Assembly: GCF_004151485.1 (NCBI RefSeq)
Contig: NZ_SBFF01000010.1
Location: forward strand, 352 to 64,351
Source of the DNA: Sphingosinicella sp. CPCC 101087
Lineage (GTDB): Bacteria > Pseudomonadota > Alphaproteobacteria > Sphingomonadales > Sphingomonadaceae
Reading direction: 5' to 3'
Length of the DNA: 64,000 nt
Part shown: piece after piece, positions 1 through 64,000 of the stretch
How positions within the stretch are numbered: position 1 is the stretch's first letter
Layout: every line of letters starts with the position of its first letter
Notes under the pieces: model-generated
Told to the model about the DNA's origin: nothing
Seen by the model: only the letters and a program-made list of their open reading frames with translations
Databases searched by the model: none
Translations under genes and position numbers: made by a program

Positions 1-298
1 GACATTTCTCTCCCAGATTCGCCCGGCGTTCCGTTCCCTATCCGGATATTTTAATCCTAAAGCAACTAGGCGTTTGGGCTCGGGGTGACGAGCTGGCCGG
101 CATGGGAGTGCGCGCAACGGATTTCCCATTCCAGTGCCTCGGCGTCTTCATCGTTCCTGGCGGCCCGACTGCGCTTCCGCCGTTCGTCGATCTTCGGTGA
201 CGGGACAGCCGAAGGCCGGCCTGGCGTGCATGCGCCGACCGTCGCTCCGTCACCGCCGGTTTGTGTTGCCCGTGGGTGCGGGCCGGACTTGATGGAAA

Positions 299-373
299 TG
301 GAGCGGGCGAAGGGATTCGAACCCTCGACCCCAACCTTGGCAAGGTTGTGCTCTACCCCTGAGCTACGCCCGC
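299..373 (-). tRNA. tRNA-Gly (GCC anticodon)
   Basis: Read on the minus strand, the sequence folds as a complete cloverleaf. The acceptor stem pairs GCGGGCG with CGCCCGC, the T-arm carries GGTTCGAATCC, and the anticodon loop reads TTGCCAA, giving anticodon GCC for glycine. The CCA end is encoded (TGG at 299-301 on the plus strand). It stands alone between a gene-free left edge and ybbN. No integrase or direct repeat was seen beside it, so there is no sign that it serves as an integration site here. Confidence 0.95.
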
Positions 374-537
374 TCTGAGCGGAGGCCGCCGCCGCGGCCC
401 CGGGTAAGGCGGCGGCTGCTAGCATGGCCCAAGGGGCCCTGCAAGTGCCATGAACACCGCCCGAACGATGGGGTTGGCAGACTCGCCCGCCATCCCACAT
501 AGGGGCCTTCAGATAGGAAGCGTGCGGAGGATGTGAA

Positions 538-1446
538 GTGGCGACATTGGGCTTGAGTGCGGACGAGCGCGAGGCGGTGGAAAATTTCCGGCGCGACGTG
601 CTCGAGCCGAGTATGACCTCCCTGGTGATCCTCGATTTCTGGGCCGAATGGTGCGGTCCCTGCAAGCAGTTGACGCCGATCCTGGAAAAGGTCGCCGCCG
701 ATTATGCCGACCGCGGCGTCAAGCTGGTCAAGGTCAATGTCGACGAAGACAAGTTCATCGCTGCGCAGTTCCGCATCCAGTCGATCCCGACCGTCTACGC
801 CCTGTTCCAGGGCCAGCCGGTGGCCGACCTGTCGCCGGCCCGGACCGAAAGCCAGCTCACGCGCATGCTCGACCAGATCCTCGCCCAGCTTCCTATCGAG
901 GGCGAGGCCCAGCAGCGCGAGGCAGAGGTCGAGCCGCTGGTCGCGATGGGCGAGGAGGTGCTGGCGGGTGGCGACGCGCCGCGCGCGGCGAACATTTTCC
1001 GCCAGATCATCGAAATGGCTCCTGAGCTGCCCGAAGCGATTTCGGGCCTGGCCCGATCGCTGATCGCGGCCGGCGAGATCGAGGAAGCACGCACCATGCT
1101 CGCGGCGGTGCCGGAAAAGATCGACAAGGATCCGTCGATCGCCCGGGCGCGGTCGGCGCTGGCGCTCGCCGAGATCGCTCCGGCAGCCGAATCGTCGGAG
1201 CTGGAGCAGCGGGTCGCCGCCGATCCGGACGATCTGGAGGCTCGCTACGAGCTTGCCGGGGCGCTGATGGCGCGCGACCAGCGCGACGCCGCCGCCGACC
1301 AACTTCTGGAGATCGTGCGGCGCGACCGCGAATGGAACGAAGGCGCGGCGCGCACCCGTCTGCTTCAACTGCTCGAAGCCGTGGGCCTCGAGGACAAATG
1401 GGCGGCCGCGCAGCGCCGCCGCCTGTCCGAAATATTGTTCGGCTGA
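538..1446 (+). CDS. ybbN: YbbN/CnoX-type thioredoxin-fold co-chaperone with TPR tail
   Basis: The 302-residue protein has an N-terminal thioredoxin domain (about residues 12-120) with the active site WCGPC (CGPC at 39-42), followed by a helical TPR-like region rich in Ala, Glu and Arg to the C-terminus. This architecture is typical of YbbN/CnoX, cytosolic holdases that protect and hand over proteins under oxidative or heat stress. An intact CXXC suggests that it may also be redox active, unlike E. coli YbbN. The start is GTG with GGAGG about 8 bases upstream. Its stop overlaps the next start as TGATG, so it is likely co-translated with the LON-like gene. Confidence 0.9.
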   Translation: MATLGLSADEREAVENFRRDVLEPSMTSLVILDFWAEWCGPCKQLTPILEKVAADYADRGVKLVKVNVDEDKFIAAQFRIQSIPTVYALFQGQPVADLSPARTESQLTRMLDQILAQLPIEGEAQQREAEVEPLVAMGEEVLAGGDAPRAANIFRQIIEMAPELPEAISGLARSLIAAGEIEEARTMLAAVPEKIDKDPSIARARSALALAEIAPAAESSELEQRVAADPDDLEARYELAGALMARDQRDAAADQLLEIVRRDREWNEGAARTRLLQLLEAVGLEDKWAAAQRRRLSEILFG

Positions 1447-2099
1447 TGGAAGCCGCGCTCCTTCGGGTGCCGATCTTTCCGCTCCCGGGAGCCCTGCTTT
1501 TTCCGCGCAGCCAGCTGCCACTGCATATTTTCGAGCCGCGCTACCGGGCGATGGTGCGAGACGCGCTCGCCAGCGACAGGCTCATTGCGATGGTCCAGCC
1601 CAAGGAAGTGGCGGCGGCGGAGGGCGCAGCCGCCGACCGGCCGCCGCCCCTGTTCCAGATTGGCTGCATCGGCCGGATTTCGGCCTGCGACGAGCTGGAC
1701 GACGGACGATTCAACATCGTGCTGGAGGGGCTGAGCCGATTCCGGATCGCTCGCGAGGCCGAGGTGACCACGCCCTACCGCCAGGTCGACGCCGACCGCA
1801 GCGGATTCGTCGAGGACGACGAAGTGGTGCTCGGCATTGCCCAGCGTGCCGAAGTTGAGCGCGAAGCGCGGGCCTATGCCGACTCGCTGGGCTATCTGGT
1901 CGACTGGGAATCGGTGTCGCGACTGGACGACGAAATGCTGGTCAACGGCATTTCGCAGATTGCGCCGCTCGACATCGGCTCCAAGCAGGCGCTGCTCGAG
2001 GCGGCCGACCTTGCCGCACGTGCCGACCTGCTGGTCCAGTTCATGCAATTCCAGCGCATGGCGCCGGGCGGTGCGGACGGCCCGGAGACGATGCAATGA
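1446..2099 (+). CDS. LON peptidase N-terminal-domain protein
   Basis: The predicted protein has 217 residues and begins with the hallmark of the Lon substrate-binding domain: [12 protein letters not shown] followed by [10 protein letters not shown] around residues 9-36. There is no AAA+ or Ser-Lys protease domain, so this is the stand-alone PUA-like family, whose precise function is not established. The ATG at 1446 is chosen because it overlaps the ybbN stop; a longer reading in this frame would run into ybbN. The 3' end overlaps the Trm112 gene by four bases (ATGA). Confidence 0.88.
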
Positions 2100-2269
2100 C
2101 GATCGATCCGCGGCTGCTCGACAAATTGATCTGCCCGGTCACGCGGACACCGTTGCGCTACGACGCGGCGGCGCAGGAGCTCGTTTCCGAGGCCGCGGGC
2201 CTGGCCTTCCCGGTGCGCGACGGTATGCCCGTCATGCTGGTCGAGGAAGCGCGAAGGATCGCGGATTGA
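2096..2269 (+). CDS. Trm112/YcaR-family small protein
   Basis: This 57-residue protein matches the Trm112 family: [14 protein letters not shown] near the N-terminus, then [18 protein letters not shown] at the C-terminus. Only the first cysteine of the zinc-ribbon form is kept. CPVTRTPL replaces the CPVC of E. coli YcaR, so it probably does not bind zinc. Eukaryotic Trm112 activates methyltransferases; the bacterial role is unclear. The start overlaps the stop of the LON-like gene (ATGA), and its own stop overlaps the next gene's likely TTG start (TTGA). It is therefore the third of four coupled cistrons. Confidence 0.85.
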
Positions 2270-2670
2270 ACGGTGTGGCCCGGGTGGCCGATCTGACCGG
2301 CAACTGGAAGGGCATTTTCAACTATCCACGGCTGCTGCCGCCCACTGCGTTCGACGCCGAGCTTCGGGACCTGGTCGGGTCGATCTGCGGCGTGACCAGC
2401 GAGCCGCATGTCGATGGTAACGGGCTGATCCTTCACGCCACGCTCGAAGGCTTTCGCGAGGGAGCGTGCGTTCGATTCAAGAAGGTCTATGACGATCCCG
2501 ACGACGAATACCGGCCCGTCCTTTACGAAGGCAATGTCGATTCGTCGGGTGACGAGATATCGGGGAAATGGACGGTTCCCGGTGCCTGGTCGGGATCGTT
2601 CATCATGGTGCGCCACTCCGGGCAGGAAGAGGCCGAGGTCCGCCATGTGAGCGAGGAAGTCGGACCCTGA
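2266..2670 (+). CDS. conserved hypothetical protein, about 134 aa
   Basis: I do not recognise a named family. From the TTG at 2266 the product has 134 residues, opening with [14 protein letters not shown] and containing alternating beta-rich segments ([26 protein letters not shown]). This suggests a small beta-barrel or lipocalin-like fold, which is inference only. There is no signal peptide, membrane segment or cysteine motif beyond single Cys residues. TTG at 2266 is preferred because GAAGGA lies 7 bases upstream and it overlaps the Trm112 stop. GTG at 2275 or 2284 are alternatives. It ends the ybbN transcription unit and converges on the UbiH-type gene. Confidence 0.7.
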
Positions 2671-2697
2671 GGCCGTTCCGCGGGAACCCTGTCGGAG

Positions 2698-3918
2698 TCA
2701 GATCGGCAGGCCGCGCAGGAGAAGCGGGAGGTCGCCGCTCTCGCCGCGCGCCTCGGCCATCAGGCGATCCTTCAACGGACCGATGCGCTGGACCGCGCCC
2801 ATGCCGAAGCGGCGAACGGCGGACGCCGCCCGGCCCGGGACTCCATAGAGGCGCGTGAGGCTGTCGGTGGCGAAGGCGACCATCAACGTATCTAGACCCC
2901 GCCAGGCCTGGTAGCGGTCGAGCAACTGGGCGTCGCCGAGGTCCATACCCAAGCGCGCGCCCTCGACCACGACCTCGGCCAGAGCGGCGACGTCGCGGAA
3001 CCCGAGATTGAGGCCCTGGCCAGCGATCGGGTGGATGCCATGAGCGGCGTCGCCGACCAGAGCGAGGCGGCGGTCGGTAATCTGGGCGGCATGGTGGAAG
3101 CCGAGCTTGTAGTTCCAGCGCGGCCCGGCAAGGACGACAGCGCCGAGGAAGCCCCCCATCCTCCGCGCTATCTCATGCGCGAGCGCTCTTTCCGAAAGGT
3201 CGACCATCGCCTCGGCGTCACGGGCATTGACCGACCAGACGATCGCCGAACGCGGCCGCCCGTCGTCGCCCGGGAGCATCGGCAGGATCGCGAAGGGGCC
3301 GTCGGGATAGAATATCTCGTAGGCCACATTCTCATGGGAACGCTCGTGCGACACGGTGGCGACGATGGCGACATGGTCGTAACGCCAGCGGGCGATCGGA
3401 ATGCCGGCGGCATCGCGGATCGGCGAGTTGCGTCCCTCGGCGCCGACCAGCAGCGGCGCCTCGGCCAACCGGCCGTCGTCGAGCGCCACTCGTGCGCCGG
3501 CGCCGTCGCGGACGATCTCGCCGGGGCGCGCCGGCATCATCAGTTTGATTCGCTTCGCGGCGACCACCCTTTCGCGCAGCGCCGCACGGAGCAGACGATT
3601 CTCGAACATCATGCCCAGCGGATCGTCGCCGGGCGGCGGCTCGAACAGGATCGCGCCGGGCTTCAGGCCGTCGTTGACCCGGATGCCGCCGATCGGGCAG
3701 CCCTTGCCCTCGAGCGCGTCGCCGACCCCGATCGCCTGGAGCATTCTCCAGGAGGAAGAGGATATGGCGGTCACCCGACCGTCATGAGTGGGCGCCAGAT
3801 GCGCTTCCGGCTCGGCCGGATCGATGATGATGCTGGAAAGCCCGTGGCGATCGAGCGCGATGGCGAGGGTCTGGCCGACCAGGCCGCCGCCCAGGATGAT
3901 GACGTCCGCGCGCTCCAT
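2698..3918 (-). CDS. UbiH/UbiF/COQ6-family FAD-dependent hydroxylase
   Basis: The 406-residue flavoprotein monooxygenase starts with the Rossmann motif GGGLVG (10-15) and carries the second FAD motif GDAAH (289-293), followed by HPIAGQGLNLG. The latter is diagnostic for the ubiquinone-biosynthesis branch (UbiH, UbiF, UbiI, COQ6) rather than phenol or salicylate hydroxylases. It should hydroxylate the polyprenyl-phenol ring at one of the three positions on the way to ubiquinone, at the membrane face. Which position cannot be told from sequence, because alphaproteobacteria often use one or two broad-specificity members. It is a single gene, convergent with the upstream cluster. Confidence 0.85.
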   Translation of the reverse strand: MERADVIILGGGLVGQTLAIALDRHGLSSIIIDPAEPEAHLAPTHDGRVTAISSSSWRMLQAIGVGDALEGKGCPIGGIRVNDGLKPGAILFEPPPGDDPLGMMFENRLLRAALRERVVAAKRIKLMMPARPGEIVRDGAGARVALDDGRLAEAPLLVGAEGRNSPIRDAAGIPIARWRYDHVAIVATVSHERSHENVAYEIFYPDGPFAILPMLPGDDGRPRSAIVWSVNARDAEAMVDLSERALAHEIARRMGGFLGAVVLAGPRWNYKLGFHHAAQITDRRLALVGDAAHGIHPIAGQGLNLGFRDVAALAEVVVEGARLGMDLGDAQLLDRYQAWRGLDTLMVAFATDSLTRLYGVPGRAASAVRRFGMGAVQRIGPLKDRLMAEARGESGDLPLLLRGLPI

Positions 3919-3960
3919 GGCTTCGCCCTAGTCTCCCTCGACCTGGCGAGCAACGACCGG

Positions 3961-4163
3961 AAAGTGACATCCGCTCCCTCCTTCGTCATCCTGACGAAGG
4001 CTGAGACTCGATCCGGCTCTCCGTCCGTCGCGATTACCCGACGCAGGGGCCGCGCGACGCACGCTGATCGCTTGGACGCCCGCCTTGGCCGGGCCGACGG
4101 CGGGAGAGGTGCGGCGATCCCCGAAGGGCGTTGGCGCCCTCCGTCCGCACCTCTGCACGCCCT
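3961..4163. repeat. intergenic palindromic (REP-like) element
   Basis: The 345 bp between the UbiH-type gene and ftsK hold no supported gene but are dense in inverted repeats. CCTTCGTCA at 3980-3988 pairs perfectly with TGACGAAGG at 3992-4000 around a 3-base loop. AGAGGTGCGG at 4105-4114 pairs with CCGCACCTCT at 4145-4154, enclosing a smaller GGGCG-TTGG-CGCCC hairpin. This resembles a degraded REP/BIME-type element. It could also serve as a transcript-end or mRNA-stability structure for the flanking genes. Without other copies from the genome the repeat call is inference. Confidence 0.4.
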
Positions 4164-4263
4164 GTCGAAAAGCTGCGTTTGGTCGCCCGTTGCGACGCCT
4201 CGCGCTTGACCCGGGAGTCCGCCGGGGCGCATTAGGGCCTGCGGGAACATTTGGGGCACGACA

Positions 4264-6585
4264 ATGGCGGCTACGACAGCGCATAGCGGCGGCGACGGGC
4301 GGCTGGCCCGGTGGCGCGACGGCTTCAACCGGGCAGCGAAGCGTTCCGGAACGCTGGTCGGTGGCCTGGCTCTCGCATTCGGATCACTCTTCGCCCTGGT
4401 CGCCCTGGTGAGCTATCGGCCGAGCGATCCCGCGCTGAACACGGTCGCGGCGGGCCCGGTCCGCAACTGGATGGGAAGCGCCGGCGCCTGGACGTCCGAT
4501 TTCCTGCTGATGCTGATGGGGCCGCCGGCCGGGCTGCTGCTGCCGGTATTGCTGGTGTTCGGCCTTAGGCTCGCGCGCGACGTCGAAGCCGGCCGCTGGC
4601 TGCGGTCGCTGCTGCTGACGTTGAGCGGGATCGCGCTGATCGGCATGGCGGCCGGGTTGATGGTCGGCGGTGCGATCAACGGCCTCCCGGCCGGTTGGGG
4701 TGGGGCGATCGGGCTCGGCCTCGCCGGACTGGTGAATTTCGGGCTCGACGCGCTCGGTGCGCCGGGGATCGCCCAGCCGTTCCGGATCGCGATCATCCTC
4801 CTGGCCACTGCGGGCGGGCTTGCGCTCTGGCTGATCGGGCTCGGGCTCACCGTCGAGGAAAAGCGCTGGCTGGCCACGCGGCGGCTTCGCGCCGCCAAAG
4901 GAATCGAGCCCGACGAACTGCCCGCGCCGGAGGAACGCCCGGCGCGCGCCCCGGTTGTTGTGCCACCCGAGCCGCGCGGACCGGGCCCCGTGATCGCCGA
5001 GCGCACGCCTCCGCGCGAACCGGTGCGCCGGCCGATGCGCGAGCGGCAGCCCTCGCTGGCGCTCGGCGACGCCTATACCCTCCCGTCCATCGACCTCCTG
5101 AATCCGCCGCCGCCGGCGAGCAACGTCGGCTTCGACCGCGCAGCGCTGGAGCGCAACGCCCGGCTTCTCGAATCCGTGCTCGACGATTTCTCGGTCAAGG
5201 GGGAGATCGTGGAGGTCAGGCCCGGCCCGGTGGTGACGATGTACGAGCTCGAGCCCGCGAGCGGGATCAAGGCGAGCCGGGTCATCCAGCTGGCCGACGA
5301 CATCGCCCGCAACATGTCGGCGCTCTCGGCGCGCGTCGCGACCATTCCCGGCCGGAGCGTGATCGGGATCGAGCTTCCCAACGCCAAGCGGGAGATGGTG
5401 ACCCTATCCGAGCTTGTCGCCAGCCCCGCCTTCGAGGACCAGGTCGCGCAGCTGCCGATCATCCTCGGCAAGAATATCGCCGGCGACCCGGTCGTGGCCG
5501 ATCTGGCGCCGATGCCGCATCTGCTCGTCGCCGGCACGACCGGCTCGGGCAAGTCGGTCGGCCTCAACTGCATGATCCTGTCGCTGCTCTACCGGCTGAC
5601 GCCCGAGCAGTGCCGCATGATCATGATCGATCCGAAGATGCTTGAGCTTTCCTCCTACGACGACATCCCGCACCTGCTCGCGCCAGTGGTGACCGAGCCC
5701 GCCAAGGCGATCCGTGCCCTCAAATGGACGGTCGAGCAGATGGAGGAGCGCTACCGGATGATGGCCTCGGTCGGCGTGCGCCAGCTGTCCAGCTTCAACG
5801 CCAAGGTGCGCGAGGCCAAGATGAAGGGCCAGCCGCTCGGCCGCCGCGTCCAGACCGGCTACGACCCCGAGACTGGCCAGCCGCAATATGAGATGGAGGA
5901 GCTGGAATATGACGTCCTCCCCCAGATCGTGGTCATCGTCGACGAGCTCGCCGACCTGATGATGACCGCCGGCAAGGAGGTCGAGTTCCTGATCCAGCGC
6001 CTGGCGCAGAAGGCGCGCGCCGCCGGTATCCACCTCATCATGGCGACGCAGCGCCCGTCGGTCGACGTCATCACCGGCGTCATCAAAGCAAACCTCCCGA
6101 CTCGAATTTCGTTCGCGGTCACCTCCAAGATCGACAGCCGGACCATCCTGGGTGAGCAGGGGGCCGAGCAACTGCTCGGCAAGGGCGACATGCTCTATAT
6201 GCCGGGCGGCAAGCAGATCGTCCGCGTCCATGGACCGTTCGTCTCCGACGAGGAAGTGCGCTCCGTCGCCGAGCATTGGCGTGGGCAGGGTTCGCCCGAA
6301 TATGTGATGGCGGTGACGGAGGAGCCGGAGGACGGCGGCTATATGTTCGAGGGCCAGCCGGTCGGCGAGGACGATGCCGAGACGCAGCTGTTCCGCAAGG
6401 CGGTCCAGGTCGTGGCCGAGAGCCAGAAGGCCTCGACTTCCTACCTGCAGCGGCAGCTGCGCGTCGGCTACAACAATGCGGCGCGGCTTATCGAGCGGAT
6501 GGAGAAGGAAGGCTTCGTCAGCGCTCCCGACCATGTCGGGCGCCGCGAGGTGCTGGTAGATCCCGAGGGGAGGCCGATCGGCTGA
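4264..6585 (+). CDS. ftsK: DNA translocase FtsK
   Basis: The 773-residue protein has four to five N-terminal membrane segments (about residues 35-200), a short proline-rich linker (about 215-270) and the translocase motor. Walker A is GTTGSGKS at 424-431. Walker B lies in QIVVIVDELADLMM. The C-terminal gamma winged helix (about 705-765, with SYLQRQLRVGYNNAARL) reads the KOPS orientation sequences. FtsK acts at the division septum, pumping chromosome ends and activating XerCD at dif. It is shorter than E. coli FtsK because the linker is small. The ATG at 4264 gives a normal N-terminus. It appears monocistronic, with lolA downstream after 138 bases. Confidence 0.97.
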   Translation: MAATTAHSGGDGRLARWRDGFNRAAKRSGTLVGGLALAFGSLFALVALVSYRPSDPALNTVAAGPVRNWMGSAGAWTSDFLLMLMGPPAGLLLPVLLVFGLRLARDVEAGRWLRSLLLTLSGIALIGMAAGLMVGGAINGLPAGWGGAIGLGLAGLVNFGLDALGAPGIAQPFRIAIILLATAGGLALWLIGLGLTVEEKRWLATRRLRAAKGIEPDELPAPEERPARAPVVVPPEPRGPGPVIAERTPPREPVRRPMRERQPSLALGDAYTLPSIDLLNPPPPASNVGFDRAALERNARLLESVLDDFSVKGEIVEVRPGPVVTMYELEPASGIKASRVIQLADDIARNMSALSARVATIPGRSVIGIELPNAKREMVTLSELVASPAFEDQVAQLPIILGKNIAGDPVVADLAPMPHLLVAGTTGSGKSVGLNCMILSLLYRLTPEQCRMIMIDPKMLELSSYDDIPHLLAPVVTEPAKAIRALKWTVEQMEERYRMMASVGVRQLSSFNAKVREAKMKGQPLGRRVQTGYDPETGQPQYEMEELEYDVLPQIVVIVDELADLMMTAGKEVEFLIQRLAQKARAAGIHLIMATQRPSVDVITGVIKANLPTRISFAVTSKIDSRTILGEQGAEQLLGKGDMLYMPGGKQIVRVHGPFVSDEEVRSVAEHWRGQGSPEYVMAVTEEPEDGGYMFEGQPVGEDDAETQLFRKAVQVVAESQKASTSYLQRQLRVGYNNAARLIERMEKEGFVSAPDHVGRREVLVDPEGRPIG

Positions 6586-6723
6586 GGCCGCAAGGCTTAT
6601 GATCGGCCGAGGTCCGATGCAGGACGCCGCTGGCCTGCCCTGAACCGGAGGGAACTGCGAAGTTCACTGGGCATTCAAGCGCGGATCGCCATATCCATGG
6701 CCAATCCATCACGGAGGTTCTTC

Positions 6724-7356
6724 ATGCCGCGCATAAGCGCACTTGCTCTCGCGGCCGTCGCCGCGCCGCTGACGATGACCCTGTTCGCGCCGGCGCCGGT
6801 AGTCGCGCAGGCCGATCGGGGCCTCGCCCAGGTCCAGGCTCATCTGCGCGCGGTCGACACGATGACCGCCCGCTTCACGCAGACCGACCGGCGCGGCCGT
6901 ACGCTGAGCGGTACGCTCAGCATGAAGCGACCGGGCAAGGTCCGCTTCGACTACGGCCGCAACGCCAACATGCTGATCGTCGGCGATGGCCGGGCGCTCA
7001 CCTTCGTCGACTATGAGGTAGGCCAGCGCCAGCGTTGGCCTATCAACGATTCGCCGCTTTCGGTGCTGCTCGACCCGAACCAGGATCTCGCGCGCTTCTC
7101 GCGCGTGATTCGCAACGACGATCAGGTGCTCCTGCTCGAGGCGCGCGATCCGCGCCGCCGCGAGTTCGGCAAGATCACGATCGCCTTCGTCAAGGCGCCA
7201 GGAGCCCCGGCCGGCCTGACGCTGCAGGGTTGGAACGTGGTCGACGCCCAGAACAACCTGACTTCGATCCGGCTTTCCGCGCAGCGCTTCAACGTGCCGG
7301 TCGCGGACAACCTGTTCACTTATCGTGACCCGCGTCGGGCGGGCCCGCGCGGCTGA
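6724..7356 (+). CDS. lolA: outer-membrane lipoprotein carrier protein LolA
   Basis: The 210-residue periplasmic protein carries lipoproteins from LolCDE to the outer membrane. It has a cleavable signal peptide (hydrophobic ALALAAVAAPL, with cleavage likely after VVAQA), then the LolA opening VQAHLRAVDTMTARFTQ and the conserved KRPGKVRFDY. The start is placed at 6724, because CGGAGG ends 6 bases upstream. The in-frame ATG at 6697 lacks such a site and would put extra charged residues before the signal peptide. A strong hairpin terminator follows at 7523. The ftsK-lolA-xthA order is common in alphaproteobacteria. Confidence 0.92.
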   Translation: MPRISALALAAVAAPLTMTLFAPAPVVAQADRGLAQVQAHLRAVDTMTARFTQTDRRGRTLSGTLSMKRPGKVRFDYGRNANMLIVGDGRALTFVDYEVGQRQRWPINDSPLSVLLDPNQDLARFSRVIRNDDQVLLLEARDPRRREFGKITIAFVKAPGAPAGLTLQGWNVVDAQNNLTSIRLSAQRFNVPVADNLFTYRDPRRAGPRG

Positions 7357-7522
7357 ACGTCGGCGGAACGCGCGAAACTGCCGTCGAGACGTGTGCCGTC
7401 GTTCATCGAGGCGACAGGTCGCCGGCGATAATGTCGAGTCTGCAATTGCGGAAGCGAACCGGGTTTCCCCCCTGTTGCCCGGACAAGCCACCGTAATTGA
7501 CCTCGCGTGAGAACGCTTGGTA

Positions 7523-7558
7523 GGCCCTCGCTCCACGCCCCCGGAGCGAGGGCCTTTC
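7523..7558 (+). terminator. intrinsic terminator after lolA
   Basis: GGCCCTCGCTCC (7523-7534) and GGAGCGAGGGCC (7543-7554) form a perfect 12 bp stem with an 8-base loop, followed by a short TTT. The position, about 165 bases after lolA and 50 before xthA, fits a transcription end for lolA. The U-tract is short, so efficiency is uncertain. Confidence 0.6.
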
Positions 7559-7607
7559 CATGTCCCCCGTCATCGACAGCCGCCATTCCTGCCGCTAATC
7601 CGCCGCC

Positions 7608-8399
7608 ATGTCCTCCATCAAGATCGCCTCCTGGAACATCAACAGCGTCCGCGCGCGCACCGAGATCGTCGAGAAATTCCTGACCCAGGAGGCGCCCGAC
7701 ATATTGTGCCTCCAGGAGACCAAGGTCCGCGACAGCGAGTTCCCTGAGGGGCTGTTCCGGCGGCTGGGCTACAACCACGTCATCATCTGCGGGCAGCAGA
7801 TGCATCACGGAGTGGCCATCGCGAGCCGGGTGCCGATGCGCGAGGACGAAAGGTTCGACTGGCAGGCGAACGGCGAGGCACGCCATGTCGGCGTGCGCCT
7901 CGACTGCGGCATCCGGCTGGAGAATGTCTACGTGCCGGCCGGCGGCGATGTGCCCGATCGTGAACAGAATCCGAAATTCGGGCAGAAACTCGACTTTATC
8001 GAGCGGATGCTGCGCTGGTCGGAAAGCTGCGGCGCGCCGACCATATTGGTCGGCGACTTCAACGTCGCACCGCTCGAATGCGACGTCTGGAGCCACAAGC
8101 AGCTGATCAATGTCGTCAGCCACACGCCGGTGGAGGTCGAGGCGCTGACACGGCTGCAGCAGAGCAACGAATGGGTCGATCTCGGCCGCCGCTTCGTGCC
8201 CGCGCCCGAGCGACTGTTCACCTGGTGGAGCTATCGCTCGCCGGACTGGACGCGGAACGATCGCGGCCGCCGGCTGGACCATATGTGGGCGACCAAGGAC
8301 GTCGCCGCCCTGGCGACTCGTCACCATGTCTACGAGGGGTGCCGGAGCTGGACGCGCCCCTCCGACCACGTCCCGCTGATGACGGAATTCTCGATTTGA
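7608..8399 (+). CDS. xthA: exodeoxyribonuclease III (AP endonuclease, ExoIII family)
   Basis: This 263-residue enzyme belongs to the exonuclease-endonuclease-phosphatase fold. It opens with IKIASWNINSVRAR and has CLQETKV with the metal-binding Glu at residue 37, VGDFNVAP in the middle, then the family box RGRRLDHMW and the terminal PSDHVPL with the catalytic Asp-His pair. It cleaves the backbone 5' to abasic sites and trims 3' blocks in base-excision repair. All catalytic boxes are intact. The stop overlaps the proposed TTG start of ribA (TTGA). Confidence 0.93.
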   Translation: MSSIKIASWNINSVRARTEIVEKFLTQEAPDILCLQETKVRDSEFPEGLFRRLGYNHVIICGQQMHHGVAIASRVPMREDERFDWQANGEARHVGVRLDCGIRLENVYVPAGGDVPDREQNPKFGQKLDFIERMLRWSESCGAPTILVGDFNVAPLECDVWSHKQLINVVSHTPVEVEALTRLQQSNEWVDLGRRFVPAPERLFTWWSYRSPDWTRNDRGRRLDHMWATKDVAALATRHHVYEGCRSWTRPSDHVPLMTEFSI

Positions 8400-9451
8400 G
8401 CGGCGCGCGGGATGTCGCCCGCGCCATAGACGCCCTTCGGCGCGGCTGGCCCGTGGCCGTGGACGACATCCGATTCCTGGCGGTTGAAGGCGCCAACGCC
8501 GCATCGCTGGCGGAGTTCGACGGCGATGGTGAAGGTGCTCCCGCCGACCTGCTCGTCTCCGGAAATCGCGCGGCGACTCTGAAGCTCACCAACCAGCGCG
8601 AGGCCCTGCCGACGGAGCCGGTATTGATCCGTCGCAGCCCTTGGATCGACCTCGATGCGGCGACCGCGGTCGCCGATCCCGCGCTCGATCTGGCGAATCC
8701 GCTGAAGGGGCCGTTTACCACCGCCCCCTTGTGCTCGCCGCCGACCGCCCGCGCCGCCTTGCGTCTCGCCCGGCTGGGCGGACTGCTGCCGGCCTTGTTC
8801 ACCCGCCGCTCCGGCGAGGCCGAGGCCCGGGTGACGGCCGAGGACGTCGCCGCTTTCGGCGCGGGCGCCGACCTTCGAATCGTCTCGCGCGCGCGCCTGC
8901 CCAACCGTTTTGCGGAGAAGGCCGAGATCGTCGCGTTCCGCGCCGACGGGGACACCGTCGAACCGATCGCCTTGCTGATCGGGGAGCCAAGCGGCGCGCC
9001 TCCGCTGGTTCGGGTTCACAGCGAGTGTCTGACGGGGGACGTCCTCGGCTCGCTCAAATGCGACTGCGGGCCGCAGCTCGCCGGAGCGCTCTCCGCGATT
9101 GCCGCGGCCAGCTGGGGAATCCTGCTCTATTTGCGCCAGGAGGGCCGCGGGATCGGACTGGTCAACAAGCTGCGCGCTTATGCGCTGCAGGACCAGGGGT
9201 TCGACACCGTGGACGCGAACCTGCGCCTCGGCTTCGCGGACGACGAGCGGGACTTCACGATTGCGGCGAGAATGCTGGCGGCCCTCTCCCAGTGCCGCGT
9301 CCGGCTGCTCACCAACAATCCGCTGAAGCGGGAATCGCTCGAAGCGGCCGGGATCGAGGTGACGGAGACGGTGCCGCTCAGAGTGGAGGCCGGGATGCAC
9401 AATCGCGACTATCTCGCCACGAAGCGCGACCGCAGCGGCCACCAGCTTTAG
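8396..9451 (+). CDS. ribA: GTP cyclohydrolase II (RibA), riboflavin biosynthesis
   Basis: From TTG at 8396 the protein has 351 residues. The C-terminal half is a complete GTP cyclohydrolase II. It has HSECLTGDVLGSLKCDCG with the zinc cysteines, LRQEGRGIGL with the catalytic region, and TVDANLRLGFADD. It opens the imidazole ring of GTP, the first step of riboflavin synthesis. The first 150 residues are an extension that lacks an obvious intact DHBP-synthase (RibB) site. This longer RibA form is found in alphaproteobacteria. The TTG overlaps the xthA stop; I saw no better ATG or GTG near the conserved N-terminus. Confidence 0.88.
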   Translation: MSGARDVARAIDALRRGWPVAVDDIRFLAVEGANAASLAEFDGDGEGAPADLLVSGNRAATLKLTNQREALPTEPVLIRRSPWIDLDAATAVADPALDLANPLKGPFTTAPLCSPPTARAALRLARLGGLLPALFTRRSGEAEARVTAEDVAAFGAGADLRIVSRARLPNRFAEKAEIVAFRADGDTVEPIALLIGEPSGAPPLVRVHSECLTGDVLGSLKCDCGPQLAGALSAIAAASWGILLYLRQEGRGIGLVNKLRAYALQDQGFDTVDANLRLGFADDERDFTIAARMLAALSQCRVRLLTNNPLKRESLEAAGIEVTETVPLRVEAGMHNRDYLATKRDRSGHQL

Positions 9452-9502
9452 ACGAGCAAGCAACGCGGCTCGCCGTGCGGCCGCCATTGGGGCCCATTCG
9501 GA

Positions 9503-10192
9503 CTACGTCCTGGAAAAGCCGAGCATCTCCCGGACTTCGTCGAAGCCGTGCGCGATTCGTTCGACGCCCAGGTCGCGAAGGTGCTCGGCATGGCCAGGCA
9601 GGCAGTGGCGGCCGGCGCAAAGCCCGATCACCTCGGCACCCGACGCGACGGCGCCTTCCACGCCCACCGGAGAATCCTCGATGATCACCGTTCTGGCGAT
9701 GTCCACGCCCAGCTGCGCGGCGGCGTAGAGGTAGATGTCCGGCGCGGGCTTGCCGCGGACGACATGCTGATGACCGCTGAAGATCATGTCGCCGAAATGC
9801 CGGCGCAGACCGACATGGTCGAGGTGCCGCTCGATCCAGTCGACCGAGCTCGAGGACGCGATCGCCCGCGGCAGATCCGGCGGCAGATCCTCGATGAAGG
9901 CAACGGCGCCCGCGACGGCCTCCAGCCCCTCGGCCAGCACGCGTGCATTCTCAGCCTCGCGCGCGCCGTGAAAGTCCTCGGGCAGCGGCCGACCGATCCA
10001 GCGCTCGATCGCGCCGAGGAAAGCGTCGCCGGACAAGCCCATGAATTGGCGCATCGAATCCTCGGCGCTGGTCGGATGGCCGATCGCGGTCAGATAATCG
10101 GCGATCTGCTTGTTACCGACATATTCGCTTTCGATCAGCACGCCGTCGAAATCGAAGATGATGGCATCGTAAGCGAAGCGTCGGGCTGTCAA
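9503..10192 (-). CDS. HAD superfamily phosphatase (subfamily IA)
   Basis: The 229-residue protein has all four HAD motifs: DFDGV with nucleophile Asp14 and acid/base Asp16, a Ser-rich motif II (ASSSS), the motif III Lys in GKPAPD, and motif IV EDSPVG. The helical cap between motifs I and II places it with beta-phosphoglucomutase and phosphoglycolate phosphatase-like enzymes. The natural substrate cannot be told from sequence. Its ATG overlaps the yggS stop by four bases, so the two form a translationally coupled pair transcribed leftward. Confidence 0.85.
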   Translation of the reverse strand: MTARRFAYDAIIFDFDGVLIESEYVGNKQIADYLTAIGHPTSAEDSMRQFMGLSGDAFLGAIERWIGRPLPEDFHGAREAENARVLAEGLEAVAGAVAFIEDLPPDLPRAIASSSSVDWIERHLDHVGLRRHFGDMIFSGHQHVVRGKPAPDIYLYAAAQLGVDIARTVIIEDSPVGVEGAVASGAEVIGLCAGRHCLPGHAEHLRDLGVERIAHGFDEVREMLGFSRT

Positions 10193-10851
10193 CTCCGCTC
10201 TCCGAACAGCGCGGTGCCGACACGGACATGGGTGGCGCCGATCATCACCGCCGTTTCGTAATCGCCCGACATGCCCATGCTGAGGCCGGCGACGTCATGA
10301 CGCCGCGCCAGCTTCGCCAGCAAGGCGAAATAGGGTGCGGGCTCCACTTCGGCCGGCGGGATGCACATCAGCCCGGCGATCGGCAGGCCCGCCGTGCGCG
10401 CCTCCCGGAGCAGGGCGGGAAGGTCCGCGACCGCGCATCCGCCTTTCTGCGGCTCGTCCCCAATATTGACCTGGAGGAAGCAGTCGGGGCGCCGCCCGCT
10501 ACGTTCCATCGCCGTGGCCAACGCAGAGATCAGAGAGGGGCGGTCGACCGAGTGGATGACATCGAACAGAGCGACCGCATCGGCGGCCTTGTTCGACTGA
10601 AGGGTTCCGATGAGATGGAGACGCAGGCCGGTGTGGCGCTCGGACAAGGGGGGCCACTTGGCCTGAGCCTCCTGCACCCGATTCTCTCCGAAGTCGCGCT
10701 GGCCGGCGGCAATGACGGGCTCGATCGCCTCCAGCGGATGGGTCTTCGAAACGGCGATCAGCGTCACCGAACCGCTCGGCCGCCCGGCCAGCGCCGCGGC
10801 GCGGGCGATGCCGGCACGGACGGTCTCCAGCCTTTGCGATGCGTCGTTCAT
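10189..10851 (-). CDS. yggS: YggS/PLPBP-family pyridoxal-phosphate homeostasis protein
   Basis: The 220-residue protein is a one-domain alanine-racemase-like TIM barrel. The PLP lysine is K36 in AVSKTHP. Further family motifs are FGENRVQEAQAKW, HLIGTLQSNKA and GLSMGMSGDYE. PLPBP/YggS proteins bind PLP without known catalysis and keep free vitamin B6 and amino-acid pools balanced. The start at 10851 is chosen for the family-typical N-terminus; upstream in-frame codons extend into the divergent promoter region. It is followed by the HAD gene with a 4-base overlap and is divergent from the ThiE-like gene, with only 22 bases between start codons. Confidence 0.9.
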   Translation of the reverse strand: MNDASQRLETVRAGIARAAALAGRPSGSVTLIAVSKTHPLEAIEPVIAAGQRDFGENRVQEAQAKWPPLSERHTGLRLHLIGTLQSNKAADAVALFDVIHSVDRPSLISALATAMERSGRRPDCFLQVNIGDEPQKGGCAVADLPALLREARTAGLPIAGLMCIPPAEVEPAPYFALLAKLARRHDVAGLSMGMSGDYETAVMIGATHVRVGTALFGERS

Positions 10852-10873
10852 CGTGGCTGCTATAGAAACGGCC

Positions 10874-11398
10874 ATGCCTGCCCGCCACCCTCTCCCGCGC
10901 CTGTGGCTGATGACCGACGAGCGCCAGAGCGACGGTCTGTTCGAGGCGCTCGAGCGGCTGCCTCCGGCCAAGGCAGGAATCGTCTTCCGGCATTACGGGT
11001 TGCCGGAAGCGGAGCGGCACAGCCTGTTCGACGAAGTGCGCATGTTCGCGCGGCGACGGCAGATCATGCTCCTGCTCGCCGGCGCGGCCGGAATGGCGCG
11101 CGCCTGGGGCGCAGACGGGAGCCATGGCCGCGGTTCGGGAGAGGGCTTCCGGAGCGCGCCGGTGCACGATTTGACCGAGATCCGCGCGGCCGAGCGGGAC
11201 GGCGCGGCCATGCTGTTCCTTTCCCCGGTCTTCTCGACGCGCAGCCATCCCGGCGCCCGGCCCCTCGGACCTGCACGGTTCAACTTCCTCGCGCGAAGGA
11301 CCCGGCTGCCGGTGATCGCCCTGGGCGGCATGAACGCGATGCGCGCCCGCAGGCTAGGCGAGGCTCATGGCTGGGCGGGGATCGACGCCTGGGCGTGA
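10874..11398 (+). CDS. ThiE/TenI-family thiamine-phosphate-synthase-like protein
   Basis: The product is 174 residues, starting MPARHPLPRLWLMTDER. LMTDE is the usual first strand of the ThiE/TenI barrel. Later FLSPVFSTRSHPGA and VIALGGMNA correspond to the phosphate-binding loops. It is shorter than typical ThiE (about 210), and the substrate-binding region around the first loop is divergent. It may therefore be a TenI-like or non-thiamine member rather than the main thiamine-phosphate synthase. No other thi genes are nearby. The start at 10874 avoids reading back through yggS. Confidence 0.72.
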   Translation: MPARHPLPRLWLMTDERQSDGLFEALERLPPAKAGIVFRHYGLPEAERHSLFDEVRMFARRRQIMLLLAGAAGMARAWGADGSHGRGSGEGFRSAPVHDLTEIRAAERDGAAMLFLSPVFSTRSHPGARPLGPARFNFLARRTRLPVIALGGMNAMRARRLGEAHGWAGIDAWA

Positions 11399-11411
11399 GG
11401 CCCGGTTCGGC

Positions 11412-12143
11412 TCAGAAGCGGAAGACAGTTCCGACGTAAACGGCCTGGCTGTCGCGGCGCTCGTCGCGGGACATCGGCTCCAGCTGATCGCGAGCGATTC
11501 GGTAGCGGGCGCCCGCCGTGACGTCGACGTTGCGGGCGATCGTGAACGCGCCGCCGACGTCGACCGAAACCGCCTCGTCGTCGGAGACCAGGCGCTGGGC
11601 GCCCTCGCTGCGCTCCGCCGCAACCGCGACCCGGCCGGTCAGGCGACGATTGGCCCTGTAGCTCATGCCGACCTGCGCCGCCTCGCGCCGACCCGGGACG
11701 ACCCCGCCTTCTGACTGGGCCACATCGCCCGACACGGCGAAGCGGCGCCAGCCCAGCGAGACGCCGAGCGTATAGGAGCTCGGGGTGATCGCCGTCACCG
11801 GAGTCGCCGAGCTAGTGGATATGACGTTGCGCGCCTCCTCCGGCGTGTTGCCTCGAGCGCGGATTGCGACCCGCACTGCACGGCTGCGCTCGGAAGTCGT
11901 CGGCGCAGGCGTGAATCGGAATTCGGTGCCGATCTGGCTCCCCCGGCGGGCGAGCGTCGCGGCGAGTCGGGGATCCGACACGGCCGGGGTGAAGGCGCCG
12001 ATCGGGCGGCCGCTGACGACGAGAGAGGGGCGAGCCTTGGCGCGCGAGCCGGTCTGGGCAATGGCAGGGGCGAGCACCAGCGCCATCGCAATCAGCGATG
12101 CACCCCCCAACGCAGCCAGGCCCCGAAGCTGACTCAAATTCAA
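11412..12143 (-). CDS. predicted outer-membrane beta-barrel-like protein, unknown
   Basis: I recognise no named family. The 243-residue protein has a clear signal peptide (hydrophobic LAALGGASLIAMALVLAPAIAQ) and then alternating polar and hydrophobic strands. It ends in aromatic GTVFRF with a C-terminal Phe, the hallmark used by the BAM complex to insert outer-membrane barrels. The second half (YTLGVSLGWRRFAVSGDVAQ onward) reads as repeated amphipathic beta-hairpins. The function is unknown; a small porin-like or structural barrel is inferred. It converges on the ThiE-like gene with 13 bases between stops and is divergent from the DUF3576 lipoprotein. Confidence 0.65.
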   Translation of the reverse strand: MNLSQLRGLAALGGASLIAMALVLAPAIAQTGSRAKARPSLVVSGRPIGAFTPAVSDPRLAATLARRGSQIGTEFRFTPAPTTSERSRAVRVAIRARGNTPEEARNVISTSSATPVTAITPSSYTLGVSLGWRRFAVSGDVAQSEGGVVPGRREAAQVGMSYRANRRLTGRVAVAAERSEGAQRLVSDDEAVSVDVGGAFTIARNVDVTAGARYRIARDQLEPMSRDERRDSQAVYVGTVFRF

Positions 12144-12351
12144 GGACTCCTATCCACCGGGGATTTAGTACGTCTCGCCGCGCATTCCCAGCGACCCGAA
12201 TCGCTTCGGACCTGAATCATTTTCGTCTGTTGCAAGATTCACACAATGAACCTTTCCCATGCCTGAAGCGGGCGGTCACGTCGGTGCTTGCCGCCTGCGC
12301 GACGATATCTATAACGGCGGTCGCAAGAGAGTGTTTCCAAGGACCCCCATC

Positions 12352-12825
12352 ATGGCTCGCGCACTGACCCTCGGCCTGGCAGCGGCATGCGCCGTTCTCC
12401 TCGGCGGCTGCCAATTCATCCGGGACGATGTCAATCGCACCCTTGGCAATGCTCCGGAAGACAATGTCCGGCGCAGCGATCTCGCCGCCCGTCAGACCAC
12501 CACCATCGGAGTCAATGCCTATCTCTGGCGCGCCGCGCTCGACACGTTGGCGTTCGCGCCCTTGGCGCAGAGCGATTCGAACGGCGGCGTGATCGTGACC
12601 GAATGGTATGCCAATCCCAGCAATCCGGCCGAGCGGGTCAAGGTGACCGCGACCATCCTCGATTCGGACCTGCGCGCAGATGCGCTCAGGGTATCGGCGG
12701 CACGCGAGGTGCTGCAGAACGGGCAATGGCTGGCGGCCCCGGTCACCGCGGCGACGGTGCAGAGGCTCGAGGAGATCATCCTGACGCGAGCCCGCGACCT
12801 GCGTCGCTCGGCCATCTTGGGGTAG
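12352..12825 (+). CDS. DUF3576 lipoprotein
   Basis: The 157-residue product starts with a lipoprotein signal ending in LLGGC (lipidation Cys about residue 20). The body contains GVNAYLWRAALDTL and GVIVTEWYANP, which match the DUF3576 family seen upstream of leuS in alphaproteobacteria. The role is not established; location in the envelope is likely, as its neighbour LptE is also an envelope lipoprotein. The ATG at 12352 has AAGGA about 8 bases upstream. It probably leads the transcription unit DUF3576-leuS-lptE-holA, since only 39 bases precede leuS. Confidence 0.87.
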   Translation: MARALTLGLAAACAVLLGGCQFIRDDVNRTLGNAPEDNVRRSDLAARQTTTIGVNAYLWRAALDTLAFAPLAQSDSNGGVIVTEWYANPSNPAERVKVTATILDSDLRADALRVSAAREVLQNGQWLAAPVTAATVQRLEEIILTRARDLRRSAILG

Positions 12826-12864
12826 AGGCCCCTCTCCACACACGATTCAAGGAATTCCAACGCG

Positions 12865-15399
12865 ATGGCATCGCGCTTCAACCCGTCAAAGGCCGATGCC
12901 CGCTGGCAGAAGGTCTGGGACGAAGCGGGCACGTTCCGCGCGTCCGACCTGAGCTCCCGGCCCAAGGCCTACATCCTGGAAATGTTCCCCTATCCCTCGG
13001 GGCGCATCCACATGGGCCACGTCCGCAACTACACGATGGGGGATGTTCTCGCCCGCTATAGGCGGATGACCGGCTATGAGGTGCTCCATCCGATGGGATG
13101 GGACGCGTTCGGAATGCCGGCCGAGAATGCGGCGATGGAAAGGAACGTCCATCCCGGCGAATGGACCTGGTCCAACATCGCGACCATGCGCGGCCAATTG
13201 AAGCGGCTGGGCTTCGCGCTCGACTGGAGCCGCGAACTGGCAACGTGCGATCCTGATTATTACGGCCAGGAGCAGGCGCTGTTCCTGGACCTGTACGCGG
13301 CCGGCCTGGTCTATCGCAAGCAGAGCGAGGTGAACTGGGACCCGGTCGACATGACCGTGCTTGCCAACGAGCAGGTCATCGATGGCCGCGGGTGGCGCTC
13401 CGGCGCGCTCGTCGAGCGACGCAAGCTCAACCAGTGGTTCCTCAAGATCACGGACTTTGCCGAGGAGCTGCTCGACGGGCTCGACGCCCTCGATCACTGG
13501 CCGGACAAGGTTCGGTTGATGCAGCGCAACTGGATCGGAAAGAGCCGCGGGATGCGTTTCCGCTTCCGGCTGGCGGCGCCGGCCGCCGGACATGACGGCT
13601 TCGACGTCTTCACCACCCGCCCTGACACGATCTTCGGATCGAGCTTCGCGGCCCTGTCGCCCGACCATCCGATCGCGCTGGCGCTCGCTCAGCAGGACGA
13701 TCGAATCGCCGCCTTCATCGACGAGTGCAAGAAGGGCGGCACCACGGCGGCCGAACTCGAGACCGCCGAGAAGAAGGGCTATGATACGGGGCTGGAAGTC
13801 GTTCATCCGCTCGATCCCGAATGGCGGCTTCCGGTCTACATCGCCAATTTCGTCCTGATGGATTACGGCACCGGGGCGATCTTCGGCGTCCCGGCGCACG
13901 ACCAACGCGATTTCGAGTTCGCGTCCAAATACGGCCTGCCGATACGCCGGGTCGTCGCCGCTTCCGTCGAGGAGGCCGCCCGACCGGTCGTAGGCGAGGC
14001 GGAGAGCGGCGACGGCGTGCTGGTCAACAGCCGATTCCTAGACGGCATGACCGTCGAGGCGGGTAAGGCCGAGGTGATTCGCCGCGCCGAATCGGAAGGC
14101 TGGGGCGAGGGCACGACCGTCTGGCGGCTTCGCGACTGGGGCGTCTCGCGCCAGCGCTATTGGGGCACGCCGATTCCCATCATCCACTGCGAGCAATGCG
14201 GACCCGTTCCGGTCCCGCGCGACCAGTTGCCGGTCAAGCTGCCGGAGGACGTGAGCTTCGACGTCCCCGGCAACCCGCTGGAACGTCACCCGACCTGGAA
14301 GAAGGCCGACTGCCCGCAATGCGGCGGCGGCGCCGAGCGCGAGACGGACACGCTCGACACATTCGTCGATTCATCCTGGTATTTCATTCGCTTCGCCAGT
14401 CAGCCGGCGGACAGGCCGTTCGACCGTACGATCGCGGAAAACTGGCTGCCGGTCGACCAATATATCGGCGGCGTCGAGCATGCGATCCTTCATCTGCTCT
14501 ACGCCCGTTTCTGGACGCGGGCGCTCAAGCGGATCGGGCGGCTCGATGTCGAGGAGCCGTTCCGCGGCCTGTTCACCCAGGGAATGGTCACCCACGAAAC
14601 CTATCGCTCCGAGGACGGGCGTTGGCTGAGCCCGGACGAAGTCGAGGTGCGCGACGGCGTGTGGGTTGAGGGCGCCACGGGTGCGGCGGTCGAAACCGGC
14701 CGGATCGAGAAGATGTCCAAGTCCAAGCGCAACACCGTCGATCCGGAGCCGATCGTCGATCAGTATGGCGCCGACGCGGTGCGCTGGTTCATGCTGTCGG
14801 ACAGCCCGCCGGAGCGCGACCTGGAATGGAGCGAGGCGGGAATTCAGGGGGCGTGGCGGTTCATCCAGCGTTTGTGGCGTCTTGCCTCCGAAGCGCCGTC
14901 GCCCTCTGCGGCGCCGGCAGGCGACGATGCGGCGGCACTGAACCGCAAGCTTCATCGGACGATCGCCGCGGTCGCTGAGAATATCGAGGCGCTCGCTTTC
15001 AACAAGGCCGTCGCCAACATCTACGAGCTTGCCAATGCGATCGAGAAGGCGCCGCCTTCGCCCGCGCGCGCCGCGGCGGTGGCGACGATGATGCGCCTGG
15101 TGGCTCCGATGGTTCCGCACGTCGCCGAAGAGGCGTGGGCGGCCGCCGGCAACCAGGGCCTGGTCGCGGACGCGGCGTGGCCGGAAGCGGATCCGGCGCT
15201 GCTGGTCGAGGACGAGGTGACGATCGCCGTCCAGGTGAACGGCAAGCTGCGCGATACGTTGGTGGCGCCGAAAGGCGCGCCACGCGAGGCGCTGGAGGAA
15301 ATGGCACTTGCTTCCGAGAAGGTTGTCCGCGTTCTCGAAGGAAGGCCTCCACGGAAGGTGATCGTTGTCCCGGACCGCCTCGTGAATCTGGTCGCATGA
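12865..15399 (+). CDS. leuS: leucyl-tRNA synthetase
   Basis: The 844-residue class I synthetase charges tRNA-Leu. Signature 1 is HMGH (H49-H52) in [14 protein letters not shown]. Signature 2 is KMSKS at 616-620. The CP1 editing domain lies between them (about 220-410, with the TTRPDT region near 250), followed by the anticodon-binding helical domain and a C-terminal domain. The length is normal. The stop overlaps the lptE start (ATGA), so leuS, lptE and holA are coupled. The window also encodes a tRNA-Leu(GAG) substrate at 46449. Confidence 0.97.
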
Positions 15400-15890
15400 G
15401 GATCCTGGCGCTCGCTCTCGCCTTCTGCCTCTGCGGCTGCGGCCTGCGGCCGCTTTATTCGGGCGGCGCATCGGGCCAGGTGGCCCAGTCTCTGCGCGCG
15501 GTCGACGTCGCCCCCATTCCCGGGCGGGCGGGATGGCTGGTGCGTACCGCCCTCGAGGATCGTCTCGGCAATGGCGAAGGATCCGCACCGCGCTACCGTC
15601 TCGAGATCGAGCTCGACGACGACATTACGGGCTTCGGCATCCGCCGCGACAACTCGGTGACCCGCGAACGGCGGACGCTCCGCGCGCGCTACCGCCTGGT
15701 CGATGCCGAGCGAGGCACCGTCCTGCTCGATGCCACGGCCGGATCGGACGCCGGCATCGACGTGGTCTCTTCCGAATATGCGACGGTCGCCGCGGAACAG
15801 ACCGCGCTCGAGCGTCTGGCCGCCGAGGTGGCGGACCAGATCGTCACGCGAATTGCCCTCTACGCTTCTCGGACCGGTGGGAGCGAATGA
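15396..15890 (+). CDS. lptE: LPS-assembly lipoprotein LptE
   Basis: The 164-residue lipoprotein has a very short signal with lipidation Cys at about residue 15, immediately followed by GLRPLY, a near-universal LptE opening. The alternating strands after it fit the LptE fold that plugs the LptD barrel at the outer membrane. The ATG at 15396 overlaps the leuS stop; longer in-frame readings would lie inside leuS. Its own stop overlaps the holA ATG by four bases. The order leuS-lptE-holA supports the assignment despite weak sequence conservation of the family. Confidence 0.9.
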
Positions 15891-16909
15891 AGGCGAATCG
15901 GGCGCAGATCGAGCGTGCGCTCACCCGGCCCGCCGAGACCCGATTGTTCCTCCTTCACGGTCCCGACGAGGCGGGCAGCCGTGGTCTGGTCAAGCTGCTG
16001 GCGGCAGCGATGGGGCCGGACGCCGAGCGGATCGACCTTACCGGCGCCGAGCTCAAGGCGGATCCTGCGAGGCTCGCCGACGAGGCGGCGGCGATTTCGA
16101 TGTTCGGCGGCGCCCGCTGGATCCTCGTCGAGCAAGCGGGGGACGAGAGCGTCTCTGCGGCGGAAGCGCTGATCGAGGCGGCCGCGGCGGGCAATCCGGT
16201 GGCAATCGTGGCCGGCGCGTTGAAGCCGGCATCGCGGCTGCTGAAGCTGGCGCTCGCCGCACCGTCGGCTCTAGCCTTCGCGAGCTACCCGCCGGATGCC
16301 CGCGATGTCGACCGCCTCGTCGGCGAAATGGCGCGGGGTCACGGCTTCACCGTTCGCGGGGATGTCGCGCGCCGGATCGCCGAAGCCTGCGGCGGCAATC
16401 GGGCAGTGATCGAGCAGGAGCTGGCCAAGTTCGCCCTCTTCGCCGACGCCTCACCCGACGCGCCCAGGTCGCTCGAGCACGAGCTTATTGATGCTGTCGG
16501 CGCCGGCGGCGAAGAGGGTGACCTTTCAAGGCTGGTGAACGCCGTTTCAGGCGGCGACGCGGCGACGCTCGATGCCGAGATCGCGCGGCTGCGTGCCGAA
16601 GGCCAAGAGGGAATAACCCTGCTGCGGGCCGTGCTGCGGCGGATGAGCCTGCTTGCCCGGCTCAGGGCGGAGGTGGAACAGGGCAATAGCGTCGGTGCCG
16701 TCATGGCGTCATCGGGCAAGTCACTGTTCTGGAAAGAGAAGGATGTCATCGGCGCCCAGCTCGGCCGATGGCGCGGGGCGTTGATCGCCAAGGCCATCGG
16801 TCGGCTGGTCGAGGCCGAACGGGACGTCATGCGCTCCGGTGGCCCGGGAATTGTCGCAGCCGACGCGGAGCTGTTCGCCATCTGCAGACAGGCCTCCCGG
16901 CTGCGTTAG
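15887..16909 (+). CDS. holA: DNA polymerase III subunit delta
   Basis: The 340-residue protein matches HolA, the clamp-loader delta subunit that opens the beta sliding clamp. It shows the expected N-terminal fold with RLFLLHGPDEAG (a Walker-A-like but non-canonical loop, as delta does not hydrolyse ATP) and SMFGGARWILVEQ. Then come the lid region EACGGNRAVIEQELAKFALF and the helical C-terminal collar. The start is ATG at 15887, overlapping lptE. In several alphaproteobacteria parB follows directly in convergent orientation; here an insert of about 4.7 kb intervenes. Confidence 0.92.
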   Translation: MKANRAQIERALTRPAETRLFLLHGPDEAGSRGLVKLLAAAMGPDAERIDLTGAELKADPARLADEAAAISMFGGARWILVEQAGDESVSAAEALIEAAAAGNPVAIVAGALKPASRLLKLALAAPSALAFASYPPDARDVDRLVGEMARGHGFTVRGDVARRIAEACGGNRAVIEQELAKFALFADASPDAPRSLEHELIDAVGAGGEEGDLSRLVNAVSGGDAATLDAEIARLRAEGQEGITLLRAVLRRMSLLARLRAEVEQGNSVGAVMASSGKSLFWKEKDVIGAQLGRWRGALIAKAIGRLVEAERDVMRSGGPGIVAADAELFAICRQASRLR

Positions 16910-16961
16910 TTCCTTGCCGGCGCGGCGGGGTACGACAAGGGGCCCCCTCCTGGCGTCGTGT

Positions 16962-17837
16962 TCATCCCCGCCACTGCGATGCCATCTCGACCGCAAAGTC
17001 CCGATAGGAGCGTAGTGGGCGTGCCAGCAACGTCGCGAGCCGTTCAGAGGTGCCGGCCTCGGCCGCCATGCCCTCGCTCTGGAGGCGATCGGCCATGATT
17101 CGCATGTCATAGGCCATCCAGGACGGCGCCAGACGCGACATCGTCAGCTCGAAGGCGGCCGTGTCGTCACCGCCATAGACGATCGCGCGCCCGAGGACCT
17201 CCGACCAGATTCCGGCGACAGCGGAGCCCGTCAGCCGCTCCGGGCCGACCAGGTCGATCCGCTCAAAGGCTAGGGGCTCGGGGGCCAGGTCGCGCTTCAG
17301 CAATTCGATCGCCGCGATCTCACCGATGTCGCGAACGTCGATCATCTCAAGACCCTTGGCGCCGATCGGCATCGGATAGACGCCGTGGCCCTGAATGGCT
17401 TCTCCCAAGGTCGCATCGTTGTTGATGAAGTAGGCGGGGCGCAGGATCGTTGCGGCCAGCCCGGTCCGCTCGATCATTCGTTCGACCGCATACTTCCCGG
17501 CGAAGTGGGGGACGTCCGCATAGATGTCGCTGTGGATCACCGAGAGATAGACGATTCGGTCGATCCCCGCTTCGCGCGCGAGATTGAGCGCTATCATGGC
17601 CTGGGTGAGTTCGTCCGGAGAAACCGCGTTCAGGAGGAACAGGGTCCGGACACCGTCGAGAGCGGAGCGGACCGACTCGACGTCGAGCAGGTCGCCTTTC
17701 ACAACCTCGACGCCATGGGGAAGACGCGCCGCCTCGGGATTGCGGACGAGTGCGCGGATAGTTGCGCCGCGGTCGGCGAGCTGCGCCACGACTTGCGATC
17801 CGACGGTTCCGGTCGCACCGGTAACGAATATGGCCAT
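16962..17837 (-). CDS. NmrA-like/SDR-type NAD(P)H-binding reductase
   Basis: The 291-residue atypical short-chain dehydrogenase has the extended dinucleotide motif VTGATGTVGSQV at residues 5-16, and further ALVRNPE and VEVVKGDLLD. It lacks the YxxxK catalytic pair of true SDR oxidoreductases, as NmrA and quinone-reductase QOR2-like proteins do. A redox-sensing or quinone-reducing role is therefore possible. It is transcribed divergently from a LysR-type regulator with 104 bases between the starts, the usual layout for a regulator and its target. Confidence 0.8.
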   Translation of the reverse strand: MAIFVTGATGTVGSQVVAQLADRGATIRALVRNPEAARLPHGVEVVKGDLLDVESVRSALDGVRTLFLLNAVSPDELTQAMIALNLAREAGIDRIVYLSVIHSDIYADVPHFAGKYAVERMIERTGLAATILRPAYFINNDATLGEAIQGHGVYPMPIGAKGLEMIDVRDIGEIAAIELLKRDLAPEPLAFERIDLVGPERLTGSAVAGIWSEVLGRAIVYGGDDTAAFELTMSRLAPSWMAYDMRIMADRLQSEGMAAEAGTSERLATLLARPLRSYRDFAVEMASQWRG

Positions 17838-17874
17838 TGGGATGCTCCTGATGCTGATGGGCGATCCCGGAAAG

Positions 17875-17892
17875 TTAGTGATCCAATCCTAA
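17875..17892. promoter_or_regulatory. candidate LysR-type operator between nmrA-like and lysR genes
   Basis: The divergent intergenic region contains the dyad TTAG (17875-17878), ten bases, CTAA (17889-17892), close to the T-N11-A interrupted dyad bound by LysR-type proteins. A TATATT hexamer at 17905-17910 sits downstream and could be the -10 of the regulator gene. The site would allow autoregulation and control of the reductase. The call rests on position and symmetry only. Confidence 0.4.
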
Positions 17893-17941
17893 GCCGGAAG
17901 CGGCTATATTGGGACATGGTGTCTCTCTCATGGAACACCCC

Positions 17942-18838
17942 ATGGACCTATTGGCTTTGTCCGATTTCAATCTGGTGGCGCGTCATGGCGGCTTCGGCCG
18001 TGCGGCCCGGACGGCCCGCCGACCCAAAGCCACCTTGTCTCGCCGAGTAGCCGAGCTCGAGTCGAGCCTGGGCGTCCGGCTGTTCGATCGCGGCACCCGA
18101 ACGCTCCGGCTCACCGAGGAAGGCCGCGCGCTTCACGACCGGACCGCAGGGCTGTTGGGCGAGATAGACGAAGTCGCGGCAGCCATCGCTTCAGGCACGC
18201 GCGATCCGCGAGGCGTGCTGCGAATCAGCGCGCCCACGCTTTTCTCCCAGATGGCGATGGGGCGAATCGCCGCGGGATTCGCGTTGCTCCATCCCGCCGT
18301 CCGGCTCGAGATCACCGCAGAGGACCGGACGGTCGACATGGTCGAGGAAGGCTATGATCTGATAGTCCGGGTCAATCCTCGTCCGGACGAGGAACTGATC
18401 GGCCGGTGCTTCCTCCGTGACCAGCTGGTCGTTGCGGCAGCCCCGACGCTGCCCCGGCCGGAAGCGCGCGGCGAGGTGCGGGCGGTCCTGCGTCTGACAG
18501 CCGATCCCCCCGCATTTTGGCATGTCCGTGACGGAGTCGACGCGTTCGAACTGGAGCCGGTTCCGATAATGCAGCTCTCTTCGTTGGTGATGGTGCGGGA
18601 CGCAGTGCGCGCCGGCGCGGGAGCCGGGATCCTGCCGCTATCGATGGTCAGCGCCGATCTGGCGCGCGGCTCACTCGTACGATGGGGGACTCCGCAGGGG
18701 TCGGAGGTGGGGATCTGGGCCCTTTATACGTCCCGACGCCTGCTGAGCAGCAAGGTGTCGGCCTTCCTGGACTATCTCGGCCGAACCTTCCCAAAGGGCA
18801 CGTCTGAGGAATTGGCCGCCTTCATGGCAGGCGCGTAA
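17942..18838 (+). CDS. LysR-family transcriptional regulator
   Basis: The 298-residue protein starts with a winged HTH (about residues 3-60; FNLVARHGGFGRAARTARRPKATLSRRVAELE region) and continues with the periplasmic-binding-like effector domain (about 85-290). It is a full-length LysR regulator. The start at 17942 gives the family-typical MDLLALSDFN; an ATG four codons earlier (17930) is equally readable. No clear Shine-Dalgarno decides it. The neighbouring divergent NmrA-like gene is the probable target. The inducer is unknown, though an oxidant or quinone would fit the target class. Confidence 0.88.
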   Translation: MDLLALSDFNLVARHGGFGRAARTARRPKATLSRRVAELESSLGVRLFDRGTRTLRLTEEGRALHDRTAGLLGEIDEVAAAIASGTRDPRGVLRISAPTLFSQMAMGRIAAGFALLHPAVRLEITAEDRTVDMVEEGYDLIVRVNPRPDEELIGRCFLRDQLVVAAAPTLPRPEARGEVRAVLRLTADPPAFWHVRDGVDAFELEPVPIMQLSSLVMVRDAVRAGAGAGILPLSMVSADLARGSLVRWGTPQGSEVGIWALYTSRRLLSSKVSAFLDYLGRTFPKGTSEELAAFMAGA

Positions 18839-18885
18839 TTTTAGCATCGGCGGGTACGCGATGGACGAATCGGTTCACGTGGGGA

Positions 18886-21564
18886 TCACGGCTCTATCGG
18901 CATGTCCCCATCTGGTCCGAGATAGGTCGCGAACCAAGCCAGTATCTCTTCATAGATGTTTCGAATGTTGGCTGGCGATTGGGCCAGCGCGTGGCTTTCG
19001 CCCCAGTAGCGGAGCAGGCGGGCCGTCTTTCCCTGGCGATAGAGGCTGTAGAAGAAGGATTCCGCCTGGGTCATCGGGCCGCGCTTGTCATGCTCGCCAT
19101 GGATCAGCAGCATCGGCGTCTGCACTTGGGTGACGTAGCGCAGCGGCGATGCGCGAGCATAAAGATCGGGATCTTCGAACGATGAGATGCCGAAGCCGGG
19201 CGCTACCTGCTCCGTGATCTCCCAATTGATGGACTTTTCATGCTCGATACCCGGGTAATCCCGGGCGGCGCGATCGAACTCGTTGTAATGCGTTGTGAAA
19301 TCGGTGATCCCTGCGATGGCGGCCGCGGCGCGGAAGCGGTTCGTCTGGGTCACCAGGGCATAAACGCCGAATCCGCCGAAGCTTTGCCCCATCACGCCGA
19401 TCCGCCGCTCATCCGCGATCCCCATGTCCACCAGGCGATCGACCGCGGGCAGAACGTCCCCCGTGTAATCCGGCAGCCCGTCTGGCGCGGTGGAAGTCCT
19501 TGGGATGGACGGGATGAGCACGACATAGCCTTGTGCGGCATAGAGCTGGAGGTTGTAGATGCCCGGCAAATGGGGGTGCAGGAAGTAGGTGTCGAGGTTG
19601 CGGACCTCAAAGCCTGGATAGATCCAGGTGATCACCGGGTACCGCCGGTCCGGGAGATAGCCTGGCGGCAGGATGATTCCGGCTTTCCTGAGCTGGCCCC
19701 CGCTCCCTTCATACTCCACGAGCCGCGTTTCGCCCCATCGGACCGACGCAAGGTGGTGGTTGGCGCAAAGCAGATCCCGGTGACGCCCATCGTCGAGGAC
19801 GGTGGCTCCAAGATGCAGGCCGCGCCTGGACGCCCTCGTCCACAGGACAAGGTCGCGCTTTGGACCAATAGCTACCGGCTCGGCCGATGGCGGGAGCATG
19901 AAGCGGCGCTCGCTCGGGGCAGCCCGGTCGAGCATGACGAGGCTATGGACCCGCCCTTCTTCCGACTCATTGCCCTTCAGCAGGATGACGGGGCTCGCAG
20001 ATTGGGGATGGCGGGGCCATGCGAGCGCGGCGCCTTCCGGCAGGGGATCCGACGATGCCACGAAGGTCCGGCGGGTGAGGTCGAGCGTGACCAGGCGCCC
20101 GTTCGAGAGCGCGAAGAACCCGCCTGTGCCTGATCGGCGGAGCGCCGGCAGAGGCTCCACCCATTGGCTGGTGATCTTCTCATACTTTCCTTCCAGGGAG
20201 AGCAGCCACCAATCAGCGCGGTCGCCGTCTCCCAGCCTGGCAAGCAATCGGCCCTCATCCGCCCAGAACGTGGGAAACTCGCGCAGATCGACCGATCCGG
20301 CGGATGCATCGTCCACCCACAGGCCCTCGGGTCCGATCCGCTGGATGGAGCGGTCCAAGTCGGAGGCCACGTAGAGGGGCGTGATCCCGGTCCCGTACGA
20401 AGCGCGGGCACGCAGAGCCACGCGGCGGCTGTCGGGGGACCAGCCGAACAGTTCGAGCGGATAGGGCGCGTCCGCCGGCATGGTGATCCACTGCACGCCT
20501 TCACCCGGTGCCAAGGTGACGAAGCCGAGCCGCTTCTCAGCCATCCAGCTTTCGTAGCGCATCATCGGCCGGGCTCCCGGCTCGGGAGGAATAGTGCCGA
20601 GAGTCGCAAGAATGGCCGCCCGGCGGCGGTCCGGCGCGACATCCACCGTCAGTTCGCCGCGAAACGGATAGATCGGCAACGTCGCCAGTCTTTCGCCGCC
20701 ATTCGTGCGCGAATCGACTACCCACAGTTCGGCCTGCGAGGTTCGCTCCGCTTCGGGCATGCGAGCGGCGCCGCTGGCGACCGCAGTCACCGTCGGCTCG
20801 CGACCCTCGGCCAGAGCACGCGCGGTCCGCTCCGCGTGCCGAAAGGGCCGCGACGCTTCATCGATCAATCCGGAGACTTCGCCCTCCGGGAGCATCACGA
20901 CGAGCAAGCGATGATTGTCCAGCCACATGAAGGGAGCGTTTTCTTCGTTGCTGCAGCGATGGACGGCGTCTCCAGCAGGGCCTCCGCGCAAATCGAGCCT
21001 ATGAAGGGGAGATCCATACCGCGTCTGGGTCATGACTGGGCGCTCGCTCAGGCGCACGACGGCCGATGTCGAGCGGTTCCAGAGATAGAGCCGGACATTG
21101 TCTCCACCCCTGGGCTCGGCCCCCTCAGGCTGGGTCGAGAGCATGGCGATCTTGGTGCCGTCAGGCGACCAGGTCGCGCACCAATATCCCGCCGCGCTCT
21201 CGGCGCCCTGGGTCAGGTTTCGGCGCTCCAAAGTTGCGAGCGAGACGAGCCAGACGTCTGCCCGACTAGGATCCACTTCGTAGGCGGTGCGGCCGAACAC
21301 TTCCCCGGGGCGGGCTGGACGCTGAAGCACGATCGCGACCGAGCCGCCGCTAGGGGAGAGCGTTACCTGGTCGATCGACGTGAGATCGAGCACATCTTCG
21401 ATCGTGATCGGGTGACCGGAAGACCGAGCTGGAACTCCGTAAAGAATGGCCGCAACGAGGGCGAGCGTTACGGCGATTGCCGCTCGTGCTGGGCGGATGC
21501 CCGTTCCGGAGAACTCCGGCAGCTTATCCGCAGACGATGGAGCGGAACGCCTCATCATCTGCAT
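18886..21564 (-). CDS. S9-family prolyl-oligopeptidase-type peptidase, exported
   Basis: The 892-residue protein begins with a membrane or signal segment (about residues 28-48, IAVTLALVAAILYGVPA) and then a long beta-propeller-like region rich in SPDG/SPDS repeats. It ends in an alpha/beta hydrolase domain (about 640-885). The catalytic triad is readable as Ser728 in GQSFGG, Asp826 in HGEHD and His858 in GESHA. It resembles S9 glutamyl-endopeptidase-like and acyl-peptidase members. The lasso-peptide isopeptidases of sphingomonads are also S9, but no lasso precursor or maturation genes are seen here. The substrate is unknown. It is the third gene of the insert between holA and parB, 36 bases from the parB stop. 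Confidence 0.82.
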   Translation of the reverse strand: MQMMRRSAPSSADKLPEFSGTGIRPARAAIAVTLALVAAILYGVPARSSGHPITIEDVLDLTSIDQVTLSPSGGSVAIVLQRPARPGEVFGRTAYEVDPSRADVWLVSLATLERRNLTQGAESAAGYWCATWSPDGTKIAMLSTQPEGAEPRGGDNVRLYLWNRSTSAVVRLSERPVMTQTRYGSPLHRLDLRGGPAGDAVHRCSNEENAPFMWLDNHRLLVVMLPEGEVSGLIDEASRPFRHAERTARALAEGREPTVTAVASGAARMPEAERTSQAELWVVDSRTNGGERLATLPIYPFRGELTVDVAPDRRRAAILATLGTIPPEPGARPMMRYESWMAEKRLGFVTLAPGEGVQWITMPADAPYPLELFGWSPDSRRVALRARASYGTGITPLYVASDLDRSIQRIGPEGLWVDDASAGSVDLREFPTFWADEGRLLARLGDGDRADWWLLSLEGKYEKITSQWVEPLPALRRSGTGGFFALSNGRLVTLDLTRRTFVASSDPLPEGAALAWPRHPQSASPVILLKGNESEEGRVHSLVMLDRAAPSERRFMLPPSAEPVAIGPKRDLVLWTRASRRGLHLGATVLDDGRHRDLLCANHHLASVRWGETRLVEYEGSGGQLRKAGIILPPGYLPDRRYPVITWIYPGFEVRNLDTYFLHPHLPGIYNLQLYAAQGYVVLIPSIPRTSTAPDGLPDYTGDVLPAVDRLVDMGIADERRIGVMGQSFGGFGVYALVTQTNRFRAAAAIAGITDFTTHYNEFDRAARDYPGIEHEKSINWEITEQVAPGFGISSFEDPDLYARASPLRYVTQVQTPMLLIHGEHDKRGPMTQAESFFYSLYRQGKTARLLRYWGESHALAQSPANIRNIYEEILAWFATYLGPDGDMPIEP

Positions 21565-21600
21565 TCCTGACGAACGCCTATCTGTATGGCAAGCGGCTGA

Positions 21601-22509
21601 TCAGAATTTGTCGCCGCTGAGGCGCTGGCAGATCATGTCGAGCTGGTCGAGCGTCGAGTAAGCGAGGGTGACGGCGCCGCCTTTTGGCGTATGCTTGATC
21701 GTGACCTTGAGCCCGAGCAGGTCCCCGAGTTGCCGTTCGAGCGCGGCGATGTCGGCATTGGCGCCCTTGATGGGCAGCGGCCGCTGTCGGGTGGGCTTGC
21801 CATCGCGCGCAAGCTGCTCCGTCTCGCGTACCGACAGGCCGCGCCGAGCCACCTCCTCGGCGAGTACCTCAGGATCCGGCGCGGTAATCAGCGCGCGGGC
21901 ATGTCCCATCGTCAGCTCGCCGGCGCCCACCATCACCTGAATCCGAGCAGGGAGGTCGAGCAGACGGACCAGGTTGGCGACATGGCTGCGCGACTTGTGG
22001 ACGATACGGCTCAGTTCTTCCTGAGTATGGCCATATTCCTGCATCAGCCGTCGATAGCCCTGCGCTTCCTCGATCGGATTGAGATCCTCGCGCTGGATAT
22101 TCTCGATGAGCGCGATCTCGAGCGTCTCTTCCTCGCTGAAATCGCGGACGATGGCCGGAATCTCATGCAGCCGTGCCTTCTGCGCCGCGCGCCATCGACG
22201 TTCTCCAGCGACGATCTGGAAACGGTGACCGTGCGGCCGCACCAGGATCGGCTGGACGACGCCGCGCGCGGCGATCGACTCGGCGAGTTCGGCGAGCGCC
22301 TCCTCGTTGAAGATGCGGCGCGGCTGGCCCGGATGGGGTTCGATACTTGCGATCGGGATCAAGCGGACGTCGCCTCGGGGCGCGCCATCGCCGCCGACCG
22401 GGGCTTCCTGCACGGCGTCACCAAGCAGAGAGGAGAGCCCGCGGCCGAGGCCGGATGGACGCTTGCGTCCTTCGGCGGAAACCGCGCGGCGGCGTGCTTC
22501 GTCGCTCAT
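21601..22509 (-). CDS. parB: chromosome-partitioning protein ParB
   Basis: The 302-residue ParB has the N-terminal CTP-binding domain with GERRWRA at 102-108 and the preceding QPILVRP. A parS-reading HTH follows (about 140-190, HTQEELSRIVHKSRSHVANL), then a linker and a C-terminal dimer domain. It loads at parS, spreads as a CTP clamp and recruits SMC and ParA. Two parS-type sites are present 1.4 and 3.3 kb upstream of the parB start. The start overlaps the parA stop by four bases, so ParA and ParB are made together. Confidence 0.96.
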   Translation of the reverse strand: MSDEARRRAVSAEGRKRPSGLGRGLSSLLGDAVQEAPVGGDGAPRGDVRLIPIASIEPHPGQPRRIFNEEALAELAESIAARGVVQPILVRPHGHRFQIVAGERRWRAAQKARLHEIPAIVRDFSEEETLEIALIENIQREDLNPIEEAQGYRRLMQEYGHTQEELSRIVHKSRSHVANLVRLLDLPARIQVMVGAGELTMGHARALITAPDPEVLAEEVARRGLSVRETEQLARDGKPTRQRPLPIKGANADIAALERQLGDLLGLKVTIKHTPKGGAVTLAYSTLDQLDMICQRLSGDKF

Positions 22510-23288
22510 GCCGCCTCCGCCTTGCGCGGCAGCCGCGCGATCAATTCGCGCGCCAGCGCGATATAGGCTTCCGAACCGGGGCAGCGGTGGTCGTAGATCA
22601 AAGCAGGGATTCCGTGGCTCGGCGCCTCGGAGAGGCGGACATTGCGCGGGATGATTGTCTCGAAGACGGTGCTGCCCAAGCAGGCGCGGACATCCTCCGC
22701 GACCTGAGAAGACAGATTGTTGCGACGGTCATACATGGTGAGGGCGACGCCGAGGATCGAAAGCTCGGGGTTGAAGCGGGAGCGGATCCGCTCGACCGTC
22801 TGGAGAAGTTGGCTGAGCCCCTCCAGCGCGAAGAACTCGGCCTGCAGCGGCACCAAGATCGCATTGGCGGCGACGAGGGCATTGACCGTGAGGAGACCGA
22901 GCGAAGGCGGGCAGTCGATCAGGCAGACGTCCCATCGCACGTCCGATATGCTGTCGAATGCGGCATCCAGCCGGTGCGTTCTTTGTTCGAAATCAATGAG
23001 TTCTATTTCGGCGCCGGACAAGTCGACCGTTGCCGGCACGATATCGAGACGGGGGACCTTAGTCGGCACCACCGCTTCGTCGAGCGTGTTCTGGCCGGTC
23101 AGCAGCTCGTAACTCGACCGATCGCGCAAAGCATGGCCGATGCCGAGGCCGGTCGAAGCATTGCCTTGCGGGTCGAGGTCGATCAGCAGCACTCGACAGC
23201 CGGTCGCGGCGAGCGCGGTTGCGAGATTGATCGCGGTCGTCGTCTTCCCGACTCCGCCCTTCTGGTTGGCGACCGCGATTCGGATCAT
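22506..23288 (-). CDS. parA: chromosome-partitioning ATPase ParA
   Basis: The 260-residue protein is a small ParA/Soj type lacking an N-terminal HTH. The deviant Walker A KGGVGKTT is at residues 10-17, and LLIDLDPQGNAST and CLIDCPPSLGLLT give Walker A' and B. It forms the nucleoid-bound gradient that pulls ParB-parS complexes. The start MIRIAVANQ is the family norm; a longer in-frame reading enters rsmG. It overlaps rsmG upstream and parB downstream, each by four bases (rsmG-parA-parB coupled). Confidence 0.97.
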   Translation of the reverse strand: MIRIAVANQKGGVGKTTTAINLATALAATGCRVLLIDLDPQGNASTGLGIGHALRDRSSYELLTGQNTLDEAVVPTKVPRLDIVPATVDLSGAEIELIDFEQRTHRLDAAFDSISDVRWDVCLIDCPPSLGLLTVNALVAANAILVPLQAEFFALEGLSQLLQTVERIRSRFNPELSILGVALTMYDRRNNLSSQVAEDVRACLGSTVFETIIPRNVRLSEAPSHGIPALIYDHRCPGSEAYIALARELIARLPRKAEAA

Positions 23289-23920
23289 CTTTCCATCCTC
23301 TTGGCCTTTCGGCTTACCCCCTCGGCGACGATGATGGCGGATTCGGCGTCGGTGAAGCTCGGCTCGAGATGGAAACCACCCTGCCACGAAGGATCGAGCG
23401 CTTCCAGTTCGGACTGCGCATTTCGTCCCTTTGGCAGGATCCAGACCGTCTTTGCTGTGGAAAAGCGTGCGCCAAGGCCGAGCAGGCGGGGCAGCGCCGC
23501 GAAAGCGCGGGCGCTGATCACGTCGAAAGAACGGGGAGGAACGCGCTCGACGCGGGCGCCCACGACTTCCACGTCCACCCCGAGACACTCTGCGGCCCGA
23601 ATGAGGAATTCGACGCGAAGCCGCCTTTCCTCGACGAGCGTGACGGGGCCCCGATGAAGCAAAGCGACGATGAGCCCGGGGAAGCCGGCGCCGCTGCCGA
23701 GGTCGACCCAGCTCGCTTCCGTCGCCGGCGCGAAGCGGAGGAGCTGCGCCGAGTCGACGATGTGACGGTGCCACAGATGATCGAGGCTGGCGGCCGAGAC
23801 GAGGTTTTGGCGCGCATTCTCTTCCCGGAGCAGACGGGCGTAGGCATCGAGCCGGTCCAATGTTTCACGTGAAACATCGTATCGGACAGCGAGCCAAGCC
23901 CGTGCCTCCTCCTCGTTCAT
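23285..23920 (-). CDS. rsmG: 16S rRNA (guanine527-N7)-methyltransferase RsmG
   Basis: The 211-residue methyltransferase has the SAM-binding loop VDLGSGAGFPGL at about residues 72-83 and the RsmG opening with NLVSAASLDHLWHRHIVDS. It methylates G527 of 16S rRNA; loss gives low-level streptomycin resistance in other bacteria. Codons 15-21 (VSRETL) are formed by a perfect parS palindrome, so this coding sequence doubles as a centromere site. Its ATG overlaps the mnmG stop by one base (TGATG). Confidence 0.95.
   Translation of the reverse strand: MNEEEARAWLAVRYDVSRETLDRLDAYARLLREENARQNLVSAASLDHLWHRHIVDSAQLLRFAPATEASWVDLGSGAGFPGLIVALLHRGPVTLVEERRLRVEFLIRAAECLGVDVEVVGARVERVPPRSFDVISARAFAALPRLLGLGARFSTAKTVWILPKGRNAQSELEALDPSWQGGFHLEPSFTDAESAIIVAEGVSRKAKRMER
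23861..23876. promoter_or_regulatory. parS: parS site (perfect 16-bp palindrome)
   Basis: TGTTTCACGTGAAACA is identical to the consensus bacterial parS bound by ParB. It lies inside the 5' part of rsmG and is perfectly palindromic. The parAB genes are adjacent, and the proposed origin is about 8.4 kb away. This is a primary ParB loading site by established knowledge of the motif. Confidence 0.95.
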
Positions 23921-25809
23921 CAGGCGGCCTTGCGACGCCGGGCGTGGACGAGAATAGCGGCGAGGGCGGCAGGCGTGATGCCGCGTATTCTTCCAGCGGC
24001 GCCCAGCGTCGACGGCCGGGCTGTCGTGAGCCGTTCGACCATCTCGCGCGAAAGGCCAGGGATCGAGCCGAAGTCGAGTTCGGCCGGGATCTTCACCGCC
24101 TCGTCGGCGCGTAGCCGGGCGATCTCCCCTTCTTGTCGCGCAAGATATGGCGCGTAGACATGATCCTGGACTGCCTCTTCGAGCCTCGCCGGGTCGACGT
24201 CTGCCAGAGCAGGGCACAGCCGGATCAAAGCGAGCGAGCCGAGCTCAGGATAGCGAAGCCAGTCGGTCAGGGGCCGGGCGGCACCGTCACCGCGGACCAC
24301 GACGCCGGCCGCGTTCAACTCCCTGGCCGTGAACCGCTGCTCGAGCTCGGCTTCGATCTTCGCCCGGGCAGAACGGCCCGCTTCGAAATGGCGGCGTCGC
24401 TCGGGCGAGACGCAGTTCAAAGCGATGGCGTGAGGCGTCAGGCGTGCCTCGGCATTGTCGGCCCGCAGCCTCAGCCGATACTCCGCGCGGGCGGTCAGCA
24501 TCCGATAGGGTTCGGTGACACCCTGGAGGACCAGATCGTCCACCATGACTCCGATATAGGAGTCGCTGCGGTCGAACAGCACCGGGGCGGCGGCGCCGAC
24601 CCAGGCGGCTGCGTTGAGGCCAGCAACAAGCCCCTGCGCCGCCGCCTCCTCATAGCCGGTCGTCCCGTTGATCTGCCCCGCAAGATAAAGGCCATCGACG
24701 TCGCGGACGCCAAGGGTCGGCTCGAGGATGCGCGGATCGACATGGTCATATTCGACCGCATAGCCGGGCTGGGCGATCTCGGCGCGCTCCAGGCCGGCCA
24801 TGGTGCGGATCATGGCGAGCTGAACCTCCTCGGGCAGGGACGTCGAGATTCCGTTGGGATAGACGAGAGGATCGTCGAGGCCTTCCGGCTCGAGAAAGAT
24901 CTGGTGCCCGTCGCGATCGGCGAAACGATGGACCTTGTCCTCGATCGACGGGCAATAGCGCGGCCCGATCCCTTCTATCTCGCCGGCGAAGAGAGGCGAC
25001 CTGTCGAGATTGACGCGGATGATTTCGTGGGTCCGCGCATTGGTCCGGGTGATGGCGCAGAAGAGCTGCGGCGCGACGCGGCCCGGGCCCATCGACGACA
25101 TGGTCCAGCGGTCCGCGTCCGACTCCTGGCGCTCGAGAGCGGCCCAGTCGACCGTCCTTCCGTCCAGCCGCGGAGGCGTACCGGTCTTGAGGCGGGCGAG
25201 GGGGAGGCCAAGCGCGCGAAGCTGGCCGGCCAAGGCCGTCGCGGCCCGCTCGCCGACCCGCCCGCCGGCGCAGCTCGACAGGCCGAAATGAAGCTTGCCG
25301 CCAAGGAAGGTGCCGGTGGCGAGAATCACCGCCTTTGCCTTGAGTTCGCGCCCATCCGCGAGGGTCACGCCCGTGACGCGCCGTGCGTCGAGGCACAGGG
25401 CCGCCGCTTCGCCTTCCACGATGTAGAGACCGGCCTGGCCACCGACCAATCGATGAATGGCGTCTTTGTAGCGCCGCCGATCGGCCTGGATGCGGGGACC
25501 GCGCACGGCGGCGCCTTTGCTGGCATTGAGCATCCGGTAATGGATCGCGGCCTCATCCGAGGCGCGGGCGATCAGTCCATCGAAAGCGTCGACTTCACGA
25601 ATGAGATGGCCCTTGCCAAGTCCCCCCATCGCCGGATTGCACGACATGGTTCCGATCTGGTCGCGGCTGAAGCTGAGCAAGGCCGTCGCCGCACCCAGGC
25701 GCGCCGCGGCGGCCGCCGCTTCGGTGCCGGCATGGCCGCCGCCGACCACGATGATGTCGAAGCTGGATCGCACGGGAAGCGATCTAGGCACTTGTTTCAC
25801 GTGGAACAA
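23920..25809 (-). CDS. mnmG: tRNA uridine 5-carboxymethylaminomethyl modification enzyme MnmG
   Basis: The 629-residue FAD protein (GidA) works with MnmE to modify U34 in tRNA wobble positions. The FAD motif GGGHAG is at residues 23-28. The family signatures [18 protein letters not shown] and [11 protein letters not shown] follow, with the C-terminal helical MnmE-binding domain at the end. With the ATG at 25809 the N-terminus is MFHVKQ, encoded by a parS-like palindrome. In-frame GTG codons at residues 7 and 13 are possible real starts. It follows mnmE after 61 bases, the usual pairing. Confidence 0.95.
25793..25808. promoter_or_regulatory. parS: second parS-type site, one mismatch to the palindrome
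   Basis: TGTTTCACGTGGAACA differs from perfect parS symmetry at one position. It lies over the first codons of mnmG in the mnmE-mnmG gap, 1.9 kb from the perfect site. A parS variant near this gene pair is known from other alphaproteobacteria. It is probably a functional ParB site of somewhat lower affinity. Confidence 0.85.
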
Positions 25810-25870
25810 TGAAAAGCTGGCGCCGGCGGCCAGGGAGCGGCCGCTGCGTGCGCGGCCTGAGACGGCTCCT

Positions 25871-27169
25871 TCACTTTCCGATGCAGAATCGGCCGAAGAG
25901 CGTATCGAGCATGTCCTCCACCCCGGCGCGACCGGTGATCCGGTCCAAGGCCCCGAGGGACTGCCTCACCGCCTCGGCGGCGATCAGGAGGTCGCAGGCG
26001 GCGGCGCCTTCGACCAACCATTCCCTAACCTCGGCAAGCAGGGAACGGTGACGCGCGTTGATCGCCACTTCGCCTTCCGCGGGGAGCAGGGCTCGCGAAC
26101 GTTCCACCAGAAGATCGATCAGCGAATCGATTCCGGCACCTGTTTTCACGGATACCGCCACGTCGGTTCGCAGGTCGGGCGGTGTTAGGTCGGACTTGGC
26201 CTGAACCAAGATCGAACGGGTGGGATCCGGACACGAATCGGGGCTGCCGAGCCAGAGGACCAGGTCCGCCGCCTCAAGCGAGGCGCGCGCCCGTTCGACG
26301 CCGATCGCTTCCACCGGATCGCCGCTCTCACGCAGGCCGGCCGTGTCCACCAGCAGGAAAGGCGAGCCACCGATCGCCGTCGGCGCCTCGACAAGATCCC
26401 GGGTCGTCCCGGCGATCTCCGACGTGATCGCCGCTTCCCGCCCAACCAGTACATTGAGAAGACTGGATTTTCCCGCATTTGGAGGGCCAGCGATGACGAC
26501 TCTGAGCCCCTCGCGAAGCCGCTCGACCGATGGACGTGCCAGCCACTTTTCAATCTCGGCGCCCAACGCCCGAAGATCCGCCGCGACGCCTTCGCGTCCG
26601 GTCGGGACGTCGCCTTCGTCGGAAAAGTCGAGGTCGGCCTCGATCCGCGCCGCCGCGCCGAGCAACCGCGCCTGCCAGGCCTCGACCTGGCGGCCGAGCG
26701 CACCACCGGCAAGCGCCAGCGCAGCGCGGCGCTGCGACTGAGTTTCGCTGAACAGAAGGTCGGCAAGCCCTTCCGCTTCGCTGAGATCGATCCGCCCATT
26801 CTCGAAGGCACGTCGCGTGAACTCGCCGCCCCTGGCCGGCCGCAGGCCTTCCATCGTCCCGAGCGCGGCGAGCACCGCCGCGACGACGGAACGGCCACCA
26901 TGAAGCTGCAGCTCCGCGACATCCTCGCCGGTCTCGCTGTGCGGCGCCGGAAAATGCAGGACGAGCGCCTGGTCGAGTGGCTCGCCTCCATGACGCAAGG
27001 TGGCGAGCCGGGCCATGCGCGGCCGAGGTAGCGACCCGGCGAGCGCCTCGAGCGCGGCCGGGGCGCGCGGTCCGCTGATCCTCACGACCGCAACGGCCGC
27101 CGGCGGAGCGCCGGAGGACAGGGCAAAGATCGTGTCGCGCGGCGTTTCGCCGGCCCCGGGTGACGGCAC
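25871..27169 (-). CDS. mnmE: tRNA modification GTPase MnmE
   Basis: From GTG at 27169 the product has 432 residues. It starts with the tetrahydrofolate-binding N-domain ([22 protein letters not shown] region), with the G domain inserted in a helical domain: G1 GPPNAGKSS, switch region AGTTRD and G3 DTAGLRES. The C-terminus FCIGK contains the conserved catalytic cysteine. It forms the MnmEG complex with the next gene. An upstream in-frame GTG at 27217 would overlap DUF6489 and add 16 residues not typical of the family; neither start has a strong ribosome site. Confidence 0.94.
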
Positions 27170-27174
27170 CGCGC

Positions 27175-27414
27175 TCAGCGTCCGGCCTTTCCCATCTGGT
27201 CGAGCATCTGACGCCACATGCCGAGGCCTGCTTCACTCATCGGTCCCCAGGCCTTCATCATCTCGGCGAACGCCTCCGGTCCGGGGGCGGCTGCTTCGCC
27301 CAAGGCGGACTTCATCTTCTCGATATAGGCTTCGTGCACGGCCGAGAGGTCGGGTAGGCCGAGAAAGCGCCGCGCCTCCTCAGGCGTGCAATCAACATCC
27401 ACCGTGACCTTCAT
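27175..27414 (-). CDS. DUF6489 small protein
   Basis: The 79-residue protein begins MKVTVDVDCTPEEARRFLGL and ends MGKAGR. It is predicted to be mostly helical after a short strand and resembles the DUF6489 family found upstream of mnmE in sphingomonads. The CTPEEARRFLGLPD segment recalls the small phasin/polyhydroxyalkanoate-associated proteins, but I would not assign a function. The start is the ATG at 27414, a family-like opening. It is divergent from the dienelactone-hydrolase gene with 75 bases between starts. Confidence 0.72.
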   Translation of the reverse strand: MKVTVDVDCTPEEARRFLGLPDLSAVHEAYIEKMKSALGEAAAPGPEAFAEMMKAWGPMSEAGLGMWRQMLDQMGKAGR

Positions 27415-27489
27415 CGCACTCACCTCTCCGGCAATTGCCTCACCGCCTCTATGGCGATACTTCGCCGGTTCGCAAGCAGGGAGGAAGGG

Positions 27490-28188
27490 ATGGCGATGAT
27501 CGAACTCTCCACTCTGGAAGGCGACGCCCGGTTCGGTGCCTGGCTCGCCGAACCCGACGGTGAGCCGCGCGGCGCGATCGTCGTCATCCAGGAGATATTC
27601 GGCGTCAACGAAGGTATTCGCCGAAAGTGCGCCCATTGGGCGAGCCTCGGCTATCTCGCGCTCGCACCCGACCTGTTCTGGCGGATCGAAGCAGGCGTCG
27701 AGCTCGATCCCGACGTGCCCGAGCAGTTTGAGCAGGCACTCGCCCTGATGCGGAAGTTCGACCAAGACCGGGGAATCGCCGACATTGAGGCCGCGATCCG
27801 GGAGGCCAGACGGCGGATGGAGGAGGGCCGAAAGGTCGGCTGCGTCGGCTACTGCCTCGGTGGTCGGCTCGCCTTCATGACGGCGACCCGCACGGACGTC
27901 GACGCCACCGTTGGCTATTATGGTGTCGGCCTCGACGATCTTCTCGGAGAGAAGCACGGTATCGCCCGGCCCTTGCTGCTCCACATCGCGGGCGCCGACC
28001 ATTTCGTGCCGCCCGAGCAGCAGGAGGCGGTCCACCAAGGGCTGGACGATCATCCGCGCGTGACGATCCACGATTATCCCGGCCAGGACCACGGCTTCGC
28101 CGCCGAGATGGGCAAGAGGCGCAGCGAGGACGCCGCGAGTCTGGCCGACAGCCGGACCGAGGTCTTCTTCGCCGAGCATGTCGGGTAA
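27490..28188 (+). CDS. dienelactone-hydrolase-family alpha/beta hydrolase
   Basis: The 232-residue enzyme has the DLH-family catalytic triad: Cys122 in GYCLGG, Asp170 in AGADHFV and His201 in QDHGF. The opening region IVVIQEIFGVNE is also typical. Members hydrolyse dienelactone in chlorocatechol degradation, but most chromosomal copies have unknown physiological substrates. No aromatic-degradation genes are adjacent. The start at 27490 is chosen for GGGAGG ending 5 bases upstream; an earlier ATG at 27451 lacks a ribosome site. It is a stand-alone plus-strand gene amid leftward genes. Confidence 0.85.
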   Translation: MAMIELSTLEGDARFGAWLAEPDGEPRGAIVVIQEIFGVNEGIRRKCAHWASLGYLALAPDLFWRIEAGVELDPDVPEQFEQALALMRKFDQDRGIADIEAAIREARRRMEEGRKVGCVGYCLGGRLAFMTATRTDVDATVGYYGVGLDDLLGEKHGIARPLLLHIAGADHFVPPEQQEAVHQGLDDHPRVTIHDYPGQDHGFAAEMGKRRSEDAASLADSRTEVFFAEHVG

Positions 28189-28391
28189 CTTCTAGTCGAC
28201 GCTCCGTCGCCGACACCGCACTTTCTTCCGAAGTCTCCGGTCGGCGCCAAAGAACATCACGCTGTCCGGTCAGCGAGATTCCGGCCAGTATCCGGAAACT
28301 AGCGGTGCCGCGTTGGCTGACAGCAGCGGCCGAGCCCTCAGGATATGTCGGCGAACAGGCGACCGGGAAGGGGCTGCGATAGGACCTGCGC

Positions 28392-29132
28392 TCACTCGGT
28401 CATGTTGGCGGCGACTTCGGGCCAGAAATATTGCAGCACCCCGACCTCCTGGTCGACGAAGCCGTCATAGATCATCCGCCCGGCCACCCAGACGATCACG
28501 ACCAGGCCTACCCAGGCGATCCAGCGGTAGCGGTCGATATATTTGGCGATGAAATTGGCGGCGAGGCCCATCAAGGCTACCGAAAGCAGCAGGCCGATGA
28601 TGAGGATGCCGGGATGATCGCGCGCAGCTCCGGCCACGGCGAGAACGTTGTCGAGGCTCATCGACACGTCGGCGAGCGCGACCGCCCAGGCAGCGCCGGC
28701 AAAGCTCTTGGCGGGCCTGAGGCCACTATGCTCGTCACCTTGGATTTCCGCAGAGCCGTGCGATTCGCCGCCGTGGCGGATCTCGCGATACATCTTCCAC
28801 GACACCCAGAGCAGAAGGACGCCGCCGGCCAGAATCAGGCCGACGATCTGCATGAGCTGCGTGACGAGCAGCGCGAAGACGATCCGCAGCACCAGGGCCG
28901 CGATGATTCCGATCAGGATCACCTGCCGCCGCTGATGGGCCGGCAGGCCCGCGGCCAGCGCGCCGACGACGATCGCATTGTCGCCGGCGAGCATGATGTC
29001 GATCATCAGCACCTGGCCGAAGGCCGCCAGCGCCGCCGGCTCGGTGATATTCGAGAAATCGTGGACGATCGCGTTCCAGATGCCGCCGAGCCCCTGGATA
29101 CTCGCGGACAGGTTCAACAGGGAGTCGAGCAT
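28392..29132 (-). CDS. TerC-family integral membrane protein
   Basis: The 246-residue membrane protein has about seven hydrophobic segments and the TerC signature LMIDIMLAGDNAIVVGALAAGLP, with a second acidic site near LADVSMSLDNVLAVAG. Related YkoY/YceF/MeeY proteins export Mn2+ or serve exoenzyme metalation. The original tellurite-resistance name is historical. The conserved Asp residues in the two membrane motifs are intact. It lies downstream of rho after 92 bases containing a perfect GC palindrome, and is probably separately transcribed. Confidence 0.85.
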   Translation of the reverse strand: MLDSLLNLSASIQGLGGIWNAIVHDFSNITEPAALAAFGQVLMIDIMLAGDNAIVVGALAAGLPAHQRRQVILIGIIAALVLRIVFALLVTQLMQIVGLILAGGVLLLWVSWKMYREIRHGGESHGSAEIQGDEHSGLRPAKSFAGAAWAVALADVSMSLDNVLAVAGAARDHPGILIIGLLLSVALMGLAANFIAKYIDRYRWIAWVGLVVIVWVAGRMIYDGFVDQEVGVLQYFWPEVAANMTE

Positions 29133-29224
29133 CGGCTGTTCGTCCGCTCCTTGAGTGTCAGTTCATATGGCCGGCGCCGGCCGGGGCGCGCCATGATCGG
29201 AGATCAGGCGAACGCCCCAGCGGC

Positions 29225-30481
29225 TCACTGGTTCATCGAAGCGAAGAAGTCCTCGTTGGTCTTCGAGTCCTTCATCTTGTCGAGCAGGAATTGCATCGCG
29301 TCGACCGTGCCCATCTGCATGAGAATACGGCGAAGCACCCACATCTTGGAGAGCGTGCCCTGCTCGACGAGCAACTCTTCCTTGCGGGTGCCGGACTTGC
29401 CGACATCCAGCGACGGGAAGATGCGCTTGTCCGAGACCTTGCGGTCGAGGACGATCTCGGAATTGCCGGTGCCCTTGAATTCCTCGAAGATCACCTCGTC
29501 CATCTTGGAGCCGGTATCGATCAAGGCGGTCGCGATGATCGAGAGCGAGCCGCCCTCCTCGATGTTGCGCGCCGCGCCGAAGAAGCGCTTCGGCCGCTGC
29601 AGCGCGTTGGCGTCGACGCCGCCGGTCAGCACCTTGCCCGAGCTCGGAACCACCGTGTTGTAGGCGCGACCGAGGCGGGTGATCGAATCGAGAAGGATGA
29701 CGACATCCTTCTTGTGCTCGACGAGCCGCTTCGCCTTCTCGATTACCATTTCGGCGACCTGGACGTGGCGACTAGCGGGCTCATCGAAGGTCGAGGAAAT
29801 GACCTCGCCCTTCACCGAGCGCTGCATGTCGGTGACTTCCTCGGGCCGCTCGTCGATCAGCAGCACGATCAGGAAGACCTCTGGATGATTGTCGGTGATC
29901 GCCTTGGCGATGTTCTGCAGCAGCACTGTCTTGCCGGTGCGCGGCGGCGCGACGATCAGTGCGCGCTGGCCCTTGCCCTGCGGCGAGATGATATCGATCA
30001 CGCGCGCCGACTTGTCCTTGACGGTTGGGTCGAGCGTGTCGAGCCGAAGCTTCTCATCCGGATAAAGCGGTGTGAGGTTGTCGAAATTCACCCGGTGACG
30101 GACCGCGTCCGGATCGTCGAAATTCACCTGGACGACACGGACGAGCGAGAAATAACGCTCTCCATCCTTCGGTCCGCGAATCTCGCCTTCGATCGTGTCG
30201 CCGGTTCGCAGTCCGAACTTCCGGACCTGGTTGGGCGAAACATAGATGTCGTCCGGACCGGCCAGATAATTGGAATCGGCAGATCGCAGGAAGCCGAATC
30301 CGTCCTGCAATACCTCGATCGTGCCCTGACCCATGATCTCGTCGCCGCGCTCGGCGCGTACCTTTAGGATCGAGAACATCAGCTCCTGCTTGCGCAGGGT
30401 CGAGGCGCTTTCGACGCCGAGCTCTTCCGCCATGGCCACGAGCTCGGCTGGTGTCTTCTGTTTCAAGTCATTGAGATGCAT
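29225..30481 (-). CDS. rho: transcription termination factor Rho
   Basis: The 418-residue hexameric RNA helicase starts with [15 protein letters not shown], the family norm. It has the cold-shock-like RNA-binding domain with GFGFLR at 61-66, Walker A RTGKT at 181-185, and the Q- and R-loop regions. All functional motifs are present. A longer in-frame reading to 30574 adds a low-complexity extension and is rejected. It is in the conserved hemE-hemJ-rho cluster left of the origin. The 178-base leader to hemJ is room for Rho autoregulation. Confidence 0.97.
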
Positions 30482-30659
30482 ACGCGTTTCTCGGTTTGAG
30501 AAGGGGATTCTGGGCACCGAATGCTCAGAGAATGGAACTGTGGGGCGGCTCGGACCCGCGCGGACGGCGGGCAAACGACTGAACCCGCGTTATGCTCCGG
30601 CCGATTTCAAGTCAAGCAAGCGACTCGAGCAAGTGAAGCGAAGGCCTGTTTGCGCGCCT

Positions 30660-31115
30660 TCAGAACGGTCGGACGATCACCAGGACGACGATCAACACGA
30701 CCGCAATCCCCGGAATCTCATTCATCATCCGGAGCGTCCGCCCGCTGATCGGCCGGGCGCCCGAAGCCAGCTTGCGGCCATAGCCAACCATCCAGCCGTG
30801 ATAGCCGGACAGTGCGAGGACCAGAGCGAACTTGGCGTGGAACCAGCCTTCGCTCCAGGCCCCGGTCACCCAAGCCAGGCTCAGGCCAAACACCCAGACC
30901 AGGAGGATCGCCGGCGTGATGATGATATTGCGCAGCTTCCGCTCACGGTCGATCCACTTCTGCTCTTCGTCGGATCCGGGGGCCGCCTCCTGATGATAGA
31001 CGTAGAAGCGAGGAAGCATGAACAGGCCCGCAATCCAGAAGATCACGAAGATGACGTGGCCAGCCTTCAGCCATGCGTAGGTCAAGGTCAGCGCCGCTCC
31101 CAGTTCACCGATCAC
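30660..31115 (-). CDS. hemJ: HemJ-type protoporphyrinogen IX oxidase
   Basis: The 151-residue protein has four membrane segments and the HemJ/CopD-like family features: an N-terminal YAWLKAGHVIFVIFWIAGLF with conserved His in the first helix, RKLRNIIITPAILLVW, and FHAKFALVLALSGYHG. HemJ oxidises protoporphyrinogen IX in heme synthesis and is the common form in alphaproteobacteria. The start overlaps the hemE stop by four bases, so the two heme genes are coupled. That supports HemJ rather than a copper-resistance role. Confidence 0.9.
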   Translation of the reverse strand: MIGELGAALTLTYAWLKAGHVIFVIFWIAGLFMLPRFYVYHQEAAPGSDEEQKWIDRERKLRNIIITPAILLVWVFGLSLAWVTGAWSEGWFHAKFALVLALSGYHGWMVGYGRKLASGARPISGRTLRMMNEIPGIAVVLIVVLVIVRPF

Positions 31116-32140
31116 GCCTGGCGCACCAGAGCGACGAGCCGTTCGACATGGGCGATCGGCGTTTCTTTGATAATTCCGTGGCCGAGATTGAAGATATGCG
31201 GCCTCCCCCGGAGCCTAGATAGGATGCGCTCCACCGCGCTTTCAAGCGCTTCGCCGCCGGCAAGCAGGGCAAAAGGATCCAGATTGCCCTGGACAGGCAG
31301 ATCATCCGGAAGATCCGCCACCGCTACGGCCGGATCGACGGTCTCGTCCAGGCCGATCGCCCCGACCTGGGTCTCGCGCGCATAAGCCGCGAGCTTGCCG
31401 CCGGCGCCCTTGGGAAAGCCGATCACCGGCACGCCCGGGTGCCGCGCCTTCAGGGCCGCGACGATCCGCGCCGTCGGCGCGATCACCCAGCGCTCGAACT
31501 GCGCCGGCGCAAGGCTCCCGGACCAGCTGTCGAACAATTGCACTGCGTCGACGCCGGCTGTGATCTGGCCGGAAAGATAGTCGATCGTCATGTCGGCAAT
31601 CGCGTCGATTATCTCGCCGAAGGCCGTGGGATCTCGATAGGCGTGAAGTCGGGCCTCCGCCTGCTCGCGGCTTCCCTGGCCAGCGACCATGTAGGTCGCA
31701 ACCGTCCAGGGGCTGCCCGCAAAGCCCAGAAAAGTGGTTTGCGTCGGCAATCGGGCAGCCACTTTCTCCACAGTATCGTAAATCGGCTGCAGCCGCGCCT
31801 CCACGCGCTCCAGCGAAGCGAGCGCGGCATCGACCAGACGCGGCGAAAGACGCGGACCTTCGCCGGCTTCGAAGGCCAAGTCCTGGCCGAGCGCGTGCGG
31901 CACGATCAATATGTCGGAAAACAGGATCGCACCGTCGAAGCCGAACCGGCGGATCGGCTGAAGCGTGATTTCGGCTGCGGCTTCACTGTCGAAGACAAGT
32001 TCGAGGAATCCGCCCTTCGCCTCGCGCAAAGCCCTGTACTCGGGCAGGTACCGTCCGGCCTGGCGCATCAGCCAGAGCGGAATAATGTCCGTTTTTCCGC
32101 CACTTAATACGGACAGCAAGGGCTTGTTCTGCACGGGCAT
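31112..32140 (-). CDS. hemE: uroporphyrinogen decarboxylase
   Basis: The 342-residue enzyme decarboxylates uroporphyrinogen III to coproporphyrinogen III. The first signature PLWLMRQAGRYLPEY lies near residue 21 and the second region FLGFAGSPWTVATYMV follows. The length is normal. It is the first gene left of the gene-free segment taken as the chromosomal origin. Its promoter must lie in that segment, so initiation and hemE transcription could influence each other, as described for Caulobacter. Confidence 0.97.
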   Translation of the reverse strand: MPVQNKPLLSVLSGGKTDIIPLWLMRQAGRYLPEYRALREAKGGFLELVFDSEAAAEITLQPIRRFGFDGAILFSDILIVPHALGQDLAFEAGEGPRLSPRLVDAALASLERVEARLQPIYDTVEKVAARLPTQTTFLGFAGSPWTVATYMVAGQGSREQAEARLHAYRDPTAFGEIIDAIADMTIDYLSGQITAGVDAVQLFDSWSGSLAPAQFERWVIAPTARIVAALKARHPGVPVIGFPKGAGGKLAAYARETQVGAIGLDETVDPAVAVADLPDDLPVQGNLDPFALLAGGEALESAVERILSRLRGRPHIFNLGHGIIKETPIAHVERLVALVRQA

Positions 32141-32160
32141 GAGAGCCGGTCGGTCTCCCT

Positions 32161-32208
32161 CCTCTTATCTTCTATAGGTTAGAATCTAAGAGTCTGATGA
32201 GATTAGTA
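32161..32208. other. AT-rich patch, candidate DNA-unwinding element
   Basis: It is the most AT-rich run I noticed in the window. It contains TTAGAATCTAA (32179-32189), a palindrome of two 5-base arms around one base, and CTCTTA/TAAGAG arms at 32162-32167 and 32187-32192. It lies at the hemE side of the candidate origin, about 100-270 bp from the DnaA-like boxes, a plausible arrangement for a duplex-unwinding element. Confidence 0.5.
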
Positions 32209-32308
32209 GGGGGCGGAGAAGCGGGGTTTATGGCTTCGCACATCTTTTGCCAACAGCTTGACTCGCCTGAACCGGCGGCAATCCGGGGAGTCGCTCTTGC
32301 GATCCCCG

Positions 32309-32317
32309 CGATCCACA
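32309..32317 (+). promoter_or_regulatory. DnaA-box-like 9-mer CGATCCACA
   Basis: It matches 7 of 9 positions of the TTATCCACA consensus and differs at one base from the TGATCCACA G-box type of the Caulobacter origin. Its exact inverted copy lies 35 bases downstream. Confidence 0.55.
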
Positions 32318-32352
32318 GGCTGGGGGCGGAATCCAGGCACTGTTCGTCAAGC

Positions 32353-32361
32353 TGTGGATCG
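32353..32361 (-). promoter_or_regulatory. inverted DnaA-box-like 9-mer CGATCCACA
   Basis: TGTGGATCG on the plus strand is the reverse complement of the box at 32309. The identity extends to a tenth base (CGATCCACAG). Facing copies in a gene-free segment between hemE and ppsR support a DnaA-binding role. Confidence 0.55.
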
Positions 32362-32432
32362 GTTCGGAGGATGCGGGGACTAAACCCGTCCTTGATGTTG
32401 TGCGCAGGCTTCCGCTAGCGATTTCCCCATGG

Positions 32433-32441
32433 TTTTCCACA
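32433..32441 (+). promoter_or_regulatory. DnaA-box-like 9-mer TTTTCCACA
   Basis: It matches 8 of 9 positions of TTATCCACA. It lies 38 bases before the ppsR start, at the right end of the candidate origin, so binding here could also affect ppsR transcription. Confidence 0.55.
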
Positions 32442-32478
32442 GGCCCAATCCTCCGGCCGCGGCCGGCTTCGAAGCTGC

Positions 32479-33336
32479 ATGGACACAAGCCGCATGGACA
32501 AGGGTATCGCGAGGGTGAAGCAGCTTCACCTCCACCTCCTCTCGGATTCGACCGGCGAGACGCTCGACATGCTCGCCAAGGCCTGCCTCGCCCAGTTCGA
32601 CAATGTCGAGGCGATCCCGCATCTCTGGCCGATGGTACGGTCCGAGGGACATCTCGACCGGGTTCTCGACGATGTCGCACGGCGGCCCGGCCTGGTCCTC
32701 TACACCGTCGTCAATCCAACCATCAGGCGGGAACTGGAGCAGAAATGCCGCCGCCGCTCCATTCACGCGGTGTCGGTGCTCGATCCGGTGATCGACGCGC
32801 TTGCGGCGGTCAGCGGCGAGCAGGCCAAGGGCCGTTCGGGCCGCCAGCACGTGCTGGACGCTGCCTATTTCGCGCGGGTGGACGCCATTCAGTTCACCAT
32901 CGCCCACGACGATGGGGTCGGCCCGGAAAACTGGGAGGAAGCCGACATCATCCTGGCGGGCGTGTCACGCACGTCCAAGACGCCGACCAGCATCTATCTC
33001 GCCAATCGCGGCTACAAGGTCGCCAACGTGCCGCTGGTCCCGCAATCGCCTCCGCCCGATGCCTTGTTCCAGGTGAAGCATCCGCTCGTCGTCGGGCTTA
33101 CCACCAATCCGGAGAGGCTGGTCCAGATCCGGCGCAATCGACTGCTCTCGCTGAACCAGGCGCCCGAGACCGACTATGTGGACATCGAGGCAGTCAATGC
33201 GGAGCTCGCCTTCGCGCGGCGCCTCTTCGCCGACAATGGATGGCCGGTCATCGATGTCACTCGCCGTTCGATCGAGGAATCGGCGCTGGCGATTGTCAAA
33301 CTCTATAGCGAACGGCTGGAGCAGGCAGCGGAGTGA
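32479..33336 (+). CDS. ppsR: pyruvate, phosphate dikinase/PEP synthase regulatory kinase-phosphorylase (DUF299)
   Basis: With the ATG at 32479 the protein has 285 residues; an ATG at 32494 is an equally possible start. The family's nucleotide loop GVSRTSKTPTS is at 161-171, and LHLHLLSDSTGETL near residue 16 is the usual opening. It is a bifunctional ADP-dependent kinase and Pi-dependent pyrophosphorylase acting on a Thr of PPDK or PEP synthase; the target is not in this window. It is the first gene right of the candidate origin. The stop overlaps the maf start (GTGA). Confidence 0.95.
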   Translation: MDTSRMDKGIARVKQLHLHLLSDSTGETLDMLAKACLAQFDNVEAIPHLWPMVRSEGHLDRVLDDVARRPGLVLYTVVNPTIRRELEQKCRRRSIHAVSVLDPVIDALAAVSGEQAKGRSGRQHVLDAAYFARVDAIQFTIAHDDGVGPENWEEADIILAGVSRTSKTPTSIYLANRGYKVANVPLVPQSPPPDALFQVKHPLVVGLTTNPERLVQIRRNRLLSLNQAPETDYVDIEAVNAELAFARRLFADNGWPVIDVTRRSIEESALAIVKLYSERLEQAAE

Positions 33337-33974
33337 ATGCCCTGTCACCGCCTGGCGCCGGCCTTCCGATACAGCCCAGGACAGGGCTGCTGCTGGCTTC
33401 CCGGAGCGAGGCCAGGCACCGGATGCTCCAGGCCGCCGGCGTCGCCTTCGAAGCCGCCGACGCCGAACTCGACGAGTCGGAGGCGAAGGTCGGCCTCGTC
33501 GCGGCGGGATTCGAGCCGCGCGACCTGGCCGAGATGCTCGCCGAGATGAAAGCGCGCAGCGTGCGGGCCCCGGGCGATGCGCTCATCCTCGGCGCGGATC
33601 AGGTTCTCGAACAGGACGACGGCTCCATCCTGAGCAAGCCCGCCTCGCGTGAGGACGCGCTGGCGCAGCTCCGATCTCTCTCCGGCCGGACTCATTTCCT
33701 CCATTCCGCGGCGGCGATCGTCGAGCGGGGGGAGCGGGTCTGGGGACGTACCGAAACCGTGGCGCTTCGTGTCCGCCCGCTGAGCGATTCCTATCTCGAG
33801 GATTATCTCGACCAGGAATATGAGCAGATCCGCTTCTGCGTCGGCGGCTATCGAATCGAAGGTCCGGGAATCCAGCTTTTCGATGAGATAGACGGAAGCC
33901 ATTTCGCCATCCTGGGTCTACCGATGCTGCCTTTGCTCGCCTTCCTGCGCGAGCGTCGGATCCTTCCCCGCTGA
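33333..33974 (+). CDS. maf: Maf-family nucleotide pyrophosphatase
   Basis: The 213-residue protein begins at GTG 33333, overlapping the ppsR stop. It has LLLASRSEARHRML (the Maf motif usually LASxSPRR), the ADQVLEQDD active-site region and a central VGGYRIEGPGIQLF. Maf enzymes hydrolyse non-canonical or methylated nucleoside triphosphates. The motif variation (EARHRML in place of PRRxELL) suggests the YceF-like subgroup with m7GTP preference, but this is tentative. Its stop overlaps the coaE ATG (TGATG). Confidence 0.88.
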   Translation: MNALSPPGAGLPIQPRTGLLLASRSEARHRMLQAAGVAFEAADAELDESEAKVGLVAAGFEPRDLAEMLAEMKARSVRAPGDALILGADQVLEQDDGSILSKPASREDALAQLRSLSGRTHFLHSAAAIVERGERVWGRTETVALRVRPLSDSYLEDYLDQEYEQIRFCVGGYRIEGPGIQLFDEIDGSHFAILGLPMLPLLAFLRERRILPR

Positions 33975-34567
33975 TGGTCGTGCTCGGCCTCACCGGGTCA
34001 ATCGGCATGGGGAAGAGCACGGTCGCGCGAATGTTCGCCGAGCATGGCGTGCCGGTGTTCGACGCGGATGCCGTCGTCCACCAGCTCCAAGGCCCTGACG
34101 GCGCTCTGCTCGCCGACATAGAGGCGGCATTTCCCGGCACCACCTCCGGGCGGGGCGTCGACCGCGGCGCGTTGGCCGAACGCGTGCTCGGACGGCCCGA
34201 CGCGCTGCATCGGCTCGAGGCTCTGGTCCACCCCGCGGTGGCACTCGAGCGAGAGGCCTTCCTCGAACGCCACCGCGACGTGCCGCTGCTCGTGCTCGAC
34301 ATTCCCTTGCTGTTCGAGAAGGGGGGATGGAATCTCGTCGACAAGGTGGCGGTGGTATCCGCCCCCGCCGAGGTTCAGCGCGATCGAGTCCTTGGCCGAC
34401 CCGGCATGACGGCAGAGAAATTCGAGCGCATCCTTTCCCTGCAAATGCCGGATTCCGAGAAAAGGGCGCGAGCCGATTTCGTGATACCCACTGGCGGCAC
34501 GTTCGAGGAGACTCGCGACTCGGTTCGCCGCATCATCGCTTGCCTCTCGCCGGCTCACGATTCATAG
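33974..34567 (+). CDS. coaE: dephospho-CoA kinase
   Basis: The 197-residue P-loop kinase has GSIGMGKST at 8-16 and the dephospho-CoA-binding FDADAVVHQL near residue 30. VLDIPLLFEKGGWN, the CoaE-specific segment, follows later. It catalyses the last step of coenzyme A synthesis. The ATG at 33974 overlaps the maf stop. dnaQ follows after 7 bases, completing the ppsR-maf-coaE-dnaQ transcription unit. Compared with Caulobacter as I recall it, aroE is absent between maf and coaE. Confidence 0.95.
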   Translation: MVVLGLTGSIGMGKSTVARMFAEHGVPVFDADAVVHQLQGPDGALLADIEAAFPGTTSGRGVDRGALAERVLGRPDALHRLEALVHPAVALEREAFLERHRDVPLLVLDIPLLFEKGGWNLVDKVAVVSAPAEVQRDRVLGRPGMTAEKFERILSLQMPDSEKRARADFVIPTGGTFEETRDSVRRIIACLSPAHDS

Positions 34568-34574
34568 AATCGGT

Positions 34575-35282
34575 ATGCGTGAGATCGTCTTCGACACGGA
34601 AACCACCGGACTGAGCCCTCAAAATGGGGACCGGCTGGTCGAGATAGGCTGCGTCGAGCTCTACAATCGAGTCGAGACGGGCCGGACCTTCCACTCCTAT
34701 TTCAATCCTGGCCGCCCAATGCCTTCAGAGGCCGAAGCGGTGCATGGGCTCAGCGATCGATTCCTCGCCGACAAGCCGTTGTTCGGTGAAATATGCGAGG
34801 ACCTGCTCGAGTTCATCGGCGATTCGCCACTGATCGCTCACAATGCCACATTCGACTTCGGATTCATCAATCACGAGCTCGGGGCATGCGGCCGCCCGAC
34901 TGTCTGCGTGTCTCGAATGGTGGACACGCTGACATTGGCGCGTCAGCGTTTCCCTGGCGCAAAACACAGCCTGGACGCGTTGTGCACGCGCTTCGGCGTC
35001 GATCGTTCGCTCCGGGTCAAGCATGGCGCGCTGATCGACGCGCAACTGCTCGCCCAAGTCTATGTCGAGTTGACCGGCGGCCGTCAGATCGGGCTCGGCC
35101 TGGTGGCGGAGATCATCGAAACCGAGGATCCGGTGCCCGGCGAGCGCCCCGGCACAAGCGAGACGATGATCGTGGCGATGATCCGGCCACCGAGGCCGCA
35201 CGCCCCGAGCGAAGAGGAGCTTGCGCGGCACGCGGCTTTCGTCGCGACGATCAGCGATCCGATCTGGCGTCGGGTCGGCTAA
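34575..35282 (+). CDS. dnaQ: DNA polymerase III epsilon subunit (proofreading exonuclease)
   Basis: The 235-residue DEDDh exonuclease has ExoI FDTETTGL (D7, E9), ExoII HNATFDFGF (D94) and ExoIII with His150 and Asp155 (KHGALIDAQLL). It proofreads the replicative polymerase. The C-terminal 50 residues after about 185 include the flexible tail that contacts the alpha subunit. It ends the origin-proximal rightward operon. A 122-base gap to hpf follows. Confidence 0.96.
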   Translation: MREIVFDTETTGLSPQNGDRLVEIGCVELYNRVETGRTFHSYFNPGRPMPSEAEAVHGLSDRFLADKPLFGEICEDLLEFIGDSPLIAHNATFDFGFINHELGACGRPTVCVSRMVDTLTLARQRFPGAKHSLDALCTRFGVDRSLRVKHGALIDAQLLAQVYVELTGGRQIGLGLVAEIIETEDPVPGERPGTSETMIVAMIRPPRPHAPSEEELARHAAFVATISDPIWRRVG

Positions 35283-35404
35283 CGCGCCGCCGACGAGCAT
35301 GTGCCGGCGTCGGCTGCAAGATTCATGGGGGTGCTTCCGTCAGGTGCGGTTGACGGCAAGCGGGGCCGACGCCTAAGTCCCGCGCCGAACGCGTTGCGGA
35401 GCAG

Positions 35405-35986
35405 ATGATGGACATTCGCGTCTCCGGTCACCAGATCGACATCGGTGAGTCGCTGCGAGGCCATGTCGAAACCCGCCTGAACGCGGTAGCCGAAAAGTAT
35501 TTCTCGCGCGCCATCTCGTCGCAGGTGACGTTCGGCAAGGGGCCGTACGACCACAGTTTTACCTGCGACATCGTCGCCTATGTTCCGCAGGGCGTCGTGC
35601 TCAAGGGACATGGCGGGGCGGCGGACGCCCACGCCGCCTTCGACCAGGCGGCGGACAGGATCGAAAAGCAGCTCCGCCGCTACAAGAGGCGCCTCAAGGA
35701 CCGGCACGCGCAGAGCGCCCATGCCGAGGCGGTCGCCAGCGCGATCGACGCTTCCTACACGGTCTTCGCCCCACCCGCCGACGAGGAGGAGCCGGTCGAC
35801 AACCCGCCGATCGTGGCCGAAACCCGAGTCGATATTCCGGAAGCCAGCGTTTCGGACGCGGTGATGCTGCTCGACCTGCGCAACACCAATGCGCTTCTGT
35901 TCCGCAACAGCGGCACCGGCAATTTCAACATGGTCTATCGACGAGGGGACGGAACGATCGGCTGGGTCGAACCGCAACGCGACTAG
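35405..35986 (+). CDS. hpf: long-form ribosome hibernation-promoting factor
   Basis: The 193-residue protein combines the N-terminal HPF/RaiA fold (about 1-105, MDIRVSGHQIDIGESLRGHV) with a C-terminal dimerising domain (about 135-190, ending NMVYRRGDGTIGWVEPQ). It is therefore the long form that makes 100S ribosome dimers in stationary phase. A Met codon directly follows the first (35405 or 35408). ptsN comes 64 bases later. In many proteobacteria rpoN precedes this pair; it is not adjacent here. Confidence 0.92.
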   Translation: MMDIRVSGHQIDIGESLRGHVETRLNAVAEKYFSRAISSQVTFGKGPYDHSFTCDIVAYVPQGVVLKGHGGAADAHAAFDQAADRIEKQLRRYKRRLKDRHAQSAHAEAVASAIDASYTVFAPPADEEEPVDNPPIVAETRVDIPEASVSDAVMLLDLRNTNALLFRNSGTGNFNMVYRRGDGTIGWVEPQRD

Positions 35987-36050
35987 CAAACCGCCTCCCG
36001 CCGCCAGATCCGTTTCTTTCAGGGGCCGACGCCCCCTTCCGGTGCATCCC

Positions 36051-36518
36051 ATGACCGACCTTTCAGACATCGTCACGATCGAGGCCGTCGAGGCTGATTT
36101 CTCGGCGGCCAACAAGAAGGCTCTGTTCCAGCACCTGGCGGCCGCGGCGGCGCGGCTCACCGGGCTCCCGTCCAAGCAAATCCTCAAGGCCGTCAACGAG
36201 CGCGAGAAGCTCGGATCGACCGGCTTCGGAAACGGCGCCGCGATCCCTCATGGGAAGGTGGACGGGCTGGGCCGAGTCTTCGGCTATTTCGCCTGCCTTT
36301 CGGCGCCGATCGACTATGACGCCGTCGACGACCTGCCGGTCGACCTGATCTTCCTTCTCTTGTCCCCGCCGGACGCCGGCGTGGACCATCTCAAGGCCCT
36401 CGCCTCGGTGAGCCGCGCGTTTCGTGACCGGCAGACGCTCGAGAAACTGCGCGGCGCGCGGTCCAAGGACGCCTTGTTCGCCCTGCTCGTCGGCGAGGAA
36501 GAGCGAGATGCCGCCTGA
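36051..36518 (+). CDS. ptsN: PTS IIA-like nitrogen-regulatory protein PtsN
   Basis: The 155-residue EIIA-Ntr domain has the phosphorylated His at position 67 in GNGAAIPHGK. It is the output of the nitrogen PTS (PtsP-PtsO-PtsN), which affects potassium transport and sensor kinases in other bacteria. The start is placed at 36051 (MTDLSDIV), since an earlier in-frame reading lies in hpf. Proximity to hpf is a conserved pairing. It overlaps the thioesterase gene by 11 bases. Confidence 0.93.
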   Translation: MTDLSDIVTIEAVEADFSAANKKALFQHLAAAAARLTGLPSKQILKAVNEREKLGSTGFGNGAAIPHGKVDGLGRVFGYFACLSAPIDYDAVDDLPVDLIFLLLSPPDAGVDHLKALASVSRAFRDRQTLEKLRGARSKDALFALLVGEEERDAA

Positions 36519-36978
36519 GGACGGCGGTCAGCGAGGAACAGGCGAGGTGGCGCATTTCCGAGCGCTCGAATCGCTCTACCGCAGCGCGCCTATCAACGAC
36601 CTGTTCCGTTCCGAGATGGAAATCGTCGAAGCGGGGCTGGTGCGAATCCGGTTCGACATCGATCCGGCCGCCTTCCACGCCGCCGGCGCGGCGCACGGCA
36701 CCCTTTACTTCAAGATGATGGACGATGCCGCTTTCTACGCCTGCAACAGCCTCGTCAGCGATCGATTCCTGCTGACCACCGCCTTCAATCTGTTCTTCAC
36801 GCGCCCGCTCAAGGAGGGGCCGGTAACCGCCGAAGGTCGCTGGATCAGCGGCCGCCGCCGCGTTTTCGTCGGCGAGTCGCGCCTGCTCACCGGTGACGGC
36901 GAGGAGGCCGGTCGCGGCACCGGCACCTTCATGCGGTCGCGCATCCCATTGTCCAGCCTGGACGGCTACCGCCCATGA
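36508..36978 (+). CDS. PaaI-family hotdog-fold thioesterase
   Basis: The 156-residue protein has the hotdog-fold features of the PaaI family: HAAGAAHGTLYFKMMDDAAFYACNS, in which the HG-x-D/E region lines the active site, and a beta-rich end. It would hydrolyse acyl-CoA thioesters of unknown identity. The ATG at 36508 lies within the end of ptsN, with the purine-rich GAGGAAGAG upstream. It is probably cotranslated with ptsN; no functional link is obvious. Confidence 0.82.
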   Translation: MPPEDGGQRGTGEVAHFRALESLYRSAPINDLFRSEMEIVEAGLVRIRFDIDPAAFHAAGAAHGTLYFKMMDDAAFYACNSLVSDRFLLTTAFNLFFTRPLKEGPVTAEGRWISGRRRVFVGESRLLTGDGEEAGRGTGTFMRSRIPLSSLDGYRP

Positions 36979-37003
36979 ACGCTGCCGGCCGTCGGCTCGG
37001 GTG

Positions 37004-37342
37004 ATGCAGCCGCGGCTCGCAAGCTCCGTCTTGGTCGGCGCCTTGCTCCGCCTGGCGGAGTCGGAGGGCGGCTTCGGAATGGTGATCGCGAAAGGCGATC
37101 CGACGGCGGGATCCATCCTGGTGATTCTGCTCGAGCGTGGGGCCAAGCCGCGCTGCTACGAGCGCCTGCTCCATCCCGACGGCAACTATGCCTGGGAAGA
37201 GACTCGCCAGCAGCCGCCGGAGGCGGGGGCGCTTCGGGAATTCCTCGCGCGCCGCCGCCAATTCGATCCGGATCTGTGGATCATCGAACTGGATGTCGCG
37301 TCGGCCGAACGGTTCGCCGCTGAAATGAACTCGTTCAGTTGA
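37004..37342 (+). CDS. DUF1491 protein
   Basis: The 112-residue protein starts MQPRLASSVLVGALLRLAES and has GDPTAGSILVILLERG and RQFDPDLWIIELDV, matching DUF1491, a small alphaproteobacterial family of unknown function. No signal peptide or membrane segment is present. ATG 37004 is directly preceded by an in-frame GTG at 37001. It follows the thioesterase by 25 bases and may be cotranscribed. Confidence 0.82.
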   Translation: MQPRLASSVLVGALLRLAESEGGFGMVIAKGDPTAGSILVILLERGAKPRCYERLLHPDGNYAWEETRQQPPEAGALREFLARRRQFDPDLWIIELDVASAERFAAEMNSFS

Positions 37343-37502
37343 CCCTGGCCTGCGGCGCAGGCAATCCCCGGCCTGCACTTCAGGCGCATGAGCGGGGGTC
37401 GTCCGTCTTCAGGGTTACAGGCGGCCACGCGAGTCGGGGGGCGATCAGGGTGATGCTTGCATCCGGCCTGCGATCGACTCACCGCACAGAATAGAGTTTC
37501 CA

Positions 37503-38231
37503 TTGCGACTTTCCGTCCGCACCGCGGCTTTTGCCGCGGCTGCTCTTTCGTTTTGCGCGATCGCCGGCTTCACGGCGCCGACCATGGCCTCCGAGGCGAA
37601 GGTCGACCCGGCGGTCTCCTATATCGAGCATGCCGGGAGCCAGCTGAGCTCCGGGTCTCTCGGCCTCAACGATCCCCGGGCTGAAGGCCCTTCGATCGAA
37701 CCAACTCTTTCCGGAACGCCGGTCGCGATGCACGCGATGGCTCCGGCGCTGCCCGCCCCGGCACCCACCCTTGCCCCGGCCGTCGTCCAGTCGGAAGAAG
37801 ATGAAGAGGCGCTGGAAGGCCGCCCCCTTTCCGAACTGGTCGCCGAGTTTGCGAGCCGCGAGACGACGGACGAGGAAACCGACTGCCTCGCCCGCGCCGT
37901 TTATTTCGAATCGAAAGGCGAGCCGCTGACCGGCCAGCTGACCGTTGCCGAGGTCATCATCAATCGGGCCGAATCGGGCCGCTTTCCGTCCACGATTTGC
38001 GGCGTGGTTCGCCAGCGCGGACAATTCTCCTTCGTCCGCGGCGGCCGCATCCCGACCCCACCGCCGGGCTCGCGCGACTGGCGCACGGCGGTCGGAGTCG
38101 CCCACGTGGCGATGCGCGACCTCGCCGACGGCGGCGCGCCCAGAGCCTTGTTCTTCCACGCGCGCCACGTCCGTCCCGGTTGGCGTTTGACCCGCGTCGC
38201 CACGGTGGGGAATCACATCTTCTACCGTTAA
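37503..38231 (+). CDS. SleB-type cell-wall hydrolase, exported
   Basis: The 242-residue protein has a signal peptide (AAFAAAALSFCAIAGFTAPTMA) and a low-complexity Pro/Ala linker (about 60-110). The C-terminal hydrolase_2 (SleB/CwlJ) domain (about 125-242) holds the catalytic Glu136 in ARAVYFESKGEP. It probably acts as a lytic transglycosylase-type peptidoglycan hydrolase in the periplasm. The start is TTG at 37503; no ATG gives the signal peptide. A strong hairpin terminator follows at 38250. Confidence 0.88.
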   Translation: MRLSVRTAAFAAAALSFCAIAGFTAPTMASEAKVDPAVSYIEHAGSQLSSGSLGLNDPRAEGPSIEPTLSGTPVAMHAMAPALPAPAPTLAPAVVQSEEDEEALEGRPLSELVAEFASRETTDEETDCLARAVYFESKGEPLTGQLTVAEVIINRAESGRFPSTICGVVRQRGQFSFVRGGRIPTPPPGSRDWRTAVGVAHVAMRDLADGGAPRALFFHARHVRPGWRLTRVATVGNHIFYR

Positions 38232-38249
38232 GCTCCGCCAGGAGCTCAT

Positions 38250-38287
38250 GGCCCGCTCTCCAGTGCCCGGGGGAGCGGGCCCTTTCT
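38250..38287 (+). terminator. intrinsic terminator after the SleB-type gene
   Basis: GGCCCGCTCTCC at 38250-38261 pairs with GGGGAGCGGGCC at 38270-38282 (stem with one imperfect position), followed by CTTTCT. It lies 19 bases after the SleB-type stop codon. Confidence 0.65.
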
Positions 38288-38344
38288 AGTGCGCGCGTGC
38301 GGGGGTGTCTTTCACTCGTTCCCCTTTCATTCTACCCTCCCGCC

Positions 38345-38842
38345 ATGGCCACCCAAAGCGAATCGCGCGCCGATCCCTGCTTTTCCGACATGCCGCTCGT
38401 GGCGCAGGACGTCGCCCGCGGCGTGACCCGCTTGTTCTTCCGCTCCGATCTGTTCGCCTTGTGCGAGGTCCCGCTGCCCAACGGCCGCCGCGCCGACATG
38501 ATGGCGATCGGGCCCAAGGGGCAATTGGTGATCGTGGAGATAAAAGTGTCTCGGGCGGACCTGCTCGGCGACCAGAAATGGTGCGACTATCTCGATTATT
38601 GCGACCGCTTCTTCTGGGCGGTGCCTACCGGTTTCAGCCTCGAGCCGTTCGACGGCGACGGGCTCGGCCCGGACTGTGCCGGGCTGATCGTGGCGGATCG
38701 CTATGACGCAGAGGTCATCCGGGACGCACCCGATCGCCCGCTGGCCGCGGCGCGGCGCAAGGCCGAGACGCTGCGATTCGCCCGCCGCGCCGCGCGACGG
38801 CTGGCCGGCGACCTGGATCCGGGACTGGCCGGCCTGGACTGA
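38345..38842 (+). CDS. mmcB: MmcB-family DNA repair nuclease
   Basis: The 165-residue protein matches MmcB, a PD-(D/E)XK-type protein required for mitomycin resistance in Caulobacter. The catalytic pattern is Asp51 (RRADMM) with Glu65 and Lys67 (IVEIKVSR), followed by the QKWCDYLDYCDRFFWAV segment. It probably acts in interstrand cross-link repair. The start at 38345 gives the family-like MATQSESRA. The next gene converges on it after 40 bases. Confidence 0.9.
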   Translation: MATQSESRADPCFSDMPLVAQDVARGVTRLFFRSDLFALCEVPLPNGRRADMMAIGPKGQLVIVEIKVSRADLLGDQKWCDYLDYCDRFFWAVPTGFSLEPFDGDGLGPDCAGLIVADRYDAEVIRDAPDRPLAAARRKAETLRFARRAARRLAGDLDPGLAGLD

Positions 38843-38882
38843 GGCTCCAGCCTGCCCTCGAACGACTCATCGGAAAGTCGAG

Positions 38883-39473
38883 CTATTCCAGTTCGCGGAG
38901 GATCGCGGCCGCGCGGCGGTCCTGCCGGGCATAGTCCAGCGCGGAATAGCCGGCGACGTTGTCGGTCTGATTGGGATCTGCGCCCTGGCCTCGCAGCAGC
39001 CGCACCATCGTGAGATCGCGCCGCTGAACCGCGAAGATGAGCGGAGTCTCGCCGCGACTATTGCCGAGATTCGGATTGGCGCCGCGCGCAAGGAGCTGCT
39101 CTGCGCCTTCATACCAGCCGAGTTGCGCGGCGAGGATCAGCGGCGTCGTGCCGTCGTTGCTCTGCAGGTCGGGACGCGCGCCCCGGGCAAGCAGGAAGGC
39201 GAGCCAGTTCAGGTCCCGCCCTCGAGTGACGATGTGCAGCGCGCCTTCGCCGCTCGCGCCTTCGCGGGCATTGATGACAGCGGGGTTAGGCGTGGCGACG
39301 ATGCCCTGCACGGTGTCACCGTCGCGTTCGCGGACGGCCTTGAGGAAGTTGAAGCTCTCGGAAAAACCCTGCGCGGCGACCGGCGTCGCCGGCACGGCCA
39401 GGACCGCCAGGGCGGCCGCGGCGAGAGCGAGAGGATTCATCCAGCGCATCGTCTTGAAATTCCCCGCATCCAT
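38883..39473 (-). CDS. ankyrin-repeat protein, exported
   Basis: The 196-residue product has a signal peptide after a basic start (cleavage near PVAAQG) and then three to four ankyrin repeats (about 60-185), including GTTPLILAAQLGWYEGAEQLL and GETPLIFAVQRRDLTMVRLL. It probably acts in protein contacts in the periplasm; the partner is unknown. In-frame Met codons at residues 9 and 12 may be the actual start, as the first 8 residues are unusual before a signal peptide. It is divergent from the SCO gene with only 29 bases between starts. Confidence 0.8.
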   Translation of the reverse strand: MDAGNFKTMRWMNPLALAAAALAVLAVPATPVAAQGFSESFNFLKAVRERDGDTVQGIVATPNPAVINAREGASGEGALHIVTRGRDLNWLAFLLARGARPDLQSNDGTTPLILAAQLGWYEGAEQLLARGANPNLGNSRGETPLIFAVQRRDLTMVRLLRGQGADPNQTDNVAGYSALDYARQDRRAAAILRELE

Positions 39474-39502
39474 TCGGCTTGATTGATTGGCCTTAGCAAA
39501 GC

Positions 39503-40126
39503 ATGGCTGCCCCTGTCATGAATGAAACCGTCCGCCGGACTCTCGCCGCTCCGCTCGTCTTGCTCTTCGCCTTGCTGCTCGGTGGGTGCCAAAGCGATCC
39601 CGGTGCGCCGCCGCTCGAGGGCGCCTCGATCGGTGGTCCTTTCACCCTCACCAGCCATCAAGGCCGGCGCGTTAGCGACTCCGAATTCGCCGGCCGCTAC
39701 CGGCTCGTCTATTTCGGCTACGCTTTCTGCCCGGACGTCTGCCCGGTCGACCTGCAGGTCCTGGGCGCCGGCCTCCGCGCCTTCGAGCAGGAAAATCCCG
39801 AACGCGCCGCACGGGTCCAGCCGATCTTCATCACGGTCGATCCGGCGCGCGATACGCCACAGGTCCTTCGGGACTATGTCGCCAATTTCCATCCCCGGCT
39901 GATCGGACTTACCGGCAGCGAGGAAGAGATAGCGAGCACCGCCCGCAGCTTCGGCGTCTATTATCGGCACGGCGAGCCGCCCGAAGGTGGCGACGCCGAT
40001 TCGTATCTTGTCGATCATTCACGCATGATCACCCTGTTCGGACCGCAAGGCGAACCCATCGCCATCGTCCCCCACGACCAGGGACCCGAGGGAGTCGCCC
40101 GCGAGCTGGATCGGTGGGTGCGATGA
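39503..40126 (+). CDS. SCO1/SenC-family copper chaperone lipoprotein
   Basis: The 207-residue protein has a lipoprotein signal ending LLGGC (C29) and a thioredoxin fold with the copper site CPDVC (C76 and C80). A matching His172 lies in VDHSRM, so all three copper ligands are intact. SCO proteins deliver copper to the CuA site of cytochrome c oxidase. The stop overlaps the YcgN-like gene (ATGA). An in-frame Met at residue 6 is an alternative start. Confidence 0.9.
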   Translation: MAAPVMNETVRRTLAAPLVLLFALLLGGCQSDPGAPPLEGASIGGPFTLTSHQGRRVSDSEFAGRYRLVYFGYAFCPDVCPVDLQVLGAGLRAFEQENPERAARVQPIFITVDPARDTPQVLRDYVANFHPRLIGLTGSEEEIASTARSFGVYYRHGEPPEGGDADSYLVDHSRMITLFGPQGEPIAIVPHDQGPEGVARELDRWVR

Positions 40127-40554
40127 GGGACCGCTTCTGGGAGCGACCGCTCGACGACCTCAATAGGCAGGAATGGGAAGCGCTGTGCGACGGCTGCGGC
40201 AAATGCTGCCTGCACAAGCTCGAGGACGACGTGAGCGGTGAGCTCCACGCGACCAATGTTGCCTGCCGGCTGCTCGACCGAACGACATGCCGGTGCAGCA
40301 ACTACAAGCTGCGGCGGGTGTTCGTGCCGGACTGCGTGCGTCTCGACGCCGCCAGTCTCGGGGAAATAGACTGGCTGCCTTCGACCTGCGCCTATCGCCT
40401 GAGATCGGAAGGCAAAAAACTTCCGGACTGGCATTATCTCGTCTGCGGCGATCGGGACGAGGTCCATCGCACCGGAATGTCGGTGCGCGGCTGGACCATC
40501 TCGGAGGACGAAGCGGGCGAACTCGAGCACCACCTCGTGGATCGTGAGCTCTAG
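40123..40554 (+). CDS. YcgN-family cysteine-cluster protein
   Basis: The 143-residue protein has an N-terminal cysteine cluster (CDGCGKCC, C22, C25, C28, C29) and further Cys residues in the centre, as in the UPF0260/YcgN family. A metal or Fe-S site is probable by resemblance; the function is unknown. The ATG at 40123 overlaps the SCO stop; a GTG nine bases upstream is the alternative. The overlap with the YgjP-like gene is 11 bases. Confidence 0.87.
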   Translation: MRDRFWERPLDDLNRQEWEALCDGCGKCCLHKLEDDVSGELHATNVACRLLDRTTCRCSNYKLRRVFVPDCVRLDAASLGEIDWLPSTCAYRLRSEGKKLPDWHYLVCGDRDEVHRTGMSVRGWTISEDEAGELEHHLVDREL

Positions 40555-41263
40555 GGCGCCAAAGCCGCCGCCGACGGGCGACCTCCTCTTGGGGGGCATC
40601 GCGGTGACGCTTCGAGTTTCCCCGCGCGCCAGCCGGATGCGGCTGCGGGTCGATCCGAGAACCCGCGCGGTGCTGCTGACGGTACCGCGCCAAGTGTCGG
40701 CTCGGCGCGCCCTGGCCTGGGCCGCCGGCCACCGGGACTGGGTCGAAGCCACGCTGGCCGCGATCCCGTCTGGGACGCCGATTGGGCCCGGCGCCGAAGT
40801 GCCGGTCCAGGGCCGGCTTCACCGTATCGACTGGGCCGCAGGGCGGCCCCGGCGGGTGGACCTTTCCGACGGGCGGCTGATCGCCGGCGGCCCGATCGAG
40901 GGGCTTGAGCCGCGAATCCTGCGCTGGCTGAAGGGGCGGGCTTTGACCTTCCTCGAAAGAGAAACCCGAGTCCTCGCGGAGAAAGCCGGGGTCGCCATCG
41001 CCCGTGTGGGTGTCGGCGACCCCGTCTCACGCTGGGGCAGCTGCTCGAGCAGCGGCACGATCCGCTACAGCTGGCGGCTGATCATGGCGCCCGACTTCGT
41101 TCGCCAGGCCACGGTCGCGCACGAGGTCGCGCACCTCGTCCACATGAATCATTCGCCCGCCTTTCATGCGCTGGTCGAATCCCTGCTCGGCTGGGATCCG
41201 AAGCCGGCGCGGGTCTGGCTCCGGAGGGAAGGCGCCGGGCTGCACCGCATCGGCAAAGCCTGA
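40544..41263 (+). CDS. YgjP-like M48-type zinc metallopeptidase
   Basis: The 239-residue protein has the zinc site HEVAH (193-197) with a third ligand at His203 in the following HMNHSPAF, the YgjP/DUF45 pattern. RWGSCSSSGTIRYSWRLI just before is also typical. The peptidase role of this family is predicted, not firmly shown. The start GTG at 40544 overlaps the YcgN-like gene. It converges on the penicillin-binding protein gene after 46 bases. Confidence 0.87.
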   Translation: MSSRAPKPPPTGDLLLGGIAVTLRVSPRASRMRLRVDPRTRAVLLTVPRQVSARRALAWAAGHRDWVEATLAAIPSGTPIGPGAEVPVQGRLHRIDWAAGRPRRVDLSDGRLIAGGPIEGLEPRILRWLKGRALTFLERETRVLAEKAGVAIARVGVGDPVSRWGSCSSSGTIRYSWRLIMAPDFVRQATVAHEVAHLVHMNHSPAFHALVESLLGWDPKPARVWLRREGAGLHRIGKA

Positions 41264-41309
41264 ATAAGGCATCGGAAGCGTCAGCCGGCCGGTCGTCGTC
41301 CGCGGCCGT

Positions 41310-43472
41310 TCAGCCGAAATTGGGGTCGCGCTCCGAGGGTTCGAGCCGCTCGGGAACCCGCCGCGGCGGCGGCCGATCGCGAGGGCGCTCTCGGTCCGGT
41401 GGCCTTGGCCGCTCGATCGCCCGCTCGAGCCAGTCGCGGTCGAGGCGATCGCGGTTGAGGCGGTCGCCGTCGAAACGGTCTCGGCCTTCCTCTTCCCTGC
41501 GCTCCTCGATCGGGCCCGCATCTGGAGGGCCGAACCCGTCCGGGACCAGATATTGCTCCTCGAACGGCGGCGGAGCCGGCTCGATCGGATTACCCTCCGG
41601 ATCGATGAGCGGATCGTCTTCGGGCGGAGCGAACCAGAATTCGTCGTTCTGCTCGATCTGCCAGGCGGGGGCGGCCGCCTGCGTCGCGAGCGGCTCGACG
41701 GGCCGGCCCGCGACCGCACGTGCCATGAAATCGTGGAACGCGCGCGCCGGCGCGCGTCCTCCGGCGAGGCCGGGCAGCGCCCTGTTATCGTCGCGCCCCA
41801 TCCAGACCCCAGTGGTGATCCCGCTCGAGAAGCCGACGAACCAGCCGTCCTTGTTTGAGGTGGTCGTGCCCGTCTTGCCGGCTGTCGGCCGCCCGAGCGC
41901 CGCGGCCCGACCGGTTCCATGCTCGACGACCCCCTGCAGAAGATCGGTCATCTGCGCGGCCACCCATGGTTGGAGCAGCACGCGCGTCTCGTCATCCTCA
42001 TGCTGGTAGAGGAGGGTGCCGTCGGCCGTGGTGACCCGCCGAATACCGTATGGAGTAACGGCGATCCCCCGCCGCGCGACCGACGCATAGGCCCTCGTCA
42101 TGTCGAGCAGGCGTACCGACGAGGAGCCGAGAGCCATCGATGGATTGGTCTCGATCGTCGTGGTGATTCCCAGGCGCTGCGCCAAGTCCGCGACAGCACG
42201 GGTGCCGACGTCCTGAGCGAGGCGCACCGCCACCGTGTTGATGGAATAAGCGAAGGCGGTGCGCAGCGGCACCGGTCCGGCATAGCGGCCATTGTCGTTG
42301 CGCGGACTCCAGTTGCCGATCCTGATCGGCGCGTCCGGCACGACGCTGTCGACTCGGTAGCCTGCCTCAAGCGCGCTAAGATAGACGAACAGCTTGAAAG
42401 AGGAGCCTGGCTGGCGGACTGCTTGGGTGGCGCGGTTATAGATCGAACTCGCATAGTCGCGTCCGCCGACGAGGGCGCGCACCGCGCCATCGCGGTCGAG
42501 CGCGACCAGAGCGCCCTGCGCGCCCCGTGGCGCGTTGGCATTGATCGCCTGGGCGGCAGCGCGCTGCATGTCGAGGTCGATCGTGGTCCAGACATCGAGC
42601 GGCTGGACGGTCTCGTCGATCAGCATGTCGAGCTGCGGCAGCACCCAGTCGGTGAAGTAGCGGGCGCTGCTCTGTTGCCCCGCTCGCCGGACGAAGGTCA
42701 CCTCGTCGGGATCGGCGGCGGCCGCCTCGGCGCGGCTGATCGCTCCATGCTCGACCATGAGGTCCAGCACGACGCCGGCACGGCCGCGGGCCGCTTCGGT
42801 GTCCGCCGTGGGAGAATAGTTGGAGGGCGCCTTCACCAGACCCGCGATGATCGCCGCCTCGCCGGTGCCGAGCTCCGTGGCGCTGTGCCCGAAGAAGCGA
42901 CGGGAAGCGGCGTCGATGCCATAGGCGCCGCCGCCGAAATAGACCCGGTTGAGGTAGAGCTCGAGGATCTGGTCCTTGGAGAAGCGCCACTCCAAAGCGA
43001 GCGCCAGAATCGCCTCGCGGGTCTTGCGGGCGAAGCTGCGATCATTGGTCAGGAAGATGTTGCGCGCGAGCTGCTGGCTGATGGTCGAGACGCCCCGGAT
43101 GCGGTCGCCCTGGCTCCAACCTACCCAGATGCCCCGCGCGACTCCGATCGGATCGATCCCGGGATGCGACCTGAACCGGCGATCCTCGACCGCCACCATG
43201 GCCTCGCGCATGATCGGAGGGATCTGGTCGTAGCGCAGCCACTCGCCGAAGCTCGGCCCCATCGAATGGATGATGCTGCCGTCGGCAGCGCGCACCCGGA
43301 TCATCTGCCCGAGGTCGTCCCGCCGGATCAGGGCGGAATAGCTGGGAAGCTGACTGACGGCGACCGAAACCGCGACCGCGAGCGCGACCAGGCCGACGAT
43401 CAGCAGATAGATCCCGATCTTGAAGGTCGCGACGAACACCCGCTTGACGCGGGAAGGGGGGGCGCTGGCCAT
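41310..43472 (-). CDS. class A penicillin-binding protein (PBP1a type)
   Basis: The 720-residue bifunctional peptidoglycan synthase has a membrane anchor (about 15-40). The GT51 glycosyltransferase has Glu96 in AVEDRRFRSHPG. The transpeptidase has Ser357 in GSSFK, SIN at 410-412 and KTGTT at 533-537, so all motifs are intact. After about residue 640 a low-complexity tail of roughly 80 residues, rich in Arg, Asp, Glu and Pro (DRLNRDRLDRD repeats), follows. It is larger than a usual tail and of unknown role. The ftsEX region further on also concerns the cell wall. Confidence 0.93.
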   Translation of the reverse strand: MASAPPSRVKRVFVATFKIGIYLLIVGLVALAVAVSVAVSQLPSYSALIRRDDLGQMIRVRAADGSIIHSMGPSFGEWLRYDQIPPIMREAMVAVEDRRFRSHPGIDPIGVARGIWVGWSQGDRIRGVSTISQQLARNIFLTNDRSFARKTREAILALALEWRFSKDQILELYLNRVYFGGGAYGIDAASRRFFGHSATELGTGEAAIIAGLVKAPSNYSPTADTEAARGRAGVVLDLMVEHGAISRAEAAAADPDEVTFVRRAGQQSSARYFTDWVLPQLDMLIDETVQPLDVWTTIDLDMQRAAAQAINANAPRGAQGALVALDRDGAVRALVGGRDYASSIYNRATQAVRQPGSSFKLFVYLSALEAGYRVDSVVPDAPIRIGNWSPRNDNGRYAGPVPLRTAFAYSINTVAVRLAQDVGTRAVADLAQRLGITTTIETNPSMALGSSSVRLLDMTRAYASVARRGIAVTPYGIRRVTTADGTLLYQHEDDETRVLLQPWVAAQMTDLLQGVVEHGTGRAAALGRPTAGKTGTTTSNKDGWFVGFSSGITTGVWMGRDDNRALPGLAGGRAPARAFHDFMARAVAGRPVEPLATQAAAPAWQIEQNDEFWFAPPEDDPLIDPEGNPIEPAPPPFEEQYLVPDGFGPPDAGPIEERREEEGRDRFDGDRLNRDRLDRDWLERAIERPRPPDRERPRDRPPPRRVPERLEPSERDPNFG

Positions 43473-43540
43473 CGGGTGATCAGGAATAGGGGGCGCGAGT
43501 CATGGGGGCAAGCAGAAGCCGAAGCTGCCTTAACAGCGGC

Positions 43541-43693
43541 TTACTTCGCTCGAGCCGGCGCCGATTCGTCGAAGGCGAGCGCGGCCGCGTGGCCGCCGTC
43601 GCGCGGCCCATCCGGGCCGAGCCTGCCCCGGTCGTAGGCCGGATGTCCGCCGCACCGCGGGCAGCGAATTTCGATAAGATCGATCCTGTTCAT
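43541..43693 (-). CDS. small putative zinc-ribbon protein, 50 aa
   Basis: In the 317 bp between the PBP and Rieske genes a short minus-strand reading starts at ATG 43693 and encodes MNRIDLIEIRCPRCGGH, ending AFDESAPARAK. A CPRCGG knuckle is present but only one Cys pair, so a complete zinc ribbon would need a partner. AAGGAGG stands immediately before the ATG, too close for ideal spacing, so translation is uncertain. I recognise no family. The rest of the gap shows no gene. Confidence 0.35.
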   Translation of the reverse strand: MNRIDLIEIRCPRCGGHPAYDRGRLGPDGPRDGGHAAALAFDESAPARAK

Positions 43694-43789
43694 CCTCCTT
43701 ATGTGGCTCGGCGCCTGTCGGGGATCAACCGAGCCCGTGCGAAGTCGTCTCGCGCGACATTTCGGCTCGTCTTTGGTAGGAGAGGATCG

Positions 43790-44965
43790 ATGTCCCAGGT
43801 CGCCCGACTGCCGCTCGCCGGAGAGGATCCTCAATCGGATCTCGGCCTGCCGGGCTGGATCTATCATGATCCCGAATATTTCGCGGTGGAGATGGAGCGG
43901 CTGATCAGGCCGGCGTGGCAGATCGTCTGCCACGCCAGTGACATCGCCGGGCCCGGCCAATGGCGTACGCTCGACTTTCTCGGCGAGAGCATCCTCGTCA
44001 TTCGCGGCACCGACGGAATAGCGCGCGCCTTCGCCAATATCTGCCGCCATCGGGGGTCGCGGCTGGTCGACGGCGAGCAGGGCTGCGCCCGGCGGCTCAC
44101 CTGCCCCTATCACGGCTGGACCTATGCCGCGGACGGCCGGCTGGTGGGCGTCCCACAACGGGAGGATTATCCCGGCTTCGATCCCGCACATTGGGCGCTG
44201 GTGCCCGTCGAGCTCGAGCAGTGGCACGGCTTCCTCTTCATCCGTCTTGAGTCTGGCGGTCCTGGCGTCGCCGAGATGATGGCGCCCTGGGAGCAGGAGG
44301 TCGCGCCTTACCGGCTGGAGTCGCTCGAGGCGCTGGGCCGGATCACTCTGCGGCCTCGCCCGGTCAACTGGAAGAATGTCGCCGACAATTATTCCGATGG
44401 GCTTCACATTCCGGTCGCGCATCCCGGGCTTAGCCGCCTGTTCGGCGGCGACTACGGAACCGAGGCGGGCGAGCATGTCGACCGGATGTGGGGCGACCTC
44501 GTCGACCGGCCGTCGGCCAACATCTCCGAACGCCTCTACCAATCGCTGCTGCCGTCCCGCGCGGGGCGACGCTGGCTCTATTTCAAGCTCTGGCCGAACG
44601 TCGCCCTGGATCTATATCCCGATCAGGTCGACTTCATGCATTTCGTCCCGGTGAGCCCGACCGAGACGCTGATCCGCGAGATCAGCTACGCCTTGCCCGA
44701 TGCCGAGATTCCCGAGGAATCTCGCAGAAAGATGAAGGCGGCACGCTATCTCAACTGGCGAATCAATCGCCGCGTCAATGCCGAGGACACGGCCCTGATC
44801 GCGCGCGTCCAGCAGGGCATGACCTCCAGCCTCTACAGGCCAGGTCCGCTGGGCGCCGGAGAAGTCTGCCTGCGCGCCTTCGCCGGAAAGGTCCGCCGGC
44901 TCATTCCGCAGGCGCGCCTGGATCGGCCGCCGCCTGCGGGCTGGAGCCGTCCCGCCGGCGCGTGA
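43790..44965 (+). CDS. Rieske aromatic-ring-hydroxylating oxygenase alpha subunit
   Basis: The 391-residue protein has the Rieske [2Fe-2S] site C85-x-H87 and C105-xx-H108 (CRHRG ... CPYHGW). The catalytic domain has mononuclear iron ligands in NVADNYSDGLHIPVAHPGL (H206, H211, with the linking Asp203). It resembles the choline/carnitine monooxygenase-like SRPBCC group more than naphthalene-type enzymes. No beta subunit, ferredoxin or reductase is adjacent, so the electron donor is elsewhere. The substrate is unknown. AGGAGAGG ends 4 bases before the ATG at 43790. The 3' end overlaps the convergent permease by 65 bases. Confidence 0.85.
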   Translation: MSQVARLPLAGEDPQSDLGLPGWIYHDPEYFAVEMERLIRPAWQIVCHASDIAGPGQWRTLDFLGESILVIRGTDGIARAFANICRHRGSRLVDGEQGCARRLTCPYHGWTYAADGRLVGVPQREDYPGFDPAHWALVPVELEQWHGFLFIRLESGGPGVAEMMAPWEQEVAPYRLESLEALGRITLRPRPVNWKNVADNYSDGLHIPVAHPGLSRLFGGDYGTEAGEHVDRMWGDLVDRPSANISERLYQSLLPSRAGRRWLYFKLWPNVALDLYPDQVDFMHFVPVSPTETLIREISYALPDAEIPEESRRKMKAARYLNWRINRRVNAEDTALIARVQQGMTSSLYRPGPLGAGEVCLRAFAGKVRRLIPQARLDRPPPAGWSRPAGA

Positions 44966-46250
44966 GGAAATAGAGAGGCACGCCGCTGACGAGCAGGACG
45001 GCACCCCAAAGCATCGCCTCTCCACCCGCCCCCCAAATCGCCCACAGCGAGAAGAGAGCGGCGCCCAGGAAGGCCGGCACGAGCCGGCGGCTGGTGCCGA
45101 GGCGTATGGCGGCCACCGAGCAGGCCAGATAGACGACCAGCGCCGCGCTCGTCGCCAGCAGGATCAGGAATCCGAACAGGTCGGTCATCGAGCGGCTGTA
45201 GTTGAACGACAGCACGATCGTGACCAGCAGGCTCGCGGCGACGTGGGCCCGGGCCGGAGTCCCGCGTCGCGACAGCTTGGCCAGCCAGGATGGGAACACG
45301 CCGTCGCGCGCCATTGCCCAGGGCAGTTCGCCCTGCATAAGGATCCAGCCGTTCAACGCGCCGAAGGCCGCGATCGCCGCGAAGAGGGCGATCACGATGC
45401 CGGCTGGACCGCCCCAGTGCAGGCCGATGAAGTCGGCCATCGGCGCACCGGACCGCGCGACCTGCTCGAGCGGGAGCAGCAGCGCGACCGCCGAGGCGGC
45501 GAAGGTATAGAAGGCGCCGGTCACGGCAACGCCGATCAGAGTGGCGCGAGCGATGTTGCGGGACGGGTTTCGCACGCGCTCGGCCGGAACCGTTGCCGAT
45601 TCGAGGCCGAGGAACGACCATAAGGTGAGAGCGGCCGCGGCGGCGATGCCGGTCTCGCCGCCCAGCTGCAAGGCCTCGGCCCGCAGCGGAGGGGCGGCGG
45701 CCGCGCCGCCTTCGCCCAGCACCAGAGCCGCCACCACGACGACGGCAACCAGCGGCAGGAACTTGAGGAGGGTGGTGACGAGCTGGATGACTCCGACCGG
45801 ACGGGCGCCGATGCAGTTGATCGCGGTCAGGGACCAGATCAGGGCCAGAGTGAGCCACACCGAATGGGGTGCCATGCCGGGGAAGACGGTGCTCAGGGGC
45901 GCGATCACCCCGGTCGCTATCGCCACGTTGCCGACCCACATCGAAACCCAATAGGCCCAGGCCACGACGAAGGCGGGAAAGGGCCCGAAGGCGCGCCGTG
46001 AATAAGCGTAGGGACCGCCCGCTTCCGGAAAGGCGCGGGCGAGGCTTCCGAACACGGCGGCGAGGCAGAGCGCTCCGCTGGTGGTGACGATCCAGCCGGC
46101 GACGCCATTCCAGCCGAACGGCGCGAGCGTCGCCGGAAGCAGGAAGAAGCCCGAGCCGATCATGTTGCCGACGACGAGGGCAAGGCAGATCCAGAAGCCG
46201 AAAGCGCGTCTAGGGGTTGTGGGGGTCACCCCGGTGGTGGTCGCATCCAT
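44901..46250 (-). CDS. APC-family amino-acid/polyamine permease
   Basis: The 449-residue membrane protein has about 12 hydrophobic helices and the first APC helix motif FWICLALVVGNMIGSGFFLL, with the broken-helix glycines intact. It would be a secondary transporter for an amino acid or amine, substrate unknown. A short polar C-terminus (DGSSPQAAADPGAPAE) overlaps the end of the Rieske gene on the opposite strand. If the Rieske enzyme acts on an amine, the permease could bring its substrate, but this is speculation since the genes converge. Confidence 0.87.
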   Translation of the reverse strand: MDATTTGVTPTTPRRAFGFWICLALVVGNMIGSGFFLLPATLAPFGWNGVAGWIVTTSGALCLAAVFGSLARAFPEAGGPYAYSRRAFGPFPAFVVAWAYWVSMWVGNVAIATGVIAPLSTVFPGMAPHSVWLTLALIWSLTAINCIGARPVGVIQLVTTLLKFLPLVAVVVVAALVLGEGGAAAAPPLRAEALQLGGETGIAAAAALTLWSFLGLESATVPAERVRNPSRNIARATLIGVAVTGAFYTFAASAVALLLPLEQVARSGAPMADFIGLHWGGPAGIVIALFAAIAAFGALNGWILMQGELPWAMARDGVFPSWLAKLSRRGTPARAHVAASLLVTIVLSFNYSRSMTDLFGFLILLATSAALVVYLACSVAAIRLGTSRRLVPAFLGAALFSLWAIWGAGGEAMLWGAVLLVSGVPLYFLTRRRDGSSPQAAADPGAPAE

Positions 46251-46378
46251 GTCCGATCATGGACCAGGCGGAGCGCGGGCGAAATGGTCAATTCCGCTTG
46301 CCGGAGCTGCGCCGGGCGGAGTCGCGAGAGCGGCTATCCAACTCCGCACCGGAACCCATGAAAGCCGCGGACACGCCG

Positions 46379-46440
46379 GCGTCGGCCGATTTCGTCATTC
46401 CGAACGCCGAAGGACAAGCTGTCGGGCTTGACCCGACTCA
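46379..46440. repeat. short palindromic intergenic element (REP-like)
   Basis: Between the permease and tRNA-Leu, GTCGGG (46421-46426) and CCCGAC (46432-46437) form a 6 bp stem around CTTGA. Just upstream TTCGTCATTCCGAACGCCGAAGG resembles the CTTCGTCATCCTGACGAAGG part of the element at 3980. The similarity suggests scattered copies of one repeat family. With only two weak copies the assignment is uncertain. Confidence 0.35.
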
Positions 46441-46448
46441 TTGAATGA

Positions 46449-46535
46449 TGGTGCGGTCGAGAAGACTCGAACTTCCACGGCCTTTCGGCCACAGCGACCT
46501 CAACGCTGCGCGTCTACCAATTCCGCCACGACCGC
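46449..46535 (-). tRNA. tRNA-Leu (GAG anticodon)
   Basis: An 87-base minus-strand cloverleaf with a long variable arm, as expected for a class II tRNA. The acceptor stem pairs GCGGTCG with CGACCGC, the anticodon loop reads TTGAGGT giving GAG (Leu), and the T-arm holds GTTCGAGTC. CCA is encoded at 46449-46451 on the plus strand as TGG. No integration signs were seen next to it. Confidence 0.95.
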
Positions 46536-46626
46536 ACATTGGACAACCGCCGGCCTTGGGGCCGGCGTGGCAGGCGGGTGCCTCTAGCAGCCGACCCAAG
46601 GGTCTGCAACGGCTATCGGACCGCCC

Positions 46627-47727
46627 TCAGTAGAGGAACATGGGCATTCCCTCGACCCGCATCAACCGGGCGCGATAGGTGGCCCGATCGTAGAGCGCGC
46701 TGACGTCGACCGACTTGCGGCCGTGCAGCAAGGTGTCGATCGGAACGTGGCCGTAATTGCCGTCGGCGAGCATCACCATCCGCCCTTTCTCGCCACGCTG
46801 CAGCAACTGCACGGCGAGGCCGCCGAAGGCGAATCCCACCATCCGGTCCATCGCGTCAGGCTCGCCGGCGCGCATCAGATAAGCGAGTTCCTGCACCACG
46901 GCTCCGCTGTCGAGCCTGGCGGCGATCTCCTTGCCCAGCCGGTGGCCGATGCCGACATCCTCGCGCTGGATGGCCGATTTGGCGATGTCGCCGTCACCCC
47001 CTTCGTCGCCTTCGATCTTGGCGCCTTCGGAGATGACGCAGATCGCGTAGCCGGCCGGGTTGGAGGCCTTGTCCTCGGCGAGCAGCGGCAGGAGCACGTC
47101 GAGATTGGCGGGCACTTCGGCGATGATCGTGCGGTCGACCTGGGCGAGGAAGCCGGCAAGCAAGGCGGTCTCGCCGCTGCGCCGGCCGAACAGCTCGATC
47201 ACGCCGATGCGCTCGTGGCTTTCGATTGTCGTCCGCAATGCATTGATCGCCTCGACCGATCGGCTCACCGCCGTGGAGAAGCCGATGCAATAATCGGTTC
47301 CGAACACGTCATTATCCATCGTCTTGGGCACCGAAATGACCGGCATGCCCTGCGCAGCGAGATGGGCGGAAAAGCGCAGGGTGCCGTCACCACCCAGGGT
47401 AATCATCGCGTCGACGCCCAGGCGCTCGAGCACCTCGAGCACATGGCCGGTCTGGTCGCCATCTTCGTGCGTGCGCGGGTCGGACCGCGACGTGTGAAGG
47501 ATCGTGCCGCCCGTCCGATCGATCCCGCGTACCCGCTCCCGGCTCAACTCCATGACATGGGCAGCGATGCTGTCGGGCTCGTTCGGGTCGACCTCCATCA
47601 CACCTTCCCAGCCGCGGCGAAGGCCGAGCACCTCCCAGCCGAGATCGTCGGCGGAGAGCACGACCGACCGTATGCAGGCATTGAGACCGGGAACGTCGCC
47701 GCCTCCCGTCAGGATTCCGATCCGCAT
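46627..47727 (-). CDS. 6-phosphofructokinase (PfkA family)
   Basis: The 366-residue protein has the phosphofructokinase motifs GGGDVPGLN (8-16), GGDGT (112-116) and PKTMDND (134-140). The residue pair that separates ATP from pyrophosphate users is Gly115 with Lys135. Gly at the first position favours ATP, while Lys at the second is the pyrophosphate-type residue. Such mixed enzymes are mostly predicted to use ATP, but the donor should be tested. The enzyme phosphorylates fructose 6-phosphate in glycolysis. A GCCGGCC-TTGG-GGCCGGC hairpin downstream (46549-46566) may end its transcript. Confidence 0.88.
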   Translation of the reverse strand: MRIGILTGGGDVPGLNACIRSVVLSADDLGWEVLGLRRGWEGVMEVDPNEPDSIAAHVMELSRERVRGIDRTGGTILHTSRSDPRTHEDGDQTGHVLEVLERLGVDAMITLGGDGTLRFSAHLAAQGMPVISVPKTMDNDVFGTDYCIGFSTAVSRSVEAINALRTTIESHERIGVIELFGRRSGETALLAGFLAQVDRTIIAEVPANLDVLLPLLAEDKASNPAGYAICVISEGAKIEGDEGGDGDIAKSAIQREDVGIGHRLGKEIAARLDSGAVVQELAYLMRAGEPDAMDRMVGFAFGGLAVQLLQRGEKGRMVMLADGNYGHVPIDTLLHGRKSVDVSALYDRATYRARLMRVEGMPMFLY

Positions 47728-47842
47728 CCTCGTCTTTTCCTTGTATCTCTCGACTGTGCAGGTGCGGCCAACCGTCTATCGGCGGCGGCGGTACGCTACA
47801 ACAGGGGAGGAACGCGTTCCGGCGTCCGCCGAAGGACGGGTA

Positions 47843-48559
47843 TCAGGAAATCGACCCGAAGGTCAGGCTCAGAACCCGGCCCCCGCGCGGCACGCCGACA
47901 TTGGCGCTGTTGAAGGGGATCCGTCCGCGCGGCTGCAGCTCCCGGACCGGCGGCGCGATCGACCAGCTATAGACGACCCGTCCCTGCGCATCCTTGAGCT
48001 CGGCCTGGATCTGCGGGACGCGCTGAATCTCGTCGGTCTGGTTGACGATGGTGCCAGACACCTCAAGCACTTCGTTGCCCCGCTCGAGCTGCCGGGTCTG
48101 TGCGCTCTCCTCGACAATGCTGAGCGCGTCACCGGATTGAACCGGAATGCCGATCTGGGCGCCGATACTCGGAATGCCGAAATATTGGATGCCGCCGATT
48201 GCCGCGATCATCAGGACGGCGGCGACGACCGCCGCGATCGTCCGGAGCCGGGCAGGGTTGCGGCGCGGCCGGACTGACGGCGCCTCGACCGGAGCCTCGC
48301 CCTGGTTCCCCGGCCGCTCCCAGCTCGGCGGCCCTGGCGTTGGGCCCGGTTCCGGCTCGCCCGCCGACATGGGGGCCGTCGGCGGTTCCGCGAAGGCGGG
48401 CGGCGGCCCCTGCGTGGCCGGAGTGGCAAAACCACCGCCGGCAGGCTCCTGAAACCAGCTGTGCCGGCAGCCGGCGCAACGCACCTTGCGGCCGATGGTC
48501 CCGATCGCGCTGTCCGGAACGACATATCGGGCTTGGCAGGACGGACAGGTCAGGATCAT
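47843..48559 (-). CDS. MJ0042-type zinc-ribbon / DUF3426 protein
   Basis: The 238-residue protein begins with an MJ0042-type zinc ribbon (C5-xx-C8, C28-xx-C31), then a low-complexity Pro/Gly/Glu stretch. A single membrane helix follows (about 105-125, IAAVVAAVLMIAAIGGIQYF), and then a DUF3426 domain with a beta-rich end. It probably sits in the inner membrane with the ribbon in the cytoplasm and the DUF3426 domain outside; the function is unknown. It is divergent from ftsE with 122 bases between the starts, a pairing often seen in alphaproteobacteria. Confidence 0.85.
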   Translation of the reverse strand: MILTCPSCQARYVVPDSAIGTIGRKVRCAGCRHSWFQEPAGGGFATPATQGPPPAFAEPPTAPMSAGEPEPGPTPGPPSWERPGNQGEAPVEAPSVRPRRNPARLRTIAAVVAAVLMIAAIGGIQYFGIPSIGAQIGIPVQSGDALSIVEESAQTRQLERGNEVLEVSGTIVNQTDEIQRVPQIQAELKDAQGRVVYSWSIAPPVRELQPRGRIPFNSANVGVPRGGRVLSLTFGSIS

Positions 48560-48681
48560 CTTTACGTGCGCCCCGGAGGCATTCCCCTTGCGCTCCTAAG
48601 CATGGTGGAGGCCCGGCGTGCAAGCAAATGCCGGAATTACCGGACTTTCGGAAAGCTTGAAGCGACCGCGGCGGCCGTGCC

Positions 48682-49437
48682 ATGGCTCGGCAAGCGCCGC
48701 CGAGCGGCGGGGAGGCAACGCTGAACGCGACCGGATCGATCGTCCAGTTCGAGAATGTGGGACTGCGCTACGGCACCGGAGCGGAGACCCTGTCCGATCT
48801 TTCTTTCTCGCTGAAGGAGGGCGGTTTCTACTTCCTCACCGGGCCGTCGGGCGCCGGCAAGACCTCGCTGCTGAAGCTGCTCTACCTTGCTTTGCGTCCC
48901 AGCAGGGGGCTGATCCGGCTGTTCGGCGAGGATATCGTTACCATGCCGCGTGGCCGGCTGCCCGGCTTCCGAAGGCGGATCGGGGTCGTTTTCCAGGAAT
49001 TCCGCTTGGTCCCGCATCTGTCGACGTTCGACAATGTGGCGTTGCCGCTACGGGTCGCCGGCGTCGAGGACAAGGACCTCAAAAAGCCGGTCAGCGAGAT
49101 GCTGGCCTGGGTGGGCCTCGCCGACCGGGCGACGGCGCGACCCGCCACCTTGTCCGGCGGTGAGCAGCAGCGCGTCGCCATCGCTCGCGCCGTGATCGGC
49201 CGGCCCGAGCTGCTGGTGGCGGACGAGCCGACCGGCAATGTCGATCCCGAGATGGCGCTGCGCCTCCTCCACCTATTCGATTCGCTGAACAAGCTCGGCA
49301 CGACGGTGATCGTCGCCACCCACGATCTCCATCTGCTCGCCCGGATCCAGCGCGCGGAGATGCTCCGCCTCGACCGCGGCCAGATCGCCGATCCGACCGG
49401 CGCGCTTCGCCATCCGCCGAAGAGGCCGGAGGCATGA
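48682..49437 (+). CDS. ftsE: cell-division ATP-binding protein FtsE
   Basis: The 251-residue ABC ATPase has Walker A GPSGAGKT (54-61), signature LSGGEQQR (157-164) and Walker B LLVADEPTGNVDP. With FtsX it forms a membrane complex that controls peptidoglycan hydrolases at the division site. The first roughly 15 residues before ATGSIVQFENVGLRY are longer than usual, so a downstream non-ATG start is possible. The stop overlaps the ftsX ATG by four bases. Confidence 0.93.
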   Translation: MARQAPPSGGEATLNATGSIVQFENVGLRYGTGAETLSDLSFSLKEGGFYFLTGPSGAGKTSLLKLLYLALRPSRGLIRLFGEDIVTMPRGRLPGFRRRIGVVFQEFRLVPHLSTFDNVALPLRVAGVEDKDLKKPVSEMLAWVGLADRATARPATLSGGEQQRVAIARAVIGRPELLVADEPTGNVDPEMALRLLHLFDSLNKLGTTVIVATHDLHLLARIQRAEMLRLDRGQIADPTGALRHPPKRPEA

Positions 49438-50330
49438 AGGGCGGAGTTCGCCGGTTCGGCGCCGCCGAGCGCGGCCTGCTGCCGGAGGGCCGCCTCGCCG
49501 GTCCCATGCCCTGGGTGATCGCGATCATGATGTTCCTCACGGTGCTTGCCGCGGCGGCCGGCCTGGGCCTCGCCGGCGCCGCCGGCCGGTTGGACGACCA
49601 GCTTGGCAGCCGCATCACCATTCAGGTCGTTGAAGCGGACCCCGTGCTTCGCGGGCGTCAGGCGGCGGCGGCGGCAGCAGCGATCCGGTCGTTGCCCGGG
49701 ATCATCGCCGTCCGGCCCGTGCCGGAGGGGGAGATACAGGCGCTGCTCGAGCCTTGGCTGGGCGAGGGACTGATGCGCAGCGACCTGCCGGTTCCGGCGC
49801 TGATCGACGTCGACCTGACGCCGGAAGCGCGCGCCCGGATCGATCGCCTTCGTCAGGTGGTCGCCGCGGCGGCGCCAGCGGCGCGCGTGGACGATCATGC
49901 CCAGTGGCTGGCGCCGCTCGCGCGGCTGATCGGGGCGCTGCAATGGCTGGCGGCCGGGCTCGTTCTGCTGATGGTGGGCGCGACCGCCGCAACCGTCGTG
50001 CTCGCCGCCCGCGCCGCGCTCGACACGCATCGCGGGACGATCGAAATCTTGCATCTGATGGGCGCCACGGACCTTCAGGTGGCGCGCCTGTTTCAAAGAC
50101 GGATCGCGCTCGACGCCTTGTTCGGCGGCCTGATCGGCTTCATCCTCGGCGGCGCGGTTCTCGTCGCGATCGGCGACCGGGTCACGGCCCTTGGTTCGGA
50201 GTTGCTCGGATCGGCGGCGATCCCGCCCGAGGGGTGGGTGGTGCTGATCGCGCTCCCGGTCTTCGGCGTGCTGCTTGCCATGCTCGTCGCGCGGCTGACC
50301 ATCCTTCGCGCGCTGGGGCGCATGCTGTGA
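49434..50330 (+). CDS. ftsX: cell-division protein FtsX
   Basis: The 298-residue FtsX has the expected four membrane segments: one at about residues 23-45 (ITMMFLTVLAAAAG region), a periplasmic domain (about 55-155), and three near 170-195, 215-240 and 265-290. The extracytoplasmic loop is the part that contacts amidase activators in other species; no activator gene is adjacent. It is coupled to ftsE (ATGA) and to ydcF (GTGA). Confidence 0.92.
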   Translation: MKGGVRRFGAAERGLLPEGRLAGPMPWVIAIMMFLTVLAAAAGLGLAGAAGRLDDQLGSRITIQVVEADPVLRGRQAAAAAAAIRSLPGIIAVRPVPEGEIQALLEPWLGEGLMRSDLPVPALIDVDLTPEARARIDRLRQVVAAAAPAARVDDHAQWLAPLARLIGALQWLAAGLVLLMVGATAATVVLAARAALDTHRGTIEILHLMGATDLQVARLFQRRIALDALFGGLIGFILGGAVLVAIGDRVTALGSELLGSAAIPPEGWVVLIALPVFGVLLAMLVARLTILRALGRML

Positions 50331-50869
50331 TCCGCTTCCTCACCCGCGTCATCGCCTTCATGATCCTGATCTACCTGCTCGGCTATGCCGCTTTCGCGGT
50401 GATGCTGCCGCGGCCGGCCGGGGACGAGCGCACCGACGCGATCGTCGTGCTCACCGGCGGCAGCGGCCGCCTCGAGCGCGGTTTTGATCTCCTCGAGCGG
50501 GGCATGGCGCCGCGCATGCTCATTTCAGGCGTCGCGCGAACCGTCCGTCCAAGCGAACTCGCCGCGGCCTATCGGGTCGACGAGCGCTTGCTGGATTGCT
50601 GTGTCACGCTGGGCCGCGAATCGTTCGATACCCGCTCCAATGCCGACGAGGTGAAGAGATGGTCGCAGCGGCGGCGGGTCCGTTCCATTCGCCTGGTCAC
50701 GAACGATCTGCACATGCCGCGCGCCCGCTACGAGCTGCACAAGCGGATCGGCGACGGCGAGCTCAGAATCGTTCCGGACGCGGTGCCCACCGATCCGGAT
50801 CTCGGCGCGATCTTCTTGGAATATAACAAATACCTGCTCGGCCGAGCCGCCGACCTGATCGGTATCTAG
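50327..50869 (+). CDS. YdcF-family DUF218 protein
   Basis: The 180-residue protein has one N-terminal membrane helix (FLTRVIAFMILIYLLGYAAFAV) and a DUF218 domain with IVVLTGGSGRLERGFDLL and RSNADEVKRW, as in SanA/ElyC/YdcF proteins linked to envelope integrity. The start is GTG at 50327, overlapping the ftsX stop. The position directly after ftsEX and before plsC suggests an envelope role. The molecular function is not established. Confidence 0.85.
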   Translation: MIRFLTRVIAFMILIYLLGYAAFAVMLPRPAGDERTDAIVVLTGGSGRLERGFDLLERGMAPRMLISGVARTVRPSELAAAYRVDERLLDCCVTLGRESFDTRSNADEVKRWSQRRRVRSIRLVTNDLHMPRARYELHKRIGDGELRIVPDAVPTDPDLGAIFLEYNKYLLGRAADLIGI

Positions 50870-50880
50870 AGTAGCGTCCG

Positions 50881-51573
50881 ATGAACTTCCTCCGTTCCGC
50901 CTTGTTCGCTCTGATCTTCTATTCCTGGACGGTCGTAGCCGTCCTGGTCTCCTTTCCGGTCAGCCTGCTTGGCACGGAGGCGCTGCGCCGCTGGGCCCAT
51001 GGCTGGGCGCGCGTCCACCGCATCTGCGCCGCCTGGCTGCTCGGCATCAGGACCCGCCCGGAAGGGGTCGTTCCGGACGGCGCCACACTCGTCGCCATCA
51101 AGCATCAGTCGATGTACGAGACGCTGGAGGTCATCCTGATGCTGAAGGAGCCGGCGATCGTGCTGAAGCGCGAGCTCACCGAAATCCCGTTCTGGGGGTG
51201 GGTGGTCCGACGCTATGGCGTCATTCCGGTCGACCGAAGCGGAGGGGCCGCTGCCCTGCGTCGCATGATGAAGGCGGCCGCCGCGGCGGTCGCCGAGGGC
51301 CGCCCCATCGTCATCTTCCCTGAAGGCACGCGCGTTCCTCCCGGCGAGCAGCCGCCGCTCCAGCCCGGATTCGCCGGCCTGTACCGGTCGCTGAAGCTGT
51401 CCGTCGTGCCGGTCGCGCTCGACAGCGGTCGCCTGTGGCCTCGCCATCGTTTCATCAAGCGCCCGGGCATCGTCACCATGCGCTTCGCCCCGCCGCTCCC
51501 TCCTGGCCTGCCGCGCGACGAGATCGAGCCCGCCGTCCATGCCGCGATAAACGCGCTCGAGCGGAGCACATGA
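50881..51573 (+). CDS. plsC: 1-acyl-sn-glycerol-3-phosphate acyltransferase (PlsC family)
   Basis: The 230-residue protein has an N-terminal membrane helix, the acyltransferase motif I KHQSMYE starting at His75, and motif III FPEGTR at 146-151. Motif I normally reads H-x4-D; here Glu80 stands in the Asp position, which I believe is seen in related alphaproteobacterial homologues. It should make phosphatidic acid from lyso-PA. The stop overlaps the next gene by four bases (ATGA). It lies 11 bases after ydcF. Confidence 0.87.
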   Translation: MNFLRSALFALIFYSWTVVAVLVSFPVSLLGTEALRRWAHGWARVHRICAAWLLGIRTRPEGVVPDGATLVAIKHQSMYETLEVILMLKEPAIVLKRELTEIPFWGWVVRRYGVIPVDRSGGAAALRRMMKAAAAAVAEGRPIVIFPEGTRVPPGEQPPLQPGFAGLYRSLKLSVVPVALDSGRLWPRHRFIKRPGIVTMRFAPPLPPGLPRDEIEPAVHAAINALERST

Positions 51574-52634
51574 CCCCGCCGCTCGCCCTGATCGAGGGTT
51601 TTTTCGGGCGGCCGTGGAGCTGGAGGGACCGGAGCGAGGCGGTCCGCTTCCTCGCGCCGCACGGTTATGGCGCCTATCTCTACGCGCCCAAGGCTGATCC
51701 CTGGCTTCGCCGCGGTTGGCGCGAGCCTTATCCGGATAATGAACTCGAGGCGCTCGCCGCCTTCGGCCGCGACTGTAATGCGGCCGGCGTTCGCCTCGGC
51801 GCCGGTCTCAGCCCCTTCGAGTTGCACCTCGAGGCTGGCCGGAACTGGGAGACGGCGCTGAACGCGAAGGTGGCGCAGCTCGACCAGGCGGGGGTCGAGG
51901 ATCTCGCCATCCTGTTCGACGACATGCGCGGCGATGTTCCCGACCTCGCCGAGCGTCAGGCGGCGATCGTCCATCACGTCGCGGAACGAACCGGGGCGTC
52001 GCGCCTCCTGTGCTGCCCGAGCTATTATTCCGACGATCCGGTGCTCGACACGGCATTCGGCGAGCGGCCGGCCTTCTACCTCGAGCAGCTCGGCCGGCTG
52101 CTCGATCCGTCGATCCGGATCATGTGGACCGGCGAGGAAGTCGTCTCCAGGGAATATTCGCCGGGCCATCTTTCCCGCATCGCCGAGGCGATCGGCCGCA
52201 AGCCGTTCCTGTGGGACAATTATCCGGTCAATGACGGCGCGCGCATGTCCCAGCACCTCCACCTGCGCGCCTTCACCGGCCGACCGGCTGCGATCGCCGC
52301 GCACATATCCGACCACGGCATCAATCTCGCCTCCCAGCCGCTGCTGAGCCGGATCCCGGCATTGACGCTGGCGGAGAGCTATGCGCGCGGCGACGCCTAT
52401 GAATATGGCGCGGCCTTCGGCTGGGCGGCGGCGGCGGTGCTCGGGGCGGAACTGGCGGAAAGAGTCCGCCGCGACCTGCTCGCGCTACAGGATCGGGGCC
52501 TCGACCGGCTCGCCGACCGGCGCGCGGTCCTTCGGGACCGCTATGCCGGCTTCGATCATCCGGCGGCGCGCGAAATCATTGCCTGGCTCGACGGCGAATG
52601 GGACGTCACAGACGAACTGGTCCAGACCCAGTAG
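51570..52634 (+). CDS. GH84-family beta-N-acetylglucosaminidase (O-GlcNAcase-like)
   Basis: The 354-residue protein matches the catalytic domain of the GH84 family: IEGFFGRPWSWRDRSEAVRF (8-27), APHGYGAYLYAPKADPWLR (29-47), and the adjacent catalytic Asp pair D117-D118 in ILFDDMRGD that supports the substrate-assisted mechanism. The WDNYPVNDG segment follows. There is no signal peptide, so it is likely cytoplasmic, unlike secreted clostridial NagJ. The natural substrate is unknown; cell-wall-derived N-acetylglucosaminides or a glycosylated protein are possible. It converges on DUF2332, overlapping it by 29 bases. Confidence 0.85.
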   Translation: MTPPLALIEGFFGRPWSWRDRSEAVRFLAPHGYGAYLYAPKADPWLRRGWREPYPDNELEALAAFGRDCNAAGVRLGAGLSPFELHLEAGRNWETALNAKVAQLDQAGVEDLAILFDDMRGDVPDLAERQAAIVHHVAERTGASRLLCCPSYYSDDPVLDTAFGERPAFYLEQLGRLLDPSIRIMWTGEEVVSREYSPGHLSRIAEAIGRKPFLWDNYPVNDGARMSQHLHLRAFTGRPAAIAAHISDHGINLASQPLLSRIPALTLAESYARGDAYEYGAAFGWAAAAVLGAELAERVRRDLLALQDRGLDRLADRRAVLRDRYAGFDHPAAREIIAWLDGEWDVTDELVQTQ

Positions 52635-53679
52635 CGGGGCGGCCTGCGACCCAGTCGATCCAGGCGCCGTGTGCGTGGGCCCAGGCGAGCAGCCGGTCCT
52701 CCCCGGGCCAGCAGCGCAGCCTCAGGCTGAATTCCCGATCCTCCGCCATCTTCTCGTAACGAAGCCAGGCGAGCGGAGCGGCCTCGTTCGCGCGGGCACC
52801 GGCCTCCTGCAGCCGAGCTCTCACCCGCGCCTGCGTCGCGGCCGGGAAATATTCGAAGGCGACGGAATGGAGGACGACCCGGCAGACGCCGGTCCCGGGC
52901 GCGGCCGTCAGATGCGTCTCGATCCAGTCCGCGGCGTCCCCTTGTGCGACCGGCGGCGGGTCCGCGGCCGCCAGGTCGAGCGCCGCCCCGAGGCGGTTCA
53001 GCCGCTCGCCCTGGTCCGGCCAGACATAAGCGAGCAGCCGCTCGCGTGCCGAGACCGCGTCGATCGGATCGAGATCGACGCCGAAGCGTCCGGATATTTC
53101 AGGTCGCGCCTCCGGCGGCGGCGCTCCCCGCCATTCGGGATCGAGCCGAAGCGGCGAATGTTCGCATCCCGCCGCGATGCCGCCGAGCCGGATCGCGTAG
53201 CGGTCGAGCTGGAGGTTGAGCCCGGCGCTGGCGCCGAGCTCGAAGAGGCGCAGCGGCAGGCGGAATCGGTCGCTCACCGCCAGCAGCCCACTCATAAGCA
53301 CGGCCGAGCGGCCCACCTCGTTGGTCTGCGGAGGGCGGTCGAGCCAGGGATGGAGGCTCGCGGCGTGAGCATCCAGGACCGATTGCAATTCCCGCGCCAG
53401 CACCTGCTCCGGGGGGAGCGACGCGGGTGGATATAGCACCGACAGCTTGGGCGCCCTGCCGCCACGAACCAAGGCATGGAGACCGCCGCACAGCCGCAGG
53501 GCCAGAGCGTCGGCTGTGGGGTCGCCCGGCCATCCGAGAACCCGCTGACCGATCGGCGTGGCGGCATCCAGCGCCGTGGCCAGCGCCGTGCACAACAGGG
53601 CGGTGAACGGAGAGCCCAACCGATCGCACCAATCCGCCTGAACCAGGAAGGCACGGCGAATATCGTCGGCGCGGCTCAC
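52606..53679 (-). CDS. DUF2332 protein
   Basis: The 357-residue protein matches DUF2332: FLVQADWCDRLGSPFTALLC near the N-terminus, SGLLAVSDRFRLPLRLFELGASAGLNLQLDRYA in the middle (a methyltransferase-like ELGASAG loop), and VVLHSVAFEYFP in the last third. A SAM-binding fold is suggested by the GASAG loop but not shown. The start lies near the end of pheT, with one base between the two genes, so it may be translated with pheT. Confidence 0.82.
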   Translation of the reverse strand: MSRADDIRRAFLVQADWCDRLGSPFTALLCTALATALDAATPIGQRVLGWPGDPTADALALRLCGGLHALVRGGRAPKLSVLYPPASLPPEQVLARELQSVLDAHAASLHPWLDRPPQTNEVGRSAVLMSGLLAVSDRFRLPLRLFELGASAGLNLQLDRYAIRLGGIAAGCEHSPLRLDPEWRGAPPPEARPEISGRFGVDLDPIDAVSARERLLAYVWPDQGERLNRLGAALDLAAADPPPVAQGDAADWIETHLTAAPGTGVCRVVLHSVAFEYFPAATQARVRARLQEAGARANEAAPLAWLRYEKMAEDREFSLRLRCWPGEDRLLAWAHAHGAWIDWVAGRPATGSGPVRL

Positions 53680-53680
53680 G

Positions 53681-56056
53681 TCAGGCGCGCAGGGTCGCGT
53701 CCAGCTTTGCCGCCGCGGCGATGATCCTGTCGGAGATCGCCTTCAACGCCTCGTCGGTGAAGCTCCTGTCACCGGGCTGAAGCTTCACTTCGATCGCTAG
53801 CGACTTGCGGCCTTCGGGGACGCCCGTGCCGGTGAACAGGTCGAACAGCCGGACGCCCACGATGGCCGTCTTGTCGGCGCCGCGCACCGCTCGGAGCAGT
53901 TGGTCGGCCGGCAGCGCCTGCGGCACCAGGAAAGCGAAATCGCGCTTCACCGCCTGGAGCGGCGGCGGCGCGTAAGCGCTCCGCATGAACCCCGTCGAGC
54001 GCCGCTGCGGCACGGCATCGAGGAAGATCTCGGCCGCAACGACAGGCCCGTCCAGATCGAACGCCCGCGCCACCCGCGGATGAAGCTCGCCAAATTCGGC
54101 CAGGGCATTTTTCGGCCCGAGCGCCAGCCGCCCGGAGCGGCCTGGGTGATAGACGGCGGCCGCGTCGCCGAGCACCTGGAGACTGTCGGTCGGAGCACCC
54201 GCGGCGGCGAGCAGGGCCAGAGCTTCCGCATTGGCGTCATGTGCGTCGAACGGCTGCGCCTTTCCGGTCCGCCAATGCCGCGGTGCCCGCTCCCCGGCAA
54301 GGACGAGCCCGAGGGTCGGATGCTCGCGGTCGGCGCGATAGCGGCGGCCGACCTCGAATAGCCTGACGCTTTCCGCCCCGCGCGCCAGGTTGCGGCGGGC
54401 AGCGGCGAGCAGTCCGGGAAGGAGCGAAGGGCGCATCACCTTCATCTCCTCGCTGATCGGATTGCTCAGCACCCAGGACGAGCCGCCGAACGGCTCCGCC
54501 TCGGCTTCGGGAATGAAGCTCCAGGTCACCGCCTCGTTGAGGCCGCGCGCGGCCGCCGTGCGGCGGACCTTGCGCTCGATCTTCTGCTCGGCGGTCGCGG
54601 TGGGCCGGGCGACCCCCGGTGCGCGCGACAGCGGCGTCGAAGGCACTTTGTCGTAGCCGTAGATGCGGGCGATCTCCTCGACCAGATCGGCGGGTCCTTC
54701 CGCATCCCGCCGCCATGACGGCACCTTGACCTGCCATGTCTCTCCCATTGTCGGCTCGAAGCCGAGTCGGTGGAGGATCTCGGCCTGTCGTTCGGCCGGG
54801 ACGTCGACGCCTGCCAGCTCGCGGCAACGTTCCGGCCGGTAGGCGATCGTCCGGTCGAGCTTCGGCGGCGCGCCGGCATGGATAGGCTCGGACGGCTCGC
54901 CGCCGGCCAGCTCGATCGCCATCGCGGTGGCGATGGCCAGACCGGGCTCGACGAAATCCGGATCGACGCCGCGCTCGAACCGGCTGCGGGCATCGGAGAC
55001 CAAAGCGAGCTTCTGCCCGGTGCGGGCGATATGCTCGGGATCGAAGAAAGCGCACTCGATGACGATGTCGCTCGTGGTCTCGGTGACCCCGCTATGCTCC
55101 CCGCCCATGATCCCGCCGATGTCGTGGACGGCCTCCTCGTCGGCGATCACGGTCATCGTCGGATCGAGCCGGTAGGTCCGGCCGTTGAGCGCGAGCATCT
55201 CCTCGCCGTCGCGGGCGCGGCGGGCGACGAGCGCGCCTTTCAGCTTGGCAAGATCGTAGACGTGCAGCGGTCGGCCGTAGGTCAGCATGACATAATTCGT
55301 CATGTCGACGAGCGCGCTGATCGGCCGCTGGCCGACCGCCTTGAGCCTGCGCTGCAGCCATTCCGGCGACGGCCCGTTGCGGACGCCGCGGACGACTCGG
55401 CCGAAGAAGGCCGGGCAGGCCTCTGGATCGTCCGTGCGGATCTCTATCGGGCAGGGGAACGCTCCCTCGATCCGGGGCAGTGCGACCGGCCGCAGCGTTC
55501 CCAGTCCGGCTGCGGCGAGGTCACGGGCGATGCCGTGGACCCCCATGGCGTCCTGGCGGTTGGGCGTGACCGCCACGTCGATCACCGGATCGTCGAGACC
55601 GGCATGTTCGGCGAAGGCCGCGCCGACCGGCGCGTCGGCGGGAAGTTCGATGATTCCCTCATGGGCCTCGCCGAGCTCGAGCTCGCGGATCGAGCACATC
55701 ATGCCGCGGCTCTCGACGCCGCGGATCGCCGCTACCTTCAAGGTGAGGTCGCTGCCCGGCACATAGGCGCCGGGCGGGCCGAACACGCCCTTGAGGCCGG
55801 CCCGCGCATTGGGCGCGCCGCATACCACCTGGATCGGCTCGCCGGTGCCGGCGTCGACGGTGAGCACCTGCAGCTTGTCGGCCTGCGGATGGGGCTCGGC
55901 GGTAAGGACCTGGGCGACGACGAACGGCTTCAATCTGTCGGCGGGGTTCTCGACGCTTTCCACTTCGAGCCCGATCGCGGTGAGCGTCTCGGCCACCTGA
56001 TCGACATTTGCATCCGTCTCGAGATGCTCCTTCAGCCAGGAAAGGGTGAACTTCAT
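53681..56056 (-). CDS. pheT: phenylalanyl-tRNA synthetase beta subunit
   Basis: The 791-residue subunit has the N-terminal tRNA-binding OB domain (about 40-150, [19 protein letters not shown]), the B3/B4 editing domain, the B5 domain, the catalytic-like core and the C-terminal anticodon-binding FDX-ACB fold. It pairs with PheS as a tetramer. The start [14 protein letters not shown] is typical; a longer in-frame reading enters pheS. It overlaps the pheS stop by four bases. Confidence 0.96.
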
Positions 56057-57132
56057 GCTCCGACTCCTCCGGAGAGAGTCGGCACGTCGAGCGCGGCGAA
56101 GCCATAATGCCTGAGCCAGCGCATGTCGCCGTCGAAGAAGGCCCGCAGGTCGTCCATGCCATATTTGAGCATGGCCAGCCGGTCGATTCCGCAACCGAAC
56201 GCGAAGCCCTGATATTCGTCCGGGTCGAGCCCGCAATTGGAGATGACCTTCGGGTGCACCATGCCCGAGCCGAGCAACTCCATCCATTTCTCGGTGCCAC
56301 CGAGCACCCGCCGGCCATTCTCCATATGGTAGCCCACGTCGACTTCGGCGGAAGGTTCGGTGAACGGGAAGTAGCTCGGACGCATCCTGAGGACGATATC
56401 ATCGCGCTCGAAGAAGGCGGTGAGAAAGGTTTCGAGCGTCCATTTCAGGTGGCCGAGCGTGATGCCCTTGTCGATCACCAGCCCCTCCACCTGATGGAAC
56501 ATCGGCGTGTGGGTGGCGTCGCTGTCGGACCGGTAGGTCCGGCCCGGCATGATCGCATAGATGGGAAGCTTGTGTTGCTGCATGATCCGGATCTGTACCG
56601 GTGAGGTATGAGTGCGCAGCAGCATCCGGTTCCCGCCGGCATCCGTCTGCTCGAAATAGAAGGTGTCGTGCATCGCCCGTGCCGGGTGGCTTTCGGGGAT
56701 GTTGAGGGCGGTGAAATTGTGCCAGTCGTCCTCGATTTCGGGGCCGGTGGCGACCGCGAAGCCGAGGTCCGAGAAAATCTCGGCGAGTTCGTCCATCACC
56801 TGGCTGACCGGGTGGATGCTGCCCTGCGGTCCGAGTTCGACCGGCAGCGTCATGTCGAGCGTCTCGGTGGCCAGGCGCCGGTCGAGCTCGGCCGCTTCGA
56901 GCGCTGCCTTGCGCGCGGCGACCGCCTCCGTAACGGCTTCGCGCAACGCATGGATGCGCGGCCCCTCGGACTGTCTTTGCTCCGCAGACATGGCGCCGAG
57001 CGTCTTGAGAAGCTGGGTGACGGCACCCTGCTTGCCCAAGGCGGCGACGCGCTCCGCCTCGAGCGCCGCCAGATCGCGCGCACCGTCGATGCGGGCGATC
57101 CATTCACGCTTGATCAGTTCCAGGTCGGACAT
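56053..57132 (-). CDS. pheS: phenylalanyl-tRNA synthetase alpha subunit
   Basis: The 359-residue class II synthetase subunit has an N-terminal coiled-coil (about 1-90) and the catalytic motifs, including [10 protein letters not shown] and the acidic [17 protein letters not shown] region. The final [20 protein letters not shown] is motif 3. In many bacteria it directly follows rpmI-rplT; here those genes lie about 4.2 kb upstream, across an inserted block. The divergent DUF5996 gene starts 129 bases away. Confidence 0.96.
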
Positions 57133-57260
57133 GGGGAGGCGCTCTAACCGATTCGCGGCGGTTTGAAAGCCTCTCGCCGGTGCGCAGCGCGCGTCCCGCC
57201 GGTCGCCAATTCGGGTGAGTCGGGCTTTCTGCGGCGGCGCGGCCGGTATAGGTCACGGGC

Positions 57261-58205
57261 ATGACCGTCGCCGAATCGACCTGGCCCGATCTGTCCGCCG
57301 AACGCGACGGGCAGACCATCGCGGCACTTCATCTGTTCAGCCAGGTGGTCGGCAAGGTGCCGACCGCGCTGCTGCCTTGGCGCAACCATGGATGGCACCT
57401 GACGCTGCATCCGACGTCGCGCGGGCTGACGACCGAGCCGGTTCATGCGCCGGGCGGGACATTCTCGCTCGCCTTCGACCTGGTCGATCACGTGCTCGCG
57501 CTCGACGACGCCCACGGCCGGCTTACGCTGCAGCTGCGGTCCATGGCGGTCGCCGATTTCCATGCGGGCGTGATGGCGATGCTCGCCGATGCCGGCCACG
57601 AGGTCCGCACCCACGGCGCGCCGAACGAGCTGGATCCGGCGATCCCGTTCGCCGAGGACCATGCGGCGCGTACCTATGATCCGGACAGCGCCTCCCGACT
57701 GCTCGGCGCGCTGCTCGCCGCCGATCGCGTTTTCCGGCTGTTCCGCTCCGGCTTCCTCGGCAAGGTGAGCCCCGTCCACTTCTTCTGGGGTAGCTTCGAT
57801 CTCGCCGTTACCCGCTTCTCCGGCCGACCCGCGCCGATCCATCCCGGCGGAATTCCCAACCTGCCGGACCCTGTCACCCGCGAAGCCTATAGCCACGAAG
57901 TATCGAGCGCGGGCTTCTGGCCGGGCGGCGCCGGCGCGCCTGGAGGCCCCTTCTTCTATTCATACGCCTATCCAGCGCCGCCGGGATTCGGCGAGGCGAA
58001 GGTGGAGCCGGCGGCGGCGCGGTATGACGCCGCACTTGGCGAGTTCATCCTCGATTATGGCGACGTCCGCCGCGCCGCCGATCCCGACCGGGCTTTGCTC
58101 GCTTTCCTTGAGACCAGCTATGGCGCCGCCGCCGATCTCGGCGGCTGGGATCGCGCGTCGCTCGAATGCGCACTCGGCGTGCCGCGCATCCCCCGCCGCG
58201 TCTAG
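57261..58205 (+). CDS. DUF5996 protein
   Basis: The 314-residue protein matches DUF5996: WPDLSAERDGQTIAALHLFSQVVGK, WRNHGWHLTLHPTSRGLTT and VSPVHFFWGSFDLAVTRFSG. These conserved blocks suggest a metabolic enzyme, but none is known. There is no signal peptide or membrane segment. It converges on the ScfR-like regulator with a 4-base overlap of stops. It is the first gene of the block that separates pheS from rplT. Confidence 0.8.
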   Translation: MTVAESTWPDLSAERDGQTIAALHLFSQVVGKVPTALLPWRNHGWHLTLHPTSRGLTTEPVHAPGGTFSLAFDLVDHVLALDDAHGRLTLQLRSMAVADFHAGVMAMLADAGHEVRTHGAPNELDPAIPFAEDHAARTYDPDSASRLLGALLAADRVFRLFRSGFLGKVSPVHFFWGSFDLAVTRFSGRPAPIHPGGIPNLPDPVTREAYSHEVSSAGFWPGGAGAPGGPFFYSYAYPAPPGFGEAKVEPAAARYDAALGEFILDYGDVRRAADPDRALLAFLETSYGAAADLGGWDRASLECALGVPRIPRRV

Positions 58206-59623
58206 CCGCCCAGAAAAGGAAATGGCGAGACCGTCTTGCGGGACTCGTGCACGGTCAGCGTCCGCCCGGCGGGGGCGGCAGCTCGCTGTGGGCAGCGCAC
58301 GCGCGGGCAGATGGCGCAGGCCGGGCCGATCGGAGTCACCAAGGGGTCAACAAGGTCGAAGCCGTCGGCATAGGCCAGCCGGCCCGCATGGCGTACGTCG
58401 CAGCCCAGGCCGATCGCGAGTGCGCTGTCTTCGCGCGGGTCGAGTCTGACCGATCGCTCGACCGTGCGCGCAACGGTAAAGAATCGTTGGCCGTCGGGCG
58501 TCTCGACGATCTGGGTCACCACCCGTCCGGGCGTCTGAAAGGTGGCGTGCAGATTCCAGCGAGGACAAGTGCCGCCGAAGCGTGAAAACGGAAAGCTCTC
58601 CCCGGCGAAACGCTTCGAGATGTTGCCGGCCGAATCCACCCGGAGCATGAAGAAGGGAACGCCCCGCGCGCCAGTCCGGCCTAGGGTCGTCAGCCGGTGG
58701 GCGACCTGCTCGACGCTGGCGCCGAACTCGGCGCAAAGGCGGTCGATCTCGTAACGGTGTCGCTCAGCCGAGGCGAGGAAGGGCGCGTACGGCATCAGGA
58801 TCGCCGCGGCCGCATAATTGGCGAGGCTCATGTGCAGGAGGTGCCTGGTCGGGGCGTCGGGCGGCGCGGCCGCCTCGATCATCCTCAGCAGGAGCGGTCG
58901 GAATTCCATCAAGGCGAGCTGGTAGGCGAGCGCGAACGTGCGGCTCTCCGGGCGAAGCAGCGCCGAAAGCATCAGCCGCTTGCGGTGCAGGTCGTAATGC
59001 TGGCTTGCCCCATCGAGCACGTCCGGTGGCACGAGGCGCGCCTCAACGCCGAATCCTTCCTTCAGGCGCCGCCGCAACGGCTCGGCGACGGTGAGCGGAT
59101 CGCCCAGTGCGCCGGCCAGGGTTTCGGCCGCTTCCTCGAGGTAGGGGAAATGATTGCGCTGTGCCTGGATATGGTCCCGCACCCAGGCTTCCGGAGTCAG
59201 CGGCGATCGGGCCGAACCTTCGTCGCCGCTCGCCTCGTCACCTGGCGGGCGCCGCCGCATCTCGGTCAAAGCGGCATAGAGTCGCGCGACCGCATCGGCC
59301 ACGGCGGGCGCATTGTCGGCAACTTCGAGCAGCTCGTAGCGTGGCACGCCCAAATCGGCGAACATCGGGTCGGCGAAGATTTCGGCAAGCTGCTCGGGAC
59401 CGGTGCCATCGATGCCTTCGGCGGCGAAGCTTTTGAGGTCGACCTCATAGGCGTCCGCGAGGCGGAGCAGCACCTGCGCCGTCAGCGGTCGCTGGTTTCG
59501 CTCGATATGGTTCAGGTAGGAGGGTGAAACGCCAAGCTCGGCAGCCATCGCGCTCTGGTTGAGTCCGAGTTCCCGGCGCAGCCGCCGAAGCCGCGCGCCG
59601 AGATAGAGCTTGCGTTCCGCCAC
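58202..59623 (-). CDS. ScfR/RamB-like XRE-family regulator (short-chain fatty acyl type)
   Basis: The 473-residue protein starts with an XRE HTH (about residues 8-62, LRRELGLNQSAMAAELGVSPSYLNHIERNQ). A large IrrE-like middle domain follows (about 150-300) and then a DUF2083 C-terminal domain ending with a cysteine cluster, CAICPRVRCPQRAA. This architecture is shared by RamB and related regulators of acetate and glyoxylate metabolism. It is divergent from aceA with 120 bases between the starts, so aceA is the probable target. Confidence 0.87.
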   Translation of the reverse strand: MAERKLYLGARLRRLRRELGLNQSAMAAELGVSPSYLNHIERNQRPLTAQVLLRLADAYEVDLKSFAAEGIDGTGPEQLAEIFADPMFADLGVPRYELLEVADNAPAVADAVARLYAALTEMRRRPPGDEASGDEGSARSPLTPEAWVRDHIQAQRNHFPYLEEAAETLAGALGDPLTVAEPLRRRLKEGFGVEARLVPPDVLDGASQHYDLHRKRLMLSALLRPESRTFALAYQLALMEFRPLLLRMIEAAAPPDAPTRHLLHMSLANYAAAAILMPYAPFLASAERHRYEIDRLCAEFGASVEQVAHRLTTLGRTGARGVPFFMLRVDSAGNISKRFAGESFPFSRFGGTCPRWNLHATFQTPGRVVTQIVETPDGQRFFTVARTVERSVRLDPREDSALAIGLGCDVRHAGRLAYADGFDLVDPLVTPIGPACAICPRVRCPQRAAAPAGRTLTVHESRKTVSPFPFLGG

Positions 59624-59743
59624 GCGTGTAACTCTGTCAAAGATTCACAATAGTCGCAAGACGCATCGTGACAAGGCGACCCTTTTCGCTGCTGCCTTCT
59701 GACCCGCTTCGCGGTTCAAGGCCCCGCGAAAGCGAGGTGCAGC

Positions 59744-61027
59744 ATGAACGGATTCGATACCATCGTCCCCGCGCCGACGGGCCGCTTCGACGGCATTGCC
59801 CGTCCATACGGCCCGCCCGACGTCGAGCGTCTGCGCGGCTCGATCAGCGTGGAATATAGTCTGGCGCGGCGCGGCGCCGAGCGGCTCTGGACACTGCTTC
59901 AGGCCGAGGATCATGTCCATGCGCTTGGCGCCGTCACTGGCAACCAGGCGATGCAGATGGTGCGCGCCGGCCTGGAGGCCATCTATTTGTCGGGCTGGCA
60001 GGTCGCTGCCGACGCCAACACCGCCGGAGCCATGTATCCAGACCAGTCGCTCTATCCCGCCAATGCGGGACCGGAGCTGTGCCGCCGGATCAACCGCACG
60101 CTGCAGCGCGCGGACCAGATCGAGCATAGCGAAGGCGGTGCGAAGCGCGACTGGCTCGTCCCGATCGTCGCCGATGCGGAAGCCGGATTCGGCGGGCCGC
60201 TGAACTGCTTCGAGATCATGAAGGCCTATATCGAGGCCGGGGCGGCCGGAGTTCATTTCGAAGACCAGCTCGCCGCGGAGAAGAAATGCGGCCACTTGGG
60301 CGGCAAGGTGCTGATCCCGACCCAGGCCCATATCCGCAACCTCGATGCGGCGCGCCTCGCCGCCGACGTCTGCGGCGTTCCGACCTTGCTCATCGCCCGC
60401 ACCGACGCCGAGAGCGCCCGGCTGATTACGTCGGACGTGGATGAGCGGGACCATGAATTCCTCACCGGCGAACGCACCTCCGAAGGCTTCTTCCGCCTGA
60501 AGGAAGGGACCGGCCTCGATCATTGCATCAAGCGCGGCCTTGCCTTCGCGCCCCACTCCGACTTGCTCTGGTGGGAGACCAGCCATCCCGATCTGGGCGA
60601 GGCGCGGGCGTTCGCAGAAGCCATCCAGCGAGAATATCCGGGAAAGCTCCTGGCCTATAATTGCTCGCCGAGCTTCAACTGGGCGGCGAAGCTCGACGCA
60701 GCGACGATAGCCCGATTCCAGCGCGAACTGGGTGCGATGGGGTACAAGTTCCAGTTCGTCACTCTGGCAGGCTTCCACAGCCTGAACCTGGGGATGTTCG
60801 AGCTGGCGAGCGGCTACCGCGATCACGGCATGGCGGCATATTCCAGGCTGCAGCAGGCCGAATTTTCCGCTGAAGCGAACGGCTATACCGCCACGCGGCA
60901 TCAGCGCGAGGTCGGCACAGGCTATTTCGACCTGGTGGCACAGGCCGTCGCCGGAGGCGAAGCCTCGACGGTCGCGCTCGCCGAATCCACCGAAACGGCG
61001 CAATTCGCCGGCAAGCAGGCGGCGTGA
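59744..61027 (+). CDS. aceA: isocitrate lyase
   Basis: The 427-residue enzyme splits isocitrate to glyoxylate and succinate in the glyoxylate shunt. The catalytic loop is KKCGH with Cys182, followed by LGGKVLIPT. The substrate and metal-binding region [15 protein letters not shown] is intact. The length is normal. GAGGT lies about 6 bases before the ATG. It is probably regulated by the divergent ScfR-like protein. The malate synthase gene is not in the window. Confidence 0.97.
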
Positions 61028-61044
61028 GCAGAAGGAGAAGAGCC

Positions 61045-61242
61045 ATGACGAAGCGCTACTGGGTCGTCGGCGGGGAATATGAGGATCCCGACTTCCGTTC
61101 GCTGATCCCCGGCACCGAGACCATGGCCGGACCGTTCGAGGACGAGCGCAAGGCCCGCAACGAATGGATCCGCCTGACCTACGGCCCGCGCGCCGGAGCT
61201 GCGACCATTCGCTACAGCATCGCCGCCGAGGCATCGCGATGA
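61045..61242 (+). CDS. DUF4170 small protein
   Basis: The 65-residue protein starts MTKRYWVVGGEYEDPDF and matches DUF4170, an alphaproteobacterial family of unknown function that often lies downstream of metabolic genes. GPRAGAATIRYSIAAEA closes it. The ATG at 61045 has AAGGAG about 8 bases upstream. It is cotranscribed with aceA (18 bases apart); the shared terminator at 61309 ends the unit. Confidence 0.82.
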   Translation: MTKRYWVVGGEYEDPDFRSLIPGTETMAGPFEDERKARNEWIRLTYGPRAGAATIRYSIAAEASR

Positions 61243-61308
61243 ACCTCGCGCCCGACGCGCCGCTTGCTCGCCTGTGACGAACGCGCGCCAGGCCGAGACG
61301 CGAACGAG

Positions 61309-61339
61309 AAAAGGCGCCGATCGCTCGGCGCCTTTCTTC
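61309..61339. terminator. bidirectional intrinsic terminator (aceA-DUF4170 / rplT)
   Basis: AAAGGCGCCGA (61310-61320) and TCGGCGCCTTT (61325-61335) form a perfect 11 bp stem with a TCGC loop. The A-run on one side and T-run on the other let it work in both directions, for the plus-strand aceA unit and the minus-strand rplT. Confidence 0.8.
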
Positions 61340-61359
61340 GATTCCTCTTTCGAGCGAGC

Positions 61360-61725
61360 TCAACCCTGCGCCGGCAGCGCTCCGCGGGCCTGGGCGATGA
61401 TCGCCTTGAAGGCCTCGCCCTCGTGCATCGCGATGTCGGCCAGGACCTTGCGGTCGAGATCGACTCCGGCGAGCTTCAGGCCATGCATGAACTGGCCGTA
61501 AGTCAGCCCCTCGGCGCGGACCGCGGCGTTGATGCGCTGGATCCACAAGGCGCGAAAGCTCCGCTTCTTTACCTTGCGGTCGCGGTAGGCGTACTGGCCG
61601 GCCTTCTCGACCGCCTGACGGGCGATGCGGATCGTGTTCTTGCGGCGGCCGTAATAGCCCTTCGCCTGATCGAGGATCCTCTTGTGCTTGGCGCGCGTGG
61701 TCGTGCCGCGCTTGATGCGTGCCAT
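61360..61725 (-). CDS. rplT: 50S ribosomal protein L20
   Basis: The 121-residue protein has the L20 signatures [27 protein letters not shown] and [22 protein letters not shown] basic N-terminal extension is followed by a helical body. AGGAGG lies 9 bases before the ATG. It follows rpmI by 13 bases. In other bacteria L20 represses this operon. It is separated from pheS here by an unrelated block. Confidence 0.98.
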
Positions 61726-61738
61726 GGTCTATATCCTC

Positions 61739-61942
61739 CTATTTCAGGCCGTAAGGCGCCCAGAGCTTCACCCGCGCCGTGTCGGCGTCGGCGAGCACTT
61801 CGGTGCCGCGGTTCTGGCGGATATATTTGGCGTTGTGGCTGATCAGCCGGTGGCGCTTGCCGGCGACTCCATGCTTCACCTTGCCGGTGGCGGTGAGCTT
61901 GAAGCGCTTCTTGACGCCGCTCTTCGTCTTGAGCTTGGGCAT
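61739..61942 (-). CDS. rpmI: 50S ribosomal protein L35
   Basis: The 67-residue protein begins [20 protein letters not shown] and continues with [17 protein letters not shown], the L35 hallmark. AAAGGAG stands just before the ATG at 61942; an upstream in-frame ATG would add 11 residues not found in L35. It leads the rpmI-rplT pair. infC, the usual first gene, is not adjacent. Confidence 0.98.
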
Positions 61943-62102
61943 TTCGTCTCCTTTGCGGACATTCTGAACAGCCACGGCAGCCCTTGTGAGCCGGACCGTT
62001 CGGATTCTTCCAAAGCCTTGGAAAGCAGGCGCCTATATGGGGAGGAAGGCGAAAAGGCAAGGCGCTCTGGCGGATGTCCCTCCCGACAGATAGGCTCGAT
62101 CG

Positions 62103-62969
62103 GTGGAGACTCACCCTCGCTTGTCCGTGCGCGCGCATGACGATGGCGTCGATCGCTGGGAAATCGTCGAGGCACTCCCGGCCCTGGCGCTGCGCAAGCA
62201 CGTAGCCCGTTATTCGATTTATTGGGAACAGACCGGATCCTTTGCCGCCCGGCGCGAGCTCGCCTCCACTTCGGGCGTGCTCATCTACGCTCTGGGTGAG
62301 CCGCTCGAAATCACCGGCGCCAACGGCACCAGGGTGACCGTTGCGGCCGGCGAAGCCTTCGCGGGCGCCATTGCCGACGGCAGTTCAGTCTCGCGCGCGC
62401 TCGGGCCACAGGAGGGAATCCACGTCTTCCTGCCGCTCGCCAGCCTCACCGCGATCACCGGCGCCCCGCTGTCCGAGATCGCCAACCAGGTCGCGCCGCT
62501 TCGCGATCTGATCGGCCCTGCCGCCGACGATCTGGGCGGCAGGCTGTGCGAGGCCGCCGATGCGGAGGCGCGCTTCGGTCATCTCGATCATTTCCTCGCT
62601 CGGCGCCTCGCCGACGACCACGATCATGATCGCGCCGTCGCCTGGGCGATGCATCATCTCGCTGCCGCCGAGGGTCCCGTCACCAGCCGGCTGGCGGACG
62701 AGATCGGCTGGAGCCGGAGGCATTTCGTCCGCCGCTTCCGAGCCGCAACCGGCTTCTCGCCGGACCGATTCCGCCGCCTCACGCGGTTCGAACGCTTCGC
62801 CGAAGCCATCATGCGCTCGCCCGAGGACAGCCTCGCCGGCCTGGCTGCCAACTGTGGCTATGTCGATCAAGCTCACCTTACCCGCGACGTGCGCGCCTTT
62901 TCCGACATGACACCCGGCGAGTTGCGTGCCCGATTGCTCCCCAGCGGGGGCGGCGTTCGTGATGGTTAG
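62103..62969 (+). CDS. AraC-family transcriptional regulator
   Basis: The 288-residue protein has an N-terminal cupin-like sensing domain (about 10-140; LASTSGVLIYALGEPLEI, VTVAAGEAFAGAIADG) and a C-terminal double HTH (about 185-285), including DEIGWSRRHFVRRFRAATGFSP and MRSPEDSLAGLAANCGYVDQ. It starts with GTG at 62103. It probably controls nearby genes; the VOC gene follows 81 bases later. The ligand is unknown. Confidence 0.85.
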   Translation: METHPRLSVRAHDDGVDRWEIVEALPALALRKHVARYSIYWEQTGSFAARRELASTSGVLIYALGEPLEITGANGTRVTVAAGEAFAGAIADGSSVSRALGPQEGIHVFLPLASLTAITGAPLSEIANQVAPLRDLIGPAADDLGGRLCEAADAEARFGHLDHFLARRLADDHDHDRAVAWAMHHLAAAEGPVTSRLADEIGWSRRHFVRRFRAATGFSPDRFRRLTRFERFAEAIMRSPEDSLAGLAANCGYVDQAHLTRDVRAFSDMTPGELRARLLPSGGGVRDG

Positions 62970-63050
62970 GTGGACCTCAAGGTCCCAATCATACAATCCG
63001 GAGGAGGCGAGCAGGGCTATTCGGAAGCGTCAGCCAATGGAGGAACAGCC

Positions 63051-63479
63051 ATGTCCGTAAAGCCCGCCATCATACCCGCCCTGCGCTACGCCAACGCGCC
63101 CGCAGCGATCGAATTCCTCTGCAACGCCTTCGGTTTCGCGAAGCATGCGGTCTACGCCGACGCCAAGGATCCCGAGATCGTCTCCCATGCGCAGCTCGTG
63201 CTCGATGGCAACATGATCATGCTTAGCAGCGTCCGGGACGGCGAATATGACCGCAAGGCCGGCTTGAGGAGCGTCGCCGAAGCCGGCGGCAACACCTTGG
63301 GCCTCTATGTCGTCATCGACGATGTCGATGGCCATGCGGCCCGCGCTCGCGCGGGCGGCGCCGACGTCTTCATGGCGCCCGAAGACCAGGATTATGGCGG
63401 TCGCTGCTACTCGGTTCGCGATTGCGAAGGCCACGTCTGGAGCTTCGGGAGCTACGATCCCTGGGCAAGGCCAGAGTGA
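63051..63479 (+). CDS. VOC-family (glyoxalase-fold) protein
   Basis: The 142-residue protein has two beta-alpha-beta-beta-beta units of the VOC fold: IPALRYANAPAAIEFLCNAFGFAKHAVY and SHAQLVLDGNMIMLSS, and at the end YSVRDCEGHVWSFGSY. The GHVWSFG end is common in phnB/YaeR-like members. No specific activity is implied. GGAGGAA lies 5 bases before the ATG at 63051, which decides against the earlier in-frame ATG at 62970. It converges on the SDR gene after 28 bases. Confidence 0.83.
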   Translation: MSVKPAIIPALRYANAPAAIEFLCNAFGFAKHAVYADAKDPEIVSHAQLVLDGNMIMLSSVRDGEYDRKAGLRSVAEAGGNTLGLYVVIDDVDGHAARARAGGADVFMAPEDQDYGGRCYSVRDCEGHVWSFGSYDPWARPE

Positions 63480-63507
63480 GGGCGGCCCGGGCTCGAAGCG
63501 ATCCCGC

Positions 63508-64000
63508 CTACCAGGGAATCGGCGTCCCGTCATGGTCGAAGAAGCCGCCGCTCTGGCGCGGCGACAGGTCGGCAATCAGGCGGCGCATTCCGGCTACGCT
63601 GTCGGCCGGCGGGAGCGGGGCGGCGGTCCCGCCCATTCGCGTCTTCACCCATCCGGGATGAAGCACCGCGGCGACGACCTGCCGCCGGGCCGAATCGATT
63701 GCCAGCGACTTCCAGGCCGCGTTCAGCGCCGCCTTCGATGATCGGTAGGGGATCGAACCCCCTGATCCGTTGTCGGCGATGCTGCCCATCCTGCTGGTGA
63801 GCGCGATCAGCCGCCCGCGTGCCGCTGCGACATTGTCGAGCAGGGCCGTCGCGAGCAGCACGGGCGCGATTGAATTGACCCGGAAAGCTTCGATCCACGC
63901 CTCGCCTTCATCCGGACTTTCGATCCGTTCGGGACCCCAGGTCCCGGCATTGGCAATGAGGACGTTCACCGCACGTTCGCCGATCGTCTGGGAGAATGCC
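63508..64000 (-). CDS. SDR-family oxidoreductase, truncated by the window edge
   Basis: The C-terminal 164 residues of a short-chain dehydrogenase are visible, and the open frame runs past 64000. NVLIANAGTWG is the NAG motif, followed by the catalytic Tyr and Lys in PYRSSKAALNAAW (Y-R-S-S-K) and a Ser in LTSRMGS. HPGWVKTRMGG and the loop before it are typical of the CsgA/YciK-like group. The substrate is unknown. The N-terminal Rossmann glycine motif is beyond the window. Confidence 0.85.
   Translation of the reverse strand, partial: AFSQTIGERAVNVLIANAGTWGPERIESPDEGEAWIEAFRVNSIAPVLLATALLDNVAAARGRLIALTSRMGSIADNGSGGSIPYRSSKAALNAAWKSLAIDSARRQVVAAVLHPGWVKTRMGGTAAPLPPADSVAGMRRLIADLSPRQSGGFFDHDGTPIPW

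Follow-up and report, generated by a model that had tools for sequence, protein, structure and literature searches.

As of 2007, the only experimentally identified origin of replication in the Alphaproteobacteria was Cori of Caulobacter crescentus, which occupies the gap between hemE and a gene of the COG1806 family (PMC1914354). Cori is listed there with a length of 404 bp, and its described parts include an AT-rich patch, G-boxes (TGATCCACA), W-boxes (consensus TCCCCA) and an IHF site (PMC1914354, PMC4285127).

For the sphingomonads, no experimentally mapped origin was found among the literature matches listed. An oriC near hemE, with conserved boxes and a DNA unwinding element (DUE), is predicted for most Sphingomonadaceae in DoriC (PMC4741004), and the same source describes for Sphingopyxis granuli TFA a predicted origin near hemE that combines a putative DUE with conserved DnaA boxes. 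The predicted origin of Novosphingobium PP1Y also lies near hemE and has three DnaA boxes, with dnaA reported close to it (PMC4059872). In the Sphingomonadales at large, dnaA is not conserved near ori (PMC8116508).

The hemE/ppsR gap and its place among known origins

The stretch analysed here, referred to as the window, covers 64,000 nucleotides (G000:C2:352-64351) of a draft genome of 4.70 Mb in 44 contigs. Contig C2 is 258 kb long, with 32 kb of it to the left of the gap between hemE and ppsR. By ppsR, the closest named relatives are labelled Sphingosinicella, with 92% identity to S. terrae among the records listed.

The gap (32141-32478) is, with a high degree of confidence, the DnaA-dependent origin (oriC) of the main chromosome. 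The initial annotation had read it as a functional oriC, and this reading is supported by the gene context, the cluster of boxes, the AT-rich patch, the nearby parS sites and parAB genes, conservation in the family and in the class, and the GC skew of relatives, which together point to an oriC of the Caulobacter type. Since a hemE-linked oriC has already been predicted for most Sphingomonadaceae (PMC4741004), both the location and the type are known; the site is a well-supported addition to the hemE-linked class at a location already in print. An origin here fixes the map of the draft genome and extends the alphaproteobacterial hemE-oriC rule to a Sphingosinicella-like genome.

The gap is a gene-free segment of 338 bp, shorter than Cori, and was recovered letter for letter at the coordinates first proposed for it. 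Its GC content of 58.9%, against 65.9% for contig C2, gives it an AT content above average. It is bounded by hemE, encoding uroporphyrinogen decarboxylase (31112-32140, minus strand; PF01208, E 5.3e-112), with its start codon at complement(32138-32140), and by the divergent ppsR, encoding a DUF299/COG1806 kinase-pyrophosphorylase (32479-33336, plus strand; PF03618, E 1.2e-94). Pfam assignments also agree with the flanking gene identities given earlier: on the hemE side URO-D (for hemE itself), UPF0093 (for hemJ) and Rho, and on the other side Kinase-PPPase (for ppsR), Maf, CoaE and an RNase_T exonuclease (dnaQ-like). The listed ATG of ppsR is at 32479 and a further ATG is found at 32494; because the alignments of relatives mostly begin at residue 10-17, the real start may lie a little downstream, for example at the latter. 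No Rfam family matched 31000-33500 at E values of 0.1 or below. Inside the gap, the plus strand carries two terminator-like stem-loops, at 32221-32239 and 32373-32389 (2 found vs 0.6 expected).

Unlike Cori, the gap has no CtrA sites, either as TTAA-N7-TTAA or as the looser TTWW-N7-TTWW. Such sites are treated here as a Caulobacter trait that does not define a Cori-type oriC. One source states that CtrA sites are not seen in other origins (PMC4468827), at odds with their prediction in most Wolbachia origins (PMC1914354). In Sphingomonas melonis, ctrA can reportedly be lost without a negative effect on growth or viability (PMC8116508).

The gene arrangement is highly conserved. A scan for relatives of ppsR yielded the best 80 named loci, nearly all labelled sphingomonads; the exceptions are one Brevundimonas and a few whose label goes no further than Alphaproteobacteria or Proteobacteria. 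hemE and ppsR are divergent in all 79 of these that carry both genes; the remaining locus is on a 6-kb contig with no hemE on it. The 79 gaps, together with that of the window, make up the set of 80 gaps used below, and 77 of them were aligned, three gaps longer than 410 bp being omitted. A class-wide draw of 76 genomes included 51 with ppsR, from which the best 30 loci were fetched, two of them from the window's own family. hemE adjoins ppsR in divergent orientation in 29 of the 30.

DnaA boxes, W-boxes and the AT-rich patch

Three DnaA boxes are present in the gap. Box 1 reads CGATCCACA (32309-32317, plus strand), box 2 is the same 9-mer inverted (32353-32361, minus strand; TGTGGATCG on the plus strand), and box 3 reads TTTTCCACA (32433-32441, plus strand); the latter two are identified from their letters and the 77-gap alignment. 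The inverted 9-mers and the third one had been pointed out in the initial annotation, with all letters and positions correct. The flanking genes are those of the Caulobacter origin, and CGATCCACA differs by one base from the Caulobacter G-box (PMC4285127). The strict DnaA box TTATNCACA, the consensus used in PMC1914354, has no match in the gap.

A DnaA-box scan found three NNNTCCACA inside the gap. Contig C2 has 72 in all, or 0.09 expected per 338 bp, and three within 338 bp are found in the hemE/ppsR gap only. TGTGGATCG occurs twice in the window, both times inside the gap; since 13 of 100 shuffled versions of the same sequence also reach two, this single-site count alone is weak evidence. 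The inverted pair CGATCCACA-N20-50-TGTGGATCG was sought genome-wide and has one occurrence in the entire 4.70 Mb. Looser pairs of ATCCACA, which has 328 sites genome-wide, are not unique to the gap. Among the places listed in a check of the first 100 of these, a second inverted pair was seen at C1:669230-669275 and dismissed, as it falls within an open frame of 478 codons.

Clustering of the boxes is a shared feature of the relatives. At least two NNNTCCACA are found in 70 of the 80 gaps; the numbers of gaps with zero to five sites are 2, 8, 19, 36, 11 and 4, respectively. ATCCACAG is present in 62/80 gaps and in 3/313 flanking control segments of the same length, and TATCCACAG in 45/80 gaps and 0/313 controls. 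At the position of box 1, 32 of the 48 gaps having a box there carry TTATCCACA or CTATCCACA. The spacing is regular: in the 50 gaps that have a box 1, it is most often accompanied by an inverted box, 42-44 bp away in 38 gaps and 12 bp away in 18, and by a direct box 123-124 bp away in 22. Outside the family, 23 of 27 gaps have at least one NNNTCCACA and four have none.

The boxes are accompanied by W-box-like sequences. A TCCCCG (32303-32308, plus strand) stands directly before box 1, in alignment columns with T73 C61 C75 C64 C69 of 77, and a TCCCCA (32424-32429, plus strand) is identical to the Caulobacter W-box consensus (PMC4285127). TCCCC, the core of that W-box, precedes box 1 and, more weakly, box 3 in the 77-gap alignment. 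Counted on either strand, it occurs four times in the gap vs 0.55 expected on C2, which is high, not unique.

The AT-rich patch, a probable DUE, lies at 32165-32204 and is the 40-mer of lowest GC in the gap (30%). The fraction of C2 40-mers with equal or lower GC is 0.0000 to four decimal places, so that the patch noticed at the outset is indeed among the most AT-rich 40-bp stretches of the contig. An AT-rich block is also present in the alignment of the relatives' gaps. At its hemE-distal end, a TAGTAG with a GC-rich run (32196-32224) may represent a DnaA-trio or degenerate weak box area. The relatives' columns here mostly read TGTTG or TAGTAG, followed by GTGGATA, and the box letters of the window itself are degenerate. 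Read by hand, the putative trios are 3'-GAT GAT TAG beside GGGGGCGG. The unwinding module known as BUS, made of a DnaA box and DnaA-trios, is defined by three or more NAN trios lying no farther than 16 bp from the box (PMC8287927). Two candidate GAT-type trios (TAGTAG, plus strand) by a GC-rich run and the AT patch are reminiscent of the Bacillus-type BUS, whereas the box next to them has degenerate letters in the window, and the trios are irregular in relatives.

Partition sites and replication polarity

The genome has only two places that match parS with at most two mismatches, and both are beside parAB. The first (TGTTTCACGTGAAACA; 23861-23876) is 8.4 kb and the second (25793-25808, one mismatch) 6.5 kb to the left of box 1. 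parB (21601-22509, minus strand) has ParB_N, HTH_ParB and ParB_C domains, and the gene for ParA starts within an open frame listed as 22506-23774 (minus strand; AAA_31, E 7.4e-60, residues 166-340). Both parS places fall within coding sequence, one inside rsmG and the other at the very beginning of mnmG, where the encoded peptide is MFHVKQ. In ten further relatives, parS was found 6-11 kb away on the hemE side in nine and was not found in one. Two of these genomes also had weaker, more distant matches; a reversed control pattern with two mismatches gave 1-3 matches in 4 of the 10 genomes, which is the background of the search.

The GC skew of contig C2 is near zero throughout, and the 32 kb to the left of the site are slightly positive, contrary to expectation. 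Because this skew is flat and so little of the contig lies to the left, relatives with long contigs were sampled instead, in 20-kb stretches with one-sided rank tests and uncorrected p values. Six of the ten relatives were sampled in this way, and mean skew rises from left to right of the site in all six, with p < 0.05 in three. The left/right means were -0.020/+0.030 in G003 (20 samples, p 0.0005), and, with ten samples each, -0.009/+0.028 in G008 (p 0.0095), -0.043/+0.044 in G007 (p 0.033), -0.021/-0.006 in G004 (p 0.086, the right side still slightly negative), -0.009/+0.027 in G009 (p 0.086) and -0.010/+0.014 in G001 (p 0.13), whose named genus is also that of the closest relative. The minimum of the sampled cumulative skew adjoins the site in G003, G007, G008 and G009. 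For G004, two samples tie, one beside the site and another 0.4 Mb from it, and the minimum of G001 is near 0.5 Mb, 0.4 Mb away from the site at 0.894 Mb.

A further relative, G099, consists of one 4.54-Mb contig for a genome listed at 4.5 Mb and is apparently a complete chromosome. Its skew samples are positive in six of six at 0.10-1.25 Mb, negative in seven of seven at 1.48-2.86 Mb and of mixed sign in seven at 3.09-4.26 Mb. The switch at 1.27-1.48 Mb has its antipode at 3.54-3.75 Mb. The hemE/ppsR element is at 3.569 Mb, which places the site opposite the terminus as defined by skew. This genome has its two parS matches at 3.560 and 3.562 Mb.

Strand-biased oligomers of 6-8 nucleotides, trained on G003, G004, G007, G008 and G009, were also tried as a polarity test on G099, G001 and C2, and were set aside because they gave a mixed picture, with no switch on C2. 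The most strand-biased octamer in the sphingomonad training samples was GGGCAGGG (61 vs 13), which is KOPS-like, KOPS being GGGNAGGG. GGGNAGGG tells the arms apart in G099 and in G001. In G099, its plus:minus counts were 17:5 in six samples at 0.10-1.25 Mb, 5:21 in seven at 1.48-2.86 Mb and 14:9 in seven at 3.09-4.24 Mb; in G001 they were 9:17 on the left and 7:3 on the right. No switch was seen at the site on C2 (left +3/-0, right +18/-12), and the left arm of the training genome G009 runs in the wrong direction (5:3).

An origin at another place, for instance near dnaA, would agree with a contig skew that does not single out the gap, and with the location of dnaA, which, in contrast to PP1Y and in line with the lack of conservation reported for the order, is on a different contig (C12). 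However, both genomic parS places are beside the hemE/ppsR gap, and the 8 kb around dnaA contain three scattered NNNTCCACA, never two of them within 338 bp. Scans for box clusters covered C2 and stretches around dnaA on C12, on C4 and C41 and at the end of C1; outside C2, these reached at most two NNNTCCACA in 338 bp. An origin elsewhere is very improbable.

The 16-bp element and its fixed GANTC site

The most conserved stretch of the gap, ahead of the DnaA boxes, is a family-specific 16-bp element, TTGCCAACAGCTTGAC (32247-32262, plus strand), with the AT-rich patch on one side and the array of boxes on the other. Its consensus in the 77-gap alignment is TTGCCAACAG(C/A)TTGAC. The middle ACA is matched in 77, 73 and 76 of the 77 gaps and TTGAC in 73, 74, 73, 74 and 73, while the other columns of the element range from 42 to 76 and the neighbouring ones drop to 23-40. 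Conservation is quoted from the alignment because a pattern search itself partly fixes the bases.

A looser pattern of the element is found in 71 of the 80 gaps. The exact element occurs in 69 of 397 genomes of the family, once in each, compared to 2 of 397 for a reversed control pattern, and it lies between hemE and ppsR in all 30 loci fetched from the 69. In the class-wide draw, the looser pattern is present in both family gaps and in 0 of the 27 gaps from other families. The exact search was used since a search of 149 genomes with two mismatches was uninformative: 134 matched, and the reversed control was similarly frequent by eye. Of 54 distances counted between the element and box 1, 46 measure 57 or 58 bp.

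The element is linked to a GANTC site, the target of CcrM-type methylation, at 32288-32292. All 71 element-bearing gaps have exactly one GANTC 35-37 bp past the element core (6, 43 and 22 gaps, respectively), whereas shuffled gaps have one inside a wider slot of 21 bp 7% of the time. These gaps span genomes of about 40 to 70% GC, and since the relatives share ancestry, the counts for element and GANTC are not independent events. The gap as a whole has five GANTC vs 1.04 expected on C2, which is high, not unique. The 13-mer cores of the element were not found in the open-access main texts searched, and the main-text passages on the origins of TFA and PP1Y (PMC4741004, PMC4059872) mention neither the element nor the fixed GANTC. 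On that coverage, the family-wide element is apparently undescribed.

The lower strand of the element, GTCAAGCTGTTGGCAA, resembles an IHF site, with one mismatch, by hand count, to the pattern WATCAN5WTR (PMC1914354). Over the 71 gaps, seven of the eight fixed positions of the pattern are matched in 25, six in 45 and five in one, so that at least two fail in 46 of the 71. As these mismatches recur, the deviation itself is conserved. An IHF-type bend is favoured because the element sits between the AT-rich patch and the boxes and because Cori has an IHF site; from its sequence, the element may be an IHF-like bending site, with the case for and against about evenly balanced. A lineage-specific factor and a GcrA/CcrM-linked promoter rank next.

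The genome encodes DnaA (domain IV reads RDHTTV), four proteins of the IHF/HU family and GcrA, and the proposed mechanism is as follows. On the ppsR side, DnaA would bind boxes 1-3 and the W-box-like sites, which are weaker. A bending protein, for which IHF is the leading candidate at roughly even chances, would bind the element midway, and the bend would fold the filament of DnaA back until it meets the AT-rich patch next to hemE. The patch would then melt and let the helicases enter, and two forks would depart, the left through hemE and the right through ppsR. The new origins would subsequently be separated by ParB, bound at parS 6.5-8.4 kb away.

Alternatively, the origin may be here while the protein that binds the element is not IHF but an initiation regulator peculiar to the lineage, which reads the methylation state of the nearby GANTC. 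The middle of the element is conserved beyond the needs of IHF, none of the 27 gaps from other families has the element, and GANTC keeps a set distance from it, as such a regulator would predict. However, GANTC also occurs elsewhere in the gap, which leaves this a tentative and rather less probable explanation than IHF. More doubtful still is the idea that the single-copy element and the GANTC 35-37 bp on form a dedicated two-part control module of oriC through which firing depends on CcrM methylation, either directly or via GcrA or IHF. If true, the module would be the alphaproteobacterial counterpart of Dam/SeqA control, in a genome whose origin is without a CtrA site. The element and its locked GANTC offer a short target for studying how replication is timed in sphingomonads when the origin carries no CtrA site.

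The same features could be those of a promoter. If the gap were only a shared promoter, DnaA and the methylation-sensing GcrA would control hemE and ppsR, with TTGAC as the -35 and GANTC as a CcrM-regulated promoter feature, and replication would start elsewhere. TTGAC hardly varies, each of its columns being matched in 73-74 of 77 gaps, the GANTC distance is fixed in 71/71 gaps and gcrA is present in the genome; in Caulobacter, GANTC near start sites has been linked to cell-cycle transcription (PMC4287350). However, there is no -10-like conservation between TTGAC and GANTC, a search of 31900-32700 for sigma-70-like promoters found none, and the skew of relatives and the location of parS mark the locus as an origin. 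A gap with promoter function only is therefore improbable, although promoter and origin roles can coexist there, and the origin reading is retained.

Nine gaps are without the element (L020, L027, L030, L031, L047, L054, L062, L069 and L079). Six of these, L020, L031, L054, L062, L069 and L079, have a minus-strand DnaA box 40-60 bp from hemE, possibly an alternative layout.
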